From assembly GCA_001798135.1 (NCBI GenBank), contig MGRJ01000020.1, forward strand, positions 1 to 64,000: DNA of 64,000 nucleotides. The letters run 5' to 3'. Both the position numbers and the translations under genes were made by a program. The stretch is from Deltaproteobacteria bacterium RIFCSPHIGHO2_02_FULL_40_28 (lineage in GTDB: Bacteria; UBA10199; 2-12-FULL-40-28). Below the pieces are notes generated by a model. That model was not told the origin of the DNA. It was given only the letters and a program-made list of their open reading frames with translations, and did not search any database. Position 1 is the stretch's first letter. Each line of letters starts with the position of its first letter. Shown here in pieces: positions 1 to 64,000 of the stretch.

Positions 1-117
1 ATGGCTTATAATCATACACCTCGTAAGTGCCTCGGTTATTTAACACCTGCCGAGGTCTTTATTAACCAGGTGTTGCACTTCAAATGTGAATCCACCTTCC
101 CGCCTTCGCGAGGATGA
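1..117 (+). mobile_element. IS30-family transposase, C-terminal end only (5' part outside window)
   Basis: The first 38 codons read NHTPRKCLGYLTPAEVF, the signature C-terminal block of IS30-family DDE transposases (typically N-RPRK-LG-TP-EVF). The frame is open to the left edge, so the ATG at position 1 is an internal Met and not the start. Downstream of VLHFKCES the frame runs on for seven codons into a palindromic repeat half (92-119) and stops at 115-117. The true IS end may therefore lie near position 90, with the last residues encoded by the repeat. It converges on typA with only 4 bp between the stop codons. Whether the element is intact cannot be seen here. Confidence 0.78.
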
Positions 118-119
118 CA
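92..119. repeat. Half of the intergenic GTCATTCCC-type palindrome
   Basis: This is the right half of the palindrome seen whole at 60361-60429: TTCCC-x-CCTTCG followed by a GATGACA end. It lies directly against the 3' end of the IS30-family transposase frame, and only half of the palindrome is present in the window. Confidence 0.55.
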
Positions 120-121
120 AC

Positions 122-1936
122 TCAATCCGAATCTCTACTGGCTTTGCGTTGGTTGGCAGGGAGGATGGCTTTGCGGAGACGAATGTTTAATGGTGTTACC
201 TCTACCCACTCATCATCTTTGATAAACTCGATAGCTTTTTCTAAAGTCATGGGAACTATAGAAATTAAAACAACGTTTTCATCTTTGCTTGCAGCCCGCA
301 TGTTAGAAAGTTTTTTAGCTCGGCAGGCGTTTACATTTAAATCATTATCGCGGCTATGTTCTCCTACAATCATGCCCTCATACAATTTGGCGCCTGGCGT
401 TACAAACAAACGCCCACGTGCTTCCAAATAATACAAACCATAAGCGACGGCTTCCCCAATTCTATCAGCAACCAGCGAACCACTTTGACGAGATGAAATA
501 TCCCCGCGATATTCTTCATAACCTAAAAGATACGCTGTTAAAATTCCTGTGCCCTTGGTGTCGGTTAAAAATTCGTTGCGGTATCCAATAAGCCCCCGCG
601 AAGGAACAGAAAATTCCAAACGCATGCGATCAGATCCAAAGGGATGCATATTAAGCATGCGTCCTTTTCGGCTAGAAAGTTTTTCGGTAACAACTCCGGT
701 GTGTTCATTTAAACATTCAATCACCACATGTTCGATGGGCTCTAATTTTTTTCCGTTCTCGGTTTTAAAAATAATTTGTGGACGTCCCACACACATTTCA
801 AATCCTTCGCGACGCATGGTTTCAATAAGCACTGCTAATTGAAATTCCCCGCGGCCTTTTACAATAAAACTTTCACCCGTGGGATCAGACTCTACCTGTA
901 CAGCCACATTGTAGAGGGTTTCTTTTTGCAAACGATCAAAAATTCTTCGGGATTGAACAAGTTTTCCGTCTTGGCCCACCAGGGGCGAAGTGTTGGGCAT
1001 AAAGCGCATCATCACGGTGGGTTCATCTACTTTAACTCTGGGCAGCGCAATGGGATTAGAAACCTCACAAAGCGTATCTCCAATTTGCACTTCATCCACA
1101 CCCGAGAGCACTAAAATTTCTCCAGTGGTTACTTCATTTGTTTCTACAAAACGAATTCCCTCATAAGTTTGAAGTTTAGTTACTTTTAATGAAACCACTT
1201 CATTTCCTTCTTTTACACAAACAAGTTGATTTCCCTTTTTAGTTTTTCCATTGAAAACACGCCCAATGGCAAGGCGGCCTAAGTAATCCGAGTAACCTAA
1301 ATTACACACCAACATTTGAAAGGGATTATTTTCATTGCCCAAGGGAGGAGGAATGTAATGAAGAATGGCCTCGAAAAGAGATTCTAAGGTTGTTTCTGTT
1401 CCGTCTAAACTTTTTTTAGCAATTCCATCACGGCCAATAGTGTAGAGTACCGGAAAATTAATTTGATGATCATCGGCTCCTAAATCAATAAAAAGGCTGT
1501 AAATATCGTGCAGTACCTCCTGGGGACGCGCATCTTTACGATCAATTTTATTAATCAGCACAATCACAGGAAGTTTATCACTGAGTGCTTTTTGAAGTAC
1601 AAAGCGGGTTTGCGGGAGAGGCCCTTCGGCCGCATCAACTAAAAGGATTACGCCATCTACCATTTTAAGCGAACGTTCAACTTCGCCGCCAAAATCAGCA
1701 TGGCCTGGAGTATCGATGATATTAATTTTAGCATCCTTATAACGAATGGCGCAGTTTTTTGCAGTGATGGTAATGCCCCGTTCGCGCTCTAAATCCATGC
1801 TATCCATAATGCGTTCGGCTACCATTTCGTTTTCACGAAAAACTCCGCTTTGACGAAAAAGTTGATCCACCAGGGTAGTTTTTCCGTGGTCCACGTGGGC
1901 AATAATGGCAATATTTCTAATTTTATTTTGACTCAT
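122..1936 (-). CDS. typA: Translational GTPase TypA/BipA
   Basis: Ribosome-associated GTPase of the EF-G/LepA superfamily, 604 residues, the usual TypA length. The P-loop AHVDHGKTT lies at about residues 13-21, followed by switch I GITI, switch [10 protein letters not shown] near 75 and the guanine-specificity NKID near 130. EF-G-like domains II, III and V and the TypA-specific C-terminal domain ([22 protein letters not shown]) follow. It is known to bind 70S ribosomes and support growth under stress or low temperature. Its ATG overlaps the stop of the upstream exchanger gene by 4 bp, so the two are co-transcribed. The gene ends 4 bp from the IS30 remnant reading frame. Confidence 0.97.
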
Positions 1937-3114
1937 TTGTTGATGAAAGCCTTTGCTAGCCCTTTAAAACTTTTTCGATTACCTGAAATAATTAAAAACC
2001 ATCCAATGGCTAGCCCAATATAGACAAACGAATAAATGTGACGGGATTTTGCTTCTGTGAAAAAAAGTTGAGTGACAAACAAAACCAGTAAAATCAAAGC
2101 TTCTGTAATGGAGAAGCGCAAATTCATAATAACTACAACAGCAAAAAGAGATTGAGCTGCTGTTAGAAAAATTTCTTCTGATTGTCTTCCATCCATGGGC
2201 ATGGCAAGAAGCTGTCCAGAGGCCAAAGAATAAACAAGGGGAAGCATGCCAACAAGAAGGGTCCATTGATTAACCTTAGAAGAAATAAGGGTGGTTAAAG
2301 CTGAAGAAGCCATTCCACGAAAAGCAAAAATAAGAGCGATAATAAATTCTGGCGATTCACTCGCCAAGGGAGCAAGCCATTGAACTAAAATAAATTCCTC
2401 AATTTGAAAATGGCGGCCTGCATCCAGGAGGCCTTCTGCAAAAGGTTCGGCGGCAATAAAAATGGCGTAGCCCGAAACAATAAAAAAGAAAAGTGTAGCC
2501 GTAATTCGTTTGGGTCTGGGCCATTTTGCGATTTTTTTAATAGGGCCTTCTATTTCAGGTTCTTCGTGCTTAGCCTTGGTTGCTCTAAACATGTACCAGG
2601 CAAAGAGACAAAGTAAAAACAACGAATCAATGGGAGAAAGTGAATGCTTGAAGGGAATCGAAAAACAATAAAGTGTTGCTACAAGCAGCGCTGAAATTTC
2701 AAGACGATTGGCCGGGCTTAAAATGATCTCACCTTTTTTGTGGCGAATAAAAAACATAAAAACCACAGAGGCCCAACCAACACCAATAAGCAGCCGGTTG
2801 GCTCCTGTCATATTAGCGGTAGCATAATGGATATATTCGGGCTGGGTGGCTGCTTGCCAGGCAAAATACATATCAACCGCATATTCTGGAAGCACAGCAA
2901 CTAAGGCTAAAAAAGCAAGTGCTAAGGCCTTTGGAATTTCAAATTGAGCCAGTTCTGCTCCCCAAGAAAGCATGAAAGAAGCGGCAAAGATAGCAATGCC
3001 AGGGGAAAGGGCCAGCCAAGGTTGGGGAAGGTGAATCCCATTATTTTTAATAAAGATCCATTGCCCAGCTAGGAGAAAAATTAAGAAAACGAAAAGACTA
3101 TCCGTTTTTTTCAT
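1933..3114 (-). CDS. Sodium/calcium exchanger-like membrane protein (CaCA superfamily)
   Basis: A membrane protein of about 393 residues with ten or eleven hydrophobic segments in two homologous halves. The halves carry alpha-repeat-like motifs: LPEYAVDMYFAW with a following TGANRLLIGVGWA block, and ESPEFIIALIFAFRG with SSKVNQWTLLVG. Such repeats bind cations in CaCA antiporters. A central soluble stretch (TKAKHEEPEIEGPIKK) links the halves. I chose the ATG at 3114. The frame continues to 3195, but that extension (MQKENFVWRVLPSF...) lies over a TATAAT-type promoter facing the other way and is not membrane-like. No clear Shine-Dalgarno is visible. The gene overlaps typA by 4 bp. Ion specificity cannot be read from sequence. 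Confidence 0.8.
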   Translation of the reverse strand: MKKTDSLFVFLIFLLAGQWIFIKNNGIHLPQPWLALSPGIAIFAASFMLSWGAELAQFEIPKALALAFLALVAVLPEYAVDMYFAWQAATQPEYIHYATANMTGANRLLIGVGWASVVFMFFIRHKKGEIILSPANRLEISALLVATLYCFSIPFKHSLSPIDSLFLLCLFAWYMFRATKAKHEEPEIEGPIKKIAKWPRPKRITATLFFFIVSGYAIFIAAEPFAEGLLDAGRHFQIEEFILVQWLAPLASESPEFIIALIFAFRGMASSALTTLISSKVNQWTLLVGMLPLVYSLASGQLLAMPMDGRQSEEIFLTAAQSLFAVVVIMNLRFSITEALILLVLFVTQLFFTEAKSRHIYSFVYIGLAIGWFLIISGNRKSFKGLAKAFINK

Positions 3115-3189
3115 CTGTGGGGAATAGCACATTTTTTTTTTGATACAATTTAAAAAAGATGGCAGGACCCGCCAAACAAAATTTTCTTT

Positions 3190-3218
3190 TTGCATACATC
3201 AAAATTCTTCTGTATAAT
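3190..3218 (+). promoter_or_regulatory. Sigma70-type promoter for the pilus assembly operon
   Basis: TTGCAT (3190-3195), a 17-nt spacer and a perfect TATAAT (3213-3218). A start near 3225 would give a leader of about 67 nt before the ATG at 3292. Confidence 0.5.
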
Positions 3219-3291
3219 CAAATACATAGAGTAACTTTCACGTCATTTTTTTGGCTTGCCGTTGCCAGAAATTTGGCGATTTTCCTAACCT

Positions 3292-4983
3292 ATGGAACTG
3301 CTTATAAAAAAAATTGAAGGGTTGACGGGTGATTTAGTACGCGAAGGTCTTTTAACTTCCGATCAACTCGATTTTGCCCGTGAGGCTCAAAAGACTTATG
3401 GAGGCAATTTAGCCACTATTCTTGTTTCCAAGGGATACATTACCGAAAAAGAATTAGTGCGAAGATTGGGTAAAAAATATGGTATTCCTGTTATTTCGCT
3501 TAAATCTTACAAGCCCGATTCCAAGGTAATTACCAAGCTTGATTGTGCCCATGCCAGGGCTTGGAAGCTGATTCCTCTTTTTGAAGTTGAAGGGCGCATC
3601 ACAGCGGGTGTGGTAGATCCTTTTAATTTGGATGTGATTGATGAAGCCCGCAATTTTTTCAATTGCGATGTTGATGTGGTGTTAGCTTCTGAAAGTGAAA
3701 TGGATGAAGCGCTTGATAAATATTATCCCACTCGTTTTCATATCAATCAACCCTCTGCAGAATTAGAAATTATCGAATTGGATGAATTTTTGGATGCAGC
3801 TCCAGAAACCCTCAATGCCATGCAAGAAGAAGCCAAGGCTGCCAAGATTGTTTCTGCTGTTAACGAACTTATTATTTTAGCCACCAAGGAAGACGCCAGT
3901 GATATTCATTTAGAGCCCGCCAAGGATTTTTTAAAAATTCGTCTTCGTGTTGATGGAATTCTTTCAGAGTTTAAGCGTTTGGATAAAAACATGCATCAGG
4001 CCATGATTTCCAGACTTAAAATTTTAGGCAGTATGGATGTAGCCGAACGGAGACAAAGTCAGGATGGACGTTTTCGTGTGAGAGTTGTGGGTCGTGAGTT
4101 GGATTTACGTTTGGCTTCTTATCCAACCATTTATGGTGAAGCCATGGCTATTCGTTTGTTTACGAGGGATTTTACCCTGGGCCTTTCGGATCTTGGTTTT
4201 TCGGATGGAGATCGCAAACGATTTGAAAGTATTGTTGATAAACCCCATGGTATTTTTTTAGTTACTGGCCCAACAGGTTCGGGTAAAACAACAACTCTCT
4301 ATGCAGCTTTAAACCACATGGAGAGAACCACCCGCCATGTTTTATCAGTTGAAGATCCTGTTGAAAACGAGATTGCCGGTGTTGCACAAACCCAAATTAA
4401 TACAAAAGCCGGGGTTACTTTTGCTTCAACGCTTAAGGCCATGTTGCGTGAAGATCCTGATGTGATTATGGTGGGAGAAATCAGGGATGAAGATACAGCC
4501 GACATTGCTTTTAGGGCGGCCATGACAGGCCACCTGGTTCTTTCTACCTTACATACCAACGATGCTCTTTCTTCTATACCTCGTTTAATTGAAATGGGCA
4601 TGAAGCCCTACCTCATTGCCTCTGGGCTTTTGGGAGTTTTGGCTCAGAGATTGGTGCGCAGGGTTTGTTCGCATTGCAGGCAAGAGGCTACCCTTAATCA
4701 AGCCTGTGTTGATTTTTTAGAGCAATTTAATTTTTCAGGAAAAACTTACCAGGGCAAGGGATGCAAAAAATGCCGTATGACAGGTTACAAGGGGCGCATT
4801 GGAATTTTTGAAATGGTTTTGGTTGATCCTGCATTACGAACCTTGATTAATGCAGGGGCCAGTCTTGATGTATTGATGAATCAAGCTAAAGCTTCTGGGA
4901 TGACTTCTCTTGTGTCGGATGGTTTAGATAAAATAGCACAAGGAATTACAACAGTAGACGAAATGAGAAGGGTTGTTGCTTAA
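3292..4983 (+). CDS. Type IV pilus / type II secretion assembly ATPase (PilB/GspE family)
   Basis: Cytoplasmic hexameric ATPase of 563 residues that powers pilus or pseudopilus extension. Residues 1-150 form the MshEN/T2SSE N-terminal domain (GLLTSDQLDFAREAQ, LVRRLGKKYGIPVI). The Walker A GPTGSGKTTT is at 326-335, followed by the Asp box (VEDPVE), a degenerate Walker B (LREDPDVIMVGEIRD) and the His box (TGHLVLSTLHTNDA). The C-terminal CSHC and CKKC pairs form the Zn-binding tetracysteine motif. It is followed after 3 bp by the platform protein gene. PilB fits better than GspE because pilMNOPQ lie in the same locus. No PilT retraction ATPase is in the window. Confidence 0.93.
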   Translation: MELLIKKIEGLTGDLVREGLLTSDQLDFAREAQKTYGGNLATILVSKGYITEKELVRRLGKKYGIPVISLKSYKPDSKVITKLDCAHARAWKLIPLFEVEGRITAGVVDPFNLDVIDEARNFFNCDVDVVLASESEMDEALDKYYPTRFHINQPSAELEIIELDEFLDAAPETLNAMQEEAKAAKIVSAVNELIILATKEDASDIHLEPAKDFLKIRLRVDGILSEFKRLDKNMHQAMISRLKILGSMDVAERRQSQDGRFRVRVVGRELDLRLASYPTIYGEAMAIRLFTRDFTLGLSDLGFSDGDRKRFESIVDKPHGIFLVTGPTGSGKTTTLYAALNHMERTTRHVLSVEDPVENEIAGVAQTQINTKAGVTFASTLKAMLREDPDVIMVGEIRDEDTADIAFRAAMTGHLVLSTLHTNDALSSIPRLIEMGMKPYLIASGLLGVLAQRLVRRVCSHCRQEATLNQACVDFLEQFNFSGKTYQGKGCKKCRMTGYKGRIGIFEMVLVDPALRTLINAGASLDVLMNQAKASGMTSLVSDGLDKIAQGITTVDEMRRVVA

Positions 4984-4986
4984 GAA

Positions 4987-6204
4987 ATGGCGCATTTTAT
5001 TTACAAAGCCAGGAATCGTATGGGGGCGTTAGTAACGGGAGAAGTTACTGGGGATACTCTTTTTTCCATCAAGGATATGTTGGCTAACCAGGGTTTGTTT
5101 CCGGTGGATGTGCATAAAAAGGGAATGGATTTATCGGTTGAAGCTTTTGGAAGAAAAGTAACTCAAAAAGATTTAGCTCACATGACACGCCAGTTTCGGG
5201 TGATGTTTGCAGCTGGCCTTCCGATGGATCGCATTTTACATACCTTGCGCGATCAAGCAGATCATCCTACTTTAAAAAAAGTTTTAGAGAAAGTTTTTCA
5301 GGATGTATCTCAAGGATCAAAACTTTCGGAAGCATTTGGAAAACACCCCCAGGTGTTTTCACCGGTGTATGTTAATATGGTGGCTGTAGGGGAGGCGGGT
5401 GGTGTGTTAGAAAAAGCTTTGGGAGCTTTAACGGATCTTCTCTATAAAGAATATCGCATTAGTTCTCAGGTTAAATCGGCCACTCTTTATCCTAAAATTG
5501 TTATTTGTGCTTTGATTGGTGTGGCTACCTTAATGCTTACCATTGTGTTTCCTGGCTTTGCTGATTTTTATTCTAATTTTGATGCCGAGTTACCGCTGCC
5601 TACCCGTATTGTGATGGGGGCCAGTGATTTGATGGTAAAGTATTGGTTTCTTGTTGCAGGTTTTGGAGTGGGACTTGTGATTGCTTGGAAAAATTATTCC
5701 AAAACCGTTTTAGGACAAACTCATCTTGGATATCTTTTTTTAAAAATGCCTGTTTTTGGAAAATTAAATCTCTTGGTAGCCAATGCCCGTTTTGGTCACT
5801 TGCTTTCGGCTTTATATGGGGCGGGCATGCCCTTGGTAACAGCCTTGGATGTGATTATTGGAGCCCTGGATAACCTGGTTTATTCCAACGAAGTGAAAAA
5901 AATTCGTAATTCCATGGATCAGGGAACCAGCATGTCGCAAGCCATGGAGAGCTGTTCTTATTTTCCACCTATGGTGCGTGAAGCTGTAGCTGTGGGTGAA
6001 AAAACTGGGGCTCTTGATAAACTTTTATCTGAAACAGCTACTTATTTTGACGATGAAATCACCGATCTTTTAAAAATGCTCACCACCCTTATTGAACCTT
6101 TGCTGCTTTTTGTGATTTTTGGATTTGTCATTTTACTCGCATTAGCTGTGATGCTTCCCATGTGGAATCTTTCCAATGTTGTTTTACACGGAGGAGCCCA
6201 ATAG
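4987..6204 (+). CDS. Inner-membrane platform protein PilC/GspF
   Basis: A protein of 405 residues with the two tandem T2SF domains of this family (about residues 65-190 and 265-390). Each starts with a block such as MTRQFRVMFAAGLPMDRIL or ARFGHLLSALYGAGMPLVTAL. Three hydrophobic helices (about 168-190, 210-232 and 370-395) anchor it in the inner membrane, where it couples the ATPase to pilin polymerisation. The N-terminal FIYKARNRMGALVTGEV is typical. The gene starts 3 bp after the ATPase stop without an obvious ribosome binding site, so translation is probably coupled. Confidence 0.93.
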   Translation: MAHFIYKARNRMGALVTGEVTGDTLFSIKDMLANQGLFPVDVHKKGMDLSVEAFGRKVTQKDLAHMTRQFRVMFAAGLPMDRILHTLRDQADHPTLKKVLEKVFQDVSQGSKLSEAFGKHPQVFSPVYVNMVAVGEAGGVLEKALGALTDLLYKEYRISSQVKSATLYPKIVICALIGVATLMLTIVFPGFADFYSNFDAELPLPTRIVMGASDLMVKYWFLVAGFGVGLVIAWKNYSKTVLGQTHLGYLFLKMPVFGKLNLLVANARFGHLLSALYGAGMPLVTALDVIIGALDNLVYSNEVKKIRNSMDQGTSMSQAMESCSYFPPMVREAVAVGEKTGALDKLLSETATYFDDEITDLLKMLTTLIEPLLLFVIFGFVILLALAVMLPMWNLSNVVLHGGAQ

Positions 6205-6349
6205 TAGGGGTCTTGTGATTACCATTTAGTCATTAATTTGACATTAAAATATTTTAGAAGGAATATTGTCAGCTCTTTAAATTTGTGATAAAATTTGTCA
6301 GTTGGCGCACGTAAGAGTATTAAAAATATCAAAATATAAAGGAGTACAA

Positions 6350-6808
6350 ATGAAGAAAAACTTAAAAAATTCAAAGGGTTTTACAATGGTTGAATTGGTT
6401 TTAGTAATCGCCGTTTTGGGGATATTAGCTATTTCTGCCATGCCTAATATGTTTAGTGTATCTTTAACAACGGCACGATCTAATTCCATGGATGCTGTAG
6501 TTGGGGCGGTTCAAGCTGGTTTAAGTTTGTATGCTTCGGAACAAGTAGCTTCAACTGGAACAGAAAGTTATCCTTCTCTTTTGGAAACAACCGACTTGGC
6601 TGATGGAACGCCTGCTACACGTACCAATCGCATGTTTGATAACATCTTGCAAAACGGAGTTTCAAACCAATGGTTCAAATTAGATGATGATTGTTATGCC
6701 TACGATACCGATGGTGATGGAAGCTTTGATGATGGATCAGATTCAGAATTTCAATACACTTCAGGTACTACTGGCTCCTTTGTGCTCTCAAGCGATTGTG
6801 GATCGTAA
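6350..6808 (+). CDS. Major type IV pilin / GspG-like prepilin
   Basis: Prepilin of 152 residues. A 10-residue leader ends in KG and is followed by FTMVELVLVIAVLGILAISA, so cleavage falls after Gly10 and Glu5 of the mature protein is present. The ATG at 6350 is chosen over an upstream in-frame start because GGAG (6341-6344) sits six bases before it. The C-terminal region has DTDGDGSFDDGSDSE, an Asp-rich loop like the Ca2+ sites of GspG-type pseudopilins, framed by two Cys (DDDCY and SSDCGS) that could close a pilin D-loop. A consensus TTGACA at 6238 hints at a promoter of its own. It is the first of five consecutive prepilin genes. Confidence 0.88.
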   Translation: MKKNLKNSKGFTMVELVLVIAVLGILAISAMPNMFSVSLTTARSNSMDAVVGAVQAGLSLYASEQVASTGTESYPSLLETTDLADGTPATRTNRMFDNILQNGVSNQWFKLDDDCYAYDTDGDGSFDDGSDSEFQYTSGTTGSFVLSSDCGS

Positions 6809-7256
6809 GCAAAAGGGATACACTCTTATCGAATTAGTGATGGTCATAAGCCTTTTGGGACTTGTGGCCATTGCTGTTGTTACTATCTCTCCATCACCTA
6901 ATACCAGTCGTCTTCAGGCAGCTGCCAGAGAAGTGCAATCCACCATCGAAATGGCAAAAAATTATGCCATGACGACGCGCACAACTCATGGAGTGGATTT
7001 TGTAGCAAGTGGAGCTTTAACAGTTTATCAATCAACTACGGCCACACCCATTGCCAACCCTTTGGATAAACAAGATTGGATTTTAACTCTTTCTAACCGC
7101 TATCCCAATATCAGTATTCAAAGTAACTACACAGTTGAATTTAATTCTTTGGGAAGTCCAACCACTGGTGGAGGCGGATCTGTTGTCTTGACAGACGGAA
7201 CAAATACGAAGACTATTGCGGTTACGGCGAATACCGGCAAAGTGAATGTACAGTAA
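6798..7256 (+). CDS. Minor pilin, GspH/FimT-like
   Basis: Prepilin-like protein of about 152 residues. The hydrophobic helix GYTLIELVMVISLLGLVAIAVV with Glu5 follows a very short leader (DRKQKG). The most economical start is GTG at 6798, which overlaps the end of the major pilin gene by 11 bp; the open frame extends further upstream but only out of phase with the pilin coding. After the helix come LQAAAREVQSTIEMAKNYAMTTRTTHGVDF and a beta-rich domain, the pattern of GspH/FimT minor pilins. No ribosome binding site is evident, so translation is probably coupled to the pilin. Confidence 0.75.
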   Translation: MDRKQKGYTLIELVMVISLLGLVAIAVVTISPSPNTSRLQAAAREVQSTIEMAKNYAMTTRTTHGVDFVASGALTVYQSTTATPIANPLDKQDWILTLSNRYPNISIQSNYTVEFNSLGSPTTGGGGSVVLTDGTNTKTIAVTANTGKVNVQ

Positions 7257-7261
7257 GTTTC

Positions 7262-7443
7262 TGTCATTCCCATGAAAATGGGAATCCATCTTTATTTGTC
7301 CCCCTTTGTAAGGGGGACTACAGGGGGTAGATTTTAAATTCATCTCTACCTCCCCTTACCCCTCCTTACAAAGGAGGGGAATAAGATGGATCCCTGCTTT
7401 TCCGCCAGAGGCGGACCCGCCTTTGGCGGGCGCCGGGATGACA
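7262..7443. repeat. Nested composite palindrome (outer shell plus inner palindrome)
   Basis: Outer arms start with TGTCATTCCC and end with GGGATGACA, and they close on CCATCTT and AAGATGG. Inside the apex lies a second palindrome built from CCCCCTTTGTAAGGGGG and CCCCTCCTTACAAAGGAGGGG around an AT-rich loop. The same composite occurs at 51779-51954 with the inner part in the opposite orientation. It fills the gap between two minor pilin genes. Confidence 0.85.
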
Positions 7444-7474
7444 AATGATGTGGGATGACAAAAAATTTTATTTC

Positions 7475-7912
7475 ATGAATTTAAAAAGTAATTTTGGTTT
7501 TACTTTAATTGAAGCCGTGCTTTCTCTTGGCCTAGTAGCTGTTGGTGTTGTTGGTATTATGTTTGCCTATCAAAACTCGGCCATTCAATCTGCAGAAGCC
7601 GATCAACAAATTGTAGCTTCCTACATTGGACGTAGTTTTTTAGAGCGCATCATTGCTGCCCGTGATGTGGACGGGTATACCACCACATTAGCTTCCATTA
7701 ATTCTGGAACTTATGATGAAAGCCCAGTTACTGGATTTGCAGCTTATACGGTGGATACAACAGCAACAGAAGTAAATCCTGATGATGATAATTCAACTGA
7801 CGATTTCCAGGATGCGGAAGTGGGTTCTGGTTATGCCAGGGTGACGGTTGCTATGAGTTGGAATGGGGGCGCCAATAGCATTCAATTAGAAACTTTAATT
7901 GCCGCTCACTAG
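7475..7912 (+). CDS. Minor pilin, GspI/PilV-like
   Basis: Prepilin-like protein of 145 residues: leader MNLKSNFG, then FTLIEAVLSLGLVAVGVVGIM with Glu5 retained. FTLIEAVLSLG is characteristic of GspI/PilV-type minor pilins of the tip complex. I chose the ATG at 7475 because it gives a normal short leader; two in-frame ATGs at 7445 and 7448 would start inside the upstream palindrome. The mature domain includes an acidic NPDDDNSTDDFQDAE loop and ends TVAMSWNGGANSIQLETLIA, a common PilV-type ending. Confidence 0.8.
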   Translation: MNLKSNFGFTLIEAVLSLGLVAVGVVGIMFAYQNSAIQSAEADQQIVASYIGRSFLERIIAARDVDGYTTTLASINSGTYDESPVTGFAAYTVDTTATEVNPDDDNSTDDFQDAEVGSGYARVTVAMSWNGGANSIQLETLIAAH

Positions 7913-7916
7913 AAAA

Positions 7917-8426
7917 ATGAAAAACAAAGAAGGGTTTACTACAGTTGAATTAGTTTTAGTTCTTGCCATCCTTGGAGTAATGGCTTTTCTTTTAAGTCCC
8001 ACCATCATTTCGGCTTTAAGATCCTACGATATTATCCAATCCAGAAAAGAATTGGTAAATCATGGAAGAGCTGCCATGGAAAGAATGGCTGCCGAAATTT
8101 CTTACATTCAATCGTCATCCGATGTGGTGGATGTGTCTAGTAGTACGAGTTTTCAGTTTGAATATCCCGATGGCACCGCCATTACTTATTCACTTTCGGG
8201 TACAAGCCTCATGCGGGAGAGTGATATTTTAGCTGATAATATTTCTGGCCTCACATTTACTTACTACGATGGGGCGGGCGCAACTACAAGCACAGCTAGC
8301 AATGTGAGGAGAATAAAAATAGGAATTGTACTAGATGACCCGGGAGATCATGGTACTCTAAGCCTAGAAACCCAAGTATTTTTACGAAATACCGGAAATG
8401 AATACACAGGTTTTGTAGCGAATTGA
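7917..8426 (+). CDS. Minor pilin, GspJ/PilW-like
   Basis: Prepilin-like protein of 169 residues: leader MKNKEG, then FTTVELVLVLAILGVMAFLLSP with Glu5. After the helix, SRKELVNHGRAAMERMAAEISYIQ matches the start of the GspJ/PilW globular domain, and GLTFTYYDG with RRIKIGIVLDD is the usual beta-rich end. The ATG at 7917 lies 4 bp after the previous stop. A TTG further upstream would overlap that gene and is less likely. Confidence 0.8.
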   Translation: MKNKEGFTTVELVLVLAILGVMAFLLSPTIISALRSYDIIQSRKELVNHGRAAMERMAAEISYIQSSSDVVDVSSSTSFQFEYPDGTAITYSLSGTSLMRESDILADNISGLTFTYYDGAGATTSTASNVRRIKIGIVLDDPGDHGTLSLETQVFLRNTGNEYTGFVAN

Positions 8427-8446
8427 TGTTTTTCGGATAATCAAAG

Positions 8447-8553
8447 GACCCAGCAGGGGATTCCTTTCGATCCCGAGGACTGTCTGACGAGCCCTGAGCA
8501 AAGTCGAAGGGCGAGGAGTTCCGCAGGCGCCGGAAGGAATCCCCTGCTGGGTC
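8447..8553. repeat. Cruciform element, copy A (shared core, locus-specific arms)
   Basis: Two perfectly complementary 20-nt arms (8447-8466 and 8534-8553, beginning GACCCAGCAGG) enclose a 67-nt core. The core contains CGAGGACTGTCTGACGAGCC and GGGCGAGGAGTTCCGCAGG. The core recurs at 21721-21777 and, inverted, at 43420-43484, but the arms there are unrelated in sequence. Confidence 0.9.
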
Positions 8554-8561
8554 ATAAGTTG

Positions 8562-10418
8562 ATGCGTAATTTTAAAACCCATTCTGGTTTCACCACTTTA
8601 GGTATTGTGATCGGCATCGCCATCATGGCTGCCATGGGAGCTGGTATTGCGGTGATGGTGGCTACTAACCAAGTAACCCGCAATCAACAACTTTATTCTG
8701 ATCAGGCTTTTTATACCACGCATGCAGGTTTTGAATATGCTTTGGGTCAAATTGATGAAGGAAGTTCTTCAACCAGTATGTCCCGCGATTTTAAAGGAGA
8801 TGCCATTACCATTACTCGTACGGGTGGAAAGGTTAATGTTTCTACAACCCGTGGCAATGCACAGGCTGATTACAGCATTACCGATCCTAATCCTCCAAGC
8901 GGGGCTACTTGTTTGGATGTTGATGTATCTGCAGCTGTTGATGGAAACTCTGGAGCTTCGTCTAATCAAAGGGTGGAAGGTATTGTGCTTTCACGTAATG
9001 CCAGTTGTTCCGATTCGTTAACCATTACCCAAATGATTGTTTCCTGGGTTCCTAATTTAAGTGAGAGGCTCAGAAGAATTTCTATTGACTCTGTTTTGCT
9101 TTATAATTCGTTAACAGGTTTGGGTTCGGGTTCCACCTTTGATATCACAGATAAAGTGATCAATGATTTTGCTGCTCATCCCCTCGATTATTTGTTTTGG
9201 AATACCTCGGTTACTTATCACAATTTTACAATTACCTTTGTGATGAGTGATGCTTCTACAAAAACTGTGAATGTTAATTTTTTAGCTTCAGACCAAGCTT
9301 CTTGTTTAACAGTTTCTACAACGGCTGCAGCCCTTGCTACTAATTTTAGAGATATAAATGGAATGACTCTTCAAAATACCTGTACAGAAGCCATTCGTAT
9401 GACGGGAATTACCACCACATGGACTCCATCCACTCCCGCACGTACCCTTCAAACTATCAGGGTGAACGGAAGCAATATTTATAATTCGAGTGTAGCGAGT
9501 GGAGTTGAAGCTACCGTTGATTTGGTTATTCCAGCTTCCACCACTTATACGGTGAATTATTTTAGATTTAGCGCCGAAATGTTGGGGAGAAATTACACTT
9601 TTCTTTGGGAGTTTGCTGATTCAACAACAACAAATACAACGCTTGATCTTTTTTCTTCCAACCAGGGAAGTTGTTTTACTCTCAATAAATCTGCTGCTGT
9701 TGTGGGAGGCACGTCTAATCGTGAAATCCAAGGCATGACGATTCAAAATGCCTGTTCAGCCGATATGGGTTTAACAGGTCTTACTGTTTCTTGGACGGGT
9801 GAAGCTGGACGTAGAACCCGGGTTATTCGTATTAATGCAGTTACTCGTTTTAATGGCAGTAGTTCAAGTGGAACCCTTTCAGATTTTGGAACTAATGATG
9901 TTTATTTGCAAGATGGAAGCGCAGCCCAGGCCATTAACTATATTCGTTTTAATAATGCAGTAACATTGGGCCTCACTTTCAATCTTGTTTTTTCATTTAT
10001 TGATGGTACCACCTACAGTGATTCGGTAACCATTAATGCCATGTCGAATAGTTTTTCTTATTCGACAACAGCTGCCCAAATTGGAGGCACAGGAGATGTT
10101 GATTTGCTTGGAGTTACCATTTCCAATACAGGATCTAGTTCTATTACAGTTTCTACCATGGTTGTTACTTGGACAGGCGGCGGTTCTAGGAGAGTTCGAA
10201 ATATTTCCATTAATGGAACTGTTGTGTGGTCGGGTAATTCTACATCAGGAGCTACACTTAATATTACAGATACAGCCATAAGTGCTGCTCAAACTTTTGA
10301 TATAAATTACATACGCTTTAATGGAGATATGAGTACGCGCTCATTTACTCTCAGATTTAACTTTACGGACGGATCTTCTGTAACTACCGCAAGCTTTACC
10401 CCCCCGGACGCCCCGTAG
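8562..10418 (+). CDS. Tip-type minor pilin (GspK/PilX position) with four tandem beta-rich domains
   Basis: Protein of 618 residues. It starts with a prepilin signal whose mature helix is FTTLGIVIGIAIMAAMGAGIAVM. Position 5 is Gly instead of Glu, as is usual for GspK-type subunits that cap the filament. QLYSDQAFYTTHAGFEYAL is the PilX/GspK-like segment. From about residue 115 to the end there are four copies of a 123-131-residue domain, starting near residues 117, 248, 371 and 498. They share a GxTxxN-x-C block, a TVSWT strand, a RxIxING strand and NYIRFN...FxLxFxFxDG. Copies 1-3 each have two Cys at matching places; copy 4 has lost both. The domain is not one I can name; an Ig-like adhesin fold is a guess. 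The ATG at 8562 is preferred over TTG at 8559. Confidence 0.8.
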   Translation: MRNFKTHSGFTTLGIVIGIAIMAAMGAGIAVMVATNQVTRNQQLYSDQAFYTTHAGFEYALGQIDEGSSSTSMSRDFKGDAITITRTGGKVNVSTTRGNAQADYSITDPNPPSGATCLDVDVSAAVDGNSGASSNQRVEGIVLSRNASCSDSLTITQMIVSWVPNLSERLRRISIDSVLLYNSLTGLGSGSTFDITDKVINDFAAHPLDYLFWNTSVTYHNFTITFVMSDASTKTVNVNFLASDQASCLTVSTTAAALATNFRDINGMTLQNTCTEAIRMTGITTTWTPSTPARTLQTIRVNGSNIYNSSVASGVEATVDLVIPASTTYTVNYFRFSAEMLGRNYTFLWEFADSTTTNTTLDLFSSNQGSCFTLNKSAAVVGGTSNREIQGMTIQNACSADMGLTGLTVSWTGEAGRRTRVIRINAVTRFNGSSSSGTLSDFGTNDVYLQDGSAAQAINYIRFNNAVTLGLTFNLVFSFIDGTTYSDSVTINAMSNSFSYSTTAAQIGGTGDVDLLGVTISNTGSSSITVSTMVVTWTGGGSRRVRNISINGTVVWSGNSTSGATLNITDTAISAAQTFDINYIRFNGDMSTRSFTLRFNFTDGSSVTTASFTPPDAP

Positions 10419-10422
10419 TATT

Positions 10423-11070
10423 CTACATTTCCCATTCCAGGATTGTGTTTTTCTTAATACTCCCATCACCTGAAATAATCTTTTTTGATGATTGGTTTAC
10501 GTTTGCTTTGCCGCTGATTGATGAGTTGTAATTATCTCCTAGGTCATAGGGGCCACCACCAGTAAAAAACCATTCAGCGCAATTTGTTTTTCCTAAAACA
10601 TTTGGAATGAAACTACATTTTCCTTGATTAGAATAGGTGAAACTAAGAACGGTAAGATAGGCATATACGATAGTACGTGATGCAGCTGTATTTGAGTTTG
10701 TAAGACTGGTAGAATAAGTTTTTCCATTATTCCATTCACTAACAAATTTACCATACTGAGTCGGAAAAAAATTGATCAAGGTTGCTCCAGATACCACTTG
10801 GGTTCCCAAATCAAGCCAGGCATCATTCATGTTGGAGTGATAACAGCCAATGGAATATACCATTCGAATAGGTAACTCACTACAGCCTTCTGGTTTAAGT
10901 TCATTGGTTAAATCTTGATTTGTAATGTCATCATCCATGCTTACAAAATAAGTAATTTCATCACCACCTCGAGTAAAATAGGTATTTCCATGTGAAAAAA
11001 TCCAGCATATTTTTGTGTAACCTGCTGAAATCGTTGGTGTGCAAATTGAAAAACAAAATAAGGTAGGCAA
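10423..11070 (-). CDS. Uncharacterised protein, possibly a 5'-truncated caspase-fold-like gene
   Basis: A 215-codon frame with no shadowing gene, convergent with the tip pilin (4 bp between stops). No ATG starts it: the frame opens at TTG 11070, with a stop a few codons upstream, and the first internal Met is at residue 70. This suggests a lost 5' end. WIFSHGN (His27) followed 49 residues later by MVYSIGCYHSNMNDAWLDLGTQVVSGA (Cys76) resembles the His/Cys dyad layout of caspase-fold proteins, in which a strand ends in HG and the next in C. The C-terminal part is Asn/Ser-rich with two more Cys. I cannot assign a family; the fold idea is an inference from spacing. It interrupts the pilus locus in the opposite orientation. 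Confidence 0.4.
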   Translation of the reverse strand: MPTLFCFSICTPTISAGYTKICWIFSHGNTYFTRGGDEITYFVSMDDDITNQDLTNELKPEGCSELPIRMVYSIGCYHSNMNDAWLDLGTQVVSGATLINFFPTQYGKFVSEWNNGKTYSTSLTNSNTAASRTIVYAYLTVLSFTYSNQGKCSFIPNVLGKTNCAEWFFTGGGPYDLGDNYNSSISGKANVNQSSKKIISGDGSIKKNTILEWEM

Positions 11071-11148
11071 ATCAAGGTGTTTATCAAAATTTTATGTCAC
11101 TAATTGTGCCATTCCCCTTACAAATTTCTATCCATTCCAAAATGATTT

Positions 11149-11157
11149 TGTTATAAT
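11149..11157 (+). promoter_or_regulatory. Extended -10 promoter for the TPR-pilMNOPQ operon
   Basis: TGTTATAAT is a perfect extended -10 element 30 bp before the ATG at 11188. No good -35 box is seen, which is usual for extended -10 promoters. Seven tightly packed genes follow. Confidence 0.5.
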
Positions 11158-11187
11158 TTTGGCGCTTGTTCTACCCAACAAATTAAA

Positions 11188-11928
11188 ATGGCTTTTTTTT
11201 TAAAAAAAAATAAAAATACTTTGCAGGAAAAGACTTCTGAAGAAACACAGGGTATTTTTATTGAGGAAGAAAAAAAATCTTCCAAGCCTTTAAATCAACG
11301 TATTTATCTTTTGCTTGGGATTTTGATTTGTTTGGTAGCCTTTAGTTTTGTGATGCGTTTTTTTGCGGGGCCTATTGGTGAACAAGGGCCTTCCTTGGAT
11401 GAATTGATGCCTGCTTCTCGTGAAAAAATTCGCCAAATGATCCAAAGCTCTAAAAATAATAAAAAAGTGGTTGATCTGGAAATGGCAAACCAACTTTTTA
11501 CATCAGGTCAATATGATGAAGCGTTGGCTTTGTATCGTCAAGTGGTAGCAAACGATCCCAATAATTGGCAGGCTTATAACAGCCTGGGTCTTGTTTATTT
11601 AAAAAAGGAACTTTTTGATAATGCCGAAGACTATTTTAAAAAGGCCTTAGAGCTTAATACCGAATGTGCCCCCTGTAGTAATAATATGGGTTACTTAATG
11701 ACCTTAAAAAACAAAAATGATGAAGCTCAAATTTATTTAAATAAAGCCACCTTGCTTAATGATAAATATGCCGATCCTTATTTTAATTTGGGAGTGCTCT
11801 TTGAAAAGAAAAAAGAAATTCAATTGGCTGTGGATGCTTATAAAAAATTTATCGAATTAGCTATCGAGGCAAAACCTGAATTTAAAAACCAAGTAGAAGC
11901 TAGAATTAAAGAGCTTACAGGACTTTAA
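11188..11928 (+). CDS. Membrane-anchored TPR protein of the pilus operon
   Basis: Protein of 246 residues. A charged N-terminal stretch is followed by one membrane helix (about 39-58, IYLLLGILICLVAFSFVMRF), then about 35 linker residues and three or four tetratricopeptide repeats from about 95 to 215 (ALYRQVVANDPNNWQAYNSLGLVYLKKELFDNAEDYFKKALEL is cut here only by helix turns). The layout resembles PilF/PilW or TPR scaffolds that help secretin assembly, but it has no lipobox, so it would be anchored in the inner membrane. It overlaps pilM by one base, so it belongs to the same transcript. A CAPC pair in the repeats is unusual. Confidence 0.75.
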   Translation: MAFFLKKNKNTLQEKTSEETQGIFIEEEKKSSKPLNQRIYLLLGILICLVAFSFVMRFFAGPIGEQGPSLDELMPASREKIRQMIQSSKNNKKVVDLEMANQLFTSGQYDEALALYRQVVANDPNNWQAYNSLGLVYLKKELFDNAEDYFKKALELNTECAPCSNNMGYLMTLKNKNDEAQIYLNKATLLNDKYADPYFNLGVLFEKKKEIQLAVDAYKKFIELAIEAKPEFKNQVEARIKELTGL

Positions 11929-12926
11929 TGCTTGTAAAAAACACTCTCAGTATTGGTTTTGATGTAGGAAACACTGGTCTTAAAATGGTTTGCTTAAAAA
12001 ATATGGGCAATGGGTATCGATTGATGGCGCATGCAGAATTAGATACAACCAACATTTCTCATATGGCCAAACTGATTAAAAAGAAACCCTTGAAGGGGGC
12101 CATTTTAAGAGCAAACATTGAAGATCCTTCTATTAAAATCAGAAAAGTAACAATTCCAAAAGTTCCACCTGAAGAAAAAAACGAAGTTGTAAAATGGGCA
12201 GCTAAAGATTTTTTAGGAGGGCCTGTTGATGAGTTTGTGATCAAATCGCTCCCTTTTTTGGATACAGGAGTAGGTGATGAAGATCACATTGTTTATGCAG
12301 CCTTAAAATCAGCTGTGGCAAAGCAAACAGAGAGATTAAAAGAAATGGGTTTTTACCCTTTGAGTGTTATCGAACCCACAACTGTTGCCCTGGCTCATGC
12401 AGCACAGTTTGTGAGAGGCAAACAATGGGAAGAACGCACAGCCCTTATTGCCTTGGGTAAGCTTGATTGTTTTTTTCTTATTTTGGATGAAAAAGGGCTT
12501 TTATTTTCGAGGCCCCTAGGCGGGGTTTCGGGAGATGCTTTAACCAAACAAATAGCCAGAAACCTTGGCATCAGTGAAAACGAGGCAGAAATTCTCAAAA
12601 AAGATTCAAGTACCTGGTCCGGGGAAGTAGAGAAAAAAATTCAAAATACCTTCCAACATTTTTTTACACGTCTTGAAATGGAAATTGAAAGGTCTATGGA
12701 AATTTATTTCAACTTATATGCAGGGCTACCAGTGCAATCTCTTTTAATGACAGGGGGAGCATCCAAAATGGATGGCCTGATTGATTATTTAAAAGAAAAT
12801 ATTAAAATGAGTGTCAATTTGTTTGACCCTTTCAAACTCCTTGATTTAGGAATTTTTTCTAAGGATCCGACATTTGAAGAAAAACGGTATTCTTTAGCAA
12901 CGGCCTTAGGGCTTGCCTTGGATTAA
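11928..12926 (+). CDS. pilM: Type IV pilus assembly protein PilM
   Basis: Actin-like cytoplasmic protein of 332 residues. The phosphate-1 loop is IGFDVGNTGLKMV at about 9-21. The middle block FYPLSVIEPTTVALAHA is the PilM/SHS2 region. An Asp-containing block (ALIALGKLDCFFLIL) and a second phosphate loop (LLMTGGASKMDGLIDYL) complete the nucleotide pocket. PilM binds the N-terminal tail of PilN on the cytoplasmic side and links the ATPase to the alignment complex. The stop of the TPR gene and this ATG overlap by one base, and pilN starts immediately after. Confidence 0.88.
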   Translation: MLVKNTLSIGFDVGNTGLKMVCLKNMGNGYRLMAHAELDTTNISHMAKLIKKKPLKGAILRANIEDPSIKIRKVTIPKVPPEEKNEVVKWAAKDFLGGPVDEFVIKSLPFLDTGVGDEDHIVYAALKSAVAKQTERLKEMGFYPLSVIEPTTVALAHAAQFVRGKQWEERTALIALGKLDCFFLILDEKGLLFSRPLGGVSGDALTKQIARNLGISENEAEILKKDSSTWSGEVEKKIQNTFQHFFTRLEMEIERSMEIYFNLYAGLPVQSLLMTGGASKMDGLIDYLKENIKMSVNLFDPFKLLDLGIFSKDPTFEEKRYSLATALGLALD

Positions 12927-13439
12927 ATGATGGCACATATTAATTTTTTAGAAAAAAAACAAAATTTCAAGATTTCTTTAAATCTTTTAACGGTAAGCTG
13001 CGCCCTTGTTTTCTTGTTGTTTTTATTTATAGTGATTTCTGCCTGGCAAAAACAATCCTATGGTAAACTTGAAGAGCAAATGAATGCTCTTAATATTGAA
13101 GTAGCACAACTTGCCCAGGCCAATACAAATAGTGAGGTTAAAATAGCAACAGAGTGGAAAAATGTAGAAGGCAGACAAGACTGGAGTAAAATATTAACAG
13201 AAATTACACTCTTGCGTCCCGAACTTATTAGTTTAAATACAATTGAGGGGCATGTAACTCCCAGAGAGGTTATTTTAAAAGGCATGGGTACAAATCCTGA
13301 GGTTGTTAATCTTTTTCAAAAAAAGCTTAAATCCTCTGCTGTATTTTTAGATGCTGTTTTGGTTTCTTCGGAGCAAGAAAGTAGTGGGGACAAACAAAGA
13401 TATCAATTTGAAATTCGTTGCCAATTGGGGGCTTCATGA
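12927..13439 (+). CDS. pilN: Type IV pilus assembly protein PilN
   Basis: Bitopic protein of 170 residues. The cytoplasmic N-terminus contains INFLEKKQ, the counterpart of the conserved INLLP motif that docks on PilM. One membrane helix (about 17-38) precedes a coiled-coil stretch (SYGKLEEQMNALNIEVAQLAQ) and a ferredoxin-like periplasmic domain. The gene directly abuts pilM and overlaps pilO by 4 bp (ATGA). Confidence 0.85.
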   Translation: MMAHINFLEKKQNFKISLNLLTVSCALVFLLFLFIVISAWQKQSYGKLEEQMNALNIEVAQLAQANTNSEVKIATEWKNVEGRQDWSKILTEITLLRPELISLNTIEGHVTPREVILKGMGTNPEVVNLFQKKLKSSAVFLDAVLVSSEQESSGDKQRYQFEIRCQLGAS

Positions 13440-13975
13440 AAATTTTGGCTCAATTGGAATCCTGCAAGCGGCCCCTGGCCAAAAGGGAGCAGCTGATTTT
13501 TTTTGGGGCTTTTTTGCTTTTGTCTTTGTTTTATTTGCGTTCTTGCTATCTTCCCTATCATCATGAATTAAGTGAGGCTACTGAGAGAGTAGAGAGATTA
13601 AAAAGCGAAAAAGATCGTATTGCAGGAAACCCAGTTTCAAACTCTAATGCTCTCAACCCCGGGCTGGCTTCTCTTGTTTTAGGAAATGGCATGGATTTAC
13701 AAAATGCATTAGAACAAATGACTCAACCCATGAACTTAAAAGGTACCACCATTACTTCTAATCGTTTTTCTGAATTAAAACAGGAAGGTGAACTTTTATG
13801 GTATGAAGTAGACATGGAAGCTTCCGGCCCCTTTGCTCATGTAAAAAATTACATTTCTTTTTTAGAAAAGTTAACAGCCCCGTTTGTTATTTCTGAGTTT
13901 ACCATGAGTGAAAACACAAACCATTATGGGCATGTTAATCTCACCATGAAGGGAAAATTTTATGCAAAAAAATAA
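13436..13975 (+). CDS. pilO: Type IV pilus assembly protein PilO
   Basis: Protein of 179 residues with a short cytoplasmic tail, a membrane helix (about 20-38, LIFFGAFLLLSLFYLRSC), a coiled coil (ELSEATERVERLKSEKDRI) and a periplasmic PilO domain (YEVDMEASGPFAHVKNYISFLEKL). It normally dimerises with PilN. The ATG at 13436 sits in an ATGA overlap with the pilN stop. An upstream in-frame ATG at 13418 lies inside pilN and is less likely. Confidence 0.85.
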   Translation: MKILAQLESCKRPLAKREQLIFFGAFLLLSLFYLRSCYLPYHHELSEATERVERLKSEKDRIAGNPVSNSNALNPGLASLVLGNGMDLQNALEQMTQPMNLKGTTITSNRFSELKQEGELLWYEVDMEASGPFAHVKNYISFLEKLTAPFVISEFTMSENTNHYGHVNLTMKGKFYAKK

Positions 13976-14303
13976 ATTTTTGATTTTTTTGATTTTCCTT
14001 CTTATGCCTTTTTTAGCACAAGCTTCCGGGGTTTCTGGACTTAATATTGAAGATTTTTTAAAAGAAAAAGAAGAACCCATCACCTGGGAAACCAATCCAT
14101 TTGTACAACAAGTAAATCAAGTGGATGTTCACGAGCTTAAACTAACAGCAGTTGTTGTAGGCCCCGGGGTTGAGGCAGCTCTTATTAATGGTGAAATTAT
14201 CAGAAAAGGTGAAAACATTGGAGTAGCCAAAGTGTTGGAAGTTTCACGTAAATGGGTGATGTTACAAAGTGATAGTGGAGTGTTTCGATTGGAGCTTAAA
14301 TGA
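13962..14303 (+). CDS. pilP: PilP-like periplasmic protein
   Basis: A protein of 113 residues with a signal-peptide-like start (MQKNKFLIFLIFLLMPFLAQASG, cut near residue 22; no lipobox Cys). A short linker leads to a compact domain, LKLTAVVVGPGVEAALINGEIIRKGENIGVAKVLEVSRKWVML, that matches the HR domain of PilP/GspC proteins, which contact the secretin. Classical PilP is a lipoprotein and is longer, so this is a reduced form. It overlaps both neighbours (14 bp with pilO, 4 bp with the secretin). Confidence 0.78.
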   Translation: MQKNKFLIFLIFLLMPFLAQASGVSGLNIEDFLKEKEEPITWETNPFVQQVNQVDVHELKLTAVVVGPGVEAALINGEIIRKGENIGVAKVLEVSRKWVMLQSDSGVFRLELK

Positions 14304-15727
14304 GATTTTTTTCAAAAATTTTATTTCTTCTTCTTTTCTTGATGAACGGGCTTTTTTTAATGAATGGATCTGTTTTTGCAGGAAATAGTTATTCTGTTGA
14401 AATTCGTGGAGCCGATCTTAACGATGTTATTCGCATGTTAGCCCGGCTTGATAGCAAAAACGTGGTACTTCCTGCAAAGCTAGAGGGAGTAGTAACAGCC
14501 AGTTTTGAATCGGTGTCTCTTTCAGAAGCGTTGGATGCAATTTTAAAAACCCATGGTTTGGGATCGGTAGCCACAGGTAATATTATTCACATTGCAACCA
14601 TCCAGGATTTAGAAGCCGAAGGGCATGATCTCATTACTCATACTTTTCAATTAAAATATGCCAAATCTGAGCTGATAGGCACGCAAGTGGAGGCTCTTCT
14701 TTCAGAGCGTGGTTCTTCCATGGTAGATAAACGCACAAATTCAGTTACAGTGCGAGATACCAACGTTAAACTGGCTGATATTACAAAATTTTTGGACAGT
14801 ATTGATACAAAAGACAGCCAGGTTTTAATTGAAGCCAAAGTGATAGAGGCATCAAATGATTTTATTCGTAATGTGGGATTGCAATGGGGAGTTACAGATA
14901 CAACGGGCAAGGTAAAAATAGCAGGCCCTAGTGATGTAGGCACTGGTGATACTGGGCGTAATTTCATGTTTAATTCTGCAGCCAAGGGGCTTGCAGGAAT
15001 TGCCCCAGTAAGCGGTATTGCCCTGGCCCTGGGAAGTTTTGCAAGTACACTCACAGATGTTCAATTAACGGCTGCTGAAGAAAGGGGGGATTTAACTATT
15101 TTATCGCGTCCTGCCATTATTACCGTTAATAACCAACCTGCTAAAATTCACAGTGGAGTCACTTTTTATATTAAAACTTCTGGGGATGTAAGCATTGGAT
15201 CTAGCTCTTCATCAACAACGGCTTCAACGTCCGGTAGTTCAAACCTGCAAGAAATCACGGCAGGCATTACCATGATAGTTACTCCGCAGATTACAAGTGA
15301 TCATAAAATTATTCTTTCAATTGATGTAACAGAATCCCAGGCAGATTTTAGTGCTACTGTAGATGGCATTCCCTCTATTATCGATAACACAGCCAATACA
15401 ACGGTAGTTTTAAATAATGGTGAAACCACTGTGATTGGTGGTTTATTTCAAGTTAAAAAAACAGTGAGTAAAAGAGGCGTGCCTGTTTTAAATCGTGTTC
15501 CTCTTTTTGGTGCTCTTTTTAGGCAAACTTCCAAAGCCAGATCTAAAAAAGAACTGATTATTTTTATTAAACCTTCTATTGTAGAACAGACTCTTGCTCA
15601 GCTTCCACGGTATCCGGAAGATGAACAACTTTTGAAGGATACAAAGAAAAAAGATAAAAAGAAAACCAAGGAAACAAAAGACATTGGAGATTTAACAAAA
15701 GATGAAATATCAGAGATGAAACCATGA
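14300..15727 (+). CDS. pilQ: Type IV pilus secretin PilQ/GspD family
   Basis: Outer-membrane secretin of 475 residues with a signal peptide to about residue 31 (MNGLFLMNGSVFAG). An STN-like N0 domain (YSVEIRGADLNDVIRMLARL) is followed by an N1/KH-type domain (LKYAKSELIGTQVEALLSERG with TNSVTVRDT) and the secretin core. The core has EAKVIEASNDFIRNVGLQWG, a gate region, ILSRPAIITVNNQPAKIHSG, the Ser/Thr-rich loop SSSSSTTASTSGSS and the end motif VPVLNRVPLFGALFR. It lacks the AMIN domains of large PilQ proteins. A Lys-rich tail (KDTKKKDKKKTKETKD) follows. It overlaps pilP and the response regulator by 4 bp each. Confidence 0.92.
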   Translation: MRFFSKILFLLLFLMNGLFLMNGSVFAGNSYSVEIRGADLNDVIRMLARLDSKNVVLPAKLEGVVTASFESVSLSEALDAILKTHGLGSVATGNIIHIATIQDLEAEGHDLITHTFQLKYAKSELIGTQVEALLSERGSSMVDKRTNSVTVRDTNVKLADITKFLDSIDTKDSQVLIEAKVIEASNDFIRNVGLQWGVTDTTGKVKIAGPSDVGTGDTGRNFMFNSAAKGLAGIAPVSGIALALGSFASTLTDVQLTAAEERGDLTILSRPAIITVNNQPAKIHSGVTFYIKTSGDVSIGSSSSSTTASTSGSSNLQEITAGITMIVTPQITSDHKIILSIDVTESQADFSATVDGIPSIIDNTANTTVVLNNGETTVIGGLFQVKKTVSKRGVPVLNRVPLFGALFRQTSKARSKKELIIFIKPSIVEQTLAQLPRYPEDEQLLKDTKKKDKKKTKETKDIGDLTKDEISEMKP

Positions 15728-16092
15728 GTGAAAAGAAAAAAATTTTAATTGTGGATGATGAAGAAGATCTTTCCATGATTATGACAGGCGTTTTAGAACA
15801 CGCGGGTTTTGAAGTGCTTACTGCTGTTAATGGGCAACTTGGTTTGCAAATGGCTCAAGAACATGCGCCCGATCTCATTTTTTTAGATGTGATGATGCCG
15901 GTGATGGATGGTTATCAAATGTGCCGGTTTTTGAAATTTGATGAAGAATTAAAACACATTCCCATTGTGATTGTAACAGCAAGGCAGGGGGCCGAAGATA
16001 AAAAAACAGCTTTAAATGTTGGAGCTGATGACGTGATTGTTAAACCCTTTGATCCTCCCGATTTAGTGGCCATGGCTAAGAAATTTCTGTAG
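15724..16092 (+). CDS. Single-domain response regulator (CheY-like)
   Basis: A receiver domain of 122 residues with no output domain. The acidic pair is Asp11/Asp12, the phospho-acceptor is Asp55 in LIFLDVMMPVMDG, and the switch Thr and Lys are in VTARQ and VKPFD. The 4-bp overlap with the secretin gene puts it in the pilus operon, so control of pilus function or of a histidine kinase relay is likely. No kinase is in the window. The stop codon TAG is part of a GTAGGGGCG palindrome. Confidence 0.88.
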   Translation: MSEKKKILIVDDEEDLSMIMTGVLEHAGFEVLTAVNGQLGLQMAQEHAPDLIFLDVMMPVMDGYQMCRFLKFDEELKHIPIVIVTARQGAEDKKTALNVGADDVIVKPFDPPDLVAMAKKFL

Positions 16093-16113
16093 GGGCGCTG
16101 CTCGCCGCGCCCT
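16089..16113. repeat. GTAGGGGCG-type palindrome at the end of the response regulator gene
   Basis: AGGGGCGC and GCGCCCT-type arms pair around TGCTCGCC. The repeat begins inside the last codons of the regulator gene and lies between convergent genes. A related unit occurs inside the ROK kinase gene at 59980-60020. There is no T-run, so it is not a classical terminator. Confidence 0.55.
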
Positions 16114-16116
16114 GAT

Positions 16117-16395
16117 TTACGAATGTATTTTTACATCTCCGTTTACAATTAATTGGCAGCCAAGGCGCTCGTTATCTCCAACGGAGGTTAGGGTTTCAAA
16201 TAAATCTTCTTCTTCCTGAGTTTTAGGATTTAAATTTTGCATTCCATGTTCGATCAATACACGGCAGGTTCCGCAACTCCCCATGCGGCAGCCAAAAGGA
16301 AGGGAGGCTCCCACTTGTTCAACAATGTCTTGGATACGCGTGCCTTTGGTTACTTCCACAACAATGTTATCGGTTACAAAGGTAACTTTTGGCAT
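16117..16395 (-). CDS. 2Fe-2S ferredoxin
   Basis: Protein of 92 residues with the plant/adrenodoxin-type 2Fe-2S motif. Cys36, Cys41 and Cys44 lie in FGCRMGSCGTCRV, and the fourth ligand is Cys80 in RLGCQL. It carries electrons in the cytoplasm; the partner is not visible from context. It stands alone and converges on the response regulator gene. A possible promoter (TTGACT, then TTATAA) lies upstream, with an AGG a few bases before the ATG. Confidence 0.88.
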   Translation of the reverse strand: MPKVTFVTDNIVVEVTKGTRIQDIVEQVGASLPFGCRMGSCGTCRVLIEHGMQNLNPKTQEEEDLFETLTSVGDNERLGCQLIVNGDVKIHS

Positions 16396-16462
16396 GATAA
16401 GCCTGTTTATAAATCAGGATTAGAGTTGAGAGTCAAGATATAGTCAATTTAGTTTTAATTGA

Positions 16463-16511
16463 GATGTCATCCTGAGGAACCCTGAGAGAAATCGAAGGGT
16501 GACGAAGGATC
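16463..16511. repeat. TGTCATCCTGAGG-type palindromic repeat
   Basis: The outer ends ATCCT and AGGAT pair. The inner CCCTGAGAGAAATCGAAGGG closely resembles the inner hairpin (CCCTGAGCAAAGTCGAAGGG) of the cores at 8467-8533 and 43420-43484. It fills the gap downstream of an unknown gene. Confidence 0.6.
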
Positions 16512-16538
16512 TAATTTTCAAACGCGATCTAATCCAAT

Positions 16539-17471
16539 TTAAATTTTTGCTTTTAGGAGTTCTTTCACAAGTGCTCTACGTATTGGGATGGTAGTTTGTC
16601 TGGTTTTGTAAGGATCAATTTGGGCTTCTGGAAAAATGATATTTCCCACTTGTTCCCATTTTTCTGGGGAAAGGTTTGCTTCCAAACAAGCGAAGAGAAA
16701 AATATATTGAGCTGGTTCTAAGGGGCTTTCGGATATGTGCTCTGCTAAATCAAATTGGAATTGTTCTTTCGCCAAACGAGAAGCTAAGATTGCTGATGTT
16801 TGGGCTGGAAGAAGGCTTGGATTGATCAACTCCTCTACTTCTGTCAGGCCACTTTCTTGGCAAAGTTCTCTGGCTTCTTCTAAAAGCCCCTCATCATAAA
16901 TAGAGGCTGCTTGCCTCATTTCACCAACTGTGAAAGCTGATCCTGTAAAGTGGCTCCCATGTCTGGCTCGCCAACTTGTAATCAGGCTTGGAAGAACATT
17001 GATAACTAATTCTTGCTCGGCAGGAATAGAAGGATGAAGAAGTCCAAAGGCCCCTGCCACTAAGGCCTGGGCACTGGTCATGGCATCAAAAACTCCGCTT
17101 ACTTCATCATCGGTTTTATAAATTCTTTCACCACCGATTATAGTTCCATGATCTGTAGGACGGATAGTGTGAGTGTAATGTGCAATGGCTCTTGCAGTAG
17201 GATCTAAAAGAACAAGCGTAAAAGCACGAGTTTGTTTTTCTGGCGCCATTAAAATATCCCAGGGATGAGTACGGGTTTTTGGAGGTTGTAAAAAATCGAT
17301 GGTGTAGAGTCCAATTGTATCACCACGTACCAACGAGGCAGTAATAGGGAGGGGAGAAGGCGTACTTGATAGTGGTGGATGAGTGGGCCTTGTTCCCTCT
17401 ACAGGCCAATAGTAAGTAGGGTCATCAATTTGCAGCCATCCTACAGCGGTTGGAAAAACAAAATTAGCCAT
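16539..17471 (-). CDS. Uncharacterised protein
   Basis: Protein of 310 residues with no family I recognise. It has no signal peptide and no membrane helix. The N-terminal half has Pro/Thr-rich stretches (TRPTHPPLSSTPSPLPIT) and beta-like segments (FTLVLLDPTARAIAHYTHTIRP). The C-terminal half is helical and acidic (YDEGLLEEARELCQESGLTEVEELI). It starts 17 bp after the AmrS-type gene, so it is probably the last gene of an operon with it. It may be specific to this lineage. Confidence 0.65.
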   Translation of the reverse strand: MANFVFPTAVGWLQIDDPTYYWPVEGTRPTHPPLSSTPSPLPITASLVRGDTIGLYTIDFLQPPKTRTHPWDILMAPEKQTRAFTLVLLDPTARAIAHYTHTIRPTDHGTIIGGERIYKTDDEVSGVFDAMTSAQALVAGAFGLLHPSIPAEQELVINVLPSLITSWRARHGSHFTGSAFTVGEMRQAASIYDEGLLEEARELCQESGLTEVEELINPSLLPAQTSAILASRLAKEQFQFDLAEHISESPLEPAQYIFLFACLEANLSPEKWEQVGNIIFPEAQIDPYKTRQTTIPIRRALVKELLKAKI

Positions 17472-17488
17472 AGCCCCTTATCGGTAAG

Positions 17489-18583
17489 CTAAACCAAAAG
17501 TTGTTGGAAATTTTTAAGATTTACAGGCAAACGTTTAGAACCCCAATCGCCAGGAAGACCATTAAAAACACCTGGTAGCGGGGTATGGCATTTGTTGCAA
17601 CAACCTTGGGAGGTTAAATTCCAATCCGATAACACATACCAATCTCTCCCAATCAAAATTTGTCCACAAGAGTGGCAATACGTAGAGCTGCCAGTTTTAT
17701 CGTGCACATTTCCAGTATACACATAGCGAAGGCCATTTTTAATGGCAATATTTCTAGCCATGGCAAGGGTAGCAGCTGGTGTGGGAGGGCGGTCTAAAAT
17801 TTTATAATCTGGATGAAAGGCCGTAAAATGTAGGGGAACACTAGGTCCTAAATTTGCCGCAATCCATTGCGTCATTTCTTCAATTTCTTTTTCCGAATCA
17901 TTCAAGCCAGGAATCATCAAATTAGTAATTTCAAACCACACACTTGTAAATTTTTTAAGATAGACCAAGGTTTCCAAAACGGGAGCAAGCTCACCCACGC
18001 AAATTTTCTTATAAAAATCATCGGTAAAACCCTTTAAATCTACATTGGCAGCATCGATGTGTTTATAAAAATCTTCTCTGGGTTTCGCATTAATATAACC
18101 TGCTGTAACCGAAACTGCTTTAATGCCTAACTCATGGCAGGCATCGGCTACATCACTGGCATATTCTAAAAAAATGGTGGGATCATTGTAAGTAAAAGCC
18201 ACACTTTGGCAGCCCAGCTCCATAGCAGCTTTAGCAATGATTTGCGGGCTAGCTTCATCAGCTAGTATATCAAACTCACGTGATTTGCTGATGTCCCAGT
18301 TTTGGCAAAAATGACAAGATAAATTACACCCTGCTGTCCCAAAAGATAAAACAGGAGTGCCTGGTAAAAAATGATTGAGTGGTTTTTTTTCGATGGGGTC
18401 GATGCAAAATCCACTCGAGCGCCCATAAGTTGTAAGTACAATTTGGTTGTTTTCGTTTGCACGAACAAAACAAAGCCCCCGCTTACCAATGCCCAGCTTA
18501 CATTCTCTGGGGCACACATCACACCGAATGCGGCCATCATTAAGCGCATGCCAGTATTGAGTTGGAAAAGATTTATTCTCCAC
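17489..18583 (-). CDS. amrS: AmmeMemoRadiSam-system radical SAM enzyme (AmrS family)
   Basis: Radical SAM protein of 364 residues. An N-terminal Cys cluster (Cys21, 24, 28 and 38 in IRCDVCPRECKL...GLCFV) precedes the CxxxCxxC site (Cys86, Cys90, Cys93 in AGCNLSCHFCQNWD). VAFTYNDPTIFLEYA is the typical SAM-binding region, LMIPGLNDSEKEI is characteristic of the family, and a C-terminal zinc-ribbon-like segment (YCHSCGQ, CCNKCH) ends it. The family is related to pyruvate formate-lyase activating enzymes and usually occurs with AmmeMemoRadiSam A and B (Memo-like) proteins. Neither is next to it here. It overlaps the upstream unknown gene by 11 bp. Confidence 0.88.
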   Translation of the reverse strand: MENKSFPTQYWHALNDGRIRCDVCPRECKLGIGKRGLCFVRANENNQIVLTTYGRSSGFCIDPIEKKPLNHFLPGTPVLSFGTAGCNLSCHFCQNWDISKSREFDILADEASPQIIAKAAMELGCQSVAFTYNDPTIFLEYASDVADACHELGIKAVSVTAGYINAKPREDFYKHIDAANVDLKGFTDDFYKKICVGELAPVLETLVYLKKFTSVWFEITNLMIPGLNDSEKEIEEMTQWIAANLGPSVPLHFTAFHPDYKILDRPPTPAATLAMARNIAIKNGLRYVYTGNVHDKTGSSTYCHSCGQILIGRDWYVLSDWNLTSQGCCNKCHTPLPGVFNGLPGDWGSKRLPVNLKNFQQLLV

Positions 18584-19535
18584 TCCAATAGATTTGCTCG
18601 TTATCGGCCACTAAGCCTAATTGCAAATTCCATTGTTGGATTTTGGTTTGAATTTGAGGCACCAGATTATCAGTTAAAAAATCGAGGAGTTCAGCCAATC
18701 TTTTGGTGGTAACTTCAATGCGTGATAGGGGATAAATGGGAAATTCATTTTGAAAATCATTGGTGGTTCGTCTCATTTGCATAAAGGTATCCATTGAGGA
18801 AGTTAAAAACTTTTTACCTAAAATGTGCGCATTACGCAAAAGAGTTGCTGGTGCTACATTAACTCCCGTATGGAAAAAATCGATAAAAGCGGATTCGAAA
18901 ACCATGTCAAAACCAATGGTAAAAAAATCACGCATCTCTCCATCGGGAGTATAAAGCGAGATAATTTGGGTTTGCGTAAGTGGTTCTGCCGATGCTGTTA
19001 AATAATCTTTTGAAATCACCTCATCCTGGATGCTTTTTAAAAACACAGTAAATTGCGAACGTGGGTATTGACGTTTTTCGCGATTACCAGCAATAAAATC
19101 CAGGGCTGAAACATTGGGTTCTATGAGGACGCGAGAAAAAAAAGTAGCAAAACGATCCACATATTTTACATCGTAAGAATGCATTTCTGCTCTGGTTAAT
19201 TCAAAGGGATTATCTGGAATATCATACACAATCTTTTTTAAAGTAAGCCTGGCCTTATCTGAAATTTTACGAAGTTCTTCTACGGGAATAATAACAAAAA
19301 GGTTTGAGATGTTTAAAAGTCTTTTTCGAATACGAATGCGATCTTCATGGGATGAATCCCAACGATAAAATTGCACTAAATCTTTGTAGAGCAAATCGAG
19401 TACTTGTTCTTTGGCTTTTAAAAAACGAGGGGTGTTGGGTTCGGACTTAATGAGCAGTTCTTCAAAGAGTAATTGTTCGCCCGCACCAAAGAAAGGAAAC
19501 TTATCTTGAATGGATTTATCAATTTGTCCTGACAC
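18573..19535 (-). CDS. Uncharacterised soluble protein
   Basis: Protein of 320 residues with no recognisable motif. It is mostly helical and charged, with no signal peptide or membrane segment (for example HEDRIRIRKRLLNISNLFVIIPVEELRKISDKARLTLKKIV). Its 3' end overlaps the AmrS-type gene by 11 bp, so the two proteins are probably made together. The ATG at 19535 is the only good start; there is no strong ribosome binding site. Confidence 0.65.
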   Translation of the reverse strand: MSGQIDKSIQDKFPFFGAGEQLLFEELLIKSEPNTPRFLKAKEQVLDLLYKDLVQFYRWDSSHEDRIRIRKRLLNISNLFVIIPVEELRKISDKARLTLKKIVYDIPDNPFELTRAEMHSYDVKYVDRFATFFSRVLIEPNVSALDFIAGNREKRQYPRSQFTVFLKSIQDEVISKDYLTASAEPLTQTQIISLYTPDGEMRDFFTIGFDMVFESAFIDFFHTGVNVAPATLLRNAHILGKKFLTSSMDTFMQMRRTTNDFQNEFPIYPLSRIEVTTKRLAELLDFLTDNLVPQIQTKIQQWNLQLGLVADNEQIYWSGE

Positions 19536-19582
19536 AGTTTACTATTATCTCCATTTTTAGGTCGTAAAACAATTAAAATTAA

Positions 19583-20311
19583 TTAAATGGCCATGTCTTT
19601 CATCACATTCATCACTTCTTCATGAATGCGATTAATAGCGGTTTCATTTGTTTCTCCTTTTTTCTTCACGGGTTTAATGGGTTTGCCAATATAGTGCATC
19701 AGCTTTTTAGGCAAGGGCAGCAAGCCAATCCCAAAAAAAAGAGGTAACGAAATCCGTGTGGATTCTAACATTTTAATTCGCCATTTGAGTAAAAATCTTA
19801 AATTATAGTACACCTCATTAATGCCATCACAGTAACTGGGAACAATGGGAGTGTTGGTTTCTAGGGCTAATTTAATAAAACCTTTTCTCCGTTCCCAGGG
19901 GATACGTTTCATGCCGGGATAACAAACCAAGCCTTCGTAAATTCCACCAGGGGCAAGCACAACGCAATTTTTTTCTTTCAAAAGATTTTTAGCATTGCGA
20001 TCATTGGCGTTAACGGTTCCACTTTTTAAGAACAGTTGACGTATCCAGGGAATAGAAAATAAAAATCCTGCACCCAAACCTCGTGGGTAAATATCCCGGT
20101 TTTCTACCAAATGTTTGGCTAACAAAAATCCATGGTAGGGAATAATTCCATGGTTCATAATCACCAGGGAAGCAAGGCCTTTAGGAATATTTTCGAGGCC
20201 AATCGTTTCGTAACGAAAGTAACGATCGAGTAGGGTAAACCAACGCATGGTTTTTCGAACGAATTGAGGATCTAGATGGTGCAGTTCGTTTCGAATATGG
20301 GTTGCTTGCAT
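19583..20311 (-). CDS. Acyltransferase of the PlsC / diacylglycerol acyltransferase-like family
   Basis: Protein of 242 residues. Block I is VIMNHGIIPYHG (His54), followed by a substrate block (FLKSGTVNANDRNAKNLLKEKNCVVLAPGGIYEG) and the proline block (KLALETNTPIVPSY). This is the layout of membrane-associated acyl-CoA or acyl-ACP glycerol acyltransferases. The canonical HX4D is altered: the residue four after His54+1 is Tyr59 and not Asp. The TMEM68/DGAT-like branch can also diverge here. Its start codon lies only 24 bp from that of radA, which is read the other way. Confidence 0.75.
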   Translation of the reverse strand: MQATHIRNELHHLDPQFVRKTMRWFTLLDRYFRYETIGLENIPKGLASLVIMNHGIIPYHGFLLAKHLVENRDIYPRGLGAGFLFSIPWIRQLFLKSGTVNANDRNAKNLLKEKNCVVLAPGGIYEGLVCYPGMKRIPWERRKGFIKLALETNTPIVPSYCDGINEVYYNLRFLLKWRIKMLESTRISLPLFFGIGLLPLPKKLMHYIGKPIKPVKKKGETNETAINRIHEEVMNVMKDMAI

Positions 20312-20320
20312 AAGAGTTTA

Positions 20321-20328
20321 ATTATAAA
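20321..20328. promoter_or_regulatory. Shared symmetrical -10 box of a divergent promoter pair
   Basis: ATTATAAA reads as TATAAT on the minus strand (20326-20321), 9 nt before the acyltransferase ATG and 17 nt from a TTGGGT -35 (20349-20344). On the plus strand it reads TATAAA (20323-20328), 7 nt before the radA ATG. Both transcripts would start at or within a few bases of their start codons. Confidence 0.5.
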
Positions 20329-20335
20329 GGATATT

Positions 20336-21697
20336 ATGGTCAAACCCAAGGCAAAATCGGTGTATCGTTGCCAGGACTGTGGTTTTTCTTCTGCTAAGTG
20401 GTTGGGGCGTTGTCCCGAATGTGGTCAGTGGAATAGTTTGGTAGAAGAGGCTTTGAAGTCGGTTCGTGAGGAAGAGGGGCTTTTTTTTACTCTCACAAGT
20501 ACCGAAGCCACCTCACTTCCTGCCATCGAATCCGATTATGCCCAGCGTCTTCCTACTCAAATTTCGGAGTTAGATCGTGTTTTGGGTGGGGGCTTAGTCC
20601 CTGGTTCCATGGTGCTTTTAGGGGGGGATCCAGGCATTGGGAAATCCACTCTCATTCTTCAAACTCTTAATCAAATGGCAAGTGTGGGGCGTACAGTTTT
20701 GTATGCCACAGGGGAGGAGTCTAAGCAGCAAATTCGTATTCGAGCCGATCGCTTAGGCATTTCAAGTCAAATTTGGATTTTAGCTGAAAATTCTCTCGAA
20801 AAAATTGTTGAACAGGTTCAAAAAATAAAACCCGATGTTTTAGTGGTTGATTCTATTCAAACCGTTTATTTGGAAAATTTAGAATCGGCACCTGGATCTG
20901 TTTCACAAGTGCGAGAGTGCGCCGGCAAACTTTTATTTTTAGCTAAGTCTACAGGCCTTGTTACCATTGTGATTGGGCATGTAACCAAAGAAGGAGGCAT
21001 TGCAGGGCCTAAACTTTTAGAGCATTTAGTTGATTGTGTTTTATATTTTGAAGGAGATGTCCACCAGCATTATCGGGTACTTCGCACCATTAAAAATCGT
21101 TATGGGTCTACCCAGGAAATTGGTGTTTTTGAAATGAATGAAAAGGGCTTAGAAGTTGTACAAAACCCATCTTCCCTTTTTTTGTCTGGAAAAAATACCT
21201 CTGCTCCTGGATCTGCCATCACAGCTACTCTCGAAGGGGGGCGATCATTTTTAGTAGAAATTCAAGCCCTGGTTTCTTTTTCATCTTTGACTAATCCCAG
21301 GCGAACAACTCAGGGGGTAGACCCTAATCGAGTGGCCATTTTGATTGCTGTTTTAGAAAAGGTGGTGGGGCTTAATCTTTACAATCAGGATGTGTATGTT
21401 AATGCTGCAGGTGGTTTTAGGGTGGTTGAACCAGCTGCTGATTTAGCGATTTTAGCAGCTCTGGTTTCTAGCGTTAAAAATAAAATTTTGGGTAAAAATT
21501 TGGTTTTTTTAGGGGAAATAGCCCTTTCAGGTGAGATAAGATCAGTTCAAGGGCTTGATTTACGACTTTTGGAGGCAAAAAAGGTGGGTTTTACCCATTT
21601 TGTGCTGCCTAAACACCTTAAAAACAGCCCTTCCTTGCCTGGAACCGAAGTTTTGTTTGTGGAGCGCGTAGCCGATTTATTGGACAAGTTGTTTTAA
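20336..21697 (+). CDS. radA: DNA repair protein RadA
   Basis: RecA-related ATPase of 453 residues that promotes branch migration in recombination. It has an N-terminal zinc finger (Cys12, Cys15, Cys26, Cys29 in YRCQDCG...GRCPECG), Walker A GGDPGIGKST at 96-105, the RadA-specific KNRYGSTQEIG motif near 260 and a C-terminal Lon-protease-like domain (YVNAAGGFRVVEPAADLAI). The ATG at 20336 is chosen because the zinc finger follows at the usual distance. AAAGGA just before it could act as ribosome binding site if the message is not leaderless. Confidence 0.96.
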   Translation: MVKPKAKSVYRCQDCGFSSAKWLGRCPECGQWNSLVEEALKSVREEEGLFFTLTSTEATSLPAIESDYAQRLPTQISELDRVLGGGLVPGSMVLLGGDPGIGKSTLILQTLNQMASVGRTVLYATGEESKQQIRIRADRLGISSQIWILAENSLEKIVEQVQKIKPDVLVVDSIQTVYLENLESAPGSVSQVRECAGKLLFLAKSTGLVTIVIGHVTKEGGIAGPKLLEHLVDCVLYFEGDVHQHYRVLRTIKNRYGSTQEIGVFEMNEKGLEVVQNPSSLFLSGKNTSAPGSAITATLEGGRSFLVEIQALVSFSSLTNPRRTTQGVDPNRVAILIAVLEKVVGLNLYNQDVYVNAAGGFRVVEPAADLAILAALVSSVKNKILGKNLVFLGEIALSGEIRSVQGLDLRLLEAKKVGFTHFVLPKHLKNSPSLPGTEVLFVERVADLLDKLF

Positions 21698-21701
21698 AGC
21701 G

Positions 21702-21796
21702 GAGCCTTGGGAGGGTTCCTGGAGGAGACGAGGACTGTTTGACGAGCCTTAGGGCGAGGAGTTCCGCAGGCGACGCAAGGAACCCTCCCAAGGCTC
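21702..21796. repeat. Cruciform element, copy B (shared core, locus-specific arms)
   Basis: Perfect 19-nt arms (21702-21720 and 21778-21796, GAGCCTTGGG...CCCAAGGCTC) flank a 57-nt core. The core matches copies A and C except that the inner hairpin is 12 nt shorter (GACGAGCCTTAGGGCGAGG). Confidence 0.9.
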
Positions 21797-21810
21797 ATTT
21801 TCTTTTTTTT
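21702..21810 (+). terminator. Terminator-like hairpin after radA
   Basis: The 19-bp arms of the cruciform element are followed at once by ATTTTCTTTTTTTT (21797-21810). The element begins 5 bp after the radA stop, so the arms plus T-run would work as an intrinsic terminator even with the core in the loop. Confidence 0.6.
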
Positions 21811-21864
21811 CCTTGAGCTTTAAAGGGTGCGATGTTACAAGCCGAAAGCCCTTAAGGAGATTTT

Positions 21865-22107
21865 ATGAAAGAAGGTTTGCACCCCGAACTCCACAAAATT
21901 ACTGTAGTTTGTTCCTGTGGAGCTCAATTTGAAACTTTATCCACCATGTCTAAGCTGCATGTTGAAATTTGTTCGCAATGTCATCCTTTTTTTACAGGAA
22001 AGCAAAAACTTTTGGATACAGCAGGGCGTGTGGAACGTTTTAAAAAGAAGTATGCCAAAAAAGAAGAGGTTAAACCTAAGGGGCCGCGAACCATTACGAT
22101 TGATTAG
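21865..22107 (+). CDS. rpmE: 50S ribosomal protein L31
   Basis: Ribosomal protein of 80 residues with the zinc-binding form's four Cys: Cys16 and Cys18 (CSCG), Cys36 and Cys39 ([10 protein letters not shown]). [13 protein letters not shown] is the usual start and VERFKKKY the usual end of the conserved part, followed by a short basic tail. AAGGAGA lies 6 bases before the ATG, a strong Shine-Dalgarno. The leader has a weak AAGGG/CCCTT pairing around 21830-21860 that could be a fold, but no known motif was recognised. Confidence 0.96.
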
Positions 22108-22163
22108 TTTAATTTTGTGCTGCATGTTGGCTCTCTGGTGTGGGAAACAACTGCAGCCATTAT

Positions 22164-22199
22164 AATCCCACCCTGGTGTACGGGGTGGGATTTTTTTTT
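22164..22199 (+). terminator. Rho-independent terminator of rpmE
   Basis: AATCCCACCC pairs with GGGTGGGATT around an 8-nt loop and runs into nine T residues. It ends 4 bp before the prfA start codon. Confidence 0.9.
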
Positions 22200-22203
22200 G
22201 AAT

Positions 22204-23265
22204 ATGTTTACCAAATTAGACGAAGTTGAAAAAAAATATGAGGAGCTTCAAAAACAGCTTCACGATCCCCACTTGCCTTCCCACCCCCAAAAATTTCAGC
22301 AAGTAGCCAAGGAAGAATCAGATTTAAGACCCATTCTTGAAACCTATCGGCTTTATCGTCAAAAACAAAAAGAATTGCTCGAAAATAAACATCTCATAGA
22401 AAAGGGGGATGAAGAAATTCGACATTTAGCCAAAGAAGAGGCTCTTGTTTTAGAAAATGAGATTAGTGTTTTAAGTGAAAAACTCAAAGTTCTTCTCCTG
22501 CCCCAAGATCCCAATGACGAAAAAAATATTTATTTAGAAATTCGTGCTGGCACTGGTGGAGAAGAAGCTGCTCTTTTTGTATCAAATCTTTTTAGAATGT
22601 ATCAGAGGTTTGCTGAAAGGCAAAAATGGGTTGTAGAAATTGCTTCGGCTAATGCGACTGGCATTGGAGGTTTTAAGGAAATGATTGCCCTGATTTCGGG
22701 TGAAAAAGTTTATTCTTTTTTAAAATACGAAAGCGGGGTGCACCGGGTACAGCGTGTGCCACGCACAGAAGCCCAGGGGCGCATTCATACTTCGGCAGTA
22801 ACTGTAGCTGTATTGCCTGAGGCCGAAGAAGTAGATGTAGATATTCAGGATAAGGATTTGCGTATTGATGTATTTCGTTCGGGTGGTCATGGAGGGCAAT
22901 CGGTAAACACAACAGATTCTGCTGTGCGTATTACTCACATTCCTTCTGGTTTGGTGGTTATTTGTCAGGATGAAAAATCGCAACATAAAAATAAAGCTAA
23001 AGCCATGAAAATTTTGAGAACACGTCTCTATGATGCTAAACTAACCGCACAAAGAGAGGCAGAAGCCAAGGACCGAAAGGATCAAATTGGTTCTGGTGAT
23101 CGAAGCGAAAAAATTCGCACCTATAATTTTCCACAATCGCGTGTGACCGACCATCGTATTGGGTTAACACTTCATCAATTGGATTCGGTATTGGATGGCA
23201 ACCTGGATTTAGTGATCATACCACTTCAATCATATTTTCAGGCAGAGGCGTTGAAGAAACAATGA
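22204..23265 (+). CDS. prfA: Peptide chain release factor 1
   Basis: Class I release factor of 353 residues for UAA/UAG stop codons. GGQ at 230-232 (SGGHGGQSVNTTDSA) triggers peptide release, and the anticodon-like tripeptide is in the RVPRTEAQGRIHTSAVTVA region (variant of the RF1 PxT context). YNFPQSRVTDHRIGLT is the usual C-terminal part. The ATG at 22204 is chosen from the family start (MFTKLDEVEKKYEEL); longer frames begin inside the rpmE terminator. No ribosome binding site is present between the T-run and the ATG, which is odd for a gene right behind a terminator. Confidence 0.95.
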   Translation: MFTKLDEVEKKYEELQKQLHDPHLPSHPQKFQQVAKEESDLRPILETYRLYRQKQKELLENKHLIEKGDEEIRHLAKEEALVLENEISVLSEKLKVLLLPQDPNDEKNIYLEIRAGTGGEEAALFVSNLFRMYQRFAERQKWVVEIASANATGIGGFKEMIALISGEKVYSFLKYESGVHRVQRVPRTEAQGRIHTSAVTVAVLPEAEEVDVDIQDKDLRIDVFRSGGHGGQSVNTTDSAVRITHIPSGLVVICQDEKSQHKNKAKAMKILRTRLYDAKLTAQREAEAKDRKDQIGSGDRSEKIRTYNFPQSRVTDHRIGLTLHQLDSVLDGNLDLVIIPLQSYFQAEALKKQ

Positions 23266-23277
23266 CAGGGAGAGCAT

Positions 23278-23289
23278 GGCAGGACCCGC
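23278..23289. repeat. GGCAGGACCCGC end motif upstream of prmC
   Basis: This 12-mer also occurs at 3161-3172 and at the right end of the palindrome at 62256-62338. A mate, GCGGGTGACGCC, lies just after prmC at 24161-24172. Together they look like element ends. Confidence 0.5.
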
Positions 23290-23298
23290 ATAAATCTT

Positions 23299-24153
23299 AT
23301 GACTTGGACCGTTCTTAATTTAATTACTGAAACAGAAGGGTATCTTAAAAAAAAAGGAATTTCCTCTGCACGTTTAGATGCCGAAATTCTTTTAGCCAAA
23401 GTTTTAAATGTAGAACGATTGCAATTGTACCTTCAATTTGATCGCCCCATTCAAAAAAATGAACTGGATACCTATCGTAGTTTAATTGTTCGGCGTTCTC
23501 AAAACGAACCCATTGCTTATTTAAGAGGTGCAAAAGAATTTTGGTCTCGTCAATTTCAAGTAGGGTCTGGAGTTTTAATTCCTAGACCCGAAACAGAACT
23601 TTTAGTGGAACATGTTTTAAAATTTTTTACCTCATCTCCAAAAAAACCAACTTCGATTTTAGATGTGGGTTGTGGCAGTGGTATTTTGGCTATTATTTTG
23701 GCTTGTGAATTTCCAGAAGCACAATTGGTGGCCATTGATATTTCCGAAGAGGCTCTTTATTATGCACGCCTTAATGCAGAGGCTCATGGGGTGCAAGACC
23801 AAATTCGTTTTATCAAGACAGATTTTTTTCAGGATATGACTAGTTGGGCACAAAATTATGATCTTGTGGTTTCCAATCCTCCTTATATTCCTTCAAATCA
23901 AATTCAAAATCTCATGCCAGATGTAAAAAATTTTGAGCCTGCTTTGGCATTAGATGGAGGAGAGGACGGATTAAATTTTTATAAATATTTTGTTTCCATT
24001 TTACCTCATTTAACCAAAGAGCATTCTTTAGTGGCCCTAGAAGTAGATGGGGGAATTGGAGAAAAAGTTTGTGAAATGTTTTGTAGTCAGTGGAAGGTGG
24101 AACTGGTAAAAGATTATGGCGGACAGAAAAGAGTGATGTTAGCAAAAAAATAA
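23299..24153 (+). CDS. prmC: Release-factor glutamine methyltransferase PrmC
   Basis: SAM-dependent N5-glutamine methyltransferase of 284 residues that modifies the GGQ glutamine of release factors, matching its place behind prfA. It has an N-terminal helical domain (SARLDAEILLAKVL), the SAM motif ILDVGCGSGILAIIL near 120 and the catalytic NPPY at 193-196. GGEDGLNFYKYFV is the usual later block. The start lies 33 bp after prfA, with the spacer holding a GGCAGGACCCGC repeat end. Confidence 0.95.
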   Translation: MTWTVLNLITETEGYLKKKGISSARLDAEILLAKVLNVERLQLYLQFDRPIQKNELDTYRSLIVRRSQNEPIAYLRGAKEFWSRQFQVGSGVLIPRPETELLVEHVLKFFTSSPKKPTSILDVGCGSGILAIILACEFPEAQLVAIDISEEALYYARLNAEAHGVQDQIRFIKTDFFQDMTSWAQNYDLVVSNPPYIPSNQIQNLMPDVKNFEPALALDGGEDGLNFYKYFVSILPHLTKEHSLVALEVDGGIGEKVCEMFCSQWKVELVKDYGGQKRVMLAKK

Positions 24154-24160
24154 CAATAAA

Positions 24161-24172
24161 GCGGGTGACGCC
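24161..24172. repeat. GCGGGTGACGCC end motif downstream of prmC
   Basis: It matches the left end (GCGGGTGACGCT) of the palindrome at 62256-62338. With the GGCAGGACCCGC at 23278 it brackets prmC. Confidence 0.5.
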
Positions 24173-24178
24173 ATCTTG

Positions 24179-24268
24179 TCCCCTCCCCCTTGAGGGGGAG
24201 GGTTAGGGAGAGGGGGGAAATTTAGGTCACCCTCCCCCTGCACCCCCTCCCCTCAAGGGAGGGGGGAG
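24179..24268. repeat. CCCTCCCCCTTGAGGGGGAGGG-type double palindrome
   Basis: Two GC-rich hairpins (CCCCTCCCCCTTGAGG... and ...CCCTCAAGGGAGGGG) form the arms of a larger palindrome. They use the same plan as the inner unit at 7262-7443 but with TTGAG/CTCAA loops. A half copy is found in the 3' end of rsmE. It occupies most of the prmC-murA gap. Confidence 0.75.
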
Positions 24269-24298
24269 TTTTATGTGGCCTCGCGATTGTGACGATTT

Positions 24299-25558
24299 AT
24301 GGATAAAATTGTTATTCAAGGTGGCAGAAAATTAGAGGGAGAGGTGGAGATTTCAGGCTCTAAAAATGCAGCCCTGCCTATTATGGCGGCTAGTTTGCTT
24401 TCTGCTCAATCCTTAGTGCTTTCAAATGTGCCCGATCTCAAAGACATTCAAACTCTCTCGCATCTTTTAGAAGGCATGGGAGTTAAGATTAAAAATAGTT
24501 TTGGAACATGGAAGCTTCAAGCCAAAGAAATCAAAGACCCTCATGCTCCTTACGATTTAGTACGCACCATGCGAGCTTCCATTTTAGTTTTAGGACCGCT
24601 GTTAGCACGAACCGGACGCGCCCGTGTTTCTTTACCTGGCGGGTGTGCCATTGGAGCTAGGCCCATTGATAGACATTTGAGGGGTTTCGAACAAATGGGT
24701 GCTCACATTGAACTGCAGGGCGGCTATGTGGAAGCCAAAGCAAAAAAATTAAAAGGAGCTCAAATTCTTTTTGAAGATGTAACTGTTACAGGAACCGAAA
24801 ACATGATGATGGCAGCAACCCTTGCCATTGGTACTACCATTTTAGGCAATGCAGCACGCGAACCCGAGGTGGTTGATTTAGCCAATGTGCTTAAACAAAT
24901 GGGTGCCAAAATTACAGGTGCAGGAACAGATACCATCACTATCGAAGGGGTTCCCTTACTTCATGATGCAGAGTATCAAATTATGGCTGATCGTATTGAG
25001 GCGGGTACTTTTTTAATGGGGGTTTGCATGACGGGTGGCGAACTCACAGCTCGTGGATTGTCTGCAGAATATCTTGGAGCACTGATAGCTAAGTTGGAAG
25101 AAGTGGGAGCCCATGTAGAAATTCAGAAAGAAGGGATTTTTATTAAAGCTCCATCAGTCATTAAAAATGCAAATGTTGTTACACAGCCCTACCCTGGTTT
25201 TGCTACCGATTTTCAGGCCCAGTACATGGCCTTAATGACCCTTTCTAGCGGGGTAAGCTTAGTAACAGAAAATATTTTTGAGAATAGGTACATGCATATA
25301 GCCGAGCTGGCTCGTATGGGAGCTGATATCAAATTAGAAGGAAAAACAGCAATCATTCAAGGGGTTCCACATCTTATTGGGGCCCCAGTGATGGCAACTG
25401 ATCTTCGGGCGGGAGCTTCCTTGGTTTTAGCTGGTCTTGCTGCTCATGGTATTTCTGAAATTCACCGCGTTTATCATATCGATAGAGGGTACGAGCATAT
25501 CGAAAAGAAGTTTCGAAAGCTTGGAGCTCGAATCAAAAGAACTAAAGTTAAGTATTGA
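24299..25558 (+). CDS. murA: UDP-N-acetylglucosamine 1-carboxyvinyltransferase
   Basis: Enzyme of 419 residues that transfers enolpyruvate from PEP to UDP-GlcNAc, the first committed step of peptidoglycan synthesis. It has the N-terminal [24 protein letters not shown], the active-site loop with Cys116 in [16 protein letters not shown] (fosfomycin-sensitive type, Cys not Asp) and the C-terminal [17 protein letters not shown]. It has no evident ribosome binding site and follows a GC-rich double palindrome. Confidence 0.97.
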
Positions 25559-25635
25559 TTACCATTCATTTTTGGATTAAAGTCATCAAATTGTCTAGTT
25601 TTTGGTTGGGGGGATGGAATTTTGGGTGTGAAACT

Positions 25636-26919
25636 ATGAAAATTCTTCGAACGACCGACCGTAATTTCCGCTACGATTTTGGAAAAATCTACAAAAACCG
25701 CATGGATGTTTCCGAGGCCTTGGAAAAAACCGTGGCTGACATTCTTGATGATGTTAAGCGCATGGGAGATCAAGCTCTTTTTAAATACAGTGAGAAGCTC
25801 GATAATTTTTCTGTTAATACTAAAAATATTGAAGTTGTCGCTAAAGAAAAATCTCAAGCTTTAAAAAAAGTAACCGATAAAGATTTAAAGGCCTTAAAGT
25901 TGGCAGCTAAAAGAATCGAATCTTTTTACCGGCACGAACAAGTCAAGTCATGGGAATATACCGAACAAGGCGTGACGCTGGGTTTAAGATACACCCCGCT
26001 TGAGCGCGTGGGTATTTATATTCCCGGTGGTAAAGCTGCCTATCCTTCTACTGTGCTCATGACTGCTATCCCTGCAAAAGTTGCTGGTGTTTCGGAAGTT
26101 GTGATGTGTAGTCCTTGGCCAGGAGGCGAATCTAATCCAGCTGTGATTGCAGCAGCAAAAATTGCAGGTGTTGATCGCATTTTTAAATTGGGAGGAGCTC
26201 ATGCTGTAGCTGCCATGGCTTATGGAACAAAGAGTATCCCTCAGGTTGATAAAATTATTGGGCCAGGAAATAGCTATGTAACCTTGGCTAAGAAAATGGT
26301 GTTTGGTCAAACCGATATCGATATGCTGGCTGGCCCATCTGAAGTTTGTATTTTAGCCGATGGCAGTGTGAATCCACGGTATGTAGCTGCTGATTTATTG
26401 GCTCAAGCCGAACACGATCAAATGGCTTGTCCACTTTTGATTACCAATAATTCTAATTATGCAAGTCGTGTTGAAGGAGAAGTGCGTATTCAATTGGCTC
26501 ATTTAGAACGCAAGGCCATTGCTTCTGTTTCAATTCAAAAAATGAGTCTCATTGTTTTAGTGCGAAATATCCAGGAAGGGCTCGATTTAATCAATGACAT
26601 TGCTCCCGAGCATTTAGAACTCATGGTTGCTAATCCCCGTTCCTATGTTGATAAAATTAGAAATGCTGGTGCTATTTTTGTAGGAGAATATACTCCCGAA
26701 ACCATGGGAGATTACTTGGCTGGTCCTAGCCATGTACTTCCTACTCAAGGTTCTGCACGCTACTTTTCTGTTTTAAAAACTTCTGATTTTTTAAAGGCCA
26801 CCAGTATTCTTTCGTTTAATCACGAATCTTTTTTAAAGCTAGGCCCCGAAGCCGCAAAATTAGCTCGTCTGGAAGGCCTTACAGCTCATGCCCAAGCCGT
26901 TGATATCAGGCTTAAATAA
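25636..26919 (+). CDS. hisD: Histidinol dehydrogenase
   Basis: NAD-dependent enzyme of 427 residues that oxidises L-histidinol to histidine. Conserved parts are ERVGIYIPGGKAAYPSTVLMTAIPAKVAGV, the IGPGNSYVTLAKK block, GPSEVCILAD and the Zn-site region AQAEHDQMACPLL. NEHL-equivalent residues are in DIAPEHLEL. The ATG at 25636 matches the family start (MKILRTTDRNF); the frame upstream to 25555 is unlikely coding. In many bacteria murA, hisG and hisD are adjacent. Here hisG is absent between murA and hisD. Confidence 0.95.
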   Translation: MKILRTTDRNFRYDFGKIYKNRMDVSEALEKTVADILDDVKRMGDQALFKYSEKLDNFSVNTKNIEVVAKEKSQALKKVTDKDLKALKLAAKRIESFYRHEQVKSWEYTEQGVTLGLRYTPLERVGIYIPGGKAAYPSTVLMTAIPAKVAGVSEVVMCSPWPGGESNPAVIAAAKIAGVDRIFKLGGAHAVAAMAYGTKSIPQVDKIIGPGNSYVTLAKKMVFGQTDIDMLAGPSEVCILADGSVNPRYVAADLLAQAEHDQMACPLLITNNSNYASRVEGEVRIQLAHLERKAIASVSIQKMSLIVLVRNIQEGLDLINDIAPEHLELMVANPRSYVDKIRNAGAIFVGEYTPETMGDYLAGPSHVLPTQGSARYFSVLKTSDFLKATSILSFNHESFLKLGPEAAKLARLEGLTAHAQAVDIRLK

Positions 26920-26966
26920 CAACTATATGTTATTTATGTTGAACAAATAACAACTATATGTTATTT
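26914..26966. promoter_or_regulatory. Twin 22-bp palindromic operators before the first DUF4143 ATPase gene
   Basis: Two identical 22-bp copies (26914-26935 and 26945-26966) start 31 bp apart. Each is an inverted repeat AAATAACA-N6-TGTTATTT. The first overlaps the hisD stop codon; the second overlaps a weak promoter (TTGAAC 26939-26944, 17-nt spacer, TATTTA 26962-26967) that ends 6 nt before the ATG. Confidence 0.65.
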
Positions 26967-26973
26967 AAAATAA

Positions 26974-28134
26974 ATGACTATTGTCTTTCAAAGAGAGCAG
27001 CATTTGGATTGTTTTCGTTTGTCAGCCTTTCTTTTTGGACCACGTATGACAGGAAAAACCACACTTTTGGATAAGATAAAAAGGAATCTCACCATAAATC
27101 TGCTCGACCCCGAGGAAGAACTCAATTATCGCCAAACTCCCAGATTGTTCTGGGAAAAATTAAAAGCCCTTCCCAAAAAATCAGTAGTTGTTTTGGATGA
27201 AGTCCAGCGGGTTCCAACTCTGCTCGATTATGTTCAAATGGGCATCGATCAACTAGGTCATCGTTTTTTTCTTTCAGGTTCTAGCGCCCGAAAACTAAAA
27301 CGGGGTAGTGCCAATTTATTGGGTGGTCGGGCCATCAATTTAAGGCTTCATGCCCTATCAGTACAAGAAATAGGAAATTTTTTTGATATTTCCAAAGCCC
27401 TCTCCTTTGGGACACTTCCACATATTTATAAACTCATTATTCAAAACCAAGAAAAAAGTGCCCGCGACTATCTTAAAAGCTATGTGACCATTTACATTAA
27501 AGAAGAAATTCAAGCTGAAGCCCTAACCAGAAACCTGGCCGCCTTTCAGCGTTTTTTGCCGGTTGCGGCCCAAAGCAATGCCCAAATTATTGAGTATGCT
27601 AATATCTCGCGCGAATGCTCCATTCCAATGAGTACGGTAAAGGAATATTACCAGATATTGGAAGACACTCTTGTGGGTGAATTTTTGTGGCCATATGATC
27701 GCAACGAAAGAAAAAAAGCTCGTCCCAAGTTTTACTTTTTTGATTGTGGTGTTGTGAGAGCCCTGCAAAACCGTTTAAATGATTTTCCTACTCCATCTGA
27801 AAAGGGATTTTTGTTTGAAAACTGGTTTTTTAGAGAACTGGTGCGTATTCGCGATTACACAAAAAAGGAGGACGAAATTGCCTTGTGGCGAAGCGGAATC
27901 CACGAAATCGATTTTATCATTAAACGAAAAAACAAAATGATTATGGCCATTGAATGCAAAACCAGCCAAGACATCCCTTCACTTTCAACCAGGCGGGCTT
28001 TCCACAAACAGTTTCCAAAAACACCCCTTGTTGTTGCTTCATTAACAGACTCGCATCCACGAAAAATGGATGATCTAACCATTCTCCCCTGGATGGATGT
28101 TCTTGATTCTTACCGAATGCAATCAAAAACTTAA
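26974..28134 (+). CDS. AAA ATPase with C-terminal DUF4143/PD-(D/E)XK-like domain (first copy)
   Basis: ATPase of 386 residues. Walker A is GPRMTGKTT at 22-30 (the family usually has GPRQVGKT), Walker B is VVVLDEVQR near 72-79, and sensor-like FLSGSSARKLKRG follows. A winged-helix stretch (ISREC SIPMSTVKEYYQILEDT) leads to the DUF4143 end. The end carries EIDFII and MAIECK, the acidic and E-x-K parts of a restriction-endonuclease-like fold. Members are accessory genes of unclear role, often mobile or phase-linked. No Shine-Dalgarno precedes the ATG, and twin operators suggest autoregulation. A second member lies at 37968. Confidence 0.85.
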   Translation: MTIVFQREQHLDCFRLSAFLFGPRMTGKTTLLDKIKRNLTINLLDPEEELNYRQTPRLFWEKLKALPKKSVVVLDEVQRVPTLLDYVQMGIDQLGHRFFLSGSSARKLKRGSANLLGGRAINLRLHALSVQEIGNFFDISKALSFGTLPHIYKLIIQNQEKSARDYLKSYVTIYIKEEIQAEALTRNLAAFQRFLPVAAQSNAQIIEYANISRECSIPMSTVKEYYQILEDTLVGEFLWPYDRNERKKARPKFYFFDCGVVRALQNRLNDFPTPSEKGFLFENWFFRELVRIRDYTKKEDEIALWRSGIHEIDFIIKRKNKMIMAIECKTSQDIPSLSTRRAFHKQFPKTPLVVASLTDSHPRKMDDLTILPWMDVLDSYRMQSKT

Positions 28135-28141
28135 TTCCCCA

Positions 28142-28543
28142 TTACACTACCCAGTTTTCAATTTTTAATTTTTTTATTCTTTCAAATTCTTTCACATTAT
28201 TTGTAACAAGAGTTGCTCTTAAACTTAAAACATGGGCGGCAATCATTAAATCCATTCCTCCAATAATTTTTCCTTTTCTTTCCAAATCAGCTCTAATTTT
28301 TCCGTAGTGTTTGGTTGCTTTCTCATCAAATGGCAAAATAACAAAGGGAGAAAGAAAGTGTTGCAGGGCTTTTTCATTTTGTTTAACCGATAAGCTTTTT
28401 TGAACCCCATATTCTAATTCGGCAACGGTTATTGAAGAAATACCTATCTCTCCAAGAGGCACCAACTGGAAACGTTTCAAAAGCAAGGGATGGCAGCTTT
28501 TAATTAGATAAATGCAAATATCGGTATCCAGGATATATTTCAC
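28142..28543 (-). CDS. vapC: PIN-domain toxin of the VapC family
   Basis: PIN-domain ribonuclease of 133 residues. The conserved acids are Asp6 (YILDTDICIYLI), Glu42 (TVAELEYG) and the Asp of GGMDLMIAAHVLSL, and a NN-x-KEF end (LVTNNVKEFERI) completes the fold. VapC toxins cleave tRNA or rRNA. The gene overlaps the antitoxin gene by 4 bp. It converges on the DUF4143 ATPase gene with 7 bp between. Confidence 0.92.
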   Translation of the reverse strand: MKYILDTDICIYLIKSCHPLLLKRFQLVPLGEIGISSITVAELEYGVQKSLSVKQNEKALQHFLSPFVILPFDEKATKHYGKIRADLERKGKIIGGMDLMIAAHVLSLRATLVTNNVKEFERIKKLKIENWVV

Positions 28544-28776
28544 AATTCAGATCTTTTTTGAATTTGAGGCTGAAGGCGTTCGTTTAAAAAGTCATCAGAA
28601 AATTCACCCAGGCTTTTTTCAAAAAATTTCCAACTGGAAGTTTTGGGAATGAGAATGACGATATTTCCATTTTTTTGGATGTAAACTTCCTTTTCAGTGC
28701 TTTTAAAACGGAAATTTTTAGGCAGCCTCACCGCTTGACTATGACCATTTTTAAAAAGTTTAGCAGTTTGAATCAT
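28540..28776 (-). CDS. vapB: VapB-type antitoxin (AbrB/SpoVT fold)
   Basis: Antitoxin of 78 residues. The N-terminal swapped-hairpin DNA-binding domain is TAKLFKNGHSQAVRLPKNFRFKSTEKEVYIQKNGNIVILIP, a clear AbrB-like pattern. The C-terminal half (SWKFFEKSLGEFSDDFL) would cover the toxin. Operator and promoter overlap its start codon, which fits autorepression by the VapBC complex. Confidence 0.92.
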   Translation of the reverse strand: MIQTAKLFKNGHSQAVRLPKNFRFKSTEKEVYIQKNGNIVILIPKTSSWKFFEKSLGEFSDDFLNERLQPQIQKRSEL

Positions 28777-28812
28777 ATATACTAGTATATACTATTTTAC
28801 TATTTAAATCAA
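28776..28812 (-). promoter_or_regulatory. vapBC promoter and operator palindrome
   Basis: On the minus strand TTGATT (28812-28807), a 17-nt spacer and TATACT (28789-28784) end 7 nt before the vapB ATG. A perfect 16-bp palindrome, TATATACTAGTATATA (28776-28791), covers the -10 box and touches the start codon. The message would be leaderless. Confidence 0.7.
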
Positions 28813-28856
28813 GGAAAATAAAATAAGCGTTTCTTTCCCTTTCATGCAAAATAAGG

Positions 28857-28862
28857 TATAAA
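28857..28862 (+). promoter_or_regulatory. Probable -10 box of a leaderless transcript (CysZ/EI24-like gene)
   Basis: TATAAA lies 7 nt before the ATG at 28870 and no Shine-Dalgarno is present. The -35 region is weak. Confidence 0.4.
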
Positions 28863-28869
28863 TACCACC

Positions 28870-29643
28870 ATGGGTAATGTGATCCAAGGATTTGGGGATA
28901 TAAAACGAGGGGCAAGTTATCTCGTTTCCCACAATTCGCTCTTTAAATATCTTATTATTCCTACCCTCATTAATCTCATTCTTTTTATTGTTTTGGGTTA
29001 TCTGATGATTAAATTTTACGGGGATTTATTTATTCTTATTACCAAGCCCTTAGCTGGGCTTGCCGTTATGGGAGATTCTTGGTGGATTCATATTCTTTCA
29101 GGATTGATGTGGCTTCTCCAAGGTTTGCTTCATCTTTTACTTGGTTTGGTTTTGATGATTGTTTTAGTGGTGAGTATGCTTTTTATTTCACAAGTGATTA
29201 ATGGGCCTTTTTATGATTGGATTTCAGAAGCAGTTGAAAAGCAGGAGAGAGGTTTAGAGGCGGTTGCTTTTTCTTTTGGAAGGCTGATCCATGATATAAG
29301 CCGTATGATTAAGATGGAATTGATGAAGCTTATTTTTTTTGTGATTGTACCCCTTTTTCTTTTGCTTATTAATTTTGTCCCTTTAATTGGTTCTCTCATC
29401 TATACTATTTTAGCTAATTTGTTTGTAGCCTGGGATATGGGATTTAATTATGTTTCTTATCCCATGTCTCGCAAGTTGATACCTTTTAGAGAACAACTTC
29501 GGTTTGGTGTGAAAAATAAATTTCGTTTGATTGGGTTTGGCATCCCTCTCATGATTCCTTTTTTCAATCTTTTATTTGCTCCTCTTTTTGTTGTGGGGGG
29601 AACCCTGCTTTACTTAGATACATTGAAGGATCAAACTTCATGA
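28870..29643 (+). CDS. EI24/CysZ-like integral membrane protein
   Basis: Protein of 257 residues with about four to six hydrophobic segments. GFGDIKRGASYLVSHNSLFKYLIIPTLINLILF at the N-terminus, SQVINGPFYDWISEAVE in the middle and the end FNLLFAPLFVVGGTLLYLD are features of the EI24 domain family, which includes the sulfate transporter CysZ. In non-enteric bacteria the function of these proteins is open. The gene overlaps the next by 4 bp, forming a three-gene operon with the C45 hydrolase and a PAP2-type protein. Confidence 0.75.
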   Translation: MGNVIQGFGDIKRGASYLVSHNSLFKYLIIPTLINLILFIVLGYLMIKFYGDLFILITKPLAGLAVMGDSWWIHILSGLMWLLQGLLHLLLGLVLMIVLVVSMLFISQVINGPFYDWISEAVEKQERGLEAVAFSFGRLIHDISRMIKMELMKLIFFVIVPLFLLLINFVPLIGSLIYTILANLFVAWDMGFNYVSYPMSRKLIPFREQLRFGVKNKFRLIGFGIPLMIPFFNLLFAPLFVVGGTLLYLDTLKDQTS

Positions 29644-30764
29644 AATTGCTTCCTGTGATTGAATGTAGTGGCACTCACTATGAAATGGGAAAAATGCAGG
29701 GGGAATTTTTAAAAAATTTTAAATTGGATGTTTTAAAAGCTCTTTTAAAGTCCGATTTAAGCCCTTCTTGGATTAAAAAATTTTCTTCTGCTCGGCTTTT
29801 TTCTGTTTTGGGACTGCTGGCAGGAAAAAAGAAATCTTTTAAAACCCATACTCCAAATCAGTGGGAACGTCTTCGAGGTATTTCCAAAACATCTCTCATG
29901 GAAATTGGATCTCTTTTAGCCATTGCTGAGCTGGAAAGCCGTCCCAATGTAACAGGAAGCGGGGTTAATTGTTCAACTCTTTCTTTTTCTTCTGAAAAAG
30001 TAAGCGATGGTGGTGGAGTGCTTTTAGGATACAATCATGATTTTTTACCAACCATGGAACCTTTTTTATTTGTAAGACAATCAAAACCAAAAAATGGTTT
30101 AAAAAACAATTGTCTTACTTATTCACCAATGCCTGGATCTATTGTGGGAGTAAATGAAGCTGGTTTTGCTGTAGCTGCTAATCAAGTGCATGCAATAGAT
30201 GCTAGAAATCGTGGACTGCCTCCTTCTGTTATTATTCAGGAGGCGCTGGAAACTGCTCATGATGTAAGTGAAGCCATTAAAATTATTACAAACCTTCCTT
30301 GTGATGGAGGAAGTATTTTAACGATTGCCGATCGTTTTGGGGCCATGGCTTGTATTGAATTATCGAGAACCCGCCATCATATAAGGCCAGCCATGCAGGG
30401 ATGTCTTCTTTCAGTTAATCAATATGAAACTCAAACAATGCGCGAGGTAGAAATTCCCGAAGATGCTCTTTATCATCCTACAAAATCTCCTCCAGAACTT
30501 CGTGGGCTTTTAATCCATGGAGTAAATTGGTCGCGTAAAGAACGTTTTTCCGAGCTGTTAAATCCAGATTCGGTCATGAATGAAAAAGATTTAATTTTGA
30601 TTCTACAGGACCATGATTGCAATATGCCTAGTCGTTATTCCATTTGTAGACATTCTTCGGTTGTCAAAACATTGGCAACGATTATTGTCAGACCTAAAAG
30701 TGGTATGATGAAAATATGTTGGGGATCCCCTTGTGAATCAAATTTTATTACCTATGGGTTATGA
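29640..30764 (+). CDS. C45-family autoproteolytic acyltransferase/hydrolase
   Basis: Ntn-hydrolase of 374 residues related to the isopenicillin N acyltransferase / acid ceramidase-like C45 peptidases. Self-cleavage would free the nucleophile Cys111 (SGVNCSTLSF). The following GGGVLLGYNHDF and SIVGVNEAGFAVAANQVHA blocks and VNQYETQTM are typical. There is no signal peptide, so it acts in the cytoplasm or at its membrane face. Substrates in the family are amides of fatty acids or related compounds. Its location between a CysZ-like and an Aur1/PAP2-like membrane protein hints at a lipid substrate; this is inference. Confidence 0.8.
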   Translation: MKLLPVIECSGTHYEMGKMQGEFLKNFKLDVLKALLKSDLSPSWIKKFSSARLFSVLGLLAGKKKSFKTHTPNQWERLRGISKTSLMEIGSLLAIAELESRPNVTGSGVNCSTLSFSSEKVSDGGGVLLGYNHDFLPTMEPFLFVRQSKPKNGLKNNCLTYSPMPGSIVGVNEAGFAVAANQVHAIDARNRGLPPSVIIQEALETAHDVSEAIKIITNLPCDGGSILTIADRFGAMACIELSRTRHHIRPAMQGCLLSVNQYETQTMREVEIPEDALYHPTKSPPELRGLLIHGVNWSRKERFSELLNPDSVMNEKDLILILQDHDCNMPSRYSICRHSSVVKTLATIIVRPKSGMMKICWGSPCESNFITYGL

Positions 30765-31383
30765 ACGTATTTCTTTAAAACTGAGAATTTTTTGGATACT
30801 TACTGCTGTGGGCTATTTTGCTTTTTCTTACCTATGTGTTCAGCGTTTAGCAGAATATTTGGCGCAAGGTCACAATTTTATTCCACTTCAATTGCCTGGA
30901 GAAGGGCTTATTCCCTTTATTCCTGCATTTTTTGTAGCTTATTCTGCTACTTATATTTTACCCCTTTATCTTTTCATTCAAATCAAATCCAGAAATGATT
31001 TTTTTAAAATGCTGGGGGTTTTTCTCATTTTAAATATGGTACATTATTTGTTTTTTATTTTATATCCTGTCCCCTATATTTTCAGACCCCATTTTGAACC
31101 AGCCAATGATTTTTTAAAATTACTTTTTTATTTTTATCAATTGGATCGTCCTTACAATAATTTTCCTTCTTTGCATGTTTCATTTCCATTTCTTTGTTTT
31201 TATTTTTCACGAATTTTTGTGCACAAACAAGCGCCCATTTTTTTTCTGATGTCGATTCTTATCGCATTTTCTACGCTGCTCATCAAACAACACTATTTTT
31301 TGGACGTGGCAGCAGGATGGTTTTTGGCGTGGATGACAAACAAGCTGATTATTTCTAGGATGACGTTTGAAATACAAAAGTAA
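30733..31383 (+). CDS. PAP2-superfamily membrane phosphatase/phosphotransferase (Aur1-like PAP2_3 type)
   Basis: Protein of up to 216 residues with about six membrane helices. The active-site motifs FPSLHVSFPF (His148) and KQHYFLDVAAGW (His187, Asp191) match the second and third PAP2 motifs. An R-P pair in IFRPHFEP may be part of the first. This arrangement is like inositolphosphoceramide synthase and related phosphatases. The GTG at 30733 follows a GGGG stretch; an in-frame ATG at 30754 is the alternative. Both overlap the C45 gene (32 or 11 bp). The last 19 bases form part of the left arm of a 29-bp inverted repeat. Confidence 0.75.
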   Translation: MNQILLPMGYERISLKLRIFWILTAVGYFAFSYLCVQRLAEYLAQGHNFIPLQLPGEGLIPFIPAFFVAYSATYILPLYLFIQIKSRNDFFKMLGVFLILNMVHYLFFILYPVPYIFRPHFEPANDFLKLLFYFYQLDRPYNNFPSLHVSFPFLCFYFSRIFVHKQAPIFFLMSILIAFSTLLIKQHYFLDVAAGWFLAWMTNKLIISRMTFEIQK

Positions 31384-31532
31384 AAAAAATTTTATGAAAA
31401 AAGCCGTGGTCTTTTAAGTCATCGAGACTTAAAAGCCACTTGCTCTCGCCGATTTGTTTAATTTTTTCGCAAAGACAAATCGGCTCCGAGACACTTTTTG
31501 CAGAAAATTTTTTTTACTTTTGTATTTCAAAC
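31365..31532. repeat. Cruciform element with 29-bp perfect arms and two inner hairpins
   Basis: The arms 31365-31393 and 31504-31532 are perfectly complementary over 29 bp, and the left arm begins inside the PAP2 gene. The 110-nt centre folds into two more hairpins: CTTTTAAGTC/GACTTAAAAG (with GTGG/CCAC outside, one bulge) and GCCGATTTGT/ACAAATCGGC. The centre does not match the core at 8467-8533. Confidence 0.9.
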
Positions 31533-31549
31533 GAACCAACAGAAAATGG

Positions 31550-32011
31550 TTATTTTTTTTTGCAACACAGGGCATCGAGGCTGTATTTTCCACCACCATG
31601 TATCAAAAAATAAAGAGCTACGCACAAGAGGGTAAGTGGATATTCAAATCCATTATTCTTGGTTAAAAGCCCATTGGGGAAATGAACAAAAAAAACAGCC
31701 ACAGCCATCACACAGGCCACGCCAAAGGCAGCAATGGGGGTGAGTAGTCCAACCATCAAGCCCAAACCACCTAAAAATTCACCTGCAATAGCCAGGTAGG
31801 TGCTTATTTCAGGGTAGGGTATTCCCATATTGCGAAAGCCACCCATGATTTCGGCCATGTTGGTTAATTTTCCATAACCATGTACAGCCATAATCAGGCC
31901 AACCACAACACGTAGAAGAGTAAAAAAAACAGGAACCAAACTTTCTTTTTGTTTACAAAATATAAATACCTCCGTTACAGGAGGTATAATCCAAAAATGA
32001 AATTCATACAA
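31550..32011 (-). CDS. DoxX-family membrane protein
   Basis: Protein of up to 153 residues with four membrane helices and the DoxX pattern: FTLLRVVVGLIMAVHGYGKL, GIPYPEISTYLAIAGEFLGGLGLMVGLLTPIAA and FFVHFPNG. Family members are quinone- or thiosulfate-linked or simply uncharacterised. The ATG at 32011 gives an unusual hydrophilic 25-residue lead; a TTG at about 31939 would start right before the first helix. A small ACCTCC/GGAGGT hairpin lies inside that lead. It is divergent from hpnH. Confidence 0.82.
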   Translation of the reverse strand: MYEFHFWIIPPVTEVFIFCKQKESLVPVFFTLLRVVVGLIMAVHGYGKLTNMAEIMGGFRNMGIPYPEISTYLAIAGEFLGGLGLMVGLLTPIAAFGVACVMAVAVFFVHFPNGLLTKNNGFEYPLTLLCVALYFLIHGGGKYSLDALCCKKK

Positions 32012-32075
32012 TCGTGTTTAACAAAAACCCATTTTGCCCTTGTGATTTGGGTTTGGATCCCATAATGAGAAAGCC

Positions 32076-33077
32076 ATGGCCATACCCATATCACAAGGAA
32101 TTAAGGTTTTTAGCTATATCATGAAGCAAAAAATCAAGGGAATAAAACGTTATCCCCTGGTTTTGATGTTAGAGCCCCTGTTTCGCTGTAATTTGGAGTG
32201 CAAGGGTTGTGGCAAAATTCAATATCCTGAAGAAACTCTCAATAAACGGCTTTCCGTTCAAGAATGTTTGGATGCTGCCAACGAATGTGGGGCTCCCATG
32301 GTTTCTATTCCAGGTGGTGAACCTCTCATTCATCCCGAAATTGCTCAAATTGTAGCAGGTTTGGTAAAACAAAAACGTTATATTTACCTTTGTACCAATG
32401 CCATTTTATTGGAACGTAAACTCAATCTTTTTCAACCCTCCCAGTATTTAACTTTTAGTGTGCATTTAGATGGCATTCGTGAAGTGCATGATCGCATGGT
32501 GTGTCGCACGGGGATTTATGATCAAGCAGTAAAAGCCATTCGTGCTGCTAAAGCACAAGGTTTTAGGGTAACTACTAATTCCACCATTTTTGATGGAGAA
32601 AATATAGAAAATGTACGCAAATTTTTTGATGAAGCCATGGAATTAGGAGTTGATGGCATGATGATTTCTCCTGGTTATGCTTATGAGCATGCTCCAGACC
32701 AAGAACATTTTTTCAAACGTGAAAAAACAAAGAATTTTTTCAAACAAGTTTTGGCCTCTCCAAAAAAGACATGGAAGTTTAATCATTCCCCGCTTTTTTT
32801 GGAATTTTTAATGGGGCAGCATAATTACCAATGTACTCCCTGGGGAAATCCAACCCGAAATGTTTTTGGATGGCAAAAGCCCTGTTATCTTTTGGGAGAG
32901 GGGTATGCAAAAACTTTTAAAGAATTAATGAAAGAGACGGAGTGGAAAAACTATGGTACAGGCCGTAATCCCAAGTGTGATGATTGCATGGTGCATTGTG
33001 GATACGAGCCCACAGCTGTTATTGAAACTTTTGCTTCTGTAAGAAACCTTGTTAAAGCTGCCAAAGCTTCTACTTAA
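32076..33077 (+). CDS. hpnH: Adenosyl-hopene transferase HpnH (radical SAM)
   Basis: Radical SAM enzyme of 333 residues that adds the 5'-deoxyadenosyl group to diploptene, the first step towards C35 hopanoids. CxxxCxxC is at Cys38, Cys42 and Cys45 ([17 protein letters not shown]), the SAM GGE motif is [12 protein letters not shown], and the C-terminal Cys set is [15 protein letters not shown] with a preceding PCYLLGEGY. Near-complete agreement with HpnH throughout. No squalene-hopene cyclase or other hpn gene is in the window. A CATAAT 9 nt before the ATG suggests a very short leader. Confidence 0.93.
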
Positions 33078-33081
33078 TTTG

Positions 33082-34374
33082 ATGCAAAAAATTCAAACTT
33101 CACAAAAACTTTTTAGCCAAGCCCAAAAACATTTGGTAGGTGGGGTTAATTCGCCTGTGCGTGCTTTTAAAGCTGTGGGAGGTAATCCACTTTTTATTGT
33201 GCGCGCCAAGGGTTCCAGGGTTTGGGATGCCGATGGAAATGAATACATCGATTATGTGGGAAGTTGGGGGCCCGCCATTTTAGGTCATGCAGATTCTTTT
33301 GTATTAAATGCTTTAAATCAAGTGATGAAAAATGGAACTAGTTTTGGGGCTCCCACCACCTTGGAAATTGAATTGGCTCTCGAGGTTAAAAAGGCTTATC
33401 CCTCCATTGATCTCATTCGTTTTGTTAATTCAGGAACCGAAAGTTCCATGGCAGCTATTCGTTTAGCTCGTGGATTTACCGCAAAAAATAAAATCATTAA
33501 ATTTGAGGGCTGTTACCATGGTCATGGTGATTCGCTACTTGTAAAAGCTGGTTCGGGGGCGCAAACTCTTGGTATTCCAGATAGTGCTGGGGTTCCTTCT
33601 GAATTTGCTGCTTTAACTTTGGTTGCCAATTATAACGATATTCAGTCTGTTAAAAATATTTTTCAAAAAAATAAAAACGAAGTAGCCTGTGTGATTATAG
33701 AACCCATTATGGGGAATATGGGTTGTATCTTGCCTCAACCTCACTTTTTAAAAGAATTAATCAACGTGGCTCACGAAAATCACTCCCTTGTTATTTTTGA
33801 TGAAGTGATGACTGGTTTTCGTGTGGCTTTTGGGGGAGCGCAGGAATTGTTCAACTTGCAAGCTGATATTACTTGTTTAGGTAAAATTATTGGTGGTGGT
33901 TTGCCTGTAGGAGCTTATGGGGGACGACGAGAAATAATGGAATATGTGGCGCCTCTTGGGCCCGTGTATCAAGCAGGAACTCTTTCGGGCAATCCCCTGG
34001 CCATGGCGGCAGGCCTTGTTACTTTAAAAAAATTACAGGAAAAAGATGTTTATAAAAAGTTGGAAGAAAAAGGGCATTTTTTAGAAGAAGGAATTAAATC
34101 AGCAGCACGTGAGGTAGGAATTTCCCTTCAATTGAATCGTGTTGGTTCAATGTTCTCTGTCTTTTTTTCAGATAAACCTGTACTGGATGCTGCGGGCGCT
34201 CTTTGTTCAAACACCAAAAATTTCAGCACCTTTTTTCACACCTTGCTCGATAATGGAATTTACACAGCTCCCTCAGCTTTTGAGGCTGGGTTTATTTCGT
34301 TAGCTCATACTGTAGAGGATTTGGAGAAAACCATTCAAGCTTATAAACAAGCAATTCTTAAAATTCATGAATGA
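33082..34374 (+). CDS. hemL: Glutamate-1-semialdehyde 2,1-aminomutase
   Basis: PLP enzyme of 430 residues forming 5-aminolevulinate in the C5 tetrapyrrole pathway. [18 protein letters not shown] is the signature start, [17 protein letters not shown] and [16 protein letters not shown] bind PLP, and the Schiff-base Lys is in [17 protein letters not shown]. The ATG at 33082, 4 bp after the hpnH stop, fits the family start better than the in-frame ATG inside hpnH. Its 3' end overlaps the convergent PIN toxin gene by 17 bp. Confidence 0.96.
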
Positions 34375-34771
34375 CTAATGAAACACCGGTGATGGCTAAA
34401 TGATGATCGGTAGACCAGCAAGATTTAATTTTGTGTTGATCCATCAGAAAAAGCCCTAAGGAATCAGCTAAGGTTAGGGTTTGGTCAGAATATTTTCGAA
34501 TATACTTTGCTGCCTTTTCCATTTCTGTTTTCCCTATAGCTTTTATGGATAGGGGTTTTAATTCTTCGATAAAGTTTAAAAATTGCATGGCTCGTGTTCC
34601 ATCGTAGCGTTTAAGAAACCATGCATGCCCTTCAGCAATGACGAGTGGCGAGGTAATAAGCGAGGGTGGATCAGAAAATAAGCGAGCAAACAAAGTGTGG
34701 TGAGTATCGGATCGATCTAGGAACGCAATAAGTGCTGAGGTATCGACGTAGCTTTCAATCTTTTTGGCCAT
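34358..34771 (-). CDS. PIN-domain toxin of a toxin-antitoxin pair
   Basis: PIN-domain protein of 137 residues. Acidic residues are in [23 protein letters not shown] and [10 protein letters not shown], and [12 protein letters not shown] is the fourth motif. The family acts as a site-specific RNase. I place the start at the [15 protein letters not shown] (34771), which overlaps the antitoxin gene by 17 bp. Its stop overlaps hemL by 17 bp, so a transcript of one strand covers the end of the other. Confidence 0.88.
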
Positions 34772-34979
34772 AAATGATATTATCGATATTTTGACTAGAG
34801 CAAGAATTGCCTGACTCCACAAAGCCAACAAATTTCATCCAGGGTTTGTTTTTAGAAATGGGTAAAAAATTTCGGAGTGATCGACGAAGGAGTTCTGCTA
34901 AGGATAACCCCTGGCGTTTAGCCTCAATTTTAGCCATTTGATATTCTTCTTTATTCAAACTTATTTGTGTTCTCATCAT
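34755..34979 (-). CDS. Ribbon-helix-helix (CopG-like) antitoxin
   Basis: Antitoxin of 74 residues starting MMRTQISLNKEEYQMAKIEAKRQGLSLAELLRRSLRNFL. The RTQISL strand and the two following helices are the RHH DNA-binding fold. The C-terminal part ([20 protein letters not shown]) would contact the toxin. The ATG at 34979 is used because the promoter ends 9 nt upstream; translation from 34976 is equally possible. An upstream ATG at 35057 would put the promoter inside the gene. Confidence 0.85.
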   Translation of the reverse strand: MMRTQISLNKEEYQMAKIEAKRQGLSLAELLRRSLRNFLPISKNKPWMKFVGFVESGNSCSSQNIDNIIYGQKD

Positions 34980-34981
34980 GG

Positions 34982-35017
34982 TGATAACATTATATATAAA
35001 AATGTTATCATAGTCAA
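34982..35017 (-). promoter_or_regulatory. Promoter and operator of the RHH-PIN toxin-antitoxin pair
   Basis: On the minus strand TTGACT (35017-35012), a 17-nt spacer and a perfect TATAAT (34994-34989) end 9 nt before the first ATG. A perfect inverted repeat TGATAACAT/ATGTTATCA (34982-34990 and 35002-35010, 11-nt spacer) covers the spacer and -10, a good autorepression site. Confidence 0.75.
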
Positions 35018-35101
35018 TATTTTTAAGGCCCTTTACATTAAACGGGAAATGCTTCAAGGGTGTGGGTATTAGGAAGCATGGATTATTGTAACGATTTAAT
35101 T

Positions 35102-37798
35102 TTATAGTGCAATGAGAGGAGCAAATCCCATTGAGGCATCTAACCCCACTCCTGCAATCATAATACGTCCCATGGCATCAAAAGCTAGTCCGCCACCTAG
35201 GGCCGGGGCTCCACTCCATCCATTATTTGTTGCAGCAGCAATGCCTAAACCTACTCCCAATTGGTTGGGAACCACTTCATAAAATACTCCTCCTCTAGCA
35301 GAAGCATAGGCATAAAGAGGGAGAGCTGCTGTAACGGGGTTCATAAGGCCTGCAAGCATATCAGAGGGTTGTTTGCCTACTCTCACTCCAGTTTCCAATT
35401 GGCTTTTAAAATAAAGTTTTCCATTGGGGACTAAATTTTTTCGATGAGTGGCCGATATATTTACACCCGCATAAACCCCACCACTAAAAGAAATCCCAGG
35501 GCCTGCTGTTATTTTTACAATGGTGTTGGTGTTGGGATTGTACATAATGCCTACATAGGGTTGATTCCATAATTCACGAGCCGATATAATACCTTGTAAA
35601 TTATATCCTGCTAAAACACTCCAATCTGATGTGGGGCTTCCAATGGGATGAGTAAATTCAAAACCCAAATTTGCTGCTTGATAGGAATTATTTGCAAAAC
35701 CCAAATTAACTGCCGAATTCAAGGTAAGTGAATCTCCAGCCTTATTGAGGTAGGGCATAGTATAACCCACTCCTGCATTCAAAGCAGGGGCTAAAGGAAT
35801 TCCACTCACACCTGCACTTGTCAGTAAATTGTGCCCATTCATGAAGCGAGTGGTAGCACCTCCATAAGGAGAGGCACCTGTGGCACCACCATCTATGCCA
35901 AATTCCGGAGATATGAGGATACCATCCCTGGCTAATTTAACTTTAATGATGACATCTCCAGGGCGTTTTTTATCGGGAACAATATCCCAAACAATCTGTA
36001 CTGGAAAATTTCCTCCAGGTTTACTTTCAGCTTTGCGGTCAATACGATTATGGTCGCTCCAATCTGGAAGCCCAGAGCGCTCTAATTGATCAAGTTGGTA
36101 GTCGATAATGGTAGAGTAACCTGTTGTTCTGTTGCCAATAGCTAAAATGGTATTAGCAACATCTGTATGTTTGTAATACCTTCCTTCAAAATCCAATCTT
36201 TTGCGGAGCATTTTTTCTCCACCCTGGGTATAAAACCAATCTTGTAATTGGGCATAAGCTGCTGGGTTGTCTTCTTTTCCATAAAATTCAAAATCAATTT
36301 TTGAAATTTTTGCAAAATGAAGATTGGTTAATCCACTTGGAGTAGGACGGCCAATAACGAGTTTTTGATTATCATAAGAGAGATCAACGGCTCTAGCATC
36401 CATAGCTTCATCTGTTTCAGGATCTATTTCTACCCCTGATTTTAAAAGATAACCTTCTTCAAGTTGGTAATATTGGTCTAACTTGGCAAGACCCCGATTG
36501 ATGGATTTATTTGTATACTGAGGTTGTTTGCGCCCAGGTTTATGGTTTTTAAACCAATGTTCCAATCGATGAGGATTAAGTTGTATATCTGAACGCAGTT
36601 CAATTTTTTTGGGCATGGGAATCAAAATATAATTGAGATGAAGAGTAGATCCATCGGCCCAAGGTTTTCCACCAGGTTGAACATAGTATGAATGTCCATC
36701 CAGTTGTCCTTTATTAAAGTAGGCAACAAGATCTTGTTCGAGTTCTTTTATGTTTCTTTCGTTTAAAGGGTAACGAATTTTTATTTCCTTAGATGCTGGA
36801 TTAAACGAAATATTTTTAACGGGGTGTCCATCCTTATCTGCAATGGTTGCATCAAGTGTAACAGAGAGATATTGGGGTTTGCAAAGAACTGGAATTACAA
36901 GTTCGTTGTGGTCGTTAATTTCCGGGGTTCCTAAACCTGCAAAATGCTCAAACTTTTTATTTTTCTTAAAATAACTTTGTAATTTTGATATTCCTTTTTC
37001 AATGTTCTTTTGAGAATAAGGGTAATCAAAAAAACTAAGAATTTTTTTTGTTAATTGATCTCGAATTTCTTGATTGGCATAGGGCAGGCCTTCATCATCT
37101 GTAATCAAGGGAACAATTCCTTCCACAGGGGGGCTTATTTTATAAACAACGGTTACTTTTCCTTCTTCATCAAACTTAATATCAATGGGTAGAACATTGA
37201 CGGTATTTTTAAAAAGAGATTGGGCTATGTTTTTAAAAATACCTTCGAGTTGAGCAAACTCTTCAGCGGAAATCACACCATCTTTTCCAACAATCTTTTC
37301 TGTTTTTTTGCGGATGGTTTTTTCTAAATGTTCAAGACGTTGTGATGTTTCTTTTGAAGGACGCCACTCATTTTTTAAGTGAGGTCCTTCAACAGAACTA
37401 AAAGAATATCCCCATTCAAACTTGGTTCCTCCATAAGAAAAATTGGAAGAATCTTGTTCATTTTTCCAAAGTAGTTTGGCTTGAGTTGTTTTTTTAAGTC
37501 CTTTTTCAGGGCTAGAATGGATAAGGGTTAATTCATGAGGAAGTTGTTTAAGATCTATTGTTGGATCAAGCCAGGCAATGTAGCGATAATTTTGGTTATG
37601 AATGGTTTGCTCAAAAATAATTTCATCAAAGAAGGGTTTATCAAATTGAGTGAAAAAATCTTTGGGCTTTATACTGGCATCAACTATTTCAAAGTGATCA
37701 AGAGGAATAAACTCCGATCCATTTTGAATGGCCGATTGAACAGGAATATCTTCAGAGGTGTTATCACCACGAACAGAATTGAGAACAAAGTGAACCAT
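35102..37798 (-). CDS. Large Omp85/BamA-like outer-membrane protein, tentative
   Basis: Protein of 898 residues. The middle (about 190-620) has several POTRA-like units, with repeats such as NKSINRGLAKLDQYYQLEEGYLL, SQKNIEKGISKLQSYFKKNKKF and NERNIKELEQDLVAYFNKGQL. From about 640 the chain is Gly-rich with alternating strands (GVGYTMPYLNKAGDSLTLNSAVNLGFANNSY, YAGVNISATHRKN, GVGLGIAAATNNGW), as in a beta barrel. The last residue is Leu, not the usual aromatic. No signal peptide is visible at the N-terminus (MVHFVLNSVRGDNTS), which is odd for an outer-membrane protein. A wrong or lost 5' end, or an entirely different role, is possible. Confidence 0.5.
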   Translation of the reverse strand: MVHFVLNSVRGDNTSEDIPVQSAIQNGSEFIPLDHFEIVDASIKPKDFFTQFDKPFFDEIIFEQTIHNQNYRYIAWLDPTIDLKQLPHELTLIHSSPEKGLKKTTQAKLLWKNEQDSSNFSYGGTKFEWGYSFSSVEGPHLKNEWRPSKETSQRLEHLEKTIRKKTEKIVGKDGVISAEEFAQLEGIFKNIAQSLFKNTVNVLPIDIKFDEEGKVTVVYKISPPVEGIVPLITDDEGLPYANQEIRDQLTKKILSFFDYPYSQKNIEKGISKLQSYFKKNKKFEHFAGLGTPEINDHNELVIPVLCKPQYLSVTLDATIADKDGHPVKNISFNPASKEIKIRYPLNERNIKELEQDLVAYFNKGQLDGHSYYVQPGGKPWADGSTLHLNYILIPMPKKIELRSDIQLNPHRLEHWFKNHKPGRKQPQYTNKSINRGLAKLDQYYQLEEGYLLKSGVEIDPETDEAMDARAVDLSYDNQKLVIGRPTPSGLTNLHFAKISKIDFEFYGKEDNPAAYAQLQDWFYTQGGEKMLRKRLDFEGRYYKHTDVANTILAIGNRTTGYSTIIDYQLDQLERSGLPDWSDHNRIDRKAESKPGGNFPVQIVWDIVPDKKRPGDVIIKVKLARDGILISPEFGIDGGATGASPYGGATTRFMNGHNLLTSAGVSGIPLAPALNAGVGYTMPYLNKAGDSLTLNSAVNLGFANNSYQAANLGFEFTHPIGSPTSDWSVLAGYNLQGIISARELWNQPYVGIMYNPNTNTIVKITAGPGISFSGGVYAGVNISATHRKNLVPNGKLYFKSQLETGVRVGKQPSDMLAGLMNPVTAALPLYAYASARGGVFYEVVPNQLGVGLGIAAATNNGWSGAPALGGGLAFDAMGRIMIAGVGLDASMGFAPLIAL

Positions 37799-37925
37799 AC
37801 TTTATTCCCCATGTCCCTCTTCTGTTTAATTATCGGGCATTATTAGAAAAGATCTTCTCTATTGGTAATGAATTTGGGTACAGGCTGTATTCAAAGTAAA
37901 CCGACCAAAACTAATCATATTACCG

Positions 37926-37968
37926 AATAGTCTTGACTAAAAATAAAGATAGTGCATAATAGTCTTGA
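37926..37968 (+). promoter_or_regulatory. Promoter with direct repeats before the second DUF4143 ATPase gene
   Basis: TTGACT (37933-37938), a 16-nt spacer and CATAAT (37955-37960) lie 7 nt before the ATG, so the message would be leaderless. The 11-mer AATAGTCTTGA occurs at 37926-37936, over the -35, and again at 37958-37968, over the -10 and start, 32 bp apart. Confidence 0.65.
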
Positions 37969-39086
37969 TGTTTCGTAAAAGACGCCAGGCCATATTAAAA
38001 GATCTCACAAAAAAAATGGTGTTTTTAACAGGTCCCAGGCAGGTGGGAAAAACCTGGCTTGCCTTGGATATTTCCAAGGACTTTAAAAAACCAACCTATC
38101 TTAGTTTTGATAATCCAGACCATAGACAAGTGCTTAAAGGAAGAGAATGGCTGCCAGATACCGATCTTCTCGTTCTGGATGAAATTCATAAAATGCGTGG
38201 ATGGAAAAATTACCTGAAAGGAGTTTATGACACGAAACCAGAGAGTTTGAGTATCTTAGTTACAGGGAGTGCTCGCCTGGAAACTTTTCGTCAGGCAGGA
38301 GATTCTCTGGCTGGAAGATTTTTTGTTCATCATCTCATGCCTTTTTGTTTAAACGAACTCCCCAATTCTACGTTGGAGGATCAACAAAAATTGATTGAAT
38401 GTGGAGGATTTCCAGAGCCATTTTTAGCTCCCAATCAAGAAGAGGCCAGTCGCTGGCAGTCTTTGTATTTTGATAGTTTAATGCGAGAAGAAATTTTTGA
38501 ATTCCAACGAATTTTCGAGTTAAAAGCGATAAGGCTTATTCTAGAGCGTTTACAAAGAAATGTTGGGAGCCCTGTTTCCTATCAATCTCTGGCAGAAGAT
38601 GTGCAAATATCACCACAAACGGTTAAACGGTATATTCAGATCTTAGAGGATCTTTATATTATTTTTCGTGTTATTCCTTATTCTCAAAATATTGCCAGAT
38701 CTTTACTCAAAGAACCCAAAATTTATTTTTACAATACTGGTTTTGTAGTGGGAGATATTGGTGCCCATCTTGAAAATTTTGTTGCTGTTAGTCTTTTAAC
38801 TCACCTGTTTGAAAAAAGTGATTTACTGGGTGACAAAACTCAATTGGCCAATTTGCGAACAAAGGAAAAAAAGGAAGTTGATTTTTGTTTGGTTGTAGGA
38901 AATAAAATCAAAGAGTTAATCGAATGCAAACTAACCGATGATCAGCTAGCCCCTTCTCTCCGATATTTTTGCAACAAATACCATTTGAAAGGAACTCAAC
39001 TTGTTAAGACCCCCCGCATTGAAAAACAGGTAGAATCCATCCAAATAAGGGCTAGTTTTCATTATTTGAAAGGCCTTGGATCATAA
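37968..39086 (+). CDS. AAA ATPase with C-terminal DUF4143/PD-(D/E)XK-like domain (second copy)
   Basis: ATPase of 372 residues. Walker A is GPRQVGKTWLAL near 22-33, Walker B is LLVLDEIHKM, and the arginine-sensor-like region is TGSARLETFRQAGDSLAGR. A winged helix (SLAEDVQISPQTVKRYIQILEDLYIIFRV) precedes the DUF4143 end, with EVDFCLV and ELIECK forming the nuclease-like motif. It is a different subgroup from the copy at 26974, and the two are not close paralogues by eye. No Shine-Dalgarno is present. Confidence 0.88.
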   Translation: MFRKRRQAILKDLTKKMVFLTGPRQVGKTWLALDISKDFKKPTYLSFDNPDHRQVLKGREWLPDTDLLVLDEIHKMRGWKNYLKGVYDTKPESLSILVTGSARLETFRQAGDSLAGRFFVHHLMPFCLNELPNSTLEDQQKLIECGGFPEPFLAPNQEEASRWQSLYFDSLMREEIFEFQRIFELKAIRLILERLQRNVGSPVSYQSLAEDVQISPQTVKRYIQILEDLYIIFRVIPYSQNIARSLLKEPKIYFYNTGFVVGDIGAHLENFVAVSLLTHLFEKSDLLGDKTQLANLRTKEKKEVDFCLVVGNKIKELIECKLTDDQLAPSLRYFCNKYHLKGTQLVKTPRIEKQVESIQIRASFHYLKGLGS

Positions 39087-39154
39087 ATGGGATCATTTGA
39101 CTTAACCCTTTTTAATGTGTTAACACCTCCACAGTTTTGGAAAAGAAACCATTC

Positions 39155-39373
39155 ATGAAAGATTCGGCCTGGGTTGGCTGGGGCATCTATGGGGCTGTTG
39201 GTTTTCAACTAGCAGCTTGTGTTGTTGGCGGATTGTACCTGGGTTCTAAGGTGGATGATTACTTTCAAACCAAGCCTTGGTTGGCCTTGGTGGGTTTAAC
39301 TCTCGGGGGTATTACCGGATTTTATAATTTGTTCCGGATATTAAAGTACACTACTAAAGGAGAAGAAGAATGA
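39155..39373 (+). CDS. AtpZ/AtpI-type small membrane protein
   Basis: Protein of 72 residues with two membrane helices and the AtpZ/Atp1 pattern (WGIYGAVGFQLAACVVGGLYLGSKVDDYF, then PWLALVGLTLGGITGFYNLFRIL). These proteins sit at the head of Fo operons, where they aid c-ring assembly or Mg2+/Ca2+ uptake. The ATG at 39155 is used; the upstream TTG is less likely. The stop overlaps the next gene by 4 bp. Confidence 0.82.
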   Translation: MKDSAWVGWGIYGAVGFQLAACVVGGLYLGSKVDDYFQTKPWLALVGLTLGGITGFYNLFRILKYTTKGEEE

Positions 39374-39756
39374 ATCAACTATCAACCTTCCAAGGGCCCG
39401 AGTTTTGGCCTATTCAAACCATCGAACGCATCACCATTGGTATTTCTCTTGTTTTACTCACTCTTGGATTATTTTTATGGCCTACTATGGATGTTTTTGG
39501 GGGGCTTTTGGGTGGTACCTTGGTGGCCTTGATTAATTTTCGTTTTATTAAAAAAACCGTTGAAAAAATCCTGGTTGATGACGGCAAAAACAAATCCCGT
39601 AATGGATTGCGGTTTTTAGTAAAAATGATTTTGCTCATTGCTGTTGTAGGTACCCTTCTTTTGGTTATTAATGTTTCGGCTCTTGCTTTTTTATGTGGTT
39701 TTTCTTCTTTAGTGCTTGCTATTTTTTGTGAAGGAGTTAAATCACTCTTTTTTTAA
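39370..39756 (+). CDS. atpI: ATP synthase subunit I
   Basis: Protein of 128 residues with four membrane helices (two pairs). It belongs to the AtpI family that assists c-ring assembly. GGTLVALINFRFIKKTVEKI and FLVKMILLIAVVG are the most typical parts. AGGAG lies just before its start. It lies between atpZ and atpB. Confidence 0.8.
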   Translation: MNQLSTFQGPEFWPIQTIERITIGISLVLLTLGLFLWPTMDVFGGLLGGTLVALINFRFIKKTVEKILVDDGKNKSRNGLRFLVKMILLIAVVGTLLLVINVSALAFLCGFSSLVLAIFCEGVKSLFF

Positions 39757-39765
39757 AGGATACCT

Positions 39766-40464
39766 ATGCACGATTTTACTTGGTTTGGTTGGATTTCTAA
39801 TTTTGTTAATCATGGTAACATTCATCTGTTTTCTGCAGGTCTTATCTCACTTGTGATTTTAATTTTAGCCTTCGTTTATCAATTAAAACTTAAAACCATC
39901 GAAGAAGAATTAATTCCCGAAGCAGGTTTTAGTTTTAAAAATGTTATTCAATCAGTTGTTGAGTTTGTTTTAAATTTAATGGAAGGCATTATTGGTCATG
40001 ATGCTAAAAAATATTTTCCTCTCATTGGAGCTCTTTTCATTTACATTTTTTTAAATAATATTTTGGGATTAATTCCTGGTTTTTTGCCAGCAACCGATAA
40101 TGTAAATACCAACTATGCTTGTTCCATCATTGTTTTCTTATACTACAATTACATGGGAATTAAGGCACATGGCTTAAAAAATTATTTGGGTCATTTTATG
40201 GGACCCATTATTTGGCTTGCTCCTTTGATGGTTGTGATTGAATTGATTAGTCACTTAGTGAGACCGGTATCTTTAGGGGTAAGGCTTTTTGGCAACATTT
40301 ATGGGGATCACGTGGTTTTAGGAATTTTTTCAGATTTGGTGCCGTTGGTGGTGCCTGTTATTTTTCTGTTTTTGGGACTTTTTGTCAGCTTCATCCAAGC
40401 CTTCGTTTTTTCGCTGCTGTCTACCGTTTATATTGGTTTGGCAGTAGCCCACGAAGAACACTGA
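39766..40464 (+). CDS. atpB: ATP synthase subunit a
   Basis: Fo stator protein of 232 residues with about five or six helices. The essential Arg is in the conserved LVRPVSLGVRLFGNIYGDHVV, and the last helix ends VFSLLSTVYIGLAVAHEEH. Half-channels of subunit a pass ions to the c ring. The start lies 9 bp after atpI with AAAGGA before the ATG. Confidence 0.93.
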   Translation: MHDFTWFGWISNFVNHGNIHLFSAGLISLVILILAFVYQLKLKTIEEELIPEAGFSFKNVIQSVVEFVLNLMEGIIGHDAKKYFPLIGALFIYIFLNNILGLIPGFLPATDNVNTNYACSIIVFLYYNYMGIKAHGLKNYLGHFMGPIIWLAPLMVVIELISHLVRPVSLGVRLFGNIYGDHVVLGIFSDLVPLVVPVIFLFLGLFVSFIQAFVFSLLSTVYIGLAVAHEEH

Positions 40465-40599
40465 CTGATTGTTCGTTTTAAAAATGTAAAACGAAAGATC
40501 TTCGGTATTAAATTCAACCTCCAAGGGGGCGGGATTTACCGACAGTGAGGATGAAGAAAAAAAGTTTCACTTTAAAAACAATTCATGAGGAGAAATATA

Positions 40600-40932
40600 A
40601 TGAAAAAAACACTCACAGGTCTTGTAACTTTTATTTTTACCCTTTTTTGCGGGTTAGCCCAAGCTGCCGAAGGTGGTACTGTTCCAGAACGCGCCATTGT
40701 TGGTTTAGCCATTGGTGCTGGTATTGCCATTGGCTTGGCTGCTTTTGGTGGTGCGCTTGGTCAGGGTAAGGCTTCGGCCTCAGCTTTGGAAGGTATTGCC
40801 CGTAATCCAGGTGCTGCCAACAAGGTTCAAACACCCATGATCATTGGCTTAGCTTTGATCGAATCACTAGTTATTTACGCATTGGTGATCGCTTTCTTGC
40901 TTCAAGGGAAAATCGATACCTTGTTGCATTAA
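40600..40932 (+). CDS. atpE: ATP synthase subunit c
   Basis: Protein of 110 residues: an N-terminal signal-like helix (MKKTLTGLVTFIFTLFCGLAQAAE), then the two-helix hairpin. Helix 1 has Gln55 in GALGQGKASASALEGIARNPGA; helix 2 has Glu88, Ser89 and Tyr93 in ALIESLVIYALVIAFLL. Q, E-S and Y are the residues that coordinate Na+ in Ilyobacter-type c subunits. Only the Thr next to Ser is replaced, by Leu90. Thus Na+ coupling is possible but not certain. AGGAG (40588-40592) precedes the ATG at 40600. Confidence 0.93.
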   Translation: MKKTLTGLVTFIFTLFCGLAQAAEGGTVPERAIVGLAIGAGIAIGLAAFGGALGQGKASASALEGIARNPGAANKVQTPMIIGLALIESLVIYALVIAFLLQGKIDTLLH

Positions 40933-40951
40933 AAATCGGTGATGTTATAGC
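40924..40951 (+). promoter_or_regulatory. Probable promoter of the dNK-panB-panC operon
   Basis: TTGCAT (40924-40929), a 16-nt spacer and an extended -10, TGT plus TATAGC (40946-40951), end 6 nt before the ATG. The -35 overlaps the end of atpE. The message would be leaderless. Confidence 0.45.
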
Positions 40952-40957
40952 TTTTCC

Positions 40958-41605
40958 ATGGAAAAGCTTAAGTACTTGGCTGTGGAGGGTCCTATTGGGG
41001 TTGGAAAAACCTCGCTTACCCGTATGCTTGCCGAGGATTTAGGAGCCAGGCTCATTCTTGAAGAGCCAGCCAATAATCCCTTTCTTTCTACTTTTTATGA
41101 GGATCCAGACAGGTTTGCTTTTCAGACCCAGCTTTTTTTCCTTCTCTCACGATATCGTCAGCAGGTTGAATTAAAACAACAAGATCTTTTTAATCAAATA
41201 ACGGTGTGTGATTATGTTTTTGCAAAAGATCAAATTTTTGCTCACATGAATTTAACCCCCGAAGAAATAAGTCTTTATGAAGAAGTCTATCAACTTTTAG
41301 ATGCCAGATTACCAAAACCTGATTTGGTTATTTTTCTTCAAGCCTCTCCCGATGTTTTGATGAACCGGGTACGAAAGAGAAATGAAGTATATGAAAAATC
41401 GCTTCGTTATGAGTATGTAGAACAACTTTCTCAGGCGTATAGCAACTTTTTTTTCAAGTACCAAGAAACCCCTCTTCTTGTTGTAAATGCTTCTGGTATC
41501 GATTTTGTGAACAATAAAAAAGACTATGACACGCTCAAGAAAGAGTTGTATCATATGATCAAGACACGCAAAGATCGGCATTATATCACCATTGATAGCC
41601 GGTAG
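40958..41605 (+). CDS. Deoxynucleoside kinase (dAdo/dGuo kinase family)
   Basis: Kinase of 215 residues. The P-loop is EGPIGVGKTSL at 8-18, followed by the DRxF-type substrate block (VCDYVFAKDQIFA) and a Lid-like RVRKRNEVYE stretch. It phosphorylates deoxynucleosides in salvage. In related genomes this type of gene lies next to folK and panB-panC; here panB follows after 13 bp. No Shine-Dalgarno is seen. Confidence 0.88.
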   Translation: MEKLKYLAVEGPIGVGKTSLTRMLAEDLGARLILEEPANNPFLSTFYEDPDRFAFQTQLFFLLSRYRQQVELKQQDLFNQITVCDYVFAKDQIFAHMNLTPEEISLYEEVYQLLDARLPKPDLVIFLQASPDVLMNRVRKRNEVYEKSLRYEYVEQLSQAYSNFFFKYQETPLLVVNASGIDFVNNKKDYDTLKKELYHMIKTRKDRHYITIDSR

Positions 41606-41618
41606 AAAGGGACCCACC

Positions 41619-42536
41619 ATGTCTTATCAAATCCACAAAATGAATGAGAAAATTACAGTACCAAAGCTTCAACGTATGGCCAAAGCTGGTGAAAAAATTA
41701 CCATGATAACGGCCTACGATTATACCATGGCTAGTCTTATCGATGAGGCTGGCATTGATATGGTTTTAGTGGGGGATTCCCTGGGCATGGTAATTCAAGG
41801 GCATTCTAATACTCTTCCCGTTTCTATTGATGACATGGTGTACCATACACGTTGTGTGGCCAAGGGGATAGAAAGGGCTCATTTGATGGCTGATATGCCT
41901 TTTCTTTCGTATCAAATTAGCCATGAAGAAGCTGTTTCCAATGCAGGTAAATTAATTAAGGCAGGAGCCGAATCGGTTAAAATTGAAGGGGGAGAAGAGA
42001 TGGCCGATTTGGTGTGGTATTTAAACAAAGTGGGTATCCCTGTGATGGCTCATGTGGGTTTAAAACCGCAATCGGTACACATCATGGGAGGCTACAAGGT
42101 TCAAGGCAAAACAACCAAGGATGCCGATGTGATTATTAACGATGCCCAGGTATTAGAGGAAGCGGGGGCTTTTTCTCTTTTGTTAGAAGGGTTGCCTATG
42201 GAGGTAGCTCAAAAAATAACTGAAACAGTTTCTATTCCCACCATTGGAATTGGTTCTGGCCCACGTTGTCATGGGCAGGTAATGGTAATTTACGATCTCT
42301 TGGGTGCCAATCCTCATTTTAAACCCCGCTTTGTGAAAAATTACGCCAATTTTCATGAAGTGTGTATTAAGGCTTTGGGTCACTACATTAGTGATGTTCG
42401 TGAGGGAATGTTTCCTACTGAGGAACATAGTGTGTATCGCGAATTACAAATGTTGGAAGGTGGTGGCAAACAAGAATTGACAAAAGAAAAGGGTAGTAAA
42501 AAAAGTAAGCGCGTTAAACATGAAAGTGAAAAATAA
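41619..42536 (+). CDS. panB: Ketopantoate hydroxymethyltransferase
   Basis: Enzyme of 305 residues that makes ketopantoate from alpha-ketoisovalerate and methylene-THF in pantothenate synthesis. Conserved parts are MITAYDYTMASLIDEAGIDMVLVGDSLGMVIQGH, GGEEMADLVWYL, AHVGLKPQSVHIMGGYKVQG and IGIGSGPRCHGQVMVIYDLLG. The C-terminus has an extra Lys-rich tail (KEKGSKKSKRVKHESEK). The chosen ATG (41619) follows a GGGACC context, and panC follows after 9 bp. Confidence 0.96.
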   Translation: MSYQIHKMNEKITVPKLQRMAKAGEKITMITAYDYTMASLIDEAGIDMVLVGDSLGMVIQGHSNTLPVSIDDMVYHTRCVAKGIERAHLMADMPFLSYQISHEEAVSNAGKLIKAGAESVKIEGGEEMADLVWYLNKVGIPVMAHVGLKPQSVHIMGGYKVQGKTTKDADVIINDAQVLEEAGAFSLLLEGLPMEVAQKITETVSIPTIGIGSGPRCHGQVMVIYDLLGANPHFKPRFVKNYANFHEVCIKALGHYISDVREGMFPTEEHSVYRELQMLEGGGKQELTKEKGSKKSKRVKHESEK

Positions 42537-42545
42537 GTTTTCCTA

Positions 42546-43385
42546 GTGAAAGTTATCACCAACATACCGCAAATGCAGAAAATAAGTTTTGCCTTAAAAA
42601 AGAAGGGCAAAAAAATCGGTGTTGTACCCACCATGGGTTATCTGCATGAAGGGCATCTTTCGCTTATTCGCATAGCTCAAAAATATTCAGATATTGTTAT
42701 CCTCACTCTTTTTATTAATCCCACACAATTTGCAGCCCATGAGGATTTAAACCGCTATCCACAAGACATTCCGGGAGATTTAAAAAAATGTAAGAAAGCT
42801 GGGGTTGATTATGTTTTTTCCCCCAAAATTTCAAAAATGTATCCTAAAAATTTTGAAACTTATGTAGAAACTACACAGATATCACTTCCTCTTTGTGGAG
42901 GCTCACGTCCCGGTCATTTTCGTGGGGTAACAACCATTGTTTCAAAATTATTTTTAATTACCCAGCCTACTGTGGCTGTGCTTGGGAAAAAAGATTTTCA
43001 ACAATTAGCTGTTATTAAGCGCATGGGTGCTGATCTTAATTTTCCTATTCGTATTATAGGAGCCCCTATTGTGAGAGACAAAGATGGTTTGGCATTAAGT
43101 TCCAGAAATGTTTATTTAACTTTAGAAGAAAGAAAAAATGCAGTTGGGATTTCTAGTGCTCTTTTTTGGATTCGAAATCAAATTAAATCGGGTGAGACGC
43201 GCATTGCTATTTTAATGAGTCATCTTAAAAATAAACTTTTTTCTTGTGGGTTAAGACTCGATTATGCTGAATGTCTTCATTCAGAAAACTTAACTCCATT
43301 AACTCACTATCAAAAAGGTAAAACCCTTTTTGCCGTCGCTTGTTTTGTAGGAAAGACGCGGTTGATTGATAATATTGTAGTGTAA
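42546..43385 (+). CDS. panC: Pantothenate synthetase
   Basis: Enzyme of 279 residues that joins pantoate and beta-alanine using ATP. It has VVPTMGYLHEGHLSLI (the HIGH-like motif), FINPTQFAAHEDLNRYP and the KDFQQL and RDKDGLALSSRNVYL (KMSKS-like) blocks. A GTG start at 42546 agrees with the family start. Together with panB it supplies pantothenate for coenzyme A. An element of the cruciform family lies behind it. Confidence 0.96.
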   Translation: MKVITNIPQMQKISFALKKKGKKIGVVPTMGYLHEGHLSLIRIAQKYSDIVILTLFINPTQFAAHEDLNRYPQDIPGDLKKCKKAGVDYVFSPKISKMYPKNFETYVETTQISLPLCGGSRPGHFRGVTTIVSKLFLITQPTVAVLGKKDFQQLAVIKRMGADLNFPIRIIGAPIVRDKDGLALSSRNVYLTLEERKNAVGISSALFWIRNQIKSGETRIAILMSHLKNKLFSCGLRLDYAECLHSENLTPLTHYQKGKTLFAVACFVGKTRLIDNIVV

Positions 43386-43401
43386 GGAAGATATCTCTGG
43401 T

Positions 43402-43502
43402 CAGGGGGGAGTATTTCTTTCGTCCCTGCGGAACTCCTCGCCCTTCGACTTTGCTCAGGGCTCGTCAGACAGTCCTCGCTCCTCAAGAAACACTCCCCCC
43501 TG
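43402..43502. repeat. Cruciform element, copy C (shared core, inverted orientation)
   Basis: Arms 43402-43419 and 43485-43502 pair over 18 bp with one G-T-type mismatch (CAGGGGGGAG...CTCCCCCCTG). The core (43420-43484) is the reverse complement of copy A and is identical to it over about 54 nt. Confidence 0.9.
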
Positions 43503-43573
43503 CCTTCCACGTACCTTCATATTGAGTTATATTCTGGATTTTTTTATTTTATTTGTGTTAAATAATTTTCCTC

Positions 43574-44863
43574 ATGATTGAAATCATCTCTGCAAAATAT
43601 CTTGTTTCAATGGCTGCCCCGCCTCTTTTTGATGGAGCCATGGTTATTGAAAATGGTGAGATAATCGATACAGGTCCAGAATCCCAGATGCTTGATCGTT
43701 ATCCCGATGCTCTCCATGAAGACTATGCCAATCAAGCTATTTTACCTGGGTTTATTAATGCTCATGTTCATTTGGATATGGGGCTTCATACTAATTATCC
43801 CCAGGATCCCGTTCGTTCTATGGTAGCCCAACCTCATTTTGTAGAATGGCTTTTGGGTTGTATCGAATATAAAAAAAATACTTCTTCAGAACGGTTGCGT
43901 GAAGCAGTGGAGCAGGGGATTGCAGCTTGCATTGAATCGGGTATTACTTGTGTGGGGGATATGGGAAATTATGGAGGCATTGTTCAAAGCTTAGAGCAAG
44001 TAGGTTTGCGGGGAGTTGTTTTTCCTGAAGTTTTAAGTTACGACAGTAGCGTAGCAAGAGATTTATTTGAAACAGCTTTAGCCATTGTAGAAAAATATCT
44101 GGAGTATGATTCTGAGCGCATTAGTGTGGGGCTTGGGCCTTATTCGCCCTATACTTTGTCTCGCAATATTTTACGTATTTTATCGCAGTATTCACGTACC
44201 TCTCGTATTCCTTTGATGATGCAGGTGGCTGAAAGTTTTTCAGAGATGGAATTTTTTTATGATTCTACGGGTGATATTGCCACTTTGCTTTTCCCTAATA
44301 TTGGCTGGGGTGAAAATCTTCCACCGCAGTTTCGCAAAACTCCCGTTCAACACCTGGATGAAATTGGATTTTTAGAGGCCAGTCCCATTTTGGTGGGTTG
44401 TGTCCATGTTACTCCCCAGGATTTGGATCGTATTGAGAGAAGCAAGAGTAAAATTATTTGGTGTCCTCGTTCTAATTCTTATTTGCGTCAGGGGGTAACA
44501 CCCATTAAATTGATTCGACAAAAAGGCATTCCTTTGGCTTTAGCAACTGATGGTCTTTCTTCTACCAATACTCTTTCGCTTTGGGATGAAATGCGTTTTG
44601 CCCATCAACAATCTAAGGAGCATGGTTTTGGTCTTACTGCTCAAGACTTATTGGAGATGGTAACCATTCGTGCAGCGGAAATTTTGATGTTGGGGAATGA
44701 AATAGGAAGTTTAGTGCCTGGCAAAAAAGCCGACTATATCGTGGTCGATTTAGTTGGACATGAAAAAGAGGTTCCTCTTTATGATCATCTTATTCAAAAA
44801 ACCAGAGGCTATCATGTTCGTAAAGTTGTAGTCGAAGGCCAGTCTTTAAAACAAGTAAATTAA
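43574..44863 (+). CDS. Amidohydrolase of the TrzA/MtaD-like deaminase group
   Basis: Enzyme of 429 residues. The amidohydrolase barrel begins ILPGFINAHVHLDMG (His64, His66). Later metal or substrate residues are His278 (GCVHVTPQDL) and Asp326 (ATDGLSSTNTLSLWDEM), and the end is the usual LVPGKKADYIVVDL. The third metal-binding His, normally in an H-x-A-E block, is Gln217 here (MQVAESFSEME). It looks like aminodeoxyfutalosine or S-adenosylhomocysteine/methylthioadenosine deaminases, but the substrate is open, and the Gln may change the metal site. No partner genes are next to it. Confidence 0.75.
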   Translation: MIEIISAKYLVSMAAPPLFDGAMVIENGEIIDTGPESQMLDRYPDALHEDYANQAILPGFINAHVHLDMGLHTNYPQDPVRSMVAQPHFVEWLLGCIEYKKNTSSERLREAVEQGIAACIESGITCVGDMGNYGGIVQSLEQVGLRGVVFPEVLSYDSSVARDLFETALAIVEKYLEYDSERISVGLGPYSPYTLSRNILRILSQYSRTSRIPLMMQVAESFSEMEFFYDSTGDIATLLFPNIGWGENLPPQFRKTPVQHLDEIGFLEASPILVGCVHVTPQDLDRIERSKSKIIWCPRSNSYLRQGVTPIKLIRQKGIPLALATDGLSSTNTLSLWDEMRFAHQQSKEHGFGLTAQDLLEMVTIRAAEILMLGNEIGSLVPGKKADYIVVDLVGHEKEVPLYDHLIQKTRGYHVRKVVVEGQSLKQVN

Positions 44864-45001
44864 AAAATTCCAGTTGTTTTTTACCTCTAATTACATTTAA
44901 TCAAATCATATCATATAGTTATAAAATAAACATTTACAATTATTTTTGACAGTGGTAATATTATGACACTTTTTTGACACATCGGGGTAAAGGGGGTCAT
45001 C

Positions 45002-46468
45002 ATGAAGTATTTACGTTTATTTGTCGTTTTTTCTAGTTTTGTTTTTCTCATCAACTGTAGTGGGAGTTCCAGTAGCGATAGCGATAGTGATAGTGGAACG
45101 GTTAGTTCCGATGCCTTAAGTTCCTTAACAAACATCCCTGATTTAAACGTGGATAGTATGGATGCGAATAGTGCTACCACAAACTCCAGTCTTTCCTCCC
45201 TTGTCAAGGCAGCAAGTACAAGGCCGAGTGATAGATCTTATTCAAGAACGGCTTGCGAGGTGAGATCTGCTGTTGAAGAAATTAAAAGCCAAGTCAAAGG
45301 TTTTCGGTCTGAAATGTGTATTGACAAAGCCTTTGAATCTGCTGGTTTGATTGCAGTGGGTAATGGGGCTTTTAATTATTACGAGGTTATTATTGATGAA
45401 TCCATGTTTGCTGATGAACTCGAAGATGAACTCGAAGAAGGTGGTTTTGACCCGGATGATTTGGGAGAAGAAACAGCCTATGTGCGCGTTGGTTTAGTGA
45501 GTGACCAGTTGAGTGTGATGTTGTGCGAAATTGATGATGATGATGGTCAAGGCCAAGGCACTTATACCCAAACTTTGGAAATGATCTACACCGTTTCTGG
45601 CGGCCGATTTAGTGGACAATTAACTGATATTTTGGGTTCTGACAGTTATCAAATCACCATTACAGCTGATGATGTTGCGGCATCCTTTGATGATGGTGAA
45701 GCCGTGGAAATTGCCATGGGATTTAATGGTCAATGGGGCGCTGGTACCATTAACTTTAACGCAGACAAAGCCAGCTCGGTTATAACCAATGAAATGGATT
45801 TTTCTTGGCGTTCTGGAGCTTCAGGATCTGAATGGGGTACCTGGCGTTCAACAGGTTATGCCCTTTTTGATTCTCAGGAAGGGTGTGGCGTACACGAATC
45901 TACGGGAACCTACAAGGGAGATGTGGCAGGCAATATGTTCTCACTAGAAGACTTAACCACTCTAGGCCTTGCCGCTTCTGATAATGTTTGCTGGAAACAA
46001 GTGGATAATTATGAAACTGCTGTTTGGCCAACTGATTTTGTGGAAGCAGCTGATTCAAATGGCATGTGTACTTTTACAGATGGAAGTACCGATAACACTG
46101 AATGTTTCTTTTATGACTTAACAGATGCCGGAGCCCTTGATTACATGGTGCTTGGAGATACCTCTGCTTCTCCCTATGTGGATGCTGTTACTGCCAAATC
46201 CAGCTTTTTGGACTTTAACGAACCTACGTTTACTTTCCAAGAAACCTGGGATTGTACGGCTCCCAATGGGTTTACTCGAGTTGTGGTAGCAGAGCATCCT
46301 GATCTCCTTGTCTCATTGTCTGCATGTATTGCCTTGGAAGTTGAAGCAGAAGGCTCACGCAGTACTGAGTCTTGTGAAGATAAAGAACAGCAAGACCATG
46401 CAGAAGGTGAAACTGGTCAAGAATTTAGTGGAGAAGGAGAAGGCCAGGGTCAAGAGCAAGGTCCATAA
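45002..46468 (+). CDS. Large acidic lipoprotein of unknown function
   Basis: Protein of 488 residues. A lipobox (VFLINC, Cys19) ends a type II signal peptide, followed by a Ser/Asp-rich stretch (SGSSSSDSDSDSG). The body is acidic and Gly-rich, with many Trp and several Cys pairs (SQEGCGVHE, DNVCWKQ, SNGMCTF, NTECFFYD). The tail is a Glu/Gly/Gln repeat-like region (EGETGQEFSGEGEGQGQEQ). It would be exposed at the outer membrane or surface. No family is recognised. It ends in an intrinsic terminator. Confidence 0.8.
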   Translation: MKYLRLFVVFSSFVFLINCSGSSSSDSDSDSGTVSSDALSSLTNIPDLNVDSMDANSATTNSSLSSLVKAASTRPSDRSYSRTACEVRSAVEEIKSQVKGFRSEMCIDKAFESAGLIAVGNGAFNYYEVIIDESMFADELEDELEEGGFDPDDLGEETAYVRVGLVSDQLSVMLCEIDDDDGQGQGTYTQTLEMIYTVSGGRFSGQLTDILGSDSYQITITADDVAASFDDGEAVEIAMGFNGQWGAGTINFNADKASSVITNEMDFSWRSGASGSEWGTWRSTGYALFDSQEGCGVHESTGTYKGDVAGNMFSLEDLTTLGLAASDNVCWKQVDNYETAVWPTDFVEAADSNGMCTFTDGSTDNTECFFYDLTDAGALDYMVLGDTSASPYVDAVTAKSSFLDFNEPTFTFQETWDCTAPNGFTRVVVAEHPDLLVSLSACIALEVEAEGSRSTESCEDKEQQDHAEGETGQEFSGEGEGQGQEQGP

Positions 46469-46501
46469 TAGAAAAAGCACTTCAATTCAGTACATGATAA
46501 T

Positions 46502-46533
46502 AAAGCCCAGGAGATCCCCCTGGGCTTTTTTTA
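46502..46533 (+). terminator. Rho-independent terminator of the lipoprotein gene
   Basis: AAAGCCCAGG pairs with CCTGGGCTTT around AGATCCC, followed by a run of T. It starts 33 bp after the stop codon. Confidence 0.88.
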
Positions 46534-46602
46534 ATTAAGCACTTACACGCGTGCCTGGCACGCCTGCCTGCCTGAAAAAGCATGAGTCTTGATAAAAATA
46601 TG

Positions 46603-46631
46603 TTGATCTCAAAGGGTAAGTCGTTTATAAC
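46603..46631 (+). promoter_or_regulatory. Sigma70 promoter of the FadE-type gene
   Basis: TTGATC (46603-46608), a 17-nt spacer and TATAAC (46626-46631), 40 bp before the GTG start. Confidence 0.65.
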
Positions 46632-46635
46632 TAAA

Positions 46636-46655
46636 ATGAATGGGTATTCATTCAT
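46636..46655. promoter_or_regulatory. TetR-type operator at the FadE-type promoter
   Basis: Perfect 7-bp inverted repeat ATGAATG-N6-CATTCAT placed just after the -10 box at the expected transcription start. Its AATG/CATT pattern resembles sites for TetR-family repressors of fatty-acid degradation. The regulator gene is not in the window. Confidence 0.6.
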
Positions 46656-46670
46656 ATAAAGGAGGCTGAA

Positions 46671-49142
46671 GTGGAATTAATTAATCAATTTTATGGAAGT
46701 TTTTTGGGGGTAAGTCAAACCATCTCCATTCTAGGCACCATTGGTGTGGGCCTGATTTTAGGATATCTGGGAGTGCCTTTTATTTTGTGGACCTTGGTCA
46801 TTGTTGTAGTCCTTTTGGGATTTGGGGCTCCTCTTTGGTTGCTTGATACTTTCATTATTGTTGGCCTTCTTTTTAGCATAAAACCTCTCCGGAAATTTTT
46901 AGTCTCAAGCATTCTCATGAAGGCCATGAAAGGTTTTATGCCCAAAATTTCGGAAACCGAGCGCACAGCTTTGAATGCAGGTGTTGTCTGGATCGAAAAA
47001 GATCTTTTCTCGGGCAAACCTAATTTCAAAAAAATGTTGGCAGAAACCTATCCTGATTTAACTGCAGAAGAAAAAGCTTTTGTAGATGGCCCTGTAGAAC
47101 GCTTGTGCGAAGCCTGTGATGATTGGCAAGTGTGGCAGGATCGTGAACTTCCCCCCAAGGCCTGGGATATTATGAAAAAAGAGAAATTTTTAGGGATGAT
47201 TATCCCTAAAAAATATGGGGGATTAGAATTTTCAGCTTTGGCTCATAGCGCTGTTATTATGAAGCTAGCCAGTCGTTGTATTCCAGCAACAGTTACTGTG
47301 ATGGTCCCAAACTCTTTGGGCCCTGCAGAACTTTTAAATCACTATGGAACCGAGGCGCAAAAGCAAAAATTTCTTCCTCGCTTAGCTGTGGGAGAAGACA
47401 TACCTTGTTTTGCCTTAACCGAACCTACAGCTGGTTCTGATGCAGGCTCTCTTACTGCTACGGGTGTTTTATTTAAGGGAGATGATGGCAAACTTTATAT
47501 CCGCTTAAATTGGAACAAACGCTGGATTACCTTGGCTGCTATTTCTACGGTACTGGGTGTGGCCTTTAAATTGAAAGATCCTGAAAATTTTTTAGGGAAA
47601 GGCGAAAATGTAGGTATTACCTGTGCTCTCATTTCCGCTGCTACTAAAGGTGTAGTGATTGGTAGACAGCACGATCCCTTAGGTGTGCCTTTCTATAACT
47701 GTCCAACTCAAGGCAATGATGTGGTGGTTCTTGCTGAAGAAGCCATTATTGGTGGTACCCCATGGGCTGGACGTGGTTGGAAAATGCTCATGGAAAGTTT
47801 AGCTGCAGGACGTGGTATTTCGTTGCCTGCTCAAAGTGTGGGCGGTGCTAAATTAACCACACGAGCGGTAAGTAACCATGCGGTGATCAGAAAACAATTT
47901 GGAGTGTCCATTGGTCAATTTGAAGGAATCCAAGAACCCTTGGCTAAGATGGGTGGGCTAACCTACCTCATGGAAGCAGCCCGTAAATTTGTATGTGGAG
48001 CCTTGGATAAGGGAATTAAGCCTCCTGTTATTACCGCTATGGCCAAGTACACTCAAACTGAACTTGCTAGAAAAATTGTGATTGATGGAATGGATGTGAT
48101 GGGAGGAAGCGGTATTTCCAGAGGTCCCCGCAATATTTTGGCTCATACTTATATTGGAATGCCCATTGGGATTACAGTAGAAGGAGCCAATATCATGACC
48201 AGAACTCTCATTATTTTTGGTCAGGGAGCTCTTCGTGCCCATCCCTATGCCTACAAAGAAGTAAAAGCCATGGATGAAAAAGATTTAGGTGGTTTTGACA
48301 ATGCTTTCTGGGGGCATATTGGTCATGTGGTGCGCAATACTTTTCGTTCTTGTTTGTTAAGTTTAACCCGTGGTCATTTAGCTTTTTCACCCGTGGGTGG
48401 AAAGACTTCTCGTTATTATCAAAAATTAGCCTGGGCCTCAGCTTCCTTTGCCATCATGGCTGATATTGCCATGGGTACTTTGGGCGGCCAGCTTAAAATG
48501 AAAGAAAAAATCACGGGCCGTTTTGCTGATATTCTTTCTTGGATGTTTTTTGGTTTTTCAACCTTAAGACGGTTTGAAGCTGAAGGACGCAAGAAAGAAG
48601 ATTTACCCTTTGTGCAATATTCTGTGGAATATGCCTTTGAGCAAATCCAGCAAGCCTTTGATGGTATTTTTGCTAACATGGATGTTCCCGTATTAGGCTG
48701 GATTTTTAAAGGTCCCATTCGTTTGTGGGCTAACTGTAATTCCATTGGGCATAGACCCAATGATGCCTTAGGGCAGCAAGTAGCCAAGCTTGTTCAAAAA
48801 TCTGGTGAACAAAGAGATCGTTTAACGGATGGAATTTTCTTTCCTAAAAAGGATGGAGAGGCTTTAAAGATCCAAGAAGATGCTTTCCGTGCCATCATTA
48901 TTGCTGTTGGAATTGAGCAAAAAGTTCGCAAAGCTATTAAGGCCGGCAAACTGCCCAAAAAGGTTCCTTTGTTTCAAATTATTGAGGAAGCCGTTAAACA
49001 AAATATTATTACTACAACAGAGAAAAATCAGCTTATCTTGGCTGAGAAGTTAAGACTTGATGCCATTACCGTAGATGATTTTAGTCACGATGAGTTTTTG
49101 GGAAAAGCAGCGGGAAATAAACACGTAGCCTTGAGTGCATAA
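46671..49142 (+). CDS. fadE: Acyl-CoA dehydrogenase, FadE type
   Basis: Flavoprotein of 823 residues, about the length of enterobacterial FadE (814). The first about 90 residues hold two membrane helices. The acyl-CoA dehydrogenase core has FALTEPTAGSDAGS, AGRGWKMLMESLAAGRGISLPAQSVG, the catalytic-region DVMGGSGISRGPRNILAHTYI and the FadE-type C-terminal domain (QLAKLV..., LRLDAITVDDFSHDEF). It starts beta-oxidation of fatty acids at the inner membrane. The GTG start at 46671 is supported by AAAGGAGG. A promoter plus operator lie upstream. Confidence 0.93.
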   Translation: MELINQFYGSFLGVSQTISILGTIGVGLILGYLGVPFILWTLVIVVVLLGFGAPLWLLDTFIIVGLLFSIKPLRKFLVSSILMKAMKGFMPKISETERTALNAGVVWIEKDLFSGKPNFKKMLAETYPDLTAEEKAFVDGPVERLCEACDDWQVWQDRELPPKAWDIMKKEKFLGMIIPKKYGGLEFSALAHSAVIMKLASRCIPATVTVMVPNSLGPAELLNHYGTEAQKQKFLPRLAVGEDIPCFALTEPTAGSDAGSLTATGVLFKGDDGKLYIRLNWNKRWITLAAISTVLGVAFKLKDPENFLGKGENVGITCALISAATKGVVIGRQHDPLGVPFYNCPTQGNDVVVLAEEAIIGGTPWAGRGWKMLMESLAAGRGISLPAQSVGGAKLTTRAVSNHAVIRKQFGVSIGQFEGIQEPLAKMGGLTYLMEAARKFVCGALDKGIKPPVITAMAKYTQTELARKIVIDGMDVMGGSGISRGPRNILAHTYIGMPIGITVEGANIMTRTLIIFGQGALRAHPYAYKEVKAMDEKDLGGFDNAFWGHIGHVVRNTFRSCLLSLTRGHLAFSPVGGKTSRYYQKLAWASASFAIMADIAMGTLGGQLKMKEKITGRFADILSWMFFGFSTLRRFEAEGRKKEDLPFVQYSVEYAFEQIQQAFDGIFANMDVPVLGWIFKGPIRLWANCNSIGHRPNDALGQQVAKLVQKSGEQRDRLTDGIFFPKKDGEALKIQEDAFRAIIIAVGIEQKVRKAIKAGKLPKKVPLFQIIEEAVKQNIITTTEKNQLILAEKLRLDAITVDDFSHDEFLGKAAGNKHVALSA

Positions 49143-49165
49143 AATACCTTAGCACTCCTACGAAT

Positions 49166-49194
49166 TTGCTTTGTTTTTTTATTCGGTCTATACT
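49166..49194 (+). promoter_or_regulatory. Promoter of a probable leaderless transcript
   Basis: TTGCTT (49166-49171), a 17-nt spacer and TATACT (49189-49194), 6 nt before the ATG at 49201; the bases between are TTTTCC, as before the deoxynucleoside kinase gene. Confidence 0.5.
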
Positions 49195-49200
49195 TTTTCC

Positions 49201-49962
49201 ATGCTGACCAGTGTTCAAGATTTTTTAGCCGAAGCTACTTCTAAGCGCCAAGTTGTAGGGACTTGGGGTTTTAACTCCAATCGTGATTTTTCTAAAGTAT
49301 CAGCAGAAGAAACCAATGTTTGGTTTTTTGAACAAGTTTTTAATTTTTTACGTTCTTTTTTTGGATTGGTTTTGCCCGATAATTTAGAAATTATTACCTA
49401 CAACGCTACTAAACATTTAAGAAAAGAAAACCTAGAACAACAAACTTTTTTGGATGAATTAATGCTGATGATGAAAGGTTTAAAAGAACCCATCTGGACC
49501 CTTCGTCTTAATTTAAACCTGGTTGGTTTTTTACGCACTCATCATAATCCCGATCAACTGGTGCGTATTCAAATCCAAGAACCAAGTTCTTTTATTGCTT
49601 GGGGTGGTCCAGATGAAACAGGTTTCCAAAATTTTAGTATTTCCTACACTTTGTTTAACGAAAGTGTTTTGGAAGGAAGAGATGAAATGGTTTGGTCAGT
49701 CAATCAACCCATTTTAGAAAAAGCTCTTAAAAAGTGGGAGAGACAAACAGGCCAGATGATTCAACTCATTGATACCAATAGTACAGCAGCCCCTGTTTAT
49801 CGTCATGGTTTTAGAAAACCAATGCGCCGTCGTCCCATGCTGAAACGTCGTCCTGTTCCACCTCTGGGGAATGCACCCGGTGTAACCGGTAGACCCATGC
49901 CCGCAGGGGCTCCCAGTCGAGGGATTCCACCACCACGCCCTCCCATGCCACCCCGTAAGTAA
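49201..49962 (+). CDS. Uncharacterised protein with Pro/Arg-rich tail
   Basis: Protein of 253 residues. The first about 200 residues are a mixed alpha/beta domain with no motif I know (VWFFEQVFNFLRSFFGLVLPDNLEIITYNATKHLR, then FISYTLF-like strands). The last about 55 residues are rich in Pro and Arg (RKPMRRRPMLKRRPVPPL, PPPRPPMPPRK), a low-complexity basic tail that may bind nucleic acid or membranes. There is no signal peptide. It is followed by elbB after 13 bp. Confidence 0.7.
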   Translation: MLTSVQDFLAEATSKRQVVGTWGFNSNRDFSKVSAEETNVWFFEQVFNFLRSFFGLVLPDNLEIITYNATKHLRKENLEQQTFLDELMLMMKGLKEPIWTLRLNLNLVGFLRTHHNPDQLVRIQIQEPSSFIAWGGPDETGFQNFSISYTLFNESVLEGRDEMVWSVNQPILEKALKKWERQTGQMIQLIDTNSTAAPVYRHGFRKPMRRRPMLKRRPVPPLGNAPGVTGRPMPAGAPSRGIPPPRPPMPPRK

Positions 49963-49975
49963 AAAAGGAGAGTTT

Positions 49976-50632
49976 ATGAGTAAAAAAATTGCAGTTATTT
50001 TAGCAGGATGTGGTTTTAAAGATGGTTCCGAAATTCATGAATCAGTTTTAACTCTCCTTCATCTTGTGAGGGAAGGAGCCATGCCCCTTTGTTTTGCCCC
50101 CAATGAAAAACAAGCCACCGTTACCAATCATGTAACTGGTGATGCCGAAGGGGCCTCTCGCAATATACTTGTAGAGTCAGCTCGTATTACTCGTGGAAAT
50201 ATTCGGGATATTAAAGAATTAAAAGCCGTAGATGCAGATGCGCTTATATTACCTGGTGGTTATGGGGCAGCTCTTAATTTGTGTGATTTTGCAGTTAAAG
50301 GCCCCAATTGTACTGTCAATTCTCAAGTGCAAAGAGTGATACAAGAATTTTATCAAGCCAAAAAGCCCATTGGAGCTATTTGCATTGCTCCTGCTATTGT
50401 AGGCAAAGTGTTAGGATCTTATGGAATAGAGCTTACCATTGGAAGTGACAGAGGTACGGCGCAAGCTTTAGAAAAAATGGGAGCAAAACATGTAAACACA
50501 ACAGTTGAAAATTTCCATTGGGATTCTAAAAATAAAATAGCCTCCACCGCAGCTTATATGTTGGCTCAAAATATTGTAGAAGCTGAAAGTGGAATTTCTA
50601 GGTTAATTAAAAAGGTGGTTGATGAGGCTTAA
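49976..50632 (+). CDS. elbB: ElbB-type glutamine amidotransferase-like protein
   Basis: DJ-1/PfpI-class protein of 218 residues. The nucleophile Cys is in PIGAICIAPAIVGKV. Typical segments are VILAGCGFKDGSEIHESV, VTNHVTGDAEGASRNILVESARI and LILPGGYGAALNLCDFAVKG. ElbB proteins have glyoxalase activity in E. coli and are linked to isoprenoid synthesis in name only. AAAGGAGAG lies before the ATG. Its end overlaps lolA by 11 bp. Confidence 0.93.
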   Translation: MSKKIAVILAGCGFKDGSEIHESVLTLLHLVREGAMPLCFAPNEKQATVTNHVTGDAEGASRNILVESARITRGNIRDIKELKAVDADALILPGGYGAALNLCDFAVKGPNCTVNSQVQRVIQEFYQAKKPIGAICIAPAIVGKVLGSYGIELTIGSDRGTAQALEKMGAKHVNTTVENFHWDSKNKIASTAAYMLAQNIVEAESGISRLIKKVVDEA

Positions 50633-51254
50633 GAAAATAAAAATATTTCTGTTTTGTTTTTGTTTTATTTCAGAAATTTGGGCTGGAATTACACTTTCCC
50701 AAAAGCTTCAAGAACACTATCAAACTCTTCAATTCTGGTCTGCTGATTTTGAGCAACAAACCTATGTGGAAATTTTAGATAAAAAAATTAAAAAACAAGG
50801 GCGCATTTTTATGAAAAAATCCGGAGAAATGCGCATTGAATATCAAGGCCATGGATCTAAAACTTATATAAGTAATGGGAAAAAAGTATGGATTTATTCA
50901 CCGGATTTAAATCAAACTGAAGTGTTTGATCAGTCCAAACTTCTTTCCAAAGAAGCTATTACTTTTTTAAATGGTTTGGGAGATTTAGAAAAAGATTTTG
51001 CAACACGTTCTTTTAATCCTGTAAAAGATCCCAGTTTTCGTTTTGATATTCCCAAGGAGCTTCAATATTTAGAGCTTATTCCTCGTAAAAAAAGTTCTGT
51101 GATTTCTAAAATTCTTTTAGGGATCGAACCTGTGAGTAGTTTGGTAACCGAAGCTACTCTTTCCAATGTTTCTGGAAATGTAACTCGTTATGTTTTTAAA
51201 AATATCGATATTAAAACTAATCCAAGTCAGGATCTTTTTACCTTGGAGGAATAA
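50622..51254 (+). CDS. lolA: LolA-like outer-membrane lipoprotein carrier protein
   Basis: Periplasmic protein of 210 residues that carries lipoproteins from the inner to the outer membrane. The signal peptide is MRLKKIKIFLFCFCFISEIWAG. Conserved strands are WSADFEQQTYVEILDKKIKKQGRIFMKKSGEMRIEY and the family motif KVWIYSPDLNQTEVFDQ. The ATG at 50622 gives the signal peptide. It overlaps elbB by 11 bp, and its own stop overlaps yajQ by one base. Confidence 0.88.
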   Translation: MRLKKIKIFLFCFCFISEIWAGITLSQKLQEHYQTLQFWSADFEQQTYVEILDKKIKKQGRIFMKKSGEMRIEYQGHGSKTYISNGKKVWIYSPDLNQTEVFDQSKLLSKEAITFLNGLGDLEKDFATRSFNPVKDPSFRFDIPKELQYLELIPRKKSSVISKILLGIEPVSSLVTEATLSNVSGNVTRYVFKNIDIKTNPSQDLFTLEE

Positions 51255-51745
51255 TGCCTAGCTTTGACGTTGTTTCTGAAATCAATCTTCAAGAAGTAGA
51301 CAATGCAGTAAACCAAGCTTCCAAAGAAATTGGAACACGCTATGATTTTCGTGGATCTAAATGTTCTCTTACTTTTGAAAAAGAAAAAAAATTAATCCAA
51401 ATTATCGGGGATGATGATTATAAAATGAAAGCCATGATTGATATTTTGCAAAGTAAAATTCATAAAAGAGGCATTGCACTTAATGCTCTTCAATTTGGTA
51501 AAATAGAAGACTCAGGCGGCAGTTTAAAAAGATGCACGGTTACTTTGGTGATGGGAATTGATCAAGAAAAAGCCAAAAGCATTATTAAAATCATTAAAGA
51601 TATGAAATTAAAGATTCAAGCCCAAATTCAAGAAGAGAAAGTGAGAGTAACTGGAAAAAATAAGGACGATTTGCAAGACACGATTTCTTTTTTGAAGGGT
51701 CAAACATTTGAGATTCCTCTTCAATTTTCCAATTTTAGGGATTAA
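51254..51745 (+). CDS. yajQ: YajQ family nucleotide-binding protein
   Basis: Protein of 163 residues with two ferredoxin-like halves. MPSFDVVSEINLQEVDNAVNQASKEIGTRYDFRG and the end VRVTGKNKDDLQDTISFLKG are almost invariant in the family. Members bind cyclic di-GMP (Xanthomonas) or nucleotides. It follows lolA with a TAATG overlap. Confidence 0.95.
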   Translation: MPSFDVVSEINLQEVDNAVNQASKEIGTRYDFRGSKCSLTFEKEKKLIQIIGDDDYKMKAMIDILQSKIHKRGIALNALQFGKIEDSGGSLKRCTVTLVMGIDQEKAKSIIKIIKDMKLKIQAQIQEEKVRVTGKNKDDLQDTISFLKGQTFEIPLQFSNFRD

Positions 51746-51778
51746 AGGCACCTCTATTTACTCAAATTTTTTTCTATT

Positions 51779-51954
51779 TGTCATTCCCGCGAAGGCGGGG
51801 GTCCATCTTGGTTCCCCTCCTTTGTAAGGAGGGGTTAGGGGAGGTAGAGAGTTTAGTAAGACTCTACCCCCTCCAACTCCCCCTTACAAAGGGGGAGAGT
51901 ACAGATGGATCCCTGCCGGAGTTTACCCCTGCGAAGGCAGGGGCAGGGATGACA
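51779..51954. repeat. Nested composite palindrome, second full copy
   Basis: Outer shell TGTCATTCCCGCGAAGGCGGGGG...GCAGGGATGACA with an inner palindrome (CCCCTCCTTTGTAAGGAGGGG and CTCCCCCTTACAAAGGGGGAG) at its apex. It is the reverse orientation of the inner unit at 7262-7443. It fills most of the 290-bp gap after yajQ. Confidence 0.85.
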
Positions 51955-52035
51955 CGAAACCGTAATTTTTAGAGGTTCCCTTAAGAAGTAGTGGTACAGT
52001 TTGAATTTTAAGAGTGAAGAGGAACTATGAAAATT

Positions 52036-52437
52036 TTAGTTGGCAGGTGGGTCATTAGGTTTAATCTTAATACTTTTGTAACCATATCCACCTACACCAC
52101 CAGCAGCGATGTATAGAATAGCTTTTACGAACTCTTTAACAATTTCATCTTTATTCAGATAAAGAGCATATGCAAAAAAACCCAAAATAAGTGTTAAGCT
52201 TATTCCTGCAAACCAAAATATTTTTTTAATTATATCTCTTTGATGAGTTCTATTTAACTCTAGATCCCCTGCTTGGACTTGCATGCTTTGCACTGCATAC
52301 TTATAACTTCTTTCATCAGAAGCTGTCCTAGCTTCGATTTCTTTTTCTCGAACCTTGAGTTCTTCTTTCTGAAATTCAAGAAATTTTAATGGAAGTTGGT
52401 TTGGGTCAGCAGGGAGATTTATATTGTTTTCAGACAT
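52036..52437 (-). CDS. Small membrane protein with coiled-coil start
   Basis: Protein of 133 residues: a charged helical part (LPLKFLEFQKEELKVREKEIEARTASDERSYKYAVQSMQ), then two membrane helices (about 73-95 and 107-122). It is not a family I can name; it resembles small DUF2335-like or holin-like membrane proteins only in layout. The upstream gene ends 1 bp before its start, so both are read together. The pair lies between two palindromic repeats of the same family. Confidence 0.7.
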   Translation of the reverse strand: MSENNINLPADPNQLPLKFLEFQKEELKVREKEIEARTASDERSYKYAVQSMQVQAGDLELNRTHQRDIIKKIFWFAGISLTLILGFFAYALYLNKDEIVKEFVKAILYIAAGGVGGYGYKSIKIKPNDPPAN

Positions 52438-52438
52438 T

Positions 52439-52642
52439 TTAGCTGCCTAGCACAACCTTATAAACTGGCAACTTATATTTGATTTTGATTTTACCAAAAT
52501 CTTTTTGACCTAACTTAGGGGGAAGTACCTGGACAGATTCAATATTAAATTTTTCTCTATCTCTTCGTTTAAGATATTCAGAGGGCTCAACCACTTCTTC
52601 TTTAATGGGAATTGTTTTTAAAGTTGATTCACTCACTTCCAT
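52439..52642 (-). CDS. Small uncharacterised protein
   Basis: Protein of 67 residues, basic and without membrane segments (EPSEYLKRRDREKFNIESVQVLPPKLGQKDFGKIKIKYKLPVYKVVLG). No family is recognised. It is the first gene of a two-gene unit with the membrane protein at 52036-52437, and the gene spacing is 1 bp. It may be a small accessory or immunity-type partner; that is only a guess from size and position. Confidence 0.55.
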   Translation of the reverse strand: MEVSESTLKTIPIKEEVVEPSEYLKRRDREKFNIESVQVLPPKLGQKDFGKIKIKYKLPVYKVVLGS

Positions 52643-52987
52643 ATTATCTTCTAATTATCGTCGAAAGTCTACAATTGCAATACAATTTATATCCTTTTTA
52701 GTAGCTTTGATATGGTGCATATTAGTTTAAAATATTTTTAATAAAGCCTTATTTATCAATAGGTTAAATTATTTTTTACAGATCTTTCTAAGGATTAACA
52801 GTCTGCGATAGGAACCCATCTTAATTCCCCTCCTTTGTCCCACAGGGACTTCGGAGGGGTAAGGGGAGGTAGAGAGTTTTGTATACACCAGCTAAAAGTG
52901 AAAATACTATACTACTAATTAAAACTTTCCCTTTTCACAAAATCTCTTTTCGTTTAAAATACTTAAGTTCAATCAAGAGGAGGAAAA
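52643..52987. other. 345-bp gene-free stretch
   Basis: AT-rich sequence without a supported gene. It holds a half-copy of the composite palindrome at 52814-52880, and the DcrB gene's ribosome binding site (GAGGAGG) at its right end. A clear promoter was not found. Confidence 0.6.
52814..52880. repeat. Half copy of the CCCCTCCTTTG palindrome with an inserted loop
   Basis: It matches the left half of the copy at 51779-51954 (CCATCTT..., CCCCTCCTTTGT, GGAGGGG, AGGGGAGGTAGAGAG), but the hairpin loop carries an extra CCCACAGGGACTTC. It lies in the same orientation as the copy 1 kb to the left. Confidence 0.7.
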
Positions 52988-53467
52988 ATGGCTAAGATTG
53001 TTATGAGTGAATTTGAAGTAGAGCTTCCCCCCAATTGGAAGGATCAGGGTATGATTACGCTTACAATGCCTTCTACCGACCCTAAGGTGAGGCCCAATAT
53101 TATTGTTACAGTTGAACGTTTGCAAAACCCAACTGATCTCAATTCTTATTTTGATAAAATTAAAAAGTCTGTTCAAGCCAGGGGAATTAATAGCTTTAAG
53201 GTATTAAGCGAGAAAGATGTGGCCTTAAGTGGTATCCCTGCCAAAATGATGATTTGTACATGGGATTTGGCAGCTATGAAAACCATGATGGGCCCTAAAG
53301 CTGCTAATTTGGAGCATATTCAGGATGGTCAAATGGTGCAGCAAATTCAGGTTTCTTGCTTAAGAAACACAGTTGCTATTAATCTTACTGCAAGCTTTCC
53401 TGCCGAGCAGTTTGAATTGTATTCCAGGCCCTTTCAGAACTTTATCAAAGGTTTTAAGTTCCTGTAA
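52988..53467 (+). CDS. DcrB/DUF1795-like protein
   Basis: Protein of 159 residues. The pattern FEVELPPNWKDQGMITLTMP, then KVRPNIIVTVERL and LSGIPAKMMICTWDLA...QQIQVSCLRNTVAINLTASFPAEQF, matches DcrB/DUF1795 proteins (PsbP-like fold). In some bacteria related proteins act as chaperone-type adaptors (Eag) of type VI secretion effectors; no such gene is nearby, so a general role is as likely. It has no signal peptide. AGAGGAGG gives a very strong ribosome binding site. Confidence 0.75.
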   Translation: MAKIVMSEFEVELPPNWKDQGMITLTMPSTDPKVRPNIIVTVERLQNPTDLNSYFDKIKKSVQARGINSFKVLSEKDVALSGIPAKMMICTWDLAAMKTMMGPKAANLEHIQDGQMVQQIQVSCLRNTVAINLTASFPAEQFELYSRPFQNFIKGFKFL

Positions 53468-53489
53468 TGGGTTTGTTGAAAAACTTTTC

Positions 53490-54440
53490 ATGAAGCATTT
53501 ACGGGCACAAATTGTCGCCACAGGTTCTTATGTACCTTCCCGTGTGGTTCCTAATTCTGAGCTAGAAGTTTCACTTCACACAACCAACGAATGGATTCGG
53601 TCTAAAATTGGAATTAAAGAACGACGCTATGCAGAACCAGACATTGGTCCGGCAGATTTAGCCCTTCATGCTGCAATACAGGCTTTAAAAACAGCTAATC
53701 GAGAGGCGCGAGATATCGATTGCATCCTTTTTGCTACAACAACACCCGAATATGAAGCTCCTGGTTCTGGGGTTTTACTTCAGGATAAACTCGGTTGTCG
53801 TAGAATTCCTGCCTTTGATGTGCATAATACCTCACCTGGTTTTTTATTTGCGCTCGAATTGGGTGATTCACTTATTCGTTCTGGAAAGTATGAATGCATT
53901 CTTGTTGCCGCAGGCGAGGTTTTATCCCCGCGTCTGGATATGACAGAAGCGGGACGGCTGATGAGTGTGATTTTTGGAGATGGGGCTGGATGTGTTCTTT
54001 TAGAAGCAACCGAAGGGCCACATGGCATTTTAGCGACTAAACTGCATTCGGATGGAGTGCACTACAACAAACTATGGTGTGAAGGCCCCCATACTTATCC
54101 CACCATGGATGGCCCCTTTGTTTTCAAACATGCTGTTACTTCTATGAGCCTGGTGGCCAAAGAAATTCTCATTGAGCAAGGGATAGAATCCAATCAACTT
54201 ACTCATATTATCCCACATCAGGCTAATCTTCGCATTATTGAAACGATTGCCGATCAGCTTAAAATTCCGATGGCAAAGGTTAAAACCACCATTCAAAAAT
54301 ATGGAAATACCTCGGCAGCCTCTATTCCCATTACTTTAGATGAAACAGTAAGAGCTGGTTTAGTGAAACCCAACGATCTTATTTTAACTATGAGTTTTGG
54401 ATCTGGTTTTAGTTGGGGGGCAGGGCTTATTCGTTGGTAG
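53490..54440 (+). CDS. Beta-ketoacyl-ACP synthase III homologue with Ser at the catalytic Cys position
   Basis: Thiolase-fold protein of 316 residues that aligns with FabH over its whole length (IVATGSYVPSRVVPNSELE, TNEWIRSKIGIKERRYAEP, FGDGAGCVLLEA). His243 (IIPHQANLRII) and Asn273 (YGNTSAASIPITLDE) of the catalytic triad are present, but the nucleophile block reads FDVHNTSPGFLFAL. Ser115 replaces the Cys of AAC-x-GF. A Ser-type KSIII is known from DpsC of daunorubicin synthesis. It may act as acyltransferase or have another acyl substrate. The ATG at 53490 fits the family start. Its end overlaps ftsB by 14 bp, convergently. Confidence 0.85.
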   Translation: MKHLRAQIVATGSYVPSRVVPNSELEVSLHTTNEWIRSKIGIKERRYAEPDIGPADLALHAAIQALKTANREARDIDCILFATTTPEYEAPGSGVLLQDKLGCRRIPAFDVHNTSPGFLFALELGDSLIRSGKYECILVAAGEVLSPRLDMTEAGRLMSVIFGDGAGCVLLEATEGPHGILATKLHSDGVHYNKLWCEGPHTYPTMDGPFVFKHAVTSMSLVAKEILIEQGIESNQLTHIIPHQANLRIIETIADQLKIPMAKVKTTIQKYGNTSAASIPITLDETVRAGLVKPNDLILTMSFGSGFSWGAGLIRW

Positions 54441-54735
54441 AGATTTCTTGGGTTATCAAAACAATTTCATCCGGATAAGAAAAACCTAAAATTTCACGAG
54501 CCAAGTGTTCAATGGTTTTTGGATTATCCAAACTTTTTTGTTCTATCCTTAAAAAAAGATTTTCGTTTTGAAGAATTCTATTTTGTGTCATTAACGCTTC
54601 TTTTTGTTTTTTAAGATGCCACAACTGAATAAGCCCCGATTGCCCTCCAAGGCTTAGCCCTATAAAAATAACAAAAGTAAAAAAGGCCGCTAGATAGAAG
54701 AGAGAGTTGTAATTGCCGGTTGCACTTATTTTCAT
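54427..54735 (-). CDS. ftsB: Septum formation initiator FtsB/DivIC family
   Basis: Bitopic protein of 102 residues with one membrane helix (about 13-35), then a coiled coil ([29 protein letters not shown]) and the typical [17 protein letters not shown] end. It works in the divisome with FtsL and FtsQ. It follows ruvB with a 4-bp overlap. Confidence 0.88.
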
Positions 54736-55730
54736 TGTGGTTTTTTGAGATGTTCATAAGCCTGGCGGGTAGCTAGCCTTCCCCTCGAAGTGCGATTAAG
54801 AAAACCTTGTTCAATTAAAAAAGGTTCGTACACATCTTCCAAAGTGTCTTTTTGTTCATGAATGGCACTTGCAATGGCTTCAATTCCCACGGGGCCCCCA
54901 TCAAATTTTTCAATAATGATATTTAAAATTTTACGATCCATGGCATCAAAACCCAGTTCATCTACTTGCAAAAGAATGAGAGCTTTTTTTGCCATGTCTT
55001 CAGTAACAATTCCGCTTCCTTTAACTTGGGCATAATCTCTCACACGCTTTAAAAGCCTGTTTACAATACGTGGTGTGCCTCTGGAACGTTTAGCAATTTC
55101 ATGCGCTCCATCGGCATCTAAGTTTACGTTTAAAATTTGAGCCGAACGCATAAGAATGGTTTTTAATTCTTGAGCACTATAAAAATCGAGGCGTTCTACA
55201 ATTCCAAAACGATCGCGGAGAGGGGAAGTTAAAAGACCCGCCCTGGTTGTGGCTCCTACCAAGGTATAGCGGGGCAAATCTAACTTAATGGATTTTGCTG
55301 ATGGCCCTTGCCCAATCAGAAGATCCAACTGAAAATCTTCCATGGCGGGGTATAAAATTTCTTCTACGATTGGATTTAAACGATGAATTTCGTCAATGAA
55401 TAAAACTGATCCAGGTTCTAAATTGGTGAGGATAGCAGCTAAATCTCCTGGGCGTTCAATAACAGGACCAGCAGTGGCTTTAATTCCTACTCCCATTTCT
55501 TTGGCAATGATGTGGGCGAGAGAGGTTTTTCCAAGCCCAGGAGGCCCACAAAAAAGACAATGATCTAAAGTATCACTTCGTTTTTTGGCTGCCTCGATGA
55601 AAATTTCTAATTTTTCTTTTACAGCTTTTTGGCCTATGTATTCTTTTAAGGTTTGAGGCCTTAAAGACCACTCAAGCCCGGTTTCTTCCTCAAGCTGGAG
55701 GGGGGTTAGCTGTTCATTATCTCGTATCAT
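54732..55730 (-). CDS. ruvB: Holliday junction DNA helicase RuvB
   Basis: AAA+ motor of 332 residues. It has [12 protein letters not shown], Walker [16 protein letters not shown], Walker [12 protein letters not shown], sensor 1 [11 protein letters not shown] and the C-terminal winged helix with [12 protein letters not shown]. The ATG at 55730 gives a 4-bp ATGA overlap with ruvA; the frame could start further upstream, inside ruvA, but no homologous residues lie there. Confidence 0.97.
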
Positions 55731-56326
55731 CTCATGGCCTTTAAGGAGTGTTTCAACCATTCTTGCAAACCTGCTTCCTTTGGAAGTTTAATTTGACCTA
55801 AAACTTTTTCAGCCTCTTGCTTGTTGTATCCCAAGTTTACCAAAGCAGAGAGGGCTTCATCATACACTAAGACGGGAGGTTTGACACCATCTGAAAATTC
55901 TCTTAAGGACAGTTCGTCAAAAAGTTCTTTAAGCTTATCTTTAAGCTCAACAACCAGGCGTTCAGCTGTTTTTCTGCCTATACCGTTAATGGAGGTGAGT
56001 TTGGGCACATTTTCTTCTACAACAGCACGTACCAGGTTTTCGGTAGAAATGCCCGATAGAATTTGTAGGGCTGTTTTGGGACCAATGCCACTTACCCCCA
56101 ATAATTTTTTGAAAACTATTTTTTCAGATGGGTTGAAAAAACCAAAAAGAGAAATACTTCCTTCGGTGACATGAGTATAAATGGGAAGATGAATATTTTC
56201 GCCAAGGGCGGGAGTTTTTTCGAGAGTTACTTTTGAAATAAAAACCTCGTAGCCGACCCCATTCACATTAATAACAAGGGTATTTAACGTTTTCTGGAGT
56301 ATTTTTCCTGAAAGATATGCAATCAT
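55727..56326 (-). CDS. ruvA: Holliday junction DNA helicase RuvA
   Basis: Protein of 199 residues: an OB-fold first domain ([30 protein letters not shown]), two helix-hairpin-helix motifs ([18 protein letters not shown] and [20 protein letters not shown]) and the C-terminal RuvB-binding domain ([16 protein letters not shown]). It overlaps ruvC and ruvB by 4 bp each. Confidence 0.97.
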
Positions 56327-56823
56327 GAGGTTGCTGCCTTTTTAATTAAACTTTCCAAACCTGCAGAATGAGCATAACACAAAGCACAGGCCAGGGCATC
56401 CGAGGCGTTTTCTTCTGCTATTTCTTTTAATCCTAAAATAGCTTTTACCATTTGTTGTACCTGTGATTTATCGGCCTGCCCATATCCCACAACTGATTGT
56501 TTGATTTGTAAAGGGGTATATTCGTAAACAGCTAAATTTTGCAAACGAGCAGCTAGCATTGCTACCCCCCTTGCATGTCCCAGCTTAATGCTGGAGCTGA
56601 CATTGCGTGCAAAAAAGATATTTTCAATGGCTAGAACTTCAGGGTTAAAGCGAGCGATCACCTCATTTAATCCTTGAAAAAGTGAAACAAGCCGATCAGA
56701 AAATTCACTCTTGGATGGTGGAGCAATAATTCCATTATCGCAATGAAGGGTTTTGGAACCTTTTTTTTCAATAATTCCATAACCCATGATGCGGCTTCCT
56801 GGATCAATGCCTAAAATTATCAT
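56323..56823 (-). CDS. ruvC: Holliday junction endonuclease RuvC
   Basis: Resolvase of 166 residues. Catalytic acids are Asp7 (ILGIDPGSRIMGYG), Glu in VLAIENIFFARN, and the Asp residues of the ASDALACALCYAH block. It cuts junctions processed by RuvAB. The gene starts 6 bp after yebC. Confidence 0.96.
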   Translation of the reverse strand: MIILGIDPGSRIMGYGIIEKKGSKTLHCDNGIIAPPSKSEFSDRLVSLFQGLNEVIARFNPEVLAIENIFFARNVSSSIKLGHARGVAMLAARLQNLAVYEYTPLQIKQSVVGYGQADKSQVQQMVKAILGLKEIAEENASDALACALCYAHSAGLESLIKKAATS

Positions 56824-56829
56824 AGAGGA

Positions 56830-57576
56830 TTAAACTATTTTTTCCATAATTTCTGGTGGAATATCAAAATTAGAATACACTTTTTGAATATCATCGTTTT
56901 CATCCAAGCTATCCATCAAATCGATAGTTTTTTGAGCATCTGCTAATCCAAGCTTGATTGTGTTTTGGGGGATCATGCTTATTTCAGCATCTTGGGCTTT
57001 AAGCCCTGCTTTTTCTATTTTTTTTCTAACCTCATCAAAGTTTTGAGGTTCACAATACACTTCCCATTCTTCTTCACCATCTACAATGTCTGCAGCTCCA
57101 GCTTCCAGGGCTACTTCCATTATTTTATCCTCAGTAAGTCCTGTTTTGGAATAGGAAAGATAACCCTGCTTTTTAAAAATCCACCCAACCGAACCTGTTT
57201 CTCCCAAATGCCCCCCTTTTTTAGAGAGCAGATTACGTAAATCACTTACGGTACGGGTTTTATTATCTGTAACCGATTCGATCATGAGAGCTACTCCTCC
57301 TGGTCCATATCCTTCATAAGTGATTTCTTCATAATGCACACCCTCAAGCTCACCCGTTCCTTTTTTTACAGCTCTTTCAATATTATCAAGAGGCATAGAC
57401 CCGGCTCTTGCTGTATCGATAGCTCGTCTTAAACGATGGTTGCCTTCAGGATCTCCTCCTCCCATTCTGGCTGCTACGGTGATTTCTTTAATGAGTTTAG
57501 AAAATTGAGCGCCTTTTTTAGCATCGTTGGCCCCTTTTTTTCTTTTAATTTTGGCCCATTTTGAATGACCAGACAT
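56830..57576 (-). CDS. yebC: YebC/PmpR-family transcription or translation regulator
   Basis: Protein of 248 residues with the family start MSGHSKWAKIKRKKGANDAKKGAQFSKLIKEI and the block GSMPLDNIERAVKKGTGE...YEGYGPGGVA. Members bind DNA or help ribosomes pass proline runs. AAGGAG precedes the ATG. It heads yebC-ruvC-ruvA-ruvB-ftsB, the usual order in related bacteria. Confidence 0.96.
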   Translation of the reverse strand: MSGHSKWAKIKRKKGANDAKKGAQFSKLIKEITVAARMGGGDPEGNHRLRRAIDTARAGSMPLDNIERAVKKGTGELEGVHYEEITYEGYGPGGVALMIESVTDNKTRTVSDLRNLLSKKGGHLGETGSVGWIFKKQGYLSYSKTGLTEDKIMEVALEAGAADIVDGEEEWEVYCEPQNFDEVRKKIEKAGLKAQDAEISMIPQNTIKLGLADAQKTIDLMDSLDENDDIQKVYSNFDIPPEIMEKIV

Positions 57577-57603
57577 TTAAGGACTCCTTATTTTGTAAAC
57601 AGT

Positions 57604-57867
57604 TTAACGAAAGATGCTTTTAAAATTATCGTAGGTGGTAGTTGCAAAATTTTTCATGAGGGCAAAAAAATTATTTTTAGATGAAGCGGGGTTGAATGTT
57701 TCATCCCTTGTGGGTTCTTCATCATCTATTTCGGTTGTTTCTTGCAGCACTTCATCAACAGATGAAGGAGTTGTTTTAATGGAACGAAAAGAAATAGGCA
57801 TCATGATATTTTCTCGCAACTCAACAAGTGTTACCTCATCATCAATGGGATAAAAGTGTTTCATCAT
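57604..57867 (-). CDS. Small uncharacterised acidic protein
   Basis: Protein of 87 residues with an acidic N-terminal half (IDDEVTLVEL, DEVLQETTEIDDEEPTRDE) and a basic, aromatic end (NFFALMKNFATTTYDNFKSIF). No family is recognised. It lies 27 bp upstream of yebC on the same strand and could head that operon. There is no signal peptide. Confidence 0.5.
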   Translation of the reverse strand: MMKHFYPIDDEVTLVELRENIMMPISFRSIKTTPSSVDEVLQETTEIDDEEPTRDETFNPASSKNNFFALMKNFATTTYDNFKSIFR

Positions 57868-57917
57868 ATGTTAAATGCTTACTACGACTTGTTTTATAAA
57901 ATCAAGATCAGGCTTGT

Positions 57918-58616
57918 TTAGCGCCACCTGGATGGATAATCTGTAATAATTCCAGTTACTTGTCTATCTTGAAACCAGGATAGTTTTTGGGGATCATTTA
58001 ATGTCCAAATCCAATAATCAATCTTGCAGGGGTTCCATTTTTGAAGGCGTTTTTCTGTAGCCCAATTGGTTTCCAAGTTTAAAGTAGCAACTTTCAAGTA
58101 ACGAATCCAGAAACCAATCCCTCTTAAAGTACATTTGGGATCAATTAAAAGCCCTCGTTTAATTTCAGGAGCAATTTTTTTCATGCGGTTTAAATTTAAA
58201 ACATTGAAAGAAGAAACATAAATTTTATCAGTAAGATTAAATTTTCGAATACATTCTGCCAATTTTTTTTCAACTCCATCTGAAAAAATACCTGTCGATT
58301 TAATTTCGACATTGATGATTTTAAATTTTTGGCCAAAATTTTCAAAAACTTCATCTAAAGTGGGAATTTTTTCTCCATCGCCAAAATCCAGTTTTTTGAG
58401 TTCACTTAGATTTAAACGTCTTGTCCATACGTTGATGCCGATTAAAGTTTTTAAATTTTCATCATGGGTTACTACCAGATGACCATCTTTGGAGAGAAAA
58501 ACATCTAATTCAATTCCATCGGCCCCTTCCTCAAAGGCATATTGAAAAGAGCGAAGTGTATTTTCTGGAGCACGCTTTGATGAGCCACGATGGCCTAAAA
58601 TTAACATACCCATCAT
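57918..58616 (-). CDS. Glycerophosphodiester phosphodiesterase
   Basis: Enzyme of 232 residues. LILGHRGSSKRAPENTLRSFQYAFEEGADGIELDVFLSKDGHLVVTHDENL contains the catalytic His-Arg-Gly and Glu-x-Asp plus the second His. VNVEIKS and the end TGIITDYPSR are typical of the cytosolic UgpQ-like type. It has no signal peptide. The start overlaps rsmE by 4 bp (ATGA); a second ATG at 58607 is also possible. Confidence 0.92.
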   Translation of the reverse strand: MMGMLILGHRGSSKRAPENTLRSFQYAFEEGADGIELDVFLSKDGHLVVTHDENLKTLIGINVWTRRLNLSELKKLDFGDGEKIPTLDEVFENFGQKFKIINVEIKSTGIFSDGVEKKLAECIRKFNLTDKIYVSSFNVLNLNRMKKIAPEIKRGLLIDPKCTLRGIGFWIRYLKVATLNLETNWATEKRLQKWNPCKIDYWIWTLNDPQKLSWFQDRQVTGIITDYPSRWR

Positions 58617-59365
58617 GATACCCCCTCACCCTGCACCCTCTTCCCCAAGGGGGAGAAGGGAAACTTAGTTGTTAAAATTGAAGCTGCATGCAAGGCTGCT
58701 GTTTCTACTCGAAGAATCAAAGGCCCTAACGAGCACAAAGTAAAATTAACTTTTTCTCCTAGAGCTATTTCTGCTGGATGCCATCCCCCTTCAGGTCCAA
58801 TCCAGAGGTTAATGTCATTAAGTTGCTCTGGAAATTTTATTTGGGCTAAAGAAGGATGTTTTCCTTTTTCAGCGCAAAAAATATTGAAATGATTTTTTTG
58901 TTTTTGAATGGCTTCCTCAAAATGGAGGGCAGAATTAATTTTTAAAGGTTGAATGCGTCCGCATTGTTTTTGGGCTTCAGTTGCAATTTTTTCAAAACGA
59001 GAAAATCTAGATTCTTTTTCTATTTTACCAATGGAAAAACGAGTGTGGATGGGAGTAAGAGAGGCTAGATTTAATTCTACTGCCTTTTGAATAATCAGTT
59101 CTGTTTTTTGACCTTTAAGCATGCCTAGAAAAAGATGTAGAGGGTAAGGAGGGGATATTTCTACAACTTTCTTAAGATTTTCTACACAAACAGTTTTTCC
59201 AATGCTTATAATTTTTCCTTCATAGTGAGTTTTAATTCCATCATGTAAAGCTAGGCTTTCTCCTGGTTTCATTCGCAATACTTTAGAAATATGATAGGCT
59301 TCATCATCAGTGATGAGAACACAACCTTGACTTATTTGATGGGGATCGGCTTTAAAATAAGGCAT
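58613..59365 (-). CDS. rsmE: 16S rRNA m3U1498 methyltransferase RsmE
   Basis: SPOUT methyltransferase of 250 residues. The N-terminal PUA-like part is DDEAYHISKVLRMKPGESLALHDG, followed by FLGMLKGQKTELIIQKAVEL. The SAM-binding knot is LWIGPEGGWHPAEI and SLGPLILRVETAALHA. The last about 15 residues (FSPLGKRVQGEGV) come from a GC-rich intergenic repeat that has moved into the 3' end. A TCTAAA 8 nt before the ATG, without a Shine-Dalgarno, again suggests a leaderless start. Confidence 0.93.
   Translation of the reverse strand: MPYFKADPHQISQGCVLITDDEAYHISKVLRMKPGESLALHDGIKTHYEGKIISIGKTVCVENLKKVVEISPPYPLHLFLGMLKGQKTELIIQKAVELNLASLTPIHTRFSIGKIEKESRFSRFEKIATEAQKQCGRIQPLKINSALHFEEAIQKQKNHFNIFCAEKGKHPSLAQIKFPEQLNDINLWIGPEGGWHPAEIALGEKVNFTLCSLGPLILRVETAALHAASILTTKFPFSPLGKRVQGEGVS
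58621..58660. repeat. Half palindrome inside the 3' end of rsmE
   Basis: CCCCCTCACCCTGCACCC with CCCCAAGGGGGAGAAGGG matches the right half of the double palindrome at 24179-24268. Read on the minus strand it encodes the RsmE tail. Confidence 0.7.
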
Positions 59366-59420
59366 GGGTAGACTTTAGAATGAGTTGATTTTAAGTTTCA
59401 AGATAAATTAAGGTACACTT

Positions 59421-60329
59421 ATGATTGTCATGGATTTAGGCGGAACGCATTTACGTGGTGCAGTGGTTAATGCAAAAGGACATTTTGGGCGTTCGATTAA
59501 AAAGATTGTTGGTGTTAATCGAAGTCAAAAAGCAATTATTTCTTTTATTGGGGAGGTCTACAAAAACCTTTCTGATGGGGAAAACATGGCCTTATCTCTT
59601 GGTATTCCTGGAATTGTTTCAGCAAAAACAGGTATTGTTTTTTCATCTCCCCACTTTCCTCAATGGAAAAATTTTAAAATGAGAAGTGAACTTCAAAAAA
59701 AGCTAAAAGTACCCGTTGCTCTTGATAACGATGCTAATCTTATTGCTTTGGGAGAGCATAAAAAGGGGGCAGCTCGTGATTGGCCCACTTTTTTAATGGT
59801 AACCTTAGGAACAGGAATTGGGGGAGCCATTGTTATTGATTCGAAAATTTTTCATGGCACTCTGGGTTTTGCAGGGGAGTTTGGGCACATTTGTATTAAT
59901 CCCAAAGGGCCCATCTGTAGTTGTGGGGGAAGGGGTTGTTTAGAACTTTATGCTTCTGCTTCAGGATTAAAACGTTTGGTAAGGACGTCCCTACAGGGCG
60001 GGAAAACCCCGCCCCTACTAAAATCCATTCCTCGTTCTCAATTGGGTGAAACACTTTTTATTTTGGCTCAAAAGAAAAATCGCGGGGTTCAAAAAATATT
60101 GGATCAATTTGGTTTTGATTTGGGAATTGGTTTGGCTACCTTGGTAAATGTAACTGGAATTCAAAAAATTGTAATTGGCGGGGGGCTTTTATCTTTGTCT
60201 CCATTTTATTGGAAGGCCATGCGCCAATCTTTTAAGGCTCATATTTATCGTAAAGTTGGACAAGAAACTCTTTTTCGAAAAGGTAAATTGGGTGATGAGG
60301 CAGGTCTTGTGGGCGCAGCCCTTATTTGA
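59421..60329 (+). CDS. ROK-family sugar kinase
   Basis: Kinase of 302 residues. The ATP site is VMDLGGTHLRGAVV, the catalytic Asp is in VALDNDANLIALGEH, and the zinc site is GHICINPKGPICSCGGRGCLELYAS. VIGGGLLSLSP is the late ATP-binding block. The substrate is most likely glucose or a related hexose. Residues about 187-200 (VRTSLQGGKTPPLL) are encoded by a palindromic repeat that keeps the frame. The region is a variable linker in the family, so activity may be kept. Confidence 0.9.
   Translation: MIVMDLGGTHLRGAVVNAKGHFGRSIKKIVGVNRSQKAIISFIGEVYKNLSDGENMALSLGIPGIVSAKTGIVFSSPHFPQWKNFKMRSELQKKLKVPVALDNDANLIALGEHKKGAARDWPTFLMVTLGTGIGGAIVIDSKIFHGTLGFAGEFGHICINPKGPICSCGGRGCLELYASASGLKRLVRTSLQGGKTPPLLKSIPRSQLGETLFILAQKKNRGVQKILDQFGFDLGIGLATLVNVTGIQKIVIGGGLLSLSPFYWKAMRQSFKAHIYRKVGQETLFRKGKLGDEAGLVGAALI
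59980..60020. repeat. Palindromic repeat in frame inside the ROK kinase gene
   Basis: GGGCGGG-AAAAC-CCCGCCC is bordered by ACGTCCCTAC and CCCCTACT, the pattern of the GTAGGGGCGGGG-type intergenic repeats (compare 16089-16113). It contains no stop in the gene's frame. Confidence 0.6.
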
Positions 60330-60360
60330 TCTATGTGACTTTGTTATTCCCTGCATCATT

Positions 60361-60429
60361 TGTCATCCCCGCGCAGGCGGGGATCCATCTTTGAATTTAA
60401 GATGGATTCCCACCTTCGTGGGAATGACA
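60361..60429. repeat. Outer-shell palindrome without inner insert
   Basis: TGTCATCCCCGCGCAGGCGGG...GTGGGAATGACA closing on CCATCTT-TGAATTT-AAGATGG. It is the same shell as at 7262 and 51779 but with an empty apex. Confidence 0.85.
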
Positions 60430-60454
60430 TGGAGAGGTATGAGAATGACGGATT

Positions 60455-61231
60455 TTATTGGGTAAACCCCTGGAGGCGTAATTGATTTAAAATTTCCTGA
60501 CTTTGGGGATTTTTGGCTACTTTAAGCAAAGATTTGGTGAGTTGTGCTTTAAGTTCTGATTCGAGTGGCACAAAAGAAACAACAGGAGCTGATGGATAGG
60601 GATTAGAAGTATAAACAGTTTGTAATTCATTAATCCAGGGGAGTTTTAAATTTTTAAGGGCTTTATATTCAAAAGAATCTAACAGAACAGCATTTTGAGT
60701 GCCACTTAATGATTTAAGACGAACCAAAATATTTGGATCTATTTCAAATTTAAGAAGAGAACTGGTATATCCCCGAAAAACCACGGTTCTTAAAAAATCA
60801 TCTCCCAAATTTCTTGAGGTAAATATCGTCAAACTTCCTCCTTGGGGAAGTAAAGTGCTTTGATGCATCATGAGATAAGATTGTTCTTCAGGTTTAGAAG
60901 TACTTACAGGAATGGTAGATAAAAGAATTTCCATGGGGAATCTTTCTTTGTTTGAAAAATAAAAATCATAACTGACAATTCCAACCTGGGCTTTTTTAAA
61001 TCGCACTGCTTCTACCCCTTCATCAAGGCTTGGGTAATAGGCTGCTTGCATTGTAGGGCCACCATTTTTTTTAATTTGATTCATCAGTTCGTCTAAAAAG
61101 GGTTTGGCTGCTGCTTTTGTGCCTTCTCCGCCAGGATAAACAAAGGCAAATTGAAAAACAATACTAGCAAAAGAAAACTGAGGGAAAATAAGAAGAAAAC
61201 CAAAAATTATTTTTTGAAAAGTTTTTGTCAT
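60455..61231 (-). CDS. PhnD-like periplasmic phosphate/phosphonate-binding protein
   Basis: Protein of 258 residues with a signal peptide (FGFLLIFPQFSFAS, cut near residue 22). The PhnD-type pattern is present: FVYPGGEGTKAAAKPFLDELMNQI, VEAVRFKKAQVGIVSYDF and the SLSGTQNAVLLDSFEYKAL block. There is no permease or ATPase gene beside it, so it may act alone or with a distant transporter. The gene stands alone on the minus strand after rok. Confidence 0.78.
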   Translation of the reverse strand: MTKTFQKIIFGFLLIFPQFSFASIVFQFAFVYPGGEGTKAAAKPFLDELMNQIKKNGGPTMQAAYYPSLDEGVEAVRFKKAQVGIVSYDFYFSNKERFPMEILLSTIPVSTSKPEEQSYLMMHQSTLLPQGGSLTIFTSRNLGDDFLRTVVFRGYTSSLLKFEIDPNILVRLKSLSGTQNAVLLDSFEYKALKNLKLPWINELQTVYTSNPYPSAPVVSFVPLESELKAQLTKSLLKVAKNPQSQEILNQLRLQGFTQ

Positions 61232-61254
61232 TTATAGTATTTAAAAGTTAAATC

Positions 61255-62238
61255 TTACTCCTTTTTTAAATGATCCCGATACCATTCTATAAAAAGAGGG
61301 ATGCCTTTTTCTAGTGGAGTTTTTGGCTTATATCCAATCATGGTTTTTGCCTTGGTAATATTGGCATAAGTTTGGGGTACATCACCTGGTTCTTTTAGTT
61401 TGTATTCTTTGATGGCTTTTTGCCCTATATGTTTTTCTAAAAGTTTGATCAAATTGTTAACACTTGTTGTTGCTGATTCTCCAAGATTAAAAATTTCATA
61501 TTGAGGTTTGTCCGCTTGGTTAAGCCAAGTCATGCTTTTAATAATGCCATCAATGATGTCATCGATATAGGTAAAATCTCTTTGATAGTGCCCATCACCA
61601 TAAATACAGATTGGTTTATTTTTAAAAATAAGTTCGGTAAATTTTCGAATGGCCAAATCGGGTCTTTGTCTGGGGCCATAAACAGTAAAAAATCTTAAAA
61701 CAGCAAAACTGATTTGATACAGTTGGTGGTAAGTAAAGCAAGCCAGCTCTCCGGCTCTTTTTGTAGAGGCATAGGGGGAATAGGGGAGGTTAACGGGATC
61801 TTTTTCAGAAAAAGGAATTTTTTTATTAAGGCCATACACAGAAGAAGAAGAACCAAAGATAATTTTTTTAACATTATTTTTTTGTGCACATTCCAGGATG
61901 GTTAAAGTACCTAGGCCATTAACCCTTTCATACAAGAGTGGTTTCTGGATGGAAGGGCGAACTCCTGCCATGGCTGCTAGATGAATAATGGTTTGTATCT
62001 TGTGTTCGGCAAGCAGAGTATTAACCATGTCTTCGTCACAAATATCACCCGAGTAGCATTGAAAAAATTTCCCCTCTTTTTTTGCTGTTTCTTGAATAGA
62101 AGCTAAATTTTGGCGTTTTAAGGCTGGATTATAAAAATCATTGAAATTATCCAAACCAATTACATCATGCCCATACCGAAGTAAATTTTCGGATAGATGG
62201 GAACCAATAAAACCTGCTGCACCAGTCACTAAGATCAT
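61255..62238 (-). CDS. NAD-dependent epimerase (UDP-glucuronate 4-epimerase-like)
   Basis: SDR-family epimerase of 327 residues. The Rossmann motif is VTGAAGFIGSHLSENLL, DNFNDFYNPALKRQNL is the signature of UDP-glucuronate/CapI-type epimerases, and the catalytic Tyr-x3-Lys is YSPYASTKRAGE. LRFFTVYGPRQRPDLAIRKF follows. It acts on nucleotide sugars for cell-surface polysaccharides. The neighbouring GT2 and asparagine synthetase genes, read the other way, also fit surface polysaccharide work. Confidence 0.9.
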   Translation of the reverse strand: MILVTGAAGFIGSHLSENLLRYGHDVIGLDNFNDFYNPALKRQNLASIQETAKKEGKFFQCYSGDICDEDMVNTLLAEHKIQTIIHLAAMAGVRPSIQKPLLYERVNGLGTLTILECAQKNNVKKIIFGSSSSVYGLNKKIPFSEKDPVNLPYSPYASTKRAGELACFTYHQLYQISFAVLRFFTVYGPRQRPDLAIRKFTELIFKNKPICIYGDGHYQRDFTYIDDIIDGIIKSMTWLNQADKPQYEIFNLGESATTSVNNLIKLLEKHIGQKAIKEYKLKEPGDVPQTYANITKAKTMIGYKPKTPLEKGIPLFIEWYRDHLKKE

Positions 62239-62255
62239 ATTAAGTTTTTTCAGAT

Positions 62256-62338
62256 GCGGGTGACGCTGGGGGGTGTTTTAAAAGCGCAGCGGTAACGAGC
62301 GCGAGCATTTAAAATACCCCCCAAGCGGCAGGACCCGC
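62256..62338. repeat. Palindrome with GCGGGTGACGC/GGCAGGACCCGC ends
   Basis: Outer GCGGGT/ACCCGC, inner arms GGGGGGTGTTTTAA and TTAAAATACCCCCC (one G-T mismatch) and a 25-nt centre with GCGC/GCGC. It lies between the divergent epimerase and glycosyltransferase genes. Its ends match the lone motifs at 3161, 23278 and 24161. Confidence 0.8.
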
Positions 62339-62408
62339 TTTTTAAAATTTTAATTGATTCTAGCAAACTGATTGTCACACGACAATCAATTTGATAGCTA
62401 GCATTGCT

Positions 62409-63368
62409 ATGAATTCCAGCAAAAACCTTGACCTTTCTGTGATTATTCCCTTTCTCAATGAAGAGGAAAATTTGCCAGAACTTTATGAAAAATTGGAAAA
62501 AGTTCTTCCCCAATTAGGAAAAAGCTACGAAATTATTTTTATTGATGATGGTTCTACGGATGGTGGTTTTGAAATTTTAAAAAACATTTCTCATCAAAAT
62601 CCAAAAGTTAAACTTATTCGTTTTACCCGTAATTTTGGCCAAACAGCTGCGATGGCGGCAGGCTTTAGGGAAGCGCGTGGCCAAGTGTATGTAACCTTGG
62701 ATGCTGATAATCAAAATGATCCTAACGATATTCCAAAAATTCTAGAAAAATTAGATGAAGGTTATGGGGTAGTTTCAGGATGGAGAAAAATGAGACAAGA
62801 TGCTTTGATTACCCGTAAACTTCCTTCTTGGTTTGCTAATTGGCTTATTTCTAAAGTAACAGGGGTGGTTTTACGTGATTATGGATGCACACTTAAAGCC
62901 TATCGCTCTATTTATGTAGATACTTTTAACCTTTATGGTGAAATGCACCGATTTATTCCTGCCTATGCCAAGCTTGCAGGAGCCAAGATTACCGAAATTC
63001 CTGTTAATCATTTTTCGCGTCAAAAAGGAAAATCCAAGTATGGTCTTTCTCGTATTTTTAAGGTGATGTTTGATCTGGTTACAGTTAAATTTTTAGGTTC
63101 TTTTGCAACTAAACCGCTTTATCTTTTTGGTGGGGCAGGAATGGGCCTTAATGTTATTTCTGTGATTCTTGGTTTTTTTGTTCTTTATCAAAAATTTTTT
63201 CATGATGTTTTTGCTCATCGAAATCCCTTACTTCTCTTGGCTGTTTTTTTATCTGTTCTTGGGTTTTTATTTGTCATGATGGGTTTATTAGCCGAACTCT
63301 TGATGCGTACCTATCACGAATCTCAAGGCAAAACGATTTACTTGGTGCAGGAGAGGATTAATTTTTAA
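62409..63368 (+). CDS. GT2 glycosyltransferase (dolichyl-phosphate mannosyltransferase/GtrB-like)
   Basis: Membrane enzyme of 319 residues. LSVIIPFLNEEENLPELYEKL begins the GT-A fold, the DxD-like nucleotide-sugar site is VTLDADNQNDPNDI, and RDYGCTLKAYRS and SRQKGKSKYGLSRI are GtrB/DPM1 features. Two membrane helices at the C-terminus (about 235-260 and 278-300) anchor it. It would transfer a sugar to a polyprenyl phosphate. The ATG at 62409 is used. Its stop overlaps asnB by one base (TAATG). Confidence 0.9.
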   Translation: MNSSKNLDLSVIIPFLNEEENLPELYEKLEKVLPQLGKSYEIIFIDDGSTDGGFEILKNISHQNPKVKLIRFTRNFGQTAAMAAGFREARGQVYVTLDADNQNDPNDIPKILEKLDEGYGVVSGWRKMRQDALITRKLPSWFANWLISKVTGVVLRDYGCTLKAYRSIYVDTFNLYGEMHRFIPAYAKLAGAKITEIPVNHFSRQKGKSKYGLSRIFKVMFDLVTVKFLGSFATKPLYLFGGAGMGLNVISVILGFFVLYQKFFHDVFAHRNPLLLLAVFLSVLGFLFVMMGLLAELLMRTYHESQGKTIYLVQERINF

Positions 63369-64000
63369 TGTGTGGTATCTCTGGCATTATCCATAAAAAC
63401 AACCAACCGGTTAATCAATCTATTCTGGAAAAAATAAATCGAACTCTCACGCATCGGGGGCCCGATGATGAAGGTTATTTTTGTGAGGGGCATCTTGGTT
63501 TGGCCCATCGAAGGCTTTCCATTATTGATTTATCCAGTGGGCATCAACCCATGAGTACATCCAATGGTCGTTATACCATTGTGTTTAATGGGGAGATTTA
63601 TAATTTTTTAGAAATCAGGGCCGAGCTTCAGAAAAAAGGGATTTCTTTTCAAACACGTTCGGATACCGAAGTTTTACTTTATGCCTATGCCTTAGAAGGA
63701 AAAAAGTGTCTTGATCGTTTAAATGGCATGTTTGCTTTTGCCATTTGGGATAAAGATGAAAAAACTCTTTTTGTAGCGCGTGATCGTTTTGGGAAAAAAC
63801 CCTTCTATTATTGGGATACTCCTGCCCATTTTGTTTTTGCTTCTGAACTTAAGGCCTTTTTAGTTCATCCTGATTTTAAAAAAGAATTAAATCATCAGGC
63901 GCTGGCTAGTTTTTTTCAATACGACTATGTCCCCTCCCCCTTGAGTATTTTTAAGGGAGTTCAAAAACTTCCCGCAGGACATTTTTTAATTTTGAAAAAT
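63368..64000 (+). CDS. asnB: Asparagine synthetase (glutamine-hydrolysing), 5' part; runs off the window
   Basis: The first 211 codons are present. MCGISGIIHKN has the N-terminal nucleophile Cys2 of class II glutamine amidotransferases. THRGPDDEGYF, LAHRRLSIIDLSSGHQPM, IVFNGEIYNF and SDTEVLLYAY are the glutaminase-domain motifs, and DRFGKKPFYYWD is near the linker. The AMP-ligase half lies beyond the right edge. The start overlaps the GT2 stop, so the two genes form a unit. Such AsnB-like proteins often modify surface sugars. Confidence 0.93.
   Translation, partial: MCGISGIIHKNNQPVNQSILEKINRTLTHRGPDDEGYFCEGHLGLAHRRLSIIDLSSGHQPMSTSNGRYTIVFNGEIYNFLEIRAELQKKGISFQTRSDTEVLLYAYALEGKKCLDRLNGMFAFAIWDKDEKTLFVARDRFGKKPFYYWDTPAHFVFASELKAFLVHPDFKKELNHQALASFFQYDYVPSPLSIFKGVQKLPAGHFLILKN

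Follow-up and report, generated by a model that had tools for sequence, protein, structure and literature searches.

The palindromic elements of Rickettsia and Wolbachia (RPE) are scattered units of about 100–150 bp, some of which lie in frame in conserved genes, and different groups of them occur at the same loci (PMC3767692, PMC10969869). The element studied here, which was compared with RPE by description, is likewise a dispersed palindrome of about 100–150 bp, and in an Eggerthellaceae genome it lies in frame in pre-existing genes. However, RPE are reported from Rickettsia and Wolbachia, whereas the core of the present element occurs in at least ten phyla and its arms differ between copies. 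MITEs are small, non-autonomous, hairpin-forming elements in or near operons (PMC10969869); the present element differs from them in having no fixed terminal inverted repeat, its ends being the variable part. The betaproteobacterial repeat element (BRE) is about 90 bp long, GC-rich, chromosomal and mostly intergenic, with some copies in genes; one copy region is transcribed, and tandem arrays exist in places (PMC3110155). Compared by description and not by sequence, BRE resembles our element in size, context and betaproteobacterial hosts, whereas tandem arrays are a feature of BRE. The REP, BIME and REPIN sequences that go with RAYT are also extragenic, intercistronic palindromes with inverted pairs, but the element here is longer, its core is common across phyla and no constant transposase accompanies it. 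Integron attC sites are comparable in being single-strand hairpins whose stems vary and whose shape is what is recognised, but no gene-cassette array or linked gene family was seen beside the present element.

In short, the element represents a structural class of palindromic repeats that is both new and widespread; its behaviour, again compared by description, is closest to that of RPE. It is probably a non-autonomous mobile repeat, dispersed and palindromic in the manner of RPE, that is set by its structure and not by its terminal sequence and whose stems are rapidly replaced.

Conserved core and fold

Three copies of the element (A, B and C; Table 1) exist in the window, the 64-kb stretch of DNA that was analysed as a whole. 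All three carry the shared core that had been predicted for them, and comparison of inverted repeats confirmed that the 54-nt core of A is the same as that of C; by chance, 0.01–0.03 matches to the core halves are expected within the window. Pairing of the arms is perfect in A (20 bp) and B (18 bp) and amounts to 17 of 18 positions in C, where the supposed mismatch, read on the strand of the element itself, proves to be a G-U wobble. This odd pair, read as A-C on the plus strand, is shared by 24 of 36 copies (alignment columns 15/95). Folded on their own strands against their own shuffles, A, B and C gave z values of -4.3 to -6.6. The tips differ, with a short loop in B and CCCTGAGCAAAGTCGAAGGG in A and C. 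Further dispersed palindromic families, of the TGTCATTCCC...GGGAATCC and CCCCTCCTTTGTAAGGAGGGG types and in part adjoining, were recognised in the window at 7262-7450, 51778-51850, 52853-52883 and 60354-60429.

Table 1. Positions of the parts of the three copies in the window
Feature	Sequence	Position	Strand	Remark
Copy A, 5' arm	GACCCAGCAGGGGATTCCTT	8447..8466	+	perfect pairing with 8534-8553, 20 bp
Copy A, whole core		8474..8527	+	
Copy A, core 5' strand	CGAGGACTGTCTGACGAGCC	8474..8493	+	invariant in aligned copies except the Y position
Copy A, apical part (variable hairpin tip)		8494..8508	+	
Copy A, core 3' strand	GGGCGAGGAGTTCCGCAGG	8509..8527	+	
Copy A, 3' arm	AAGGAATCCCCTGCTGGGTC	8534..8553	+	
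Copy B, 5' arm	GAGCCTTGGGAGGGTTCC	21702..21719	+	follows closely on the stop codon that ends a RadA-like gene (20276-21697)
Copy B, core		21729..21770	+	
Copy B, 3' arm	GGAACCCTCCCAAGGCTC	21779..21796	+	followed by a T tract
Copy C, 3' arm (minus-strand sense)		43402..43419	-	in the commonest inner-arm subfamily
Copy C, core		43425..43478	-	identical to the core of A
Copy C, 5' arm (minus-strand sense)		43485..43502	-	one G-U pair with the other arm

Search of the full genome (2.16 Mb in 31 contigs) with the 3' half of the core, allowing at most 3 mismatches, gave 38 matches, as against none with the reversed pattern, and a covariance model built on ten copies recognised about 40 places, of which A, B and C are three. 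One decayed copy (L341, 1731-1775) has lost the 3' half of the core and still has short, paired outer arms. An alignment of 29 copies has 37 invariant columns, and almost all of these fall in the core strands CGAGGACTGTYTGACGAGCC and GGCGAGGAGTTCCGCAG. The core has the layout CGAGGACTGTYTGA-hairpin-GAGTTCCGCAG. From the outside inward, the hairpin begins with an outer helix of at least 20 pairs, which in many copies is followed by an internal loop of 3x3 or similar size. A short helix comes next, then a 2x3 loop in which GA is opposite GCA, and then the GGA/UCC helix. In the large internal loop, CUGUYUGA is opposite GAGU, and the tip beyond it varies in length. Near the tip, tandem G-A pairs are likely in this genome (GACGAG facing CGAGGA, read by eye and not taken from the output of a tool).

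In 36 copies, 94% of the structure cells are paired, as against 74% in shuffles, and 231 cells are changed on both sides, as against 54 (none of 500 shuffles was as high); because the copies are related by descent, neither these covariation counts nor the mismatch counts below represent independent events. Changes on both sides were found at 24 base pairs of the structure, and in the outer (long) helix 97% of the cells are paired and 19 of the 20 pairs vary on both sides. Mismatches of the arms, scored on the element's own strand, are G-T in 44 cases and A-C in 10. This excess, together with the common G-U pair, points to the folding of a single strand. The fixed part would be the internal-loop motif CGAGGACUGUYUGA facing GAGUUCCGCAG, with tandem G-A pairs likely by the tip, and the helices on either side could have nearly any sequence, provided that pairing holds.

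Arm variation and in-frame copies

The arms had been described as unrelated between sites. They are indeed paired yet different from site to site, but C belongs to a large inner-arm subfamily and B stands near a second one. The largest subfamily, that of C, is (C)AGGGGGAGTGTTTCTTGAGGA...GACGAAAGAAATACTCCCCC(TG), given also as AGTGTTTCTTGAGGA...GACGAAAGAAATACT; the second, near which B stands, is GGGGTGTTCCTGGAGG...CCGGAAGGAATACCCC, given also as GTTCCTGGAGG.... An inner-arm subfamily is common to most copies, and divergence rises outward to the outer arm, the most variable part. The arms seemed unrelated because three copies were too few and A, B and C come from different parts of the spread. 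Since most copies fall into shared inner-arm subfamilies, much of the arm divergence in the window's genome has the appearance of compensatory change in a single lineage. A survey of 0.8 Mb of sequence of this genome, in part overlapping, showed neither of the two main shells (1 and 2) without the core, one half copy excepted. A similar state is seen in a Patescibacterium with 22 copies (G069), in which the inner arm is conserved and the outer arm varies with compensation.

In G068, a genome of the Eggerthellaceae, the copies have a common interior (about 0.6–0.8 identity in the 31 nt on each side of the core) and the outer arms are private, with a between-copy identity of 0.29 and a complementarity of 0.80 within a copy versus 0.43 across copies. 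Perfect outer arms extend over 28–37 bp in G068 and over 46 bp in a relative. Those G068 arms that were used as queries had no further copy, either in G068 itself or in the relatives covered, and thus these arms were not copied from elsewhere in that genome. Purely compensatory drift was dropped as an explanation for the Eggerthellaceae, whose outer arms are private and perfect. The second process put forward in the original prediction, the copying of flanks in inverted orientation, gains indirect support from these private, perfect arms of 28–46 bp.

Four of the 16 copies in G068 are in frame inside genes, namely those for CobU, a Mur ligase (MurD by context), an ABC transporter and a U32 peptidase, and the protein domains continue on both sides. 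In relatives, the CobU linker has no element and the MurD linkers comprise only a few residues. At the same place in MurD, the element is present in four species, in both orientations and with an arm pair that is unrelated from one species to the next, and two species carry other palindromes, bare and in frame. In the cobU palindrome of a relative, read by eye, the two strands of the core have changed places and are closed at the other end, which agrees with recognition of the internal loop as the unit. In cobU the left arm may be native to the gene, as its first ~12 nt resemble the empty site; this would fit flank copying rather than insertion of a whole unit there. Genome G078 (L409) contains dozens of copies of another perfect-hairpin repeat with arms of about 29 bp, one of them in frame in murD, and a different in-frame repeat with LRSEAAQSSLRLSEAS-like peptides lies earlier in a murD gene at L435.

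Genomic placement, empty sites and nesting

The copies in the window's genome are intergenic, with a median of 15 nt from the arm end to the neighbouring stop codon and none inside a gene among the copies analysed. The neighbouring genes are tandem, convergent or divergent pairs. Neither an orientation preference relative to genes (13 versus 8 in tandem gene pairs) nor a replication-strand bias (18 of 33 relative to GC skew) was recognised. Operon junctions such as rnc-era, pilB-pilC, thl-crt and icd-mdh (gene names from reading of the translations) are filled by copies, and those within operons end about 10–30 nt before the following start codon. The element is tolerated close after stop codons, within operons and, in frame, within genes. 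The T tract after B and the A and T tracts at hairpin S (see below) recall intrinsic terminators whose core is common by descent; however, a T tract follows the stem in few copies only, and the copies inside operons or in frame within genes render this explanation scarcely credible.

A structured non-coding or cis-acting RNA motif, whose copies would be kept as signals for mRNA processing, stability or protein binding while the arms drift with compensation, agrees with the invariant internal loops, the covarying helices, the one-strand mismatches that are G-U rather than A-C and the position close behind stop codons. We nevertheless consider it rather unlikely, because gene orientation shows no bias, copies exist between divergent genes and in frame in coding sequence, presence is patchy among relatives, and the private, perfect arms of 28–46 bp exceed the need of a stem.

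The empty sites, compared in distant relatives and not in strains, are mostly without hairpins. At rnc-era and pilB-pilC, the genes of many relatives overlap or lie a few nucleotides apart, with no element and no hairpin, and at murD and cobU many relatives that lack the element likewise have no hairpin and almost no spacer. Therefore, at these loci the whole unit was gained with its arms. Other relatives carry different hairpin repeats at rnc-era or pilB-pilC, and these two junctions are hot spots for several kinds of palindrome.

Nesting at hairpin tips does happen, as two cases demonstrate. The outer hairpin S (GGTCCTGTCAYTG...TGCCACC), a second palindromic family in the window's genome, bears the core at its apex three times, in either orientation (L007, L011 and L012), and other apices without the core three times (L315, L316 and L340). 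The latter two have the same interior, and their outermost bases differ yet stay complementary. In two relatives of one family, belonging to two genera, the same outer hairpin at rnc-era is found with and without an unrelated apical insert of ~90 nt (L254 and L255). In both cases, loss of the apex would look the same as its gain.

The main model of the original prediction, in which a small mobile core inserts at the tip of existing hairpins and the arms are those of the host hairpin, draws real but limited support from these two cases and from the bare in-frame palindromes at the same murD linker in two relatives. Insertion at an apex is supported in one case; as a general model it is quite improbable: orthologous sites that lack the element mostly offer neither a hairpin nor room for one, most arms in the window's genome fall into shared subfamilies, whose two main shells are not seen coreless in the 0.8 Mb surveyed apart from one half copy, and the bare murD hairpin of G078, tried as a pair of empty arms, was rejected because it belongs to another dispersed repeat family.

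Distribution and proposed mode of spread

Species-representative genomes were scanned with GGACTGTYTGA-N(4-34)-GAGTTCCGCAG, and at least 117 stretches matched this core pattern, as against about two expected by chance (our own estimate). Bacteria of at least ten phyla have the same core, although metagenome assemblies make up much of the data. The hosts among the matches listed include Gallionellaceae, Dechloromonas, Marinobacterium, Nitrospira, Myxococcota, Lachnospiraceae, Eggerthellaceae, Barnesiella, Gastranaerophilales, Spirochaetes, Chloroflexi and several Patescibacteria. CGA directly precedes the core in 128 of 129 copies, though it is absent from the search pattern; the tips of these 129 copies are hairpins of 89 different sequences, and the outer arms pair better than shuffled arms. 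The 12 genomes checked have 1 to 22 copies each and no match to the reversed control pattern. In the class to which the window's genome belongs, 6 of 46 genomes score, some with variant cores, so that presence is patchy among relatives. The core pattern was found in two contigs of a viral collection, and an Ilyobacter megaplasmid carries a variant core; the plasmid, phage and E. coli collections gave only partial matches, none near full length, to one 36-nt core variant. In Betaproteobacteria, inverted pairs of copies lie about 200 bp apart. A GGTTACTTTTCTTT-type sequence follows the element in Betaproteobacteria and the Ilyobacter megaplasmid (L142, L146, L149, L197 and L250), with recurrent spurious ORFs (KKVTKKKATP...), and the GGTTACTTTCTTT tail in these hosts had no match in the literature.

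That no named family fits, as first supposed, was borne out for the RNA families and papers searched: no Rfam family matched at the gathering or a relaxed threshold, and a literature search by core DNA or RNA and by encoded peptide gave nothing relevant. No gene family recurs beside the elements. The idea of a gene cassette, suggested by copy pairs that flank orphan genes in Betaproteobacteria and ordinary genes here, was abandoned for lack of recurring cargo. Genes of the Y1_Tnp family are common in relatives of the window's genome, and this, with the palindromic, extragenic, inversely paired copies of Betaproteobacteria, recalls REP/BIME-type elements moved by a RAYT (Y1 HUH) transposase. 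Such an origin is very improbable, however, since 6 of the 12 core-carrying genomes, including those with 18 and 21 copies, have no Y1_Tnp match (assemblies may be incomplete) and the Y1_Tnp loci that were read in the window's genome have no intact copy beside them; association with RAYT as a general rule was therefore rejected. The only copy found at these loci is a decayed one, which lies beside an RlmE/FtsJ-like gene and about 830 nt from the Y1 ORF.

Mobility and the origin of the arms we infer from the features described above; among the copies compared, no sign of transposition, excision or a target duplication came to light. The element, of the RPE-like mobile kind that we prefer, would be or would have been mobile and non-autonomous, spreading as a folding single strand that is recognised via the internal loop by a factor that need not be a Y1/RAYT transposase in every host; an element recognised and spread in this way would thereby work like the Rickettsia palindromic elements. 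An invariant core in every copy and old-looking arms, on the other hand, would also fit a function selected at each site. The arms could be renewed by compensatory change, and private, perfect arms could stem from copying in inverted orientation, by snap-back at the hairpin or by template switching there, or from nesting in another palindrome. The data favour a mixture of compensation, template-switch copying and nesting, inverted copying being most likely where the arms are long, perfect and private. More tentatively, and with somewhat more doubt than confidence, the element may be seen as a pan-bacterial mobile structural motif, in which a single internal loop is the target of selection or mobility and is surrounded by a newly written, perfect inverted repeat; a process templated by the hairpin (snap-back copying or strand switching) would thereby give every copy private arms, even in reading frames.

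Dispersed palindromes are usually seen as lineage-specific and known by their ends, whereas here the ends are variable and the middle is common across phyla, which points to a very widely spread recognising factor. The element can be found by its structure, and it is a system, provided by nature, in which the origin of perfect inverted repeats can be studied, as can the reasons for which in-frame palindromes are tolerated by genes.
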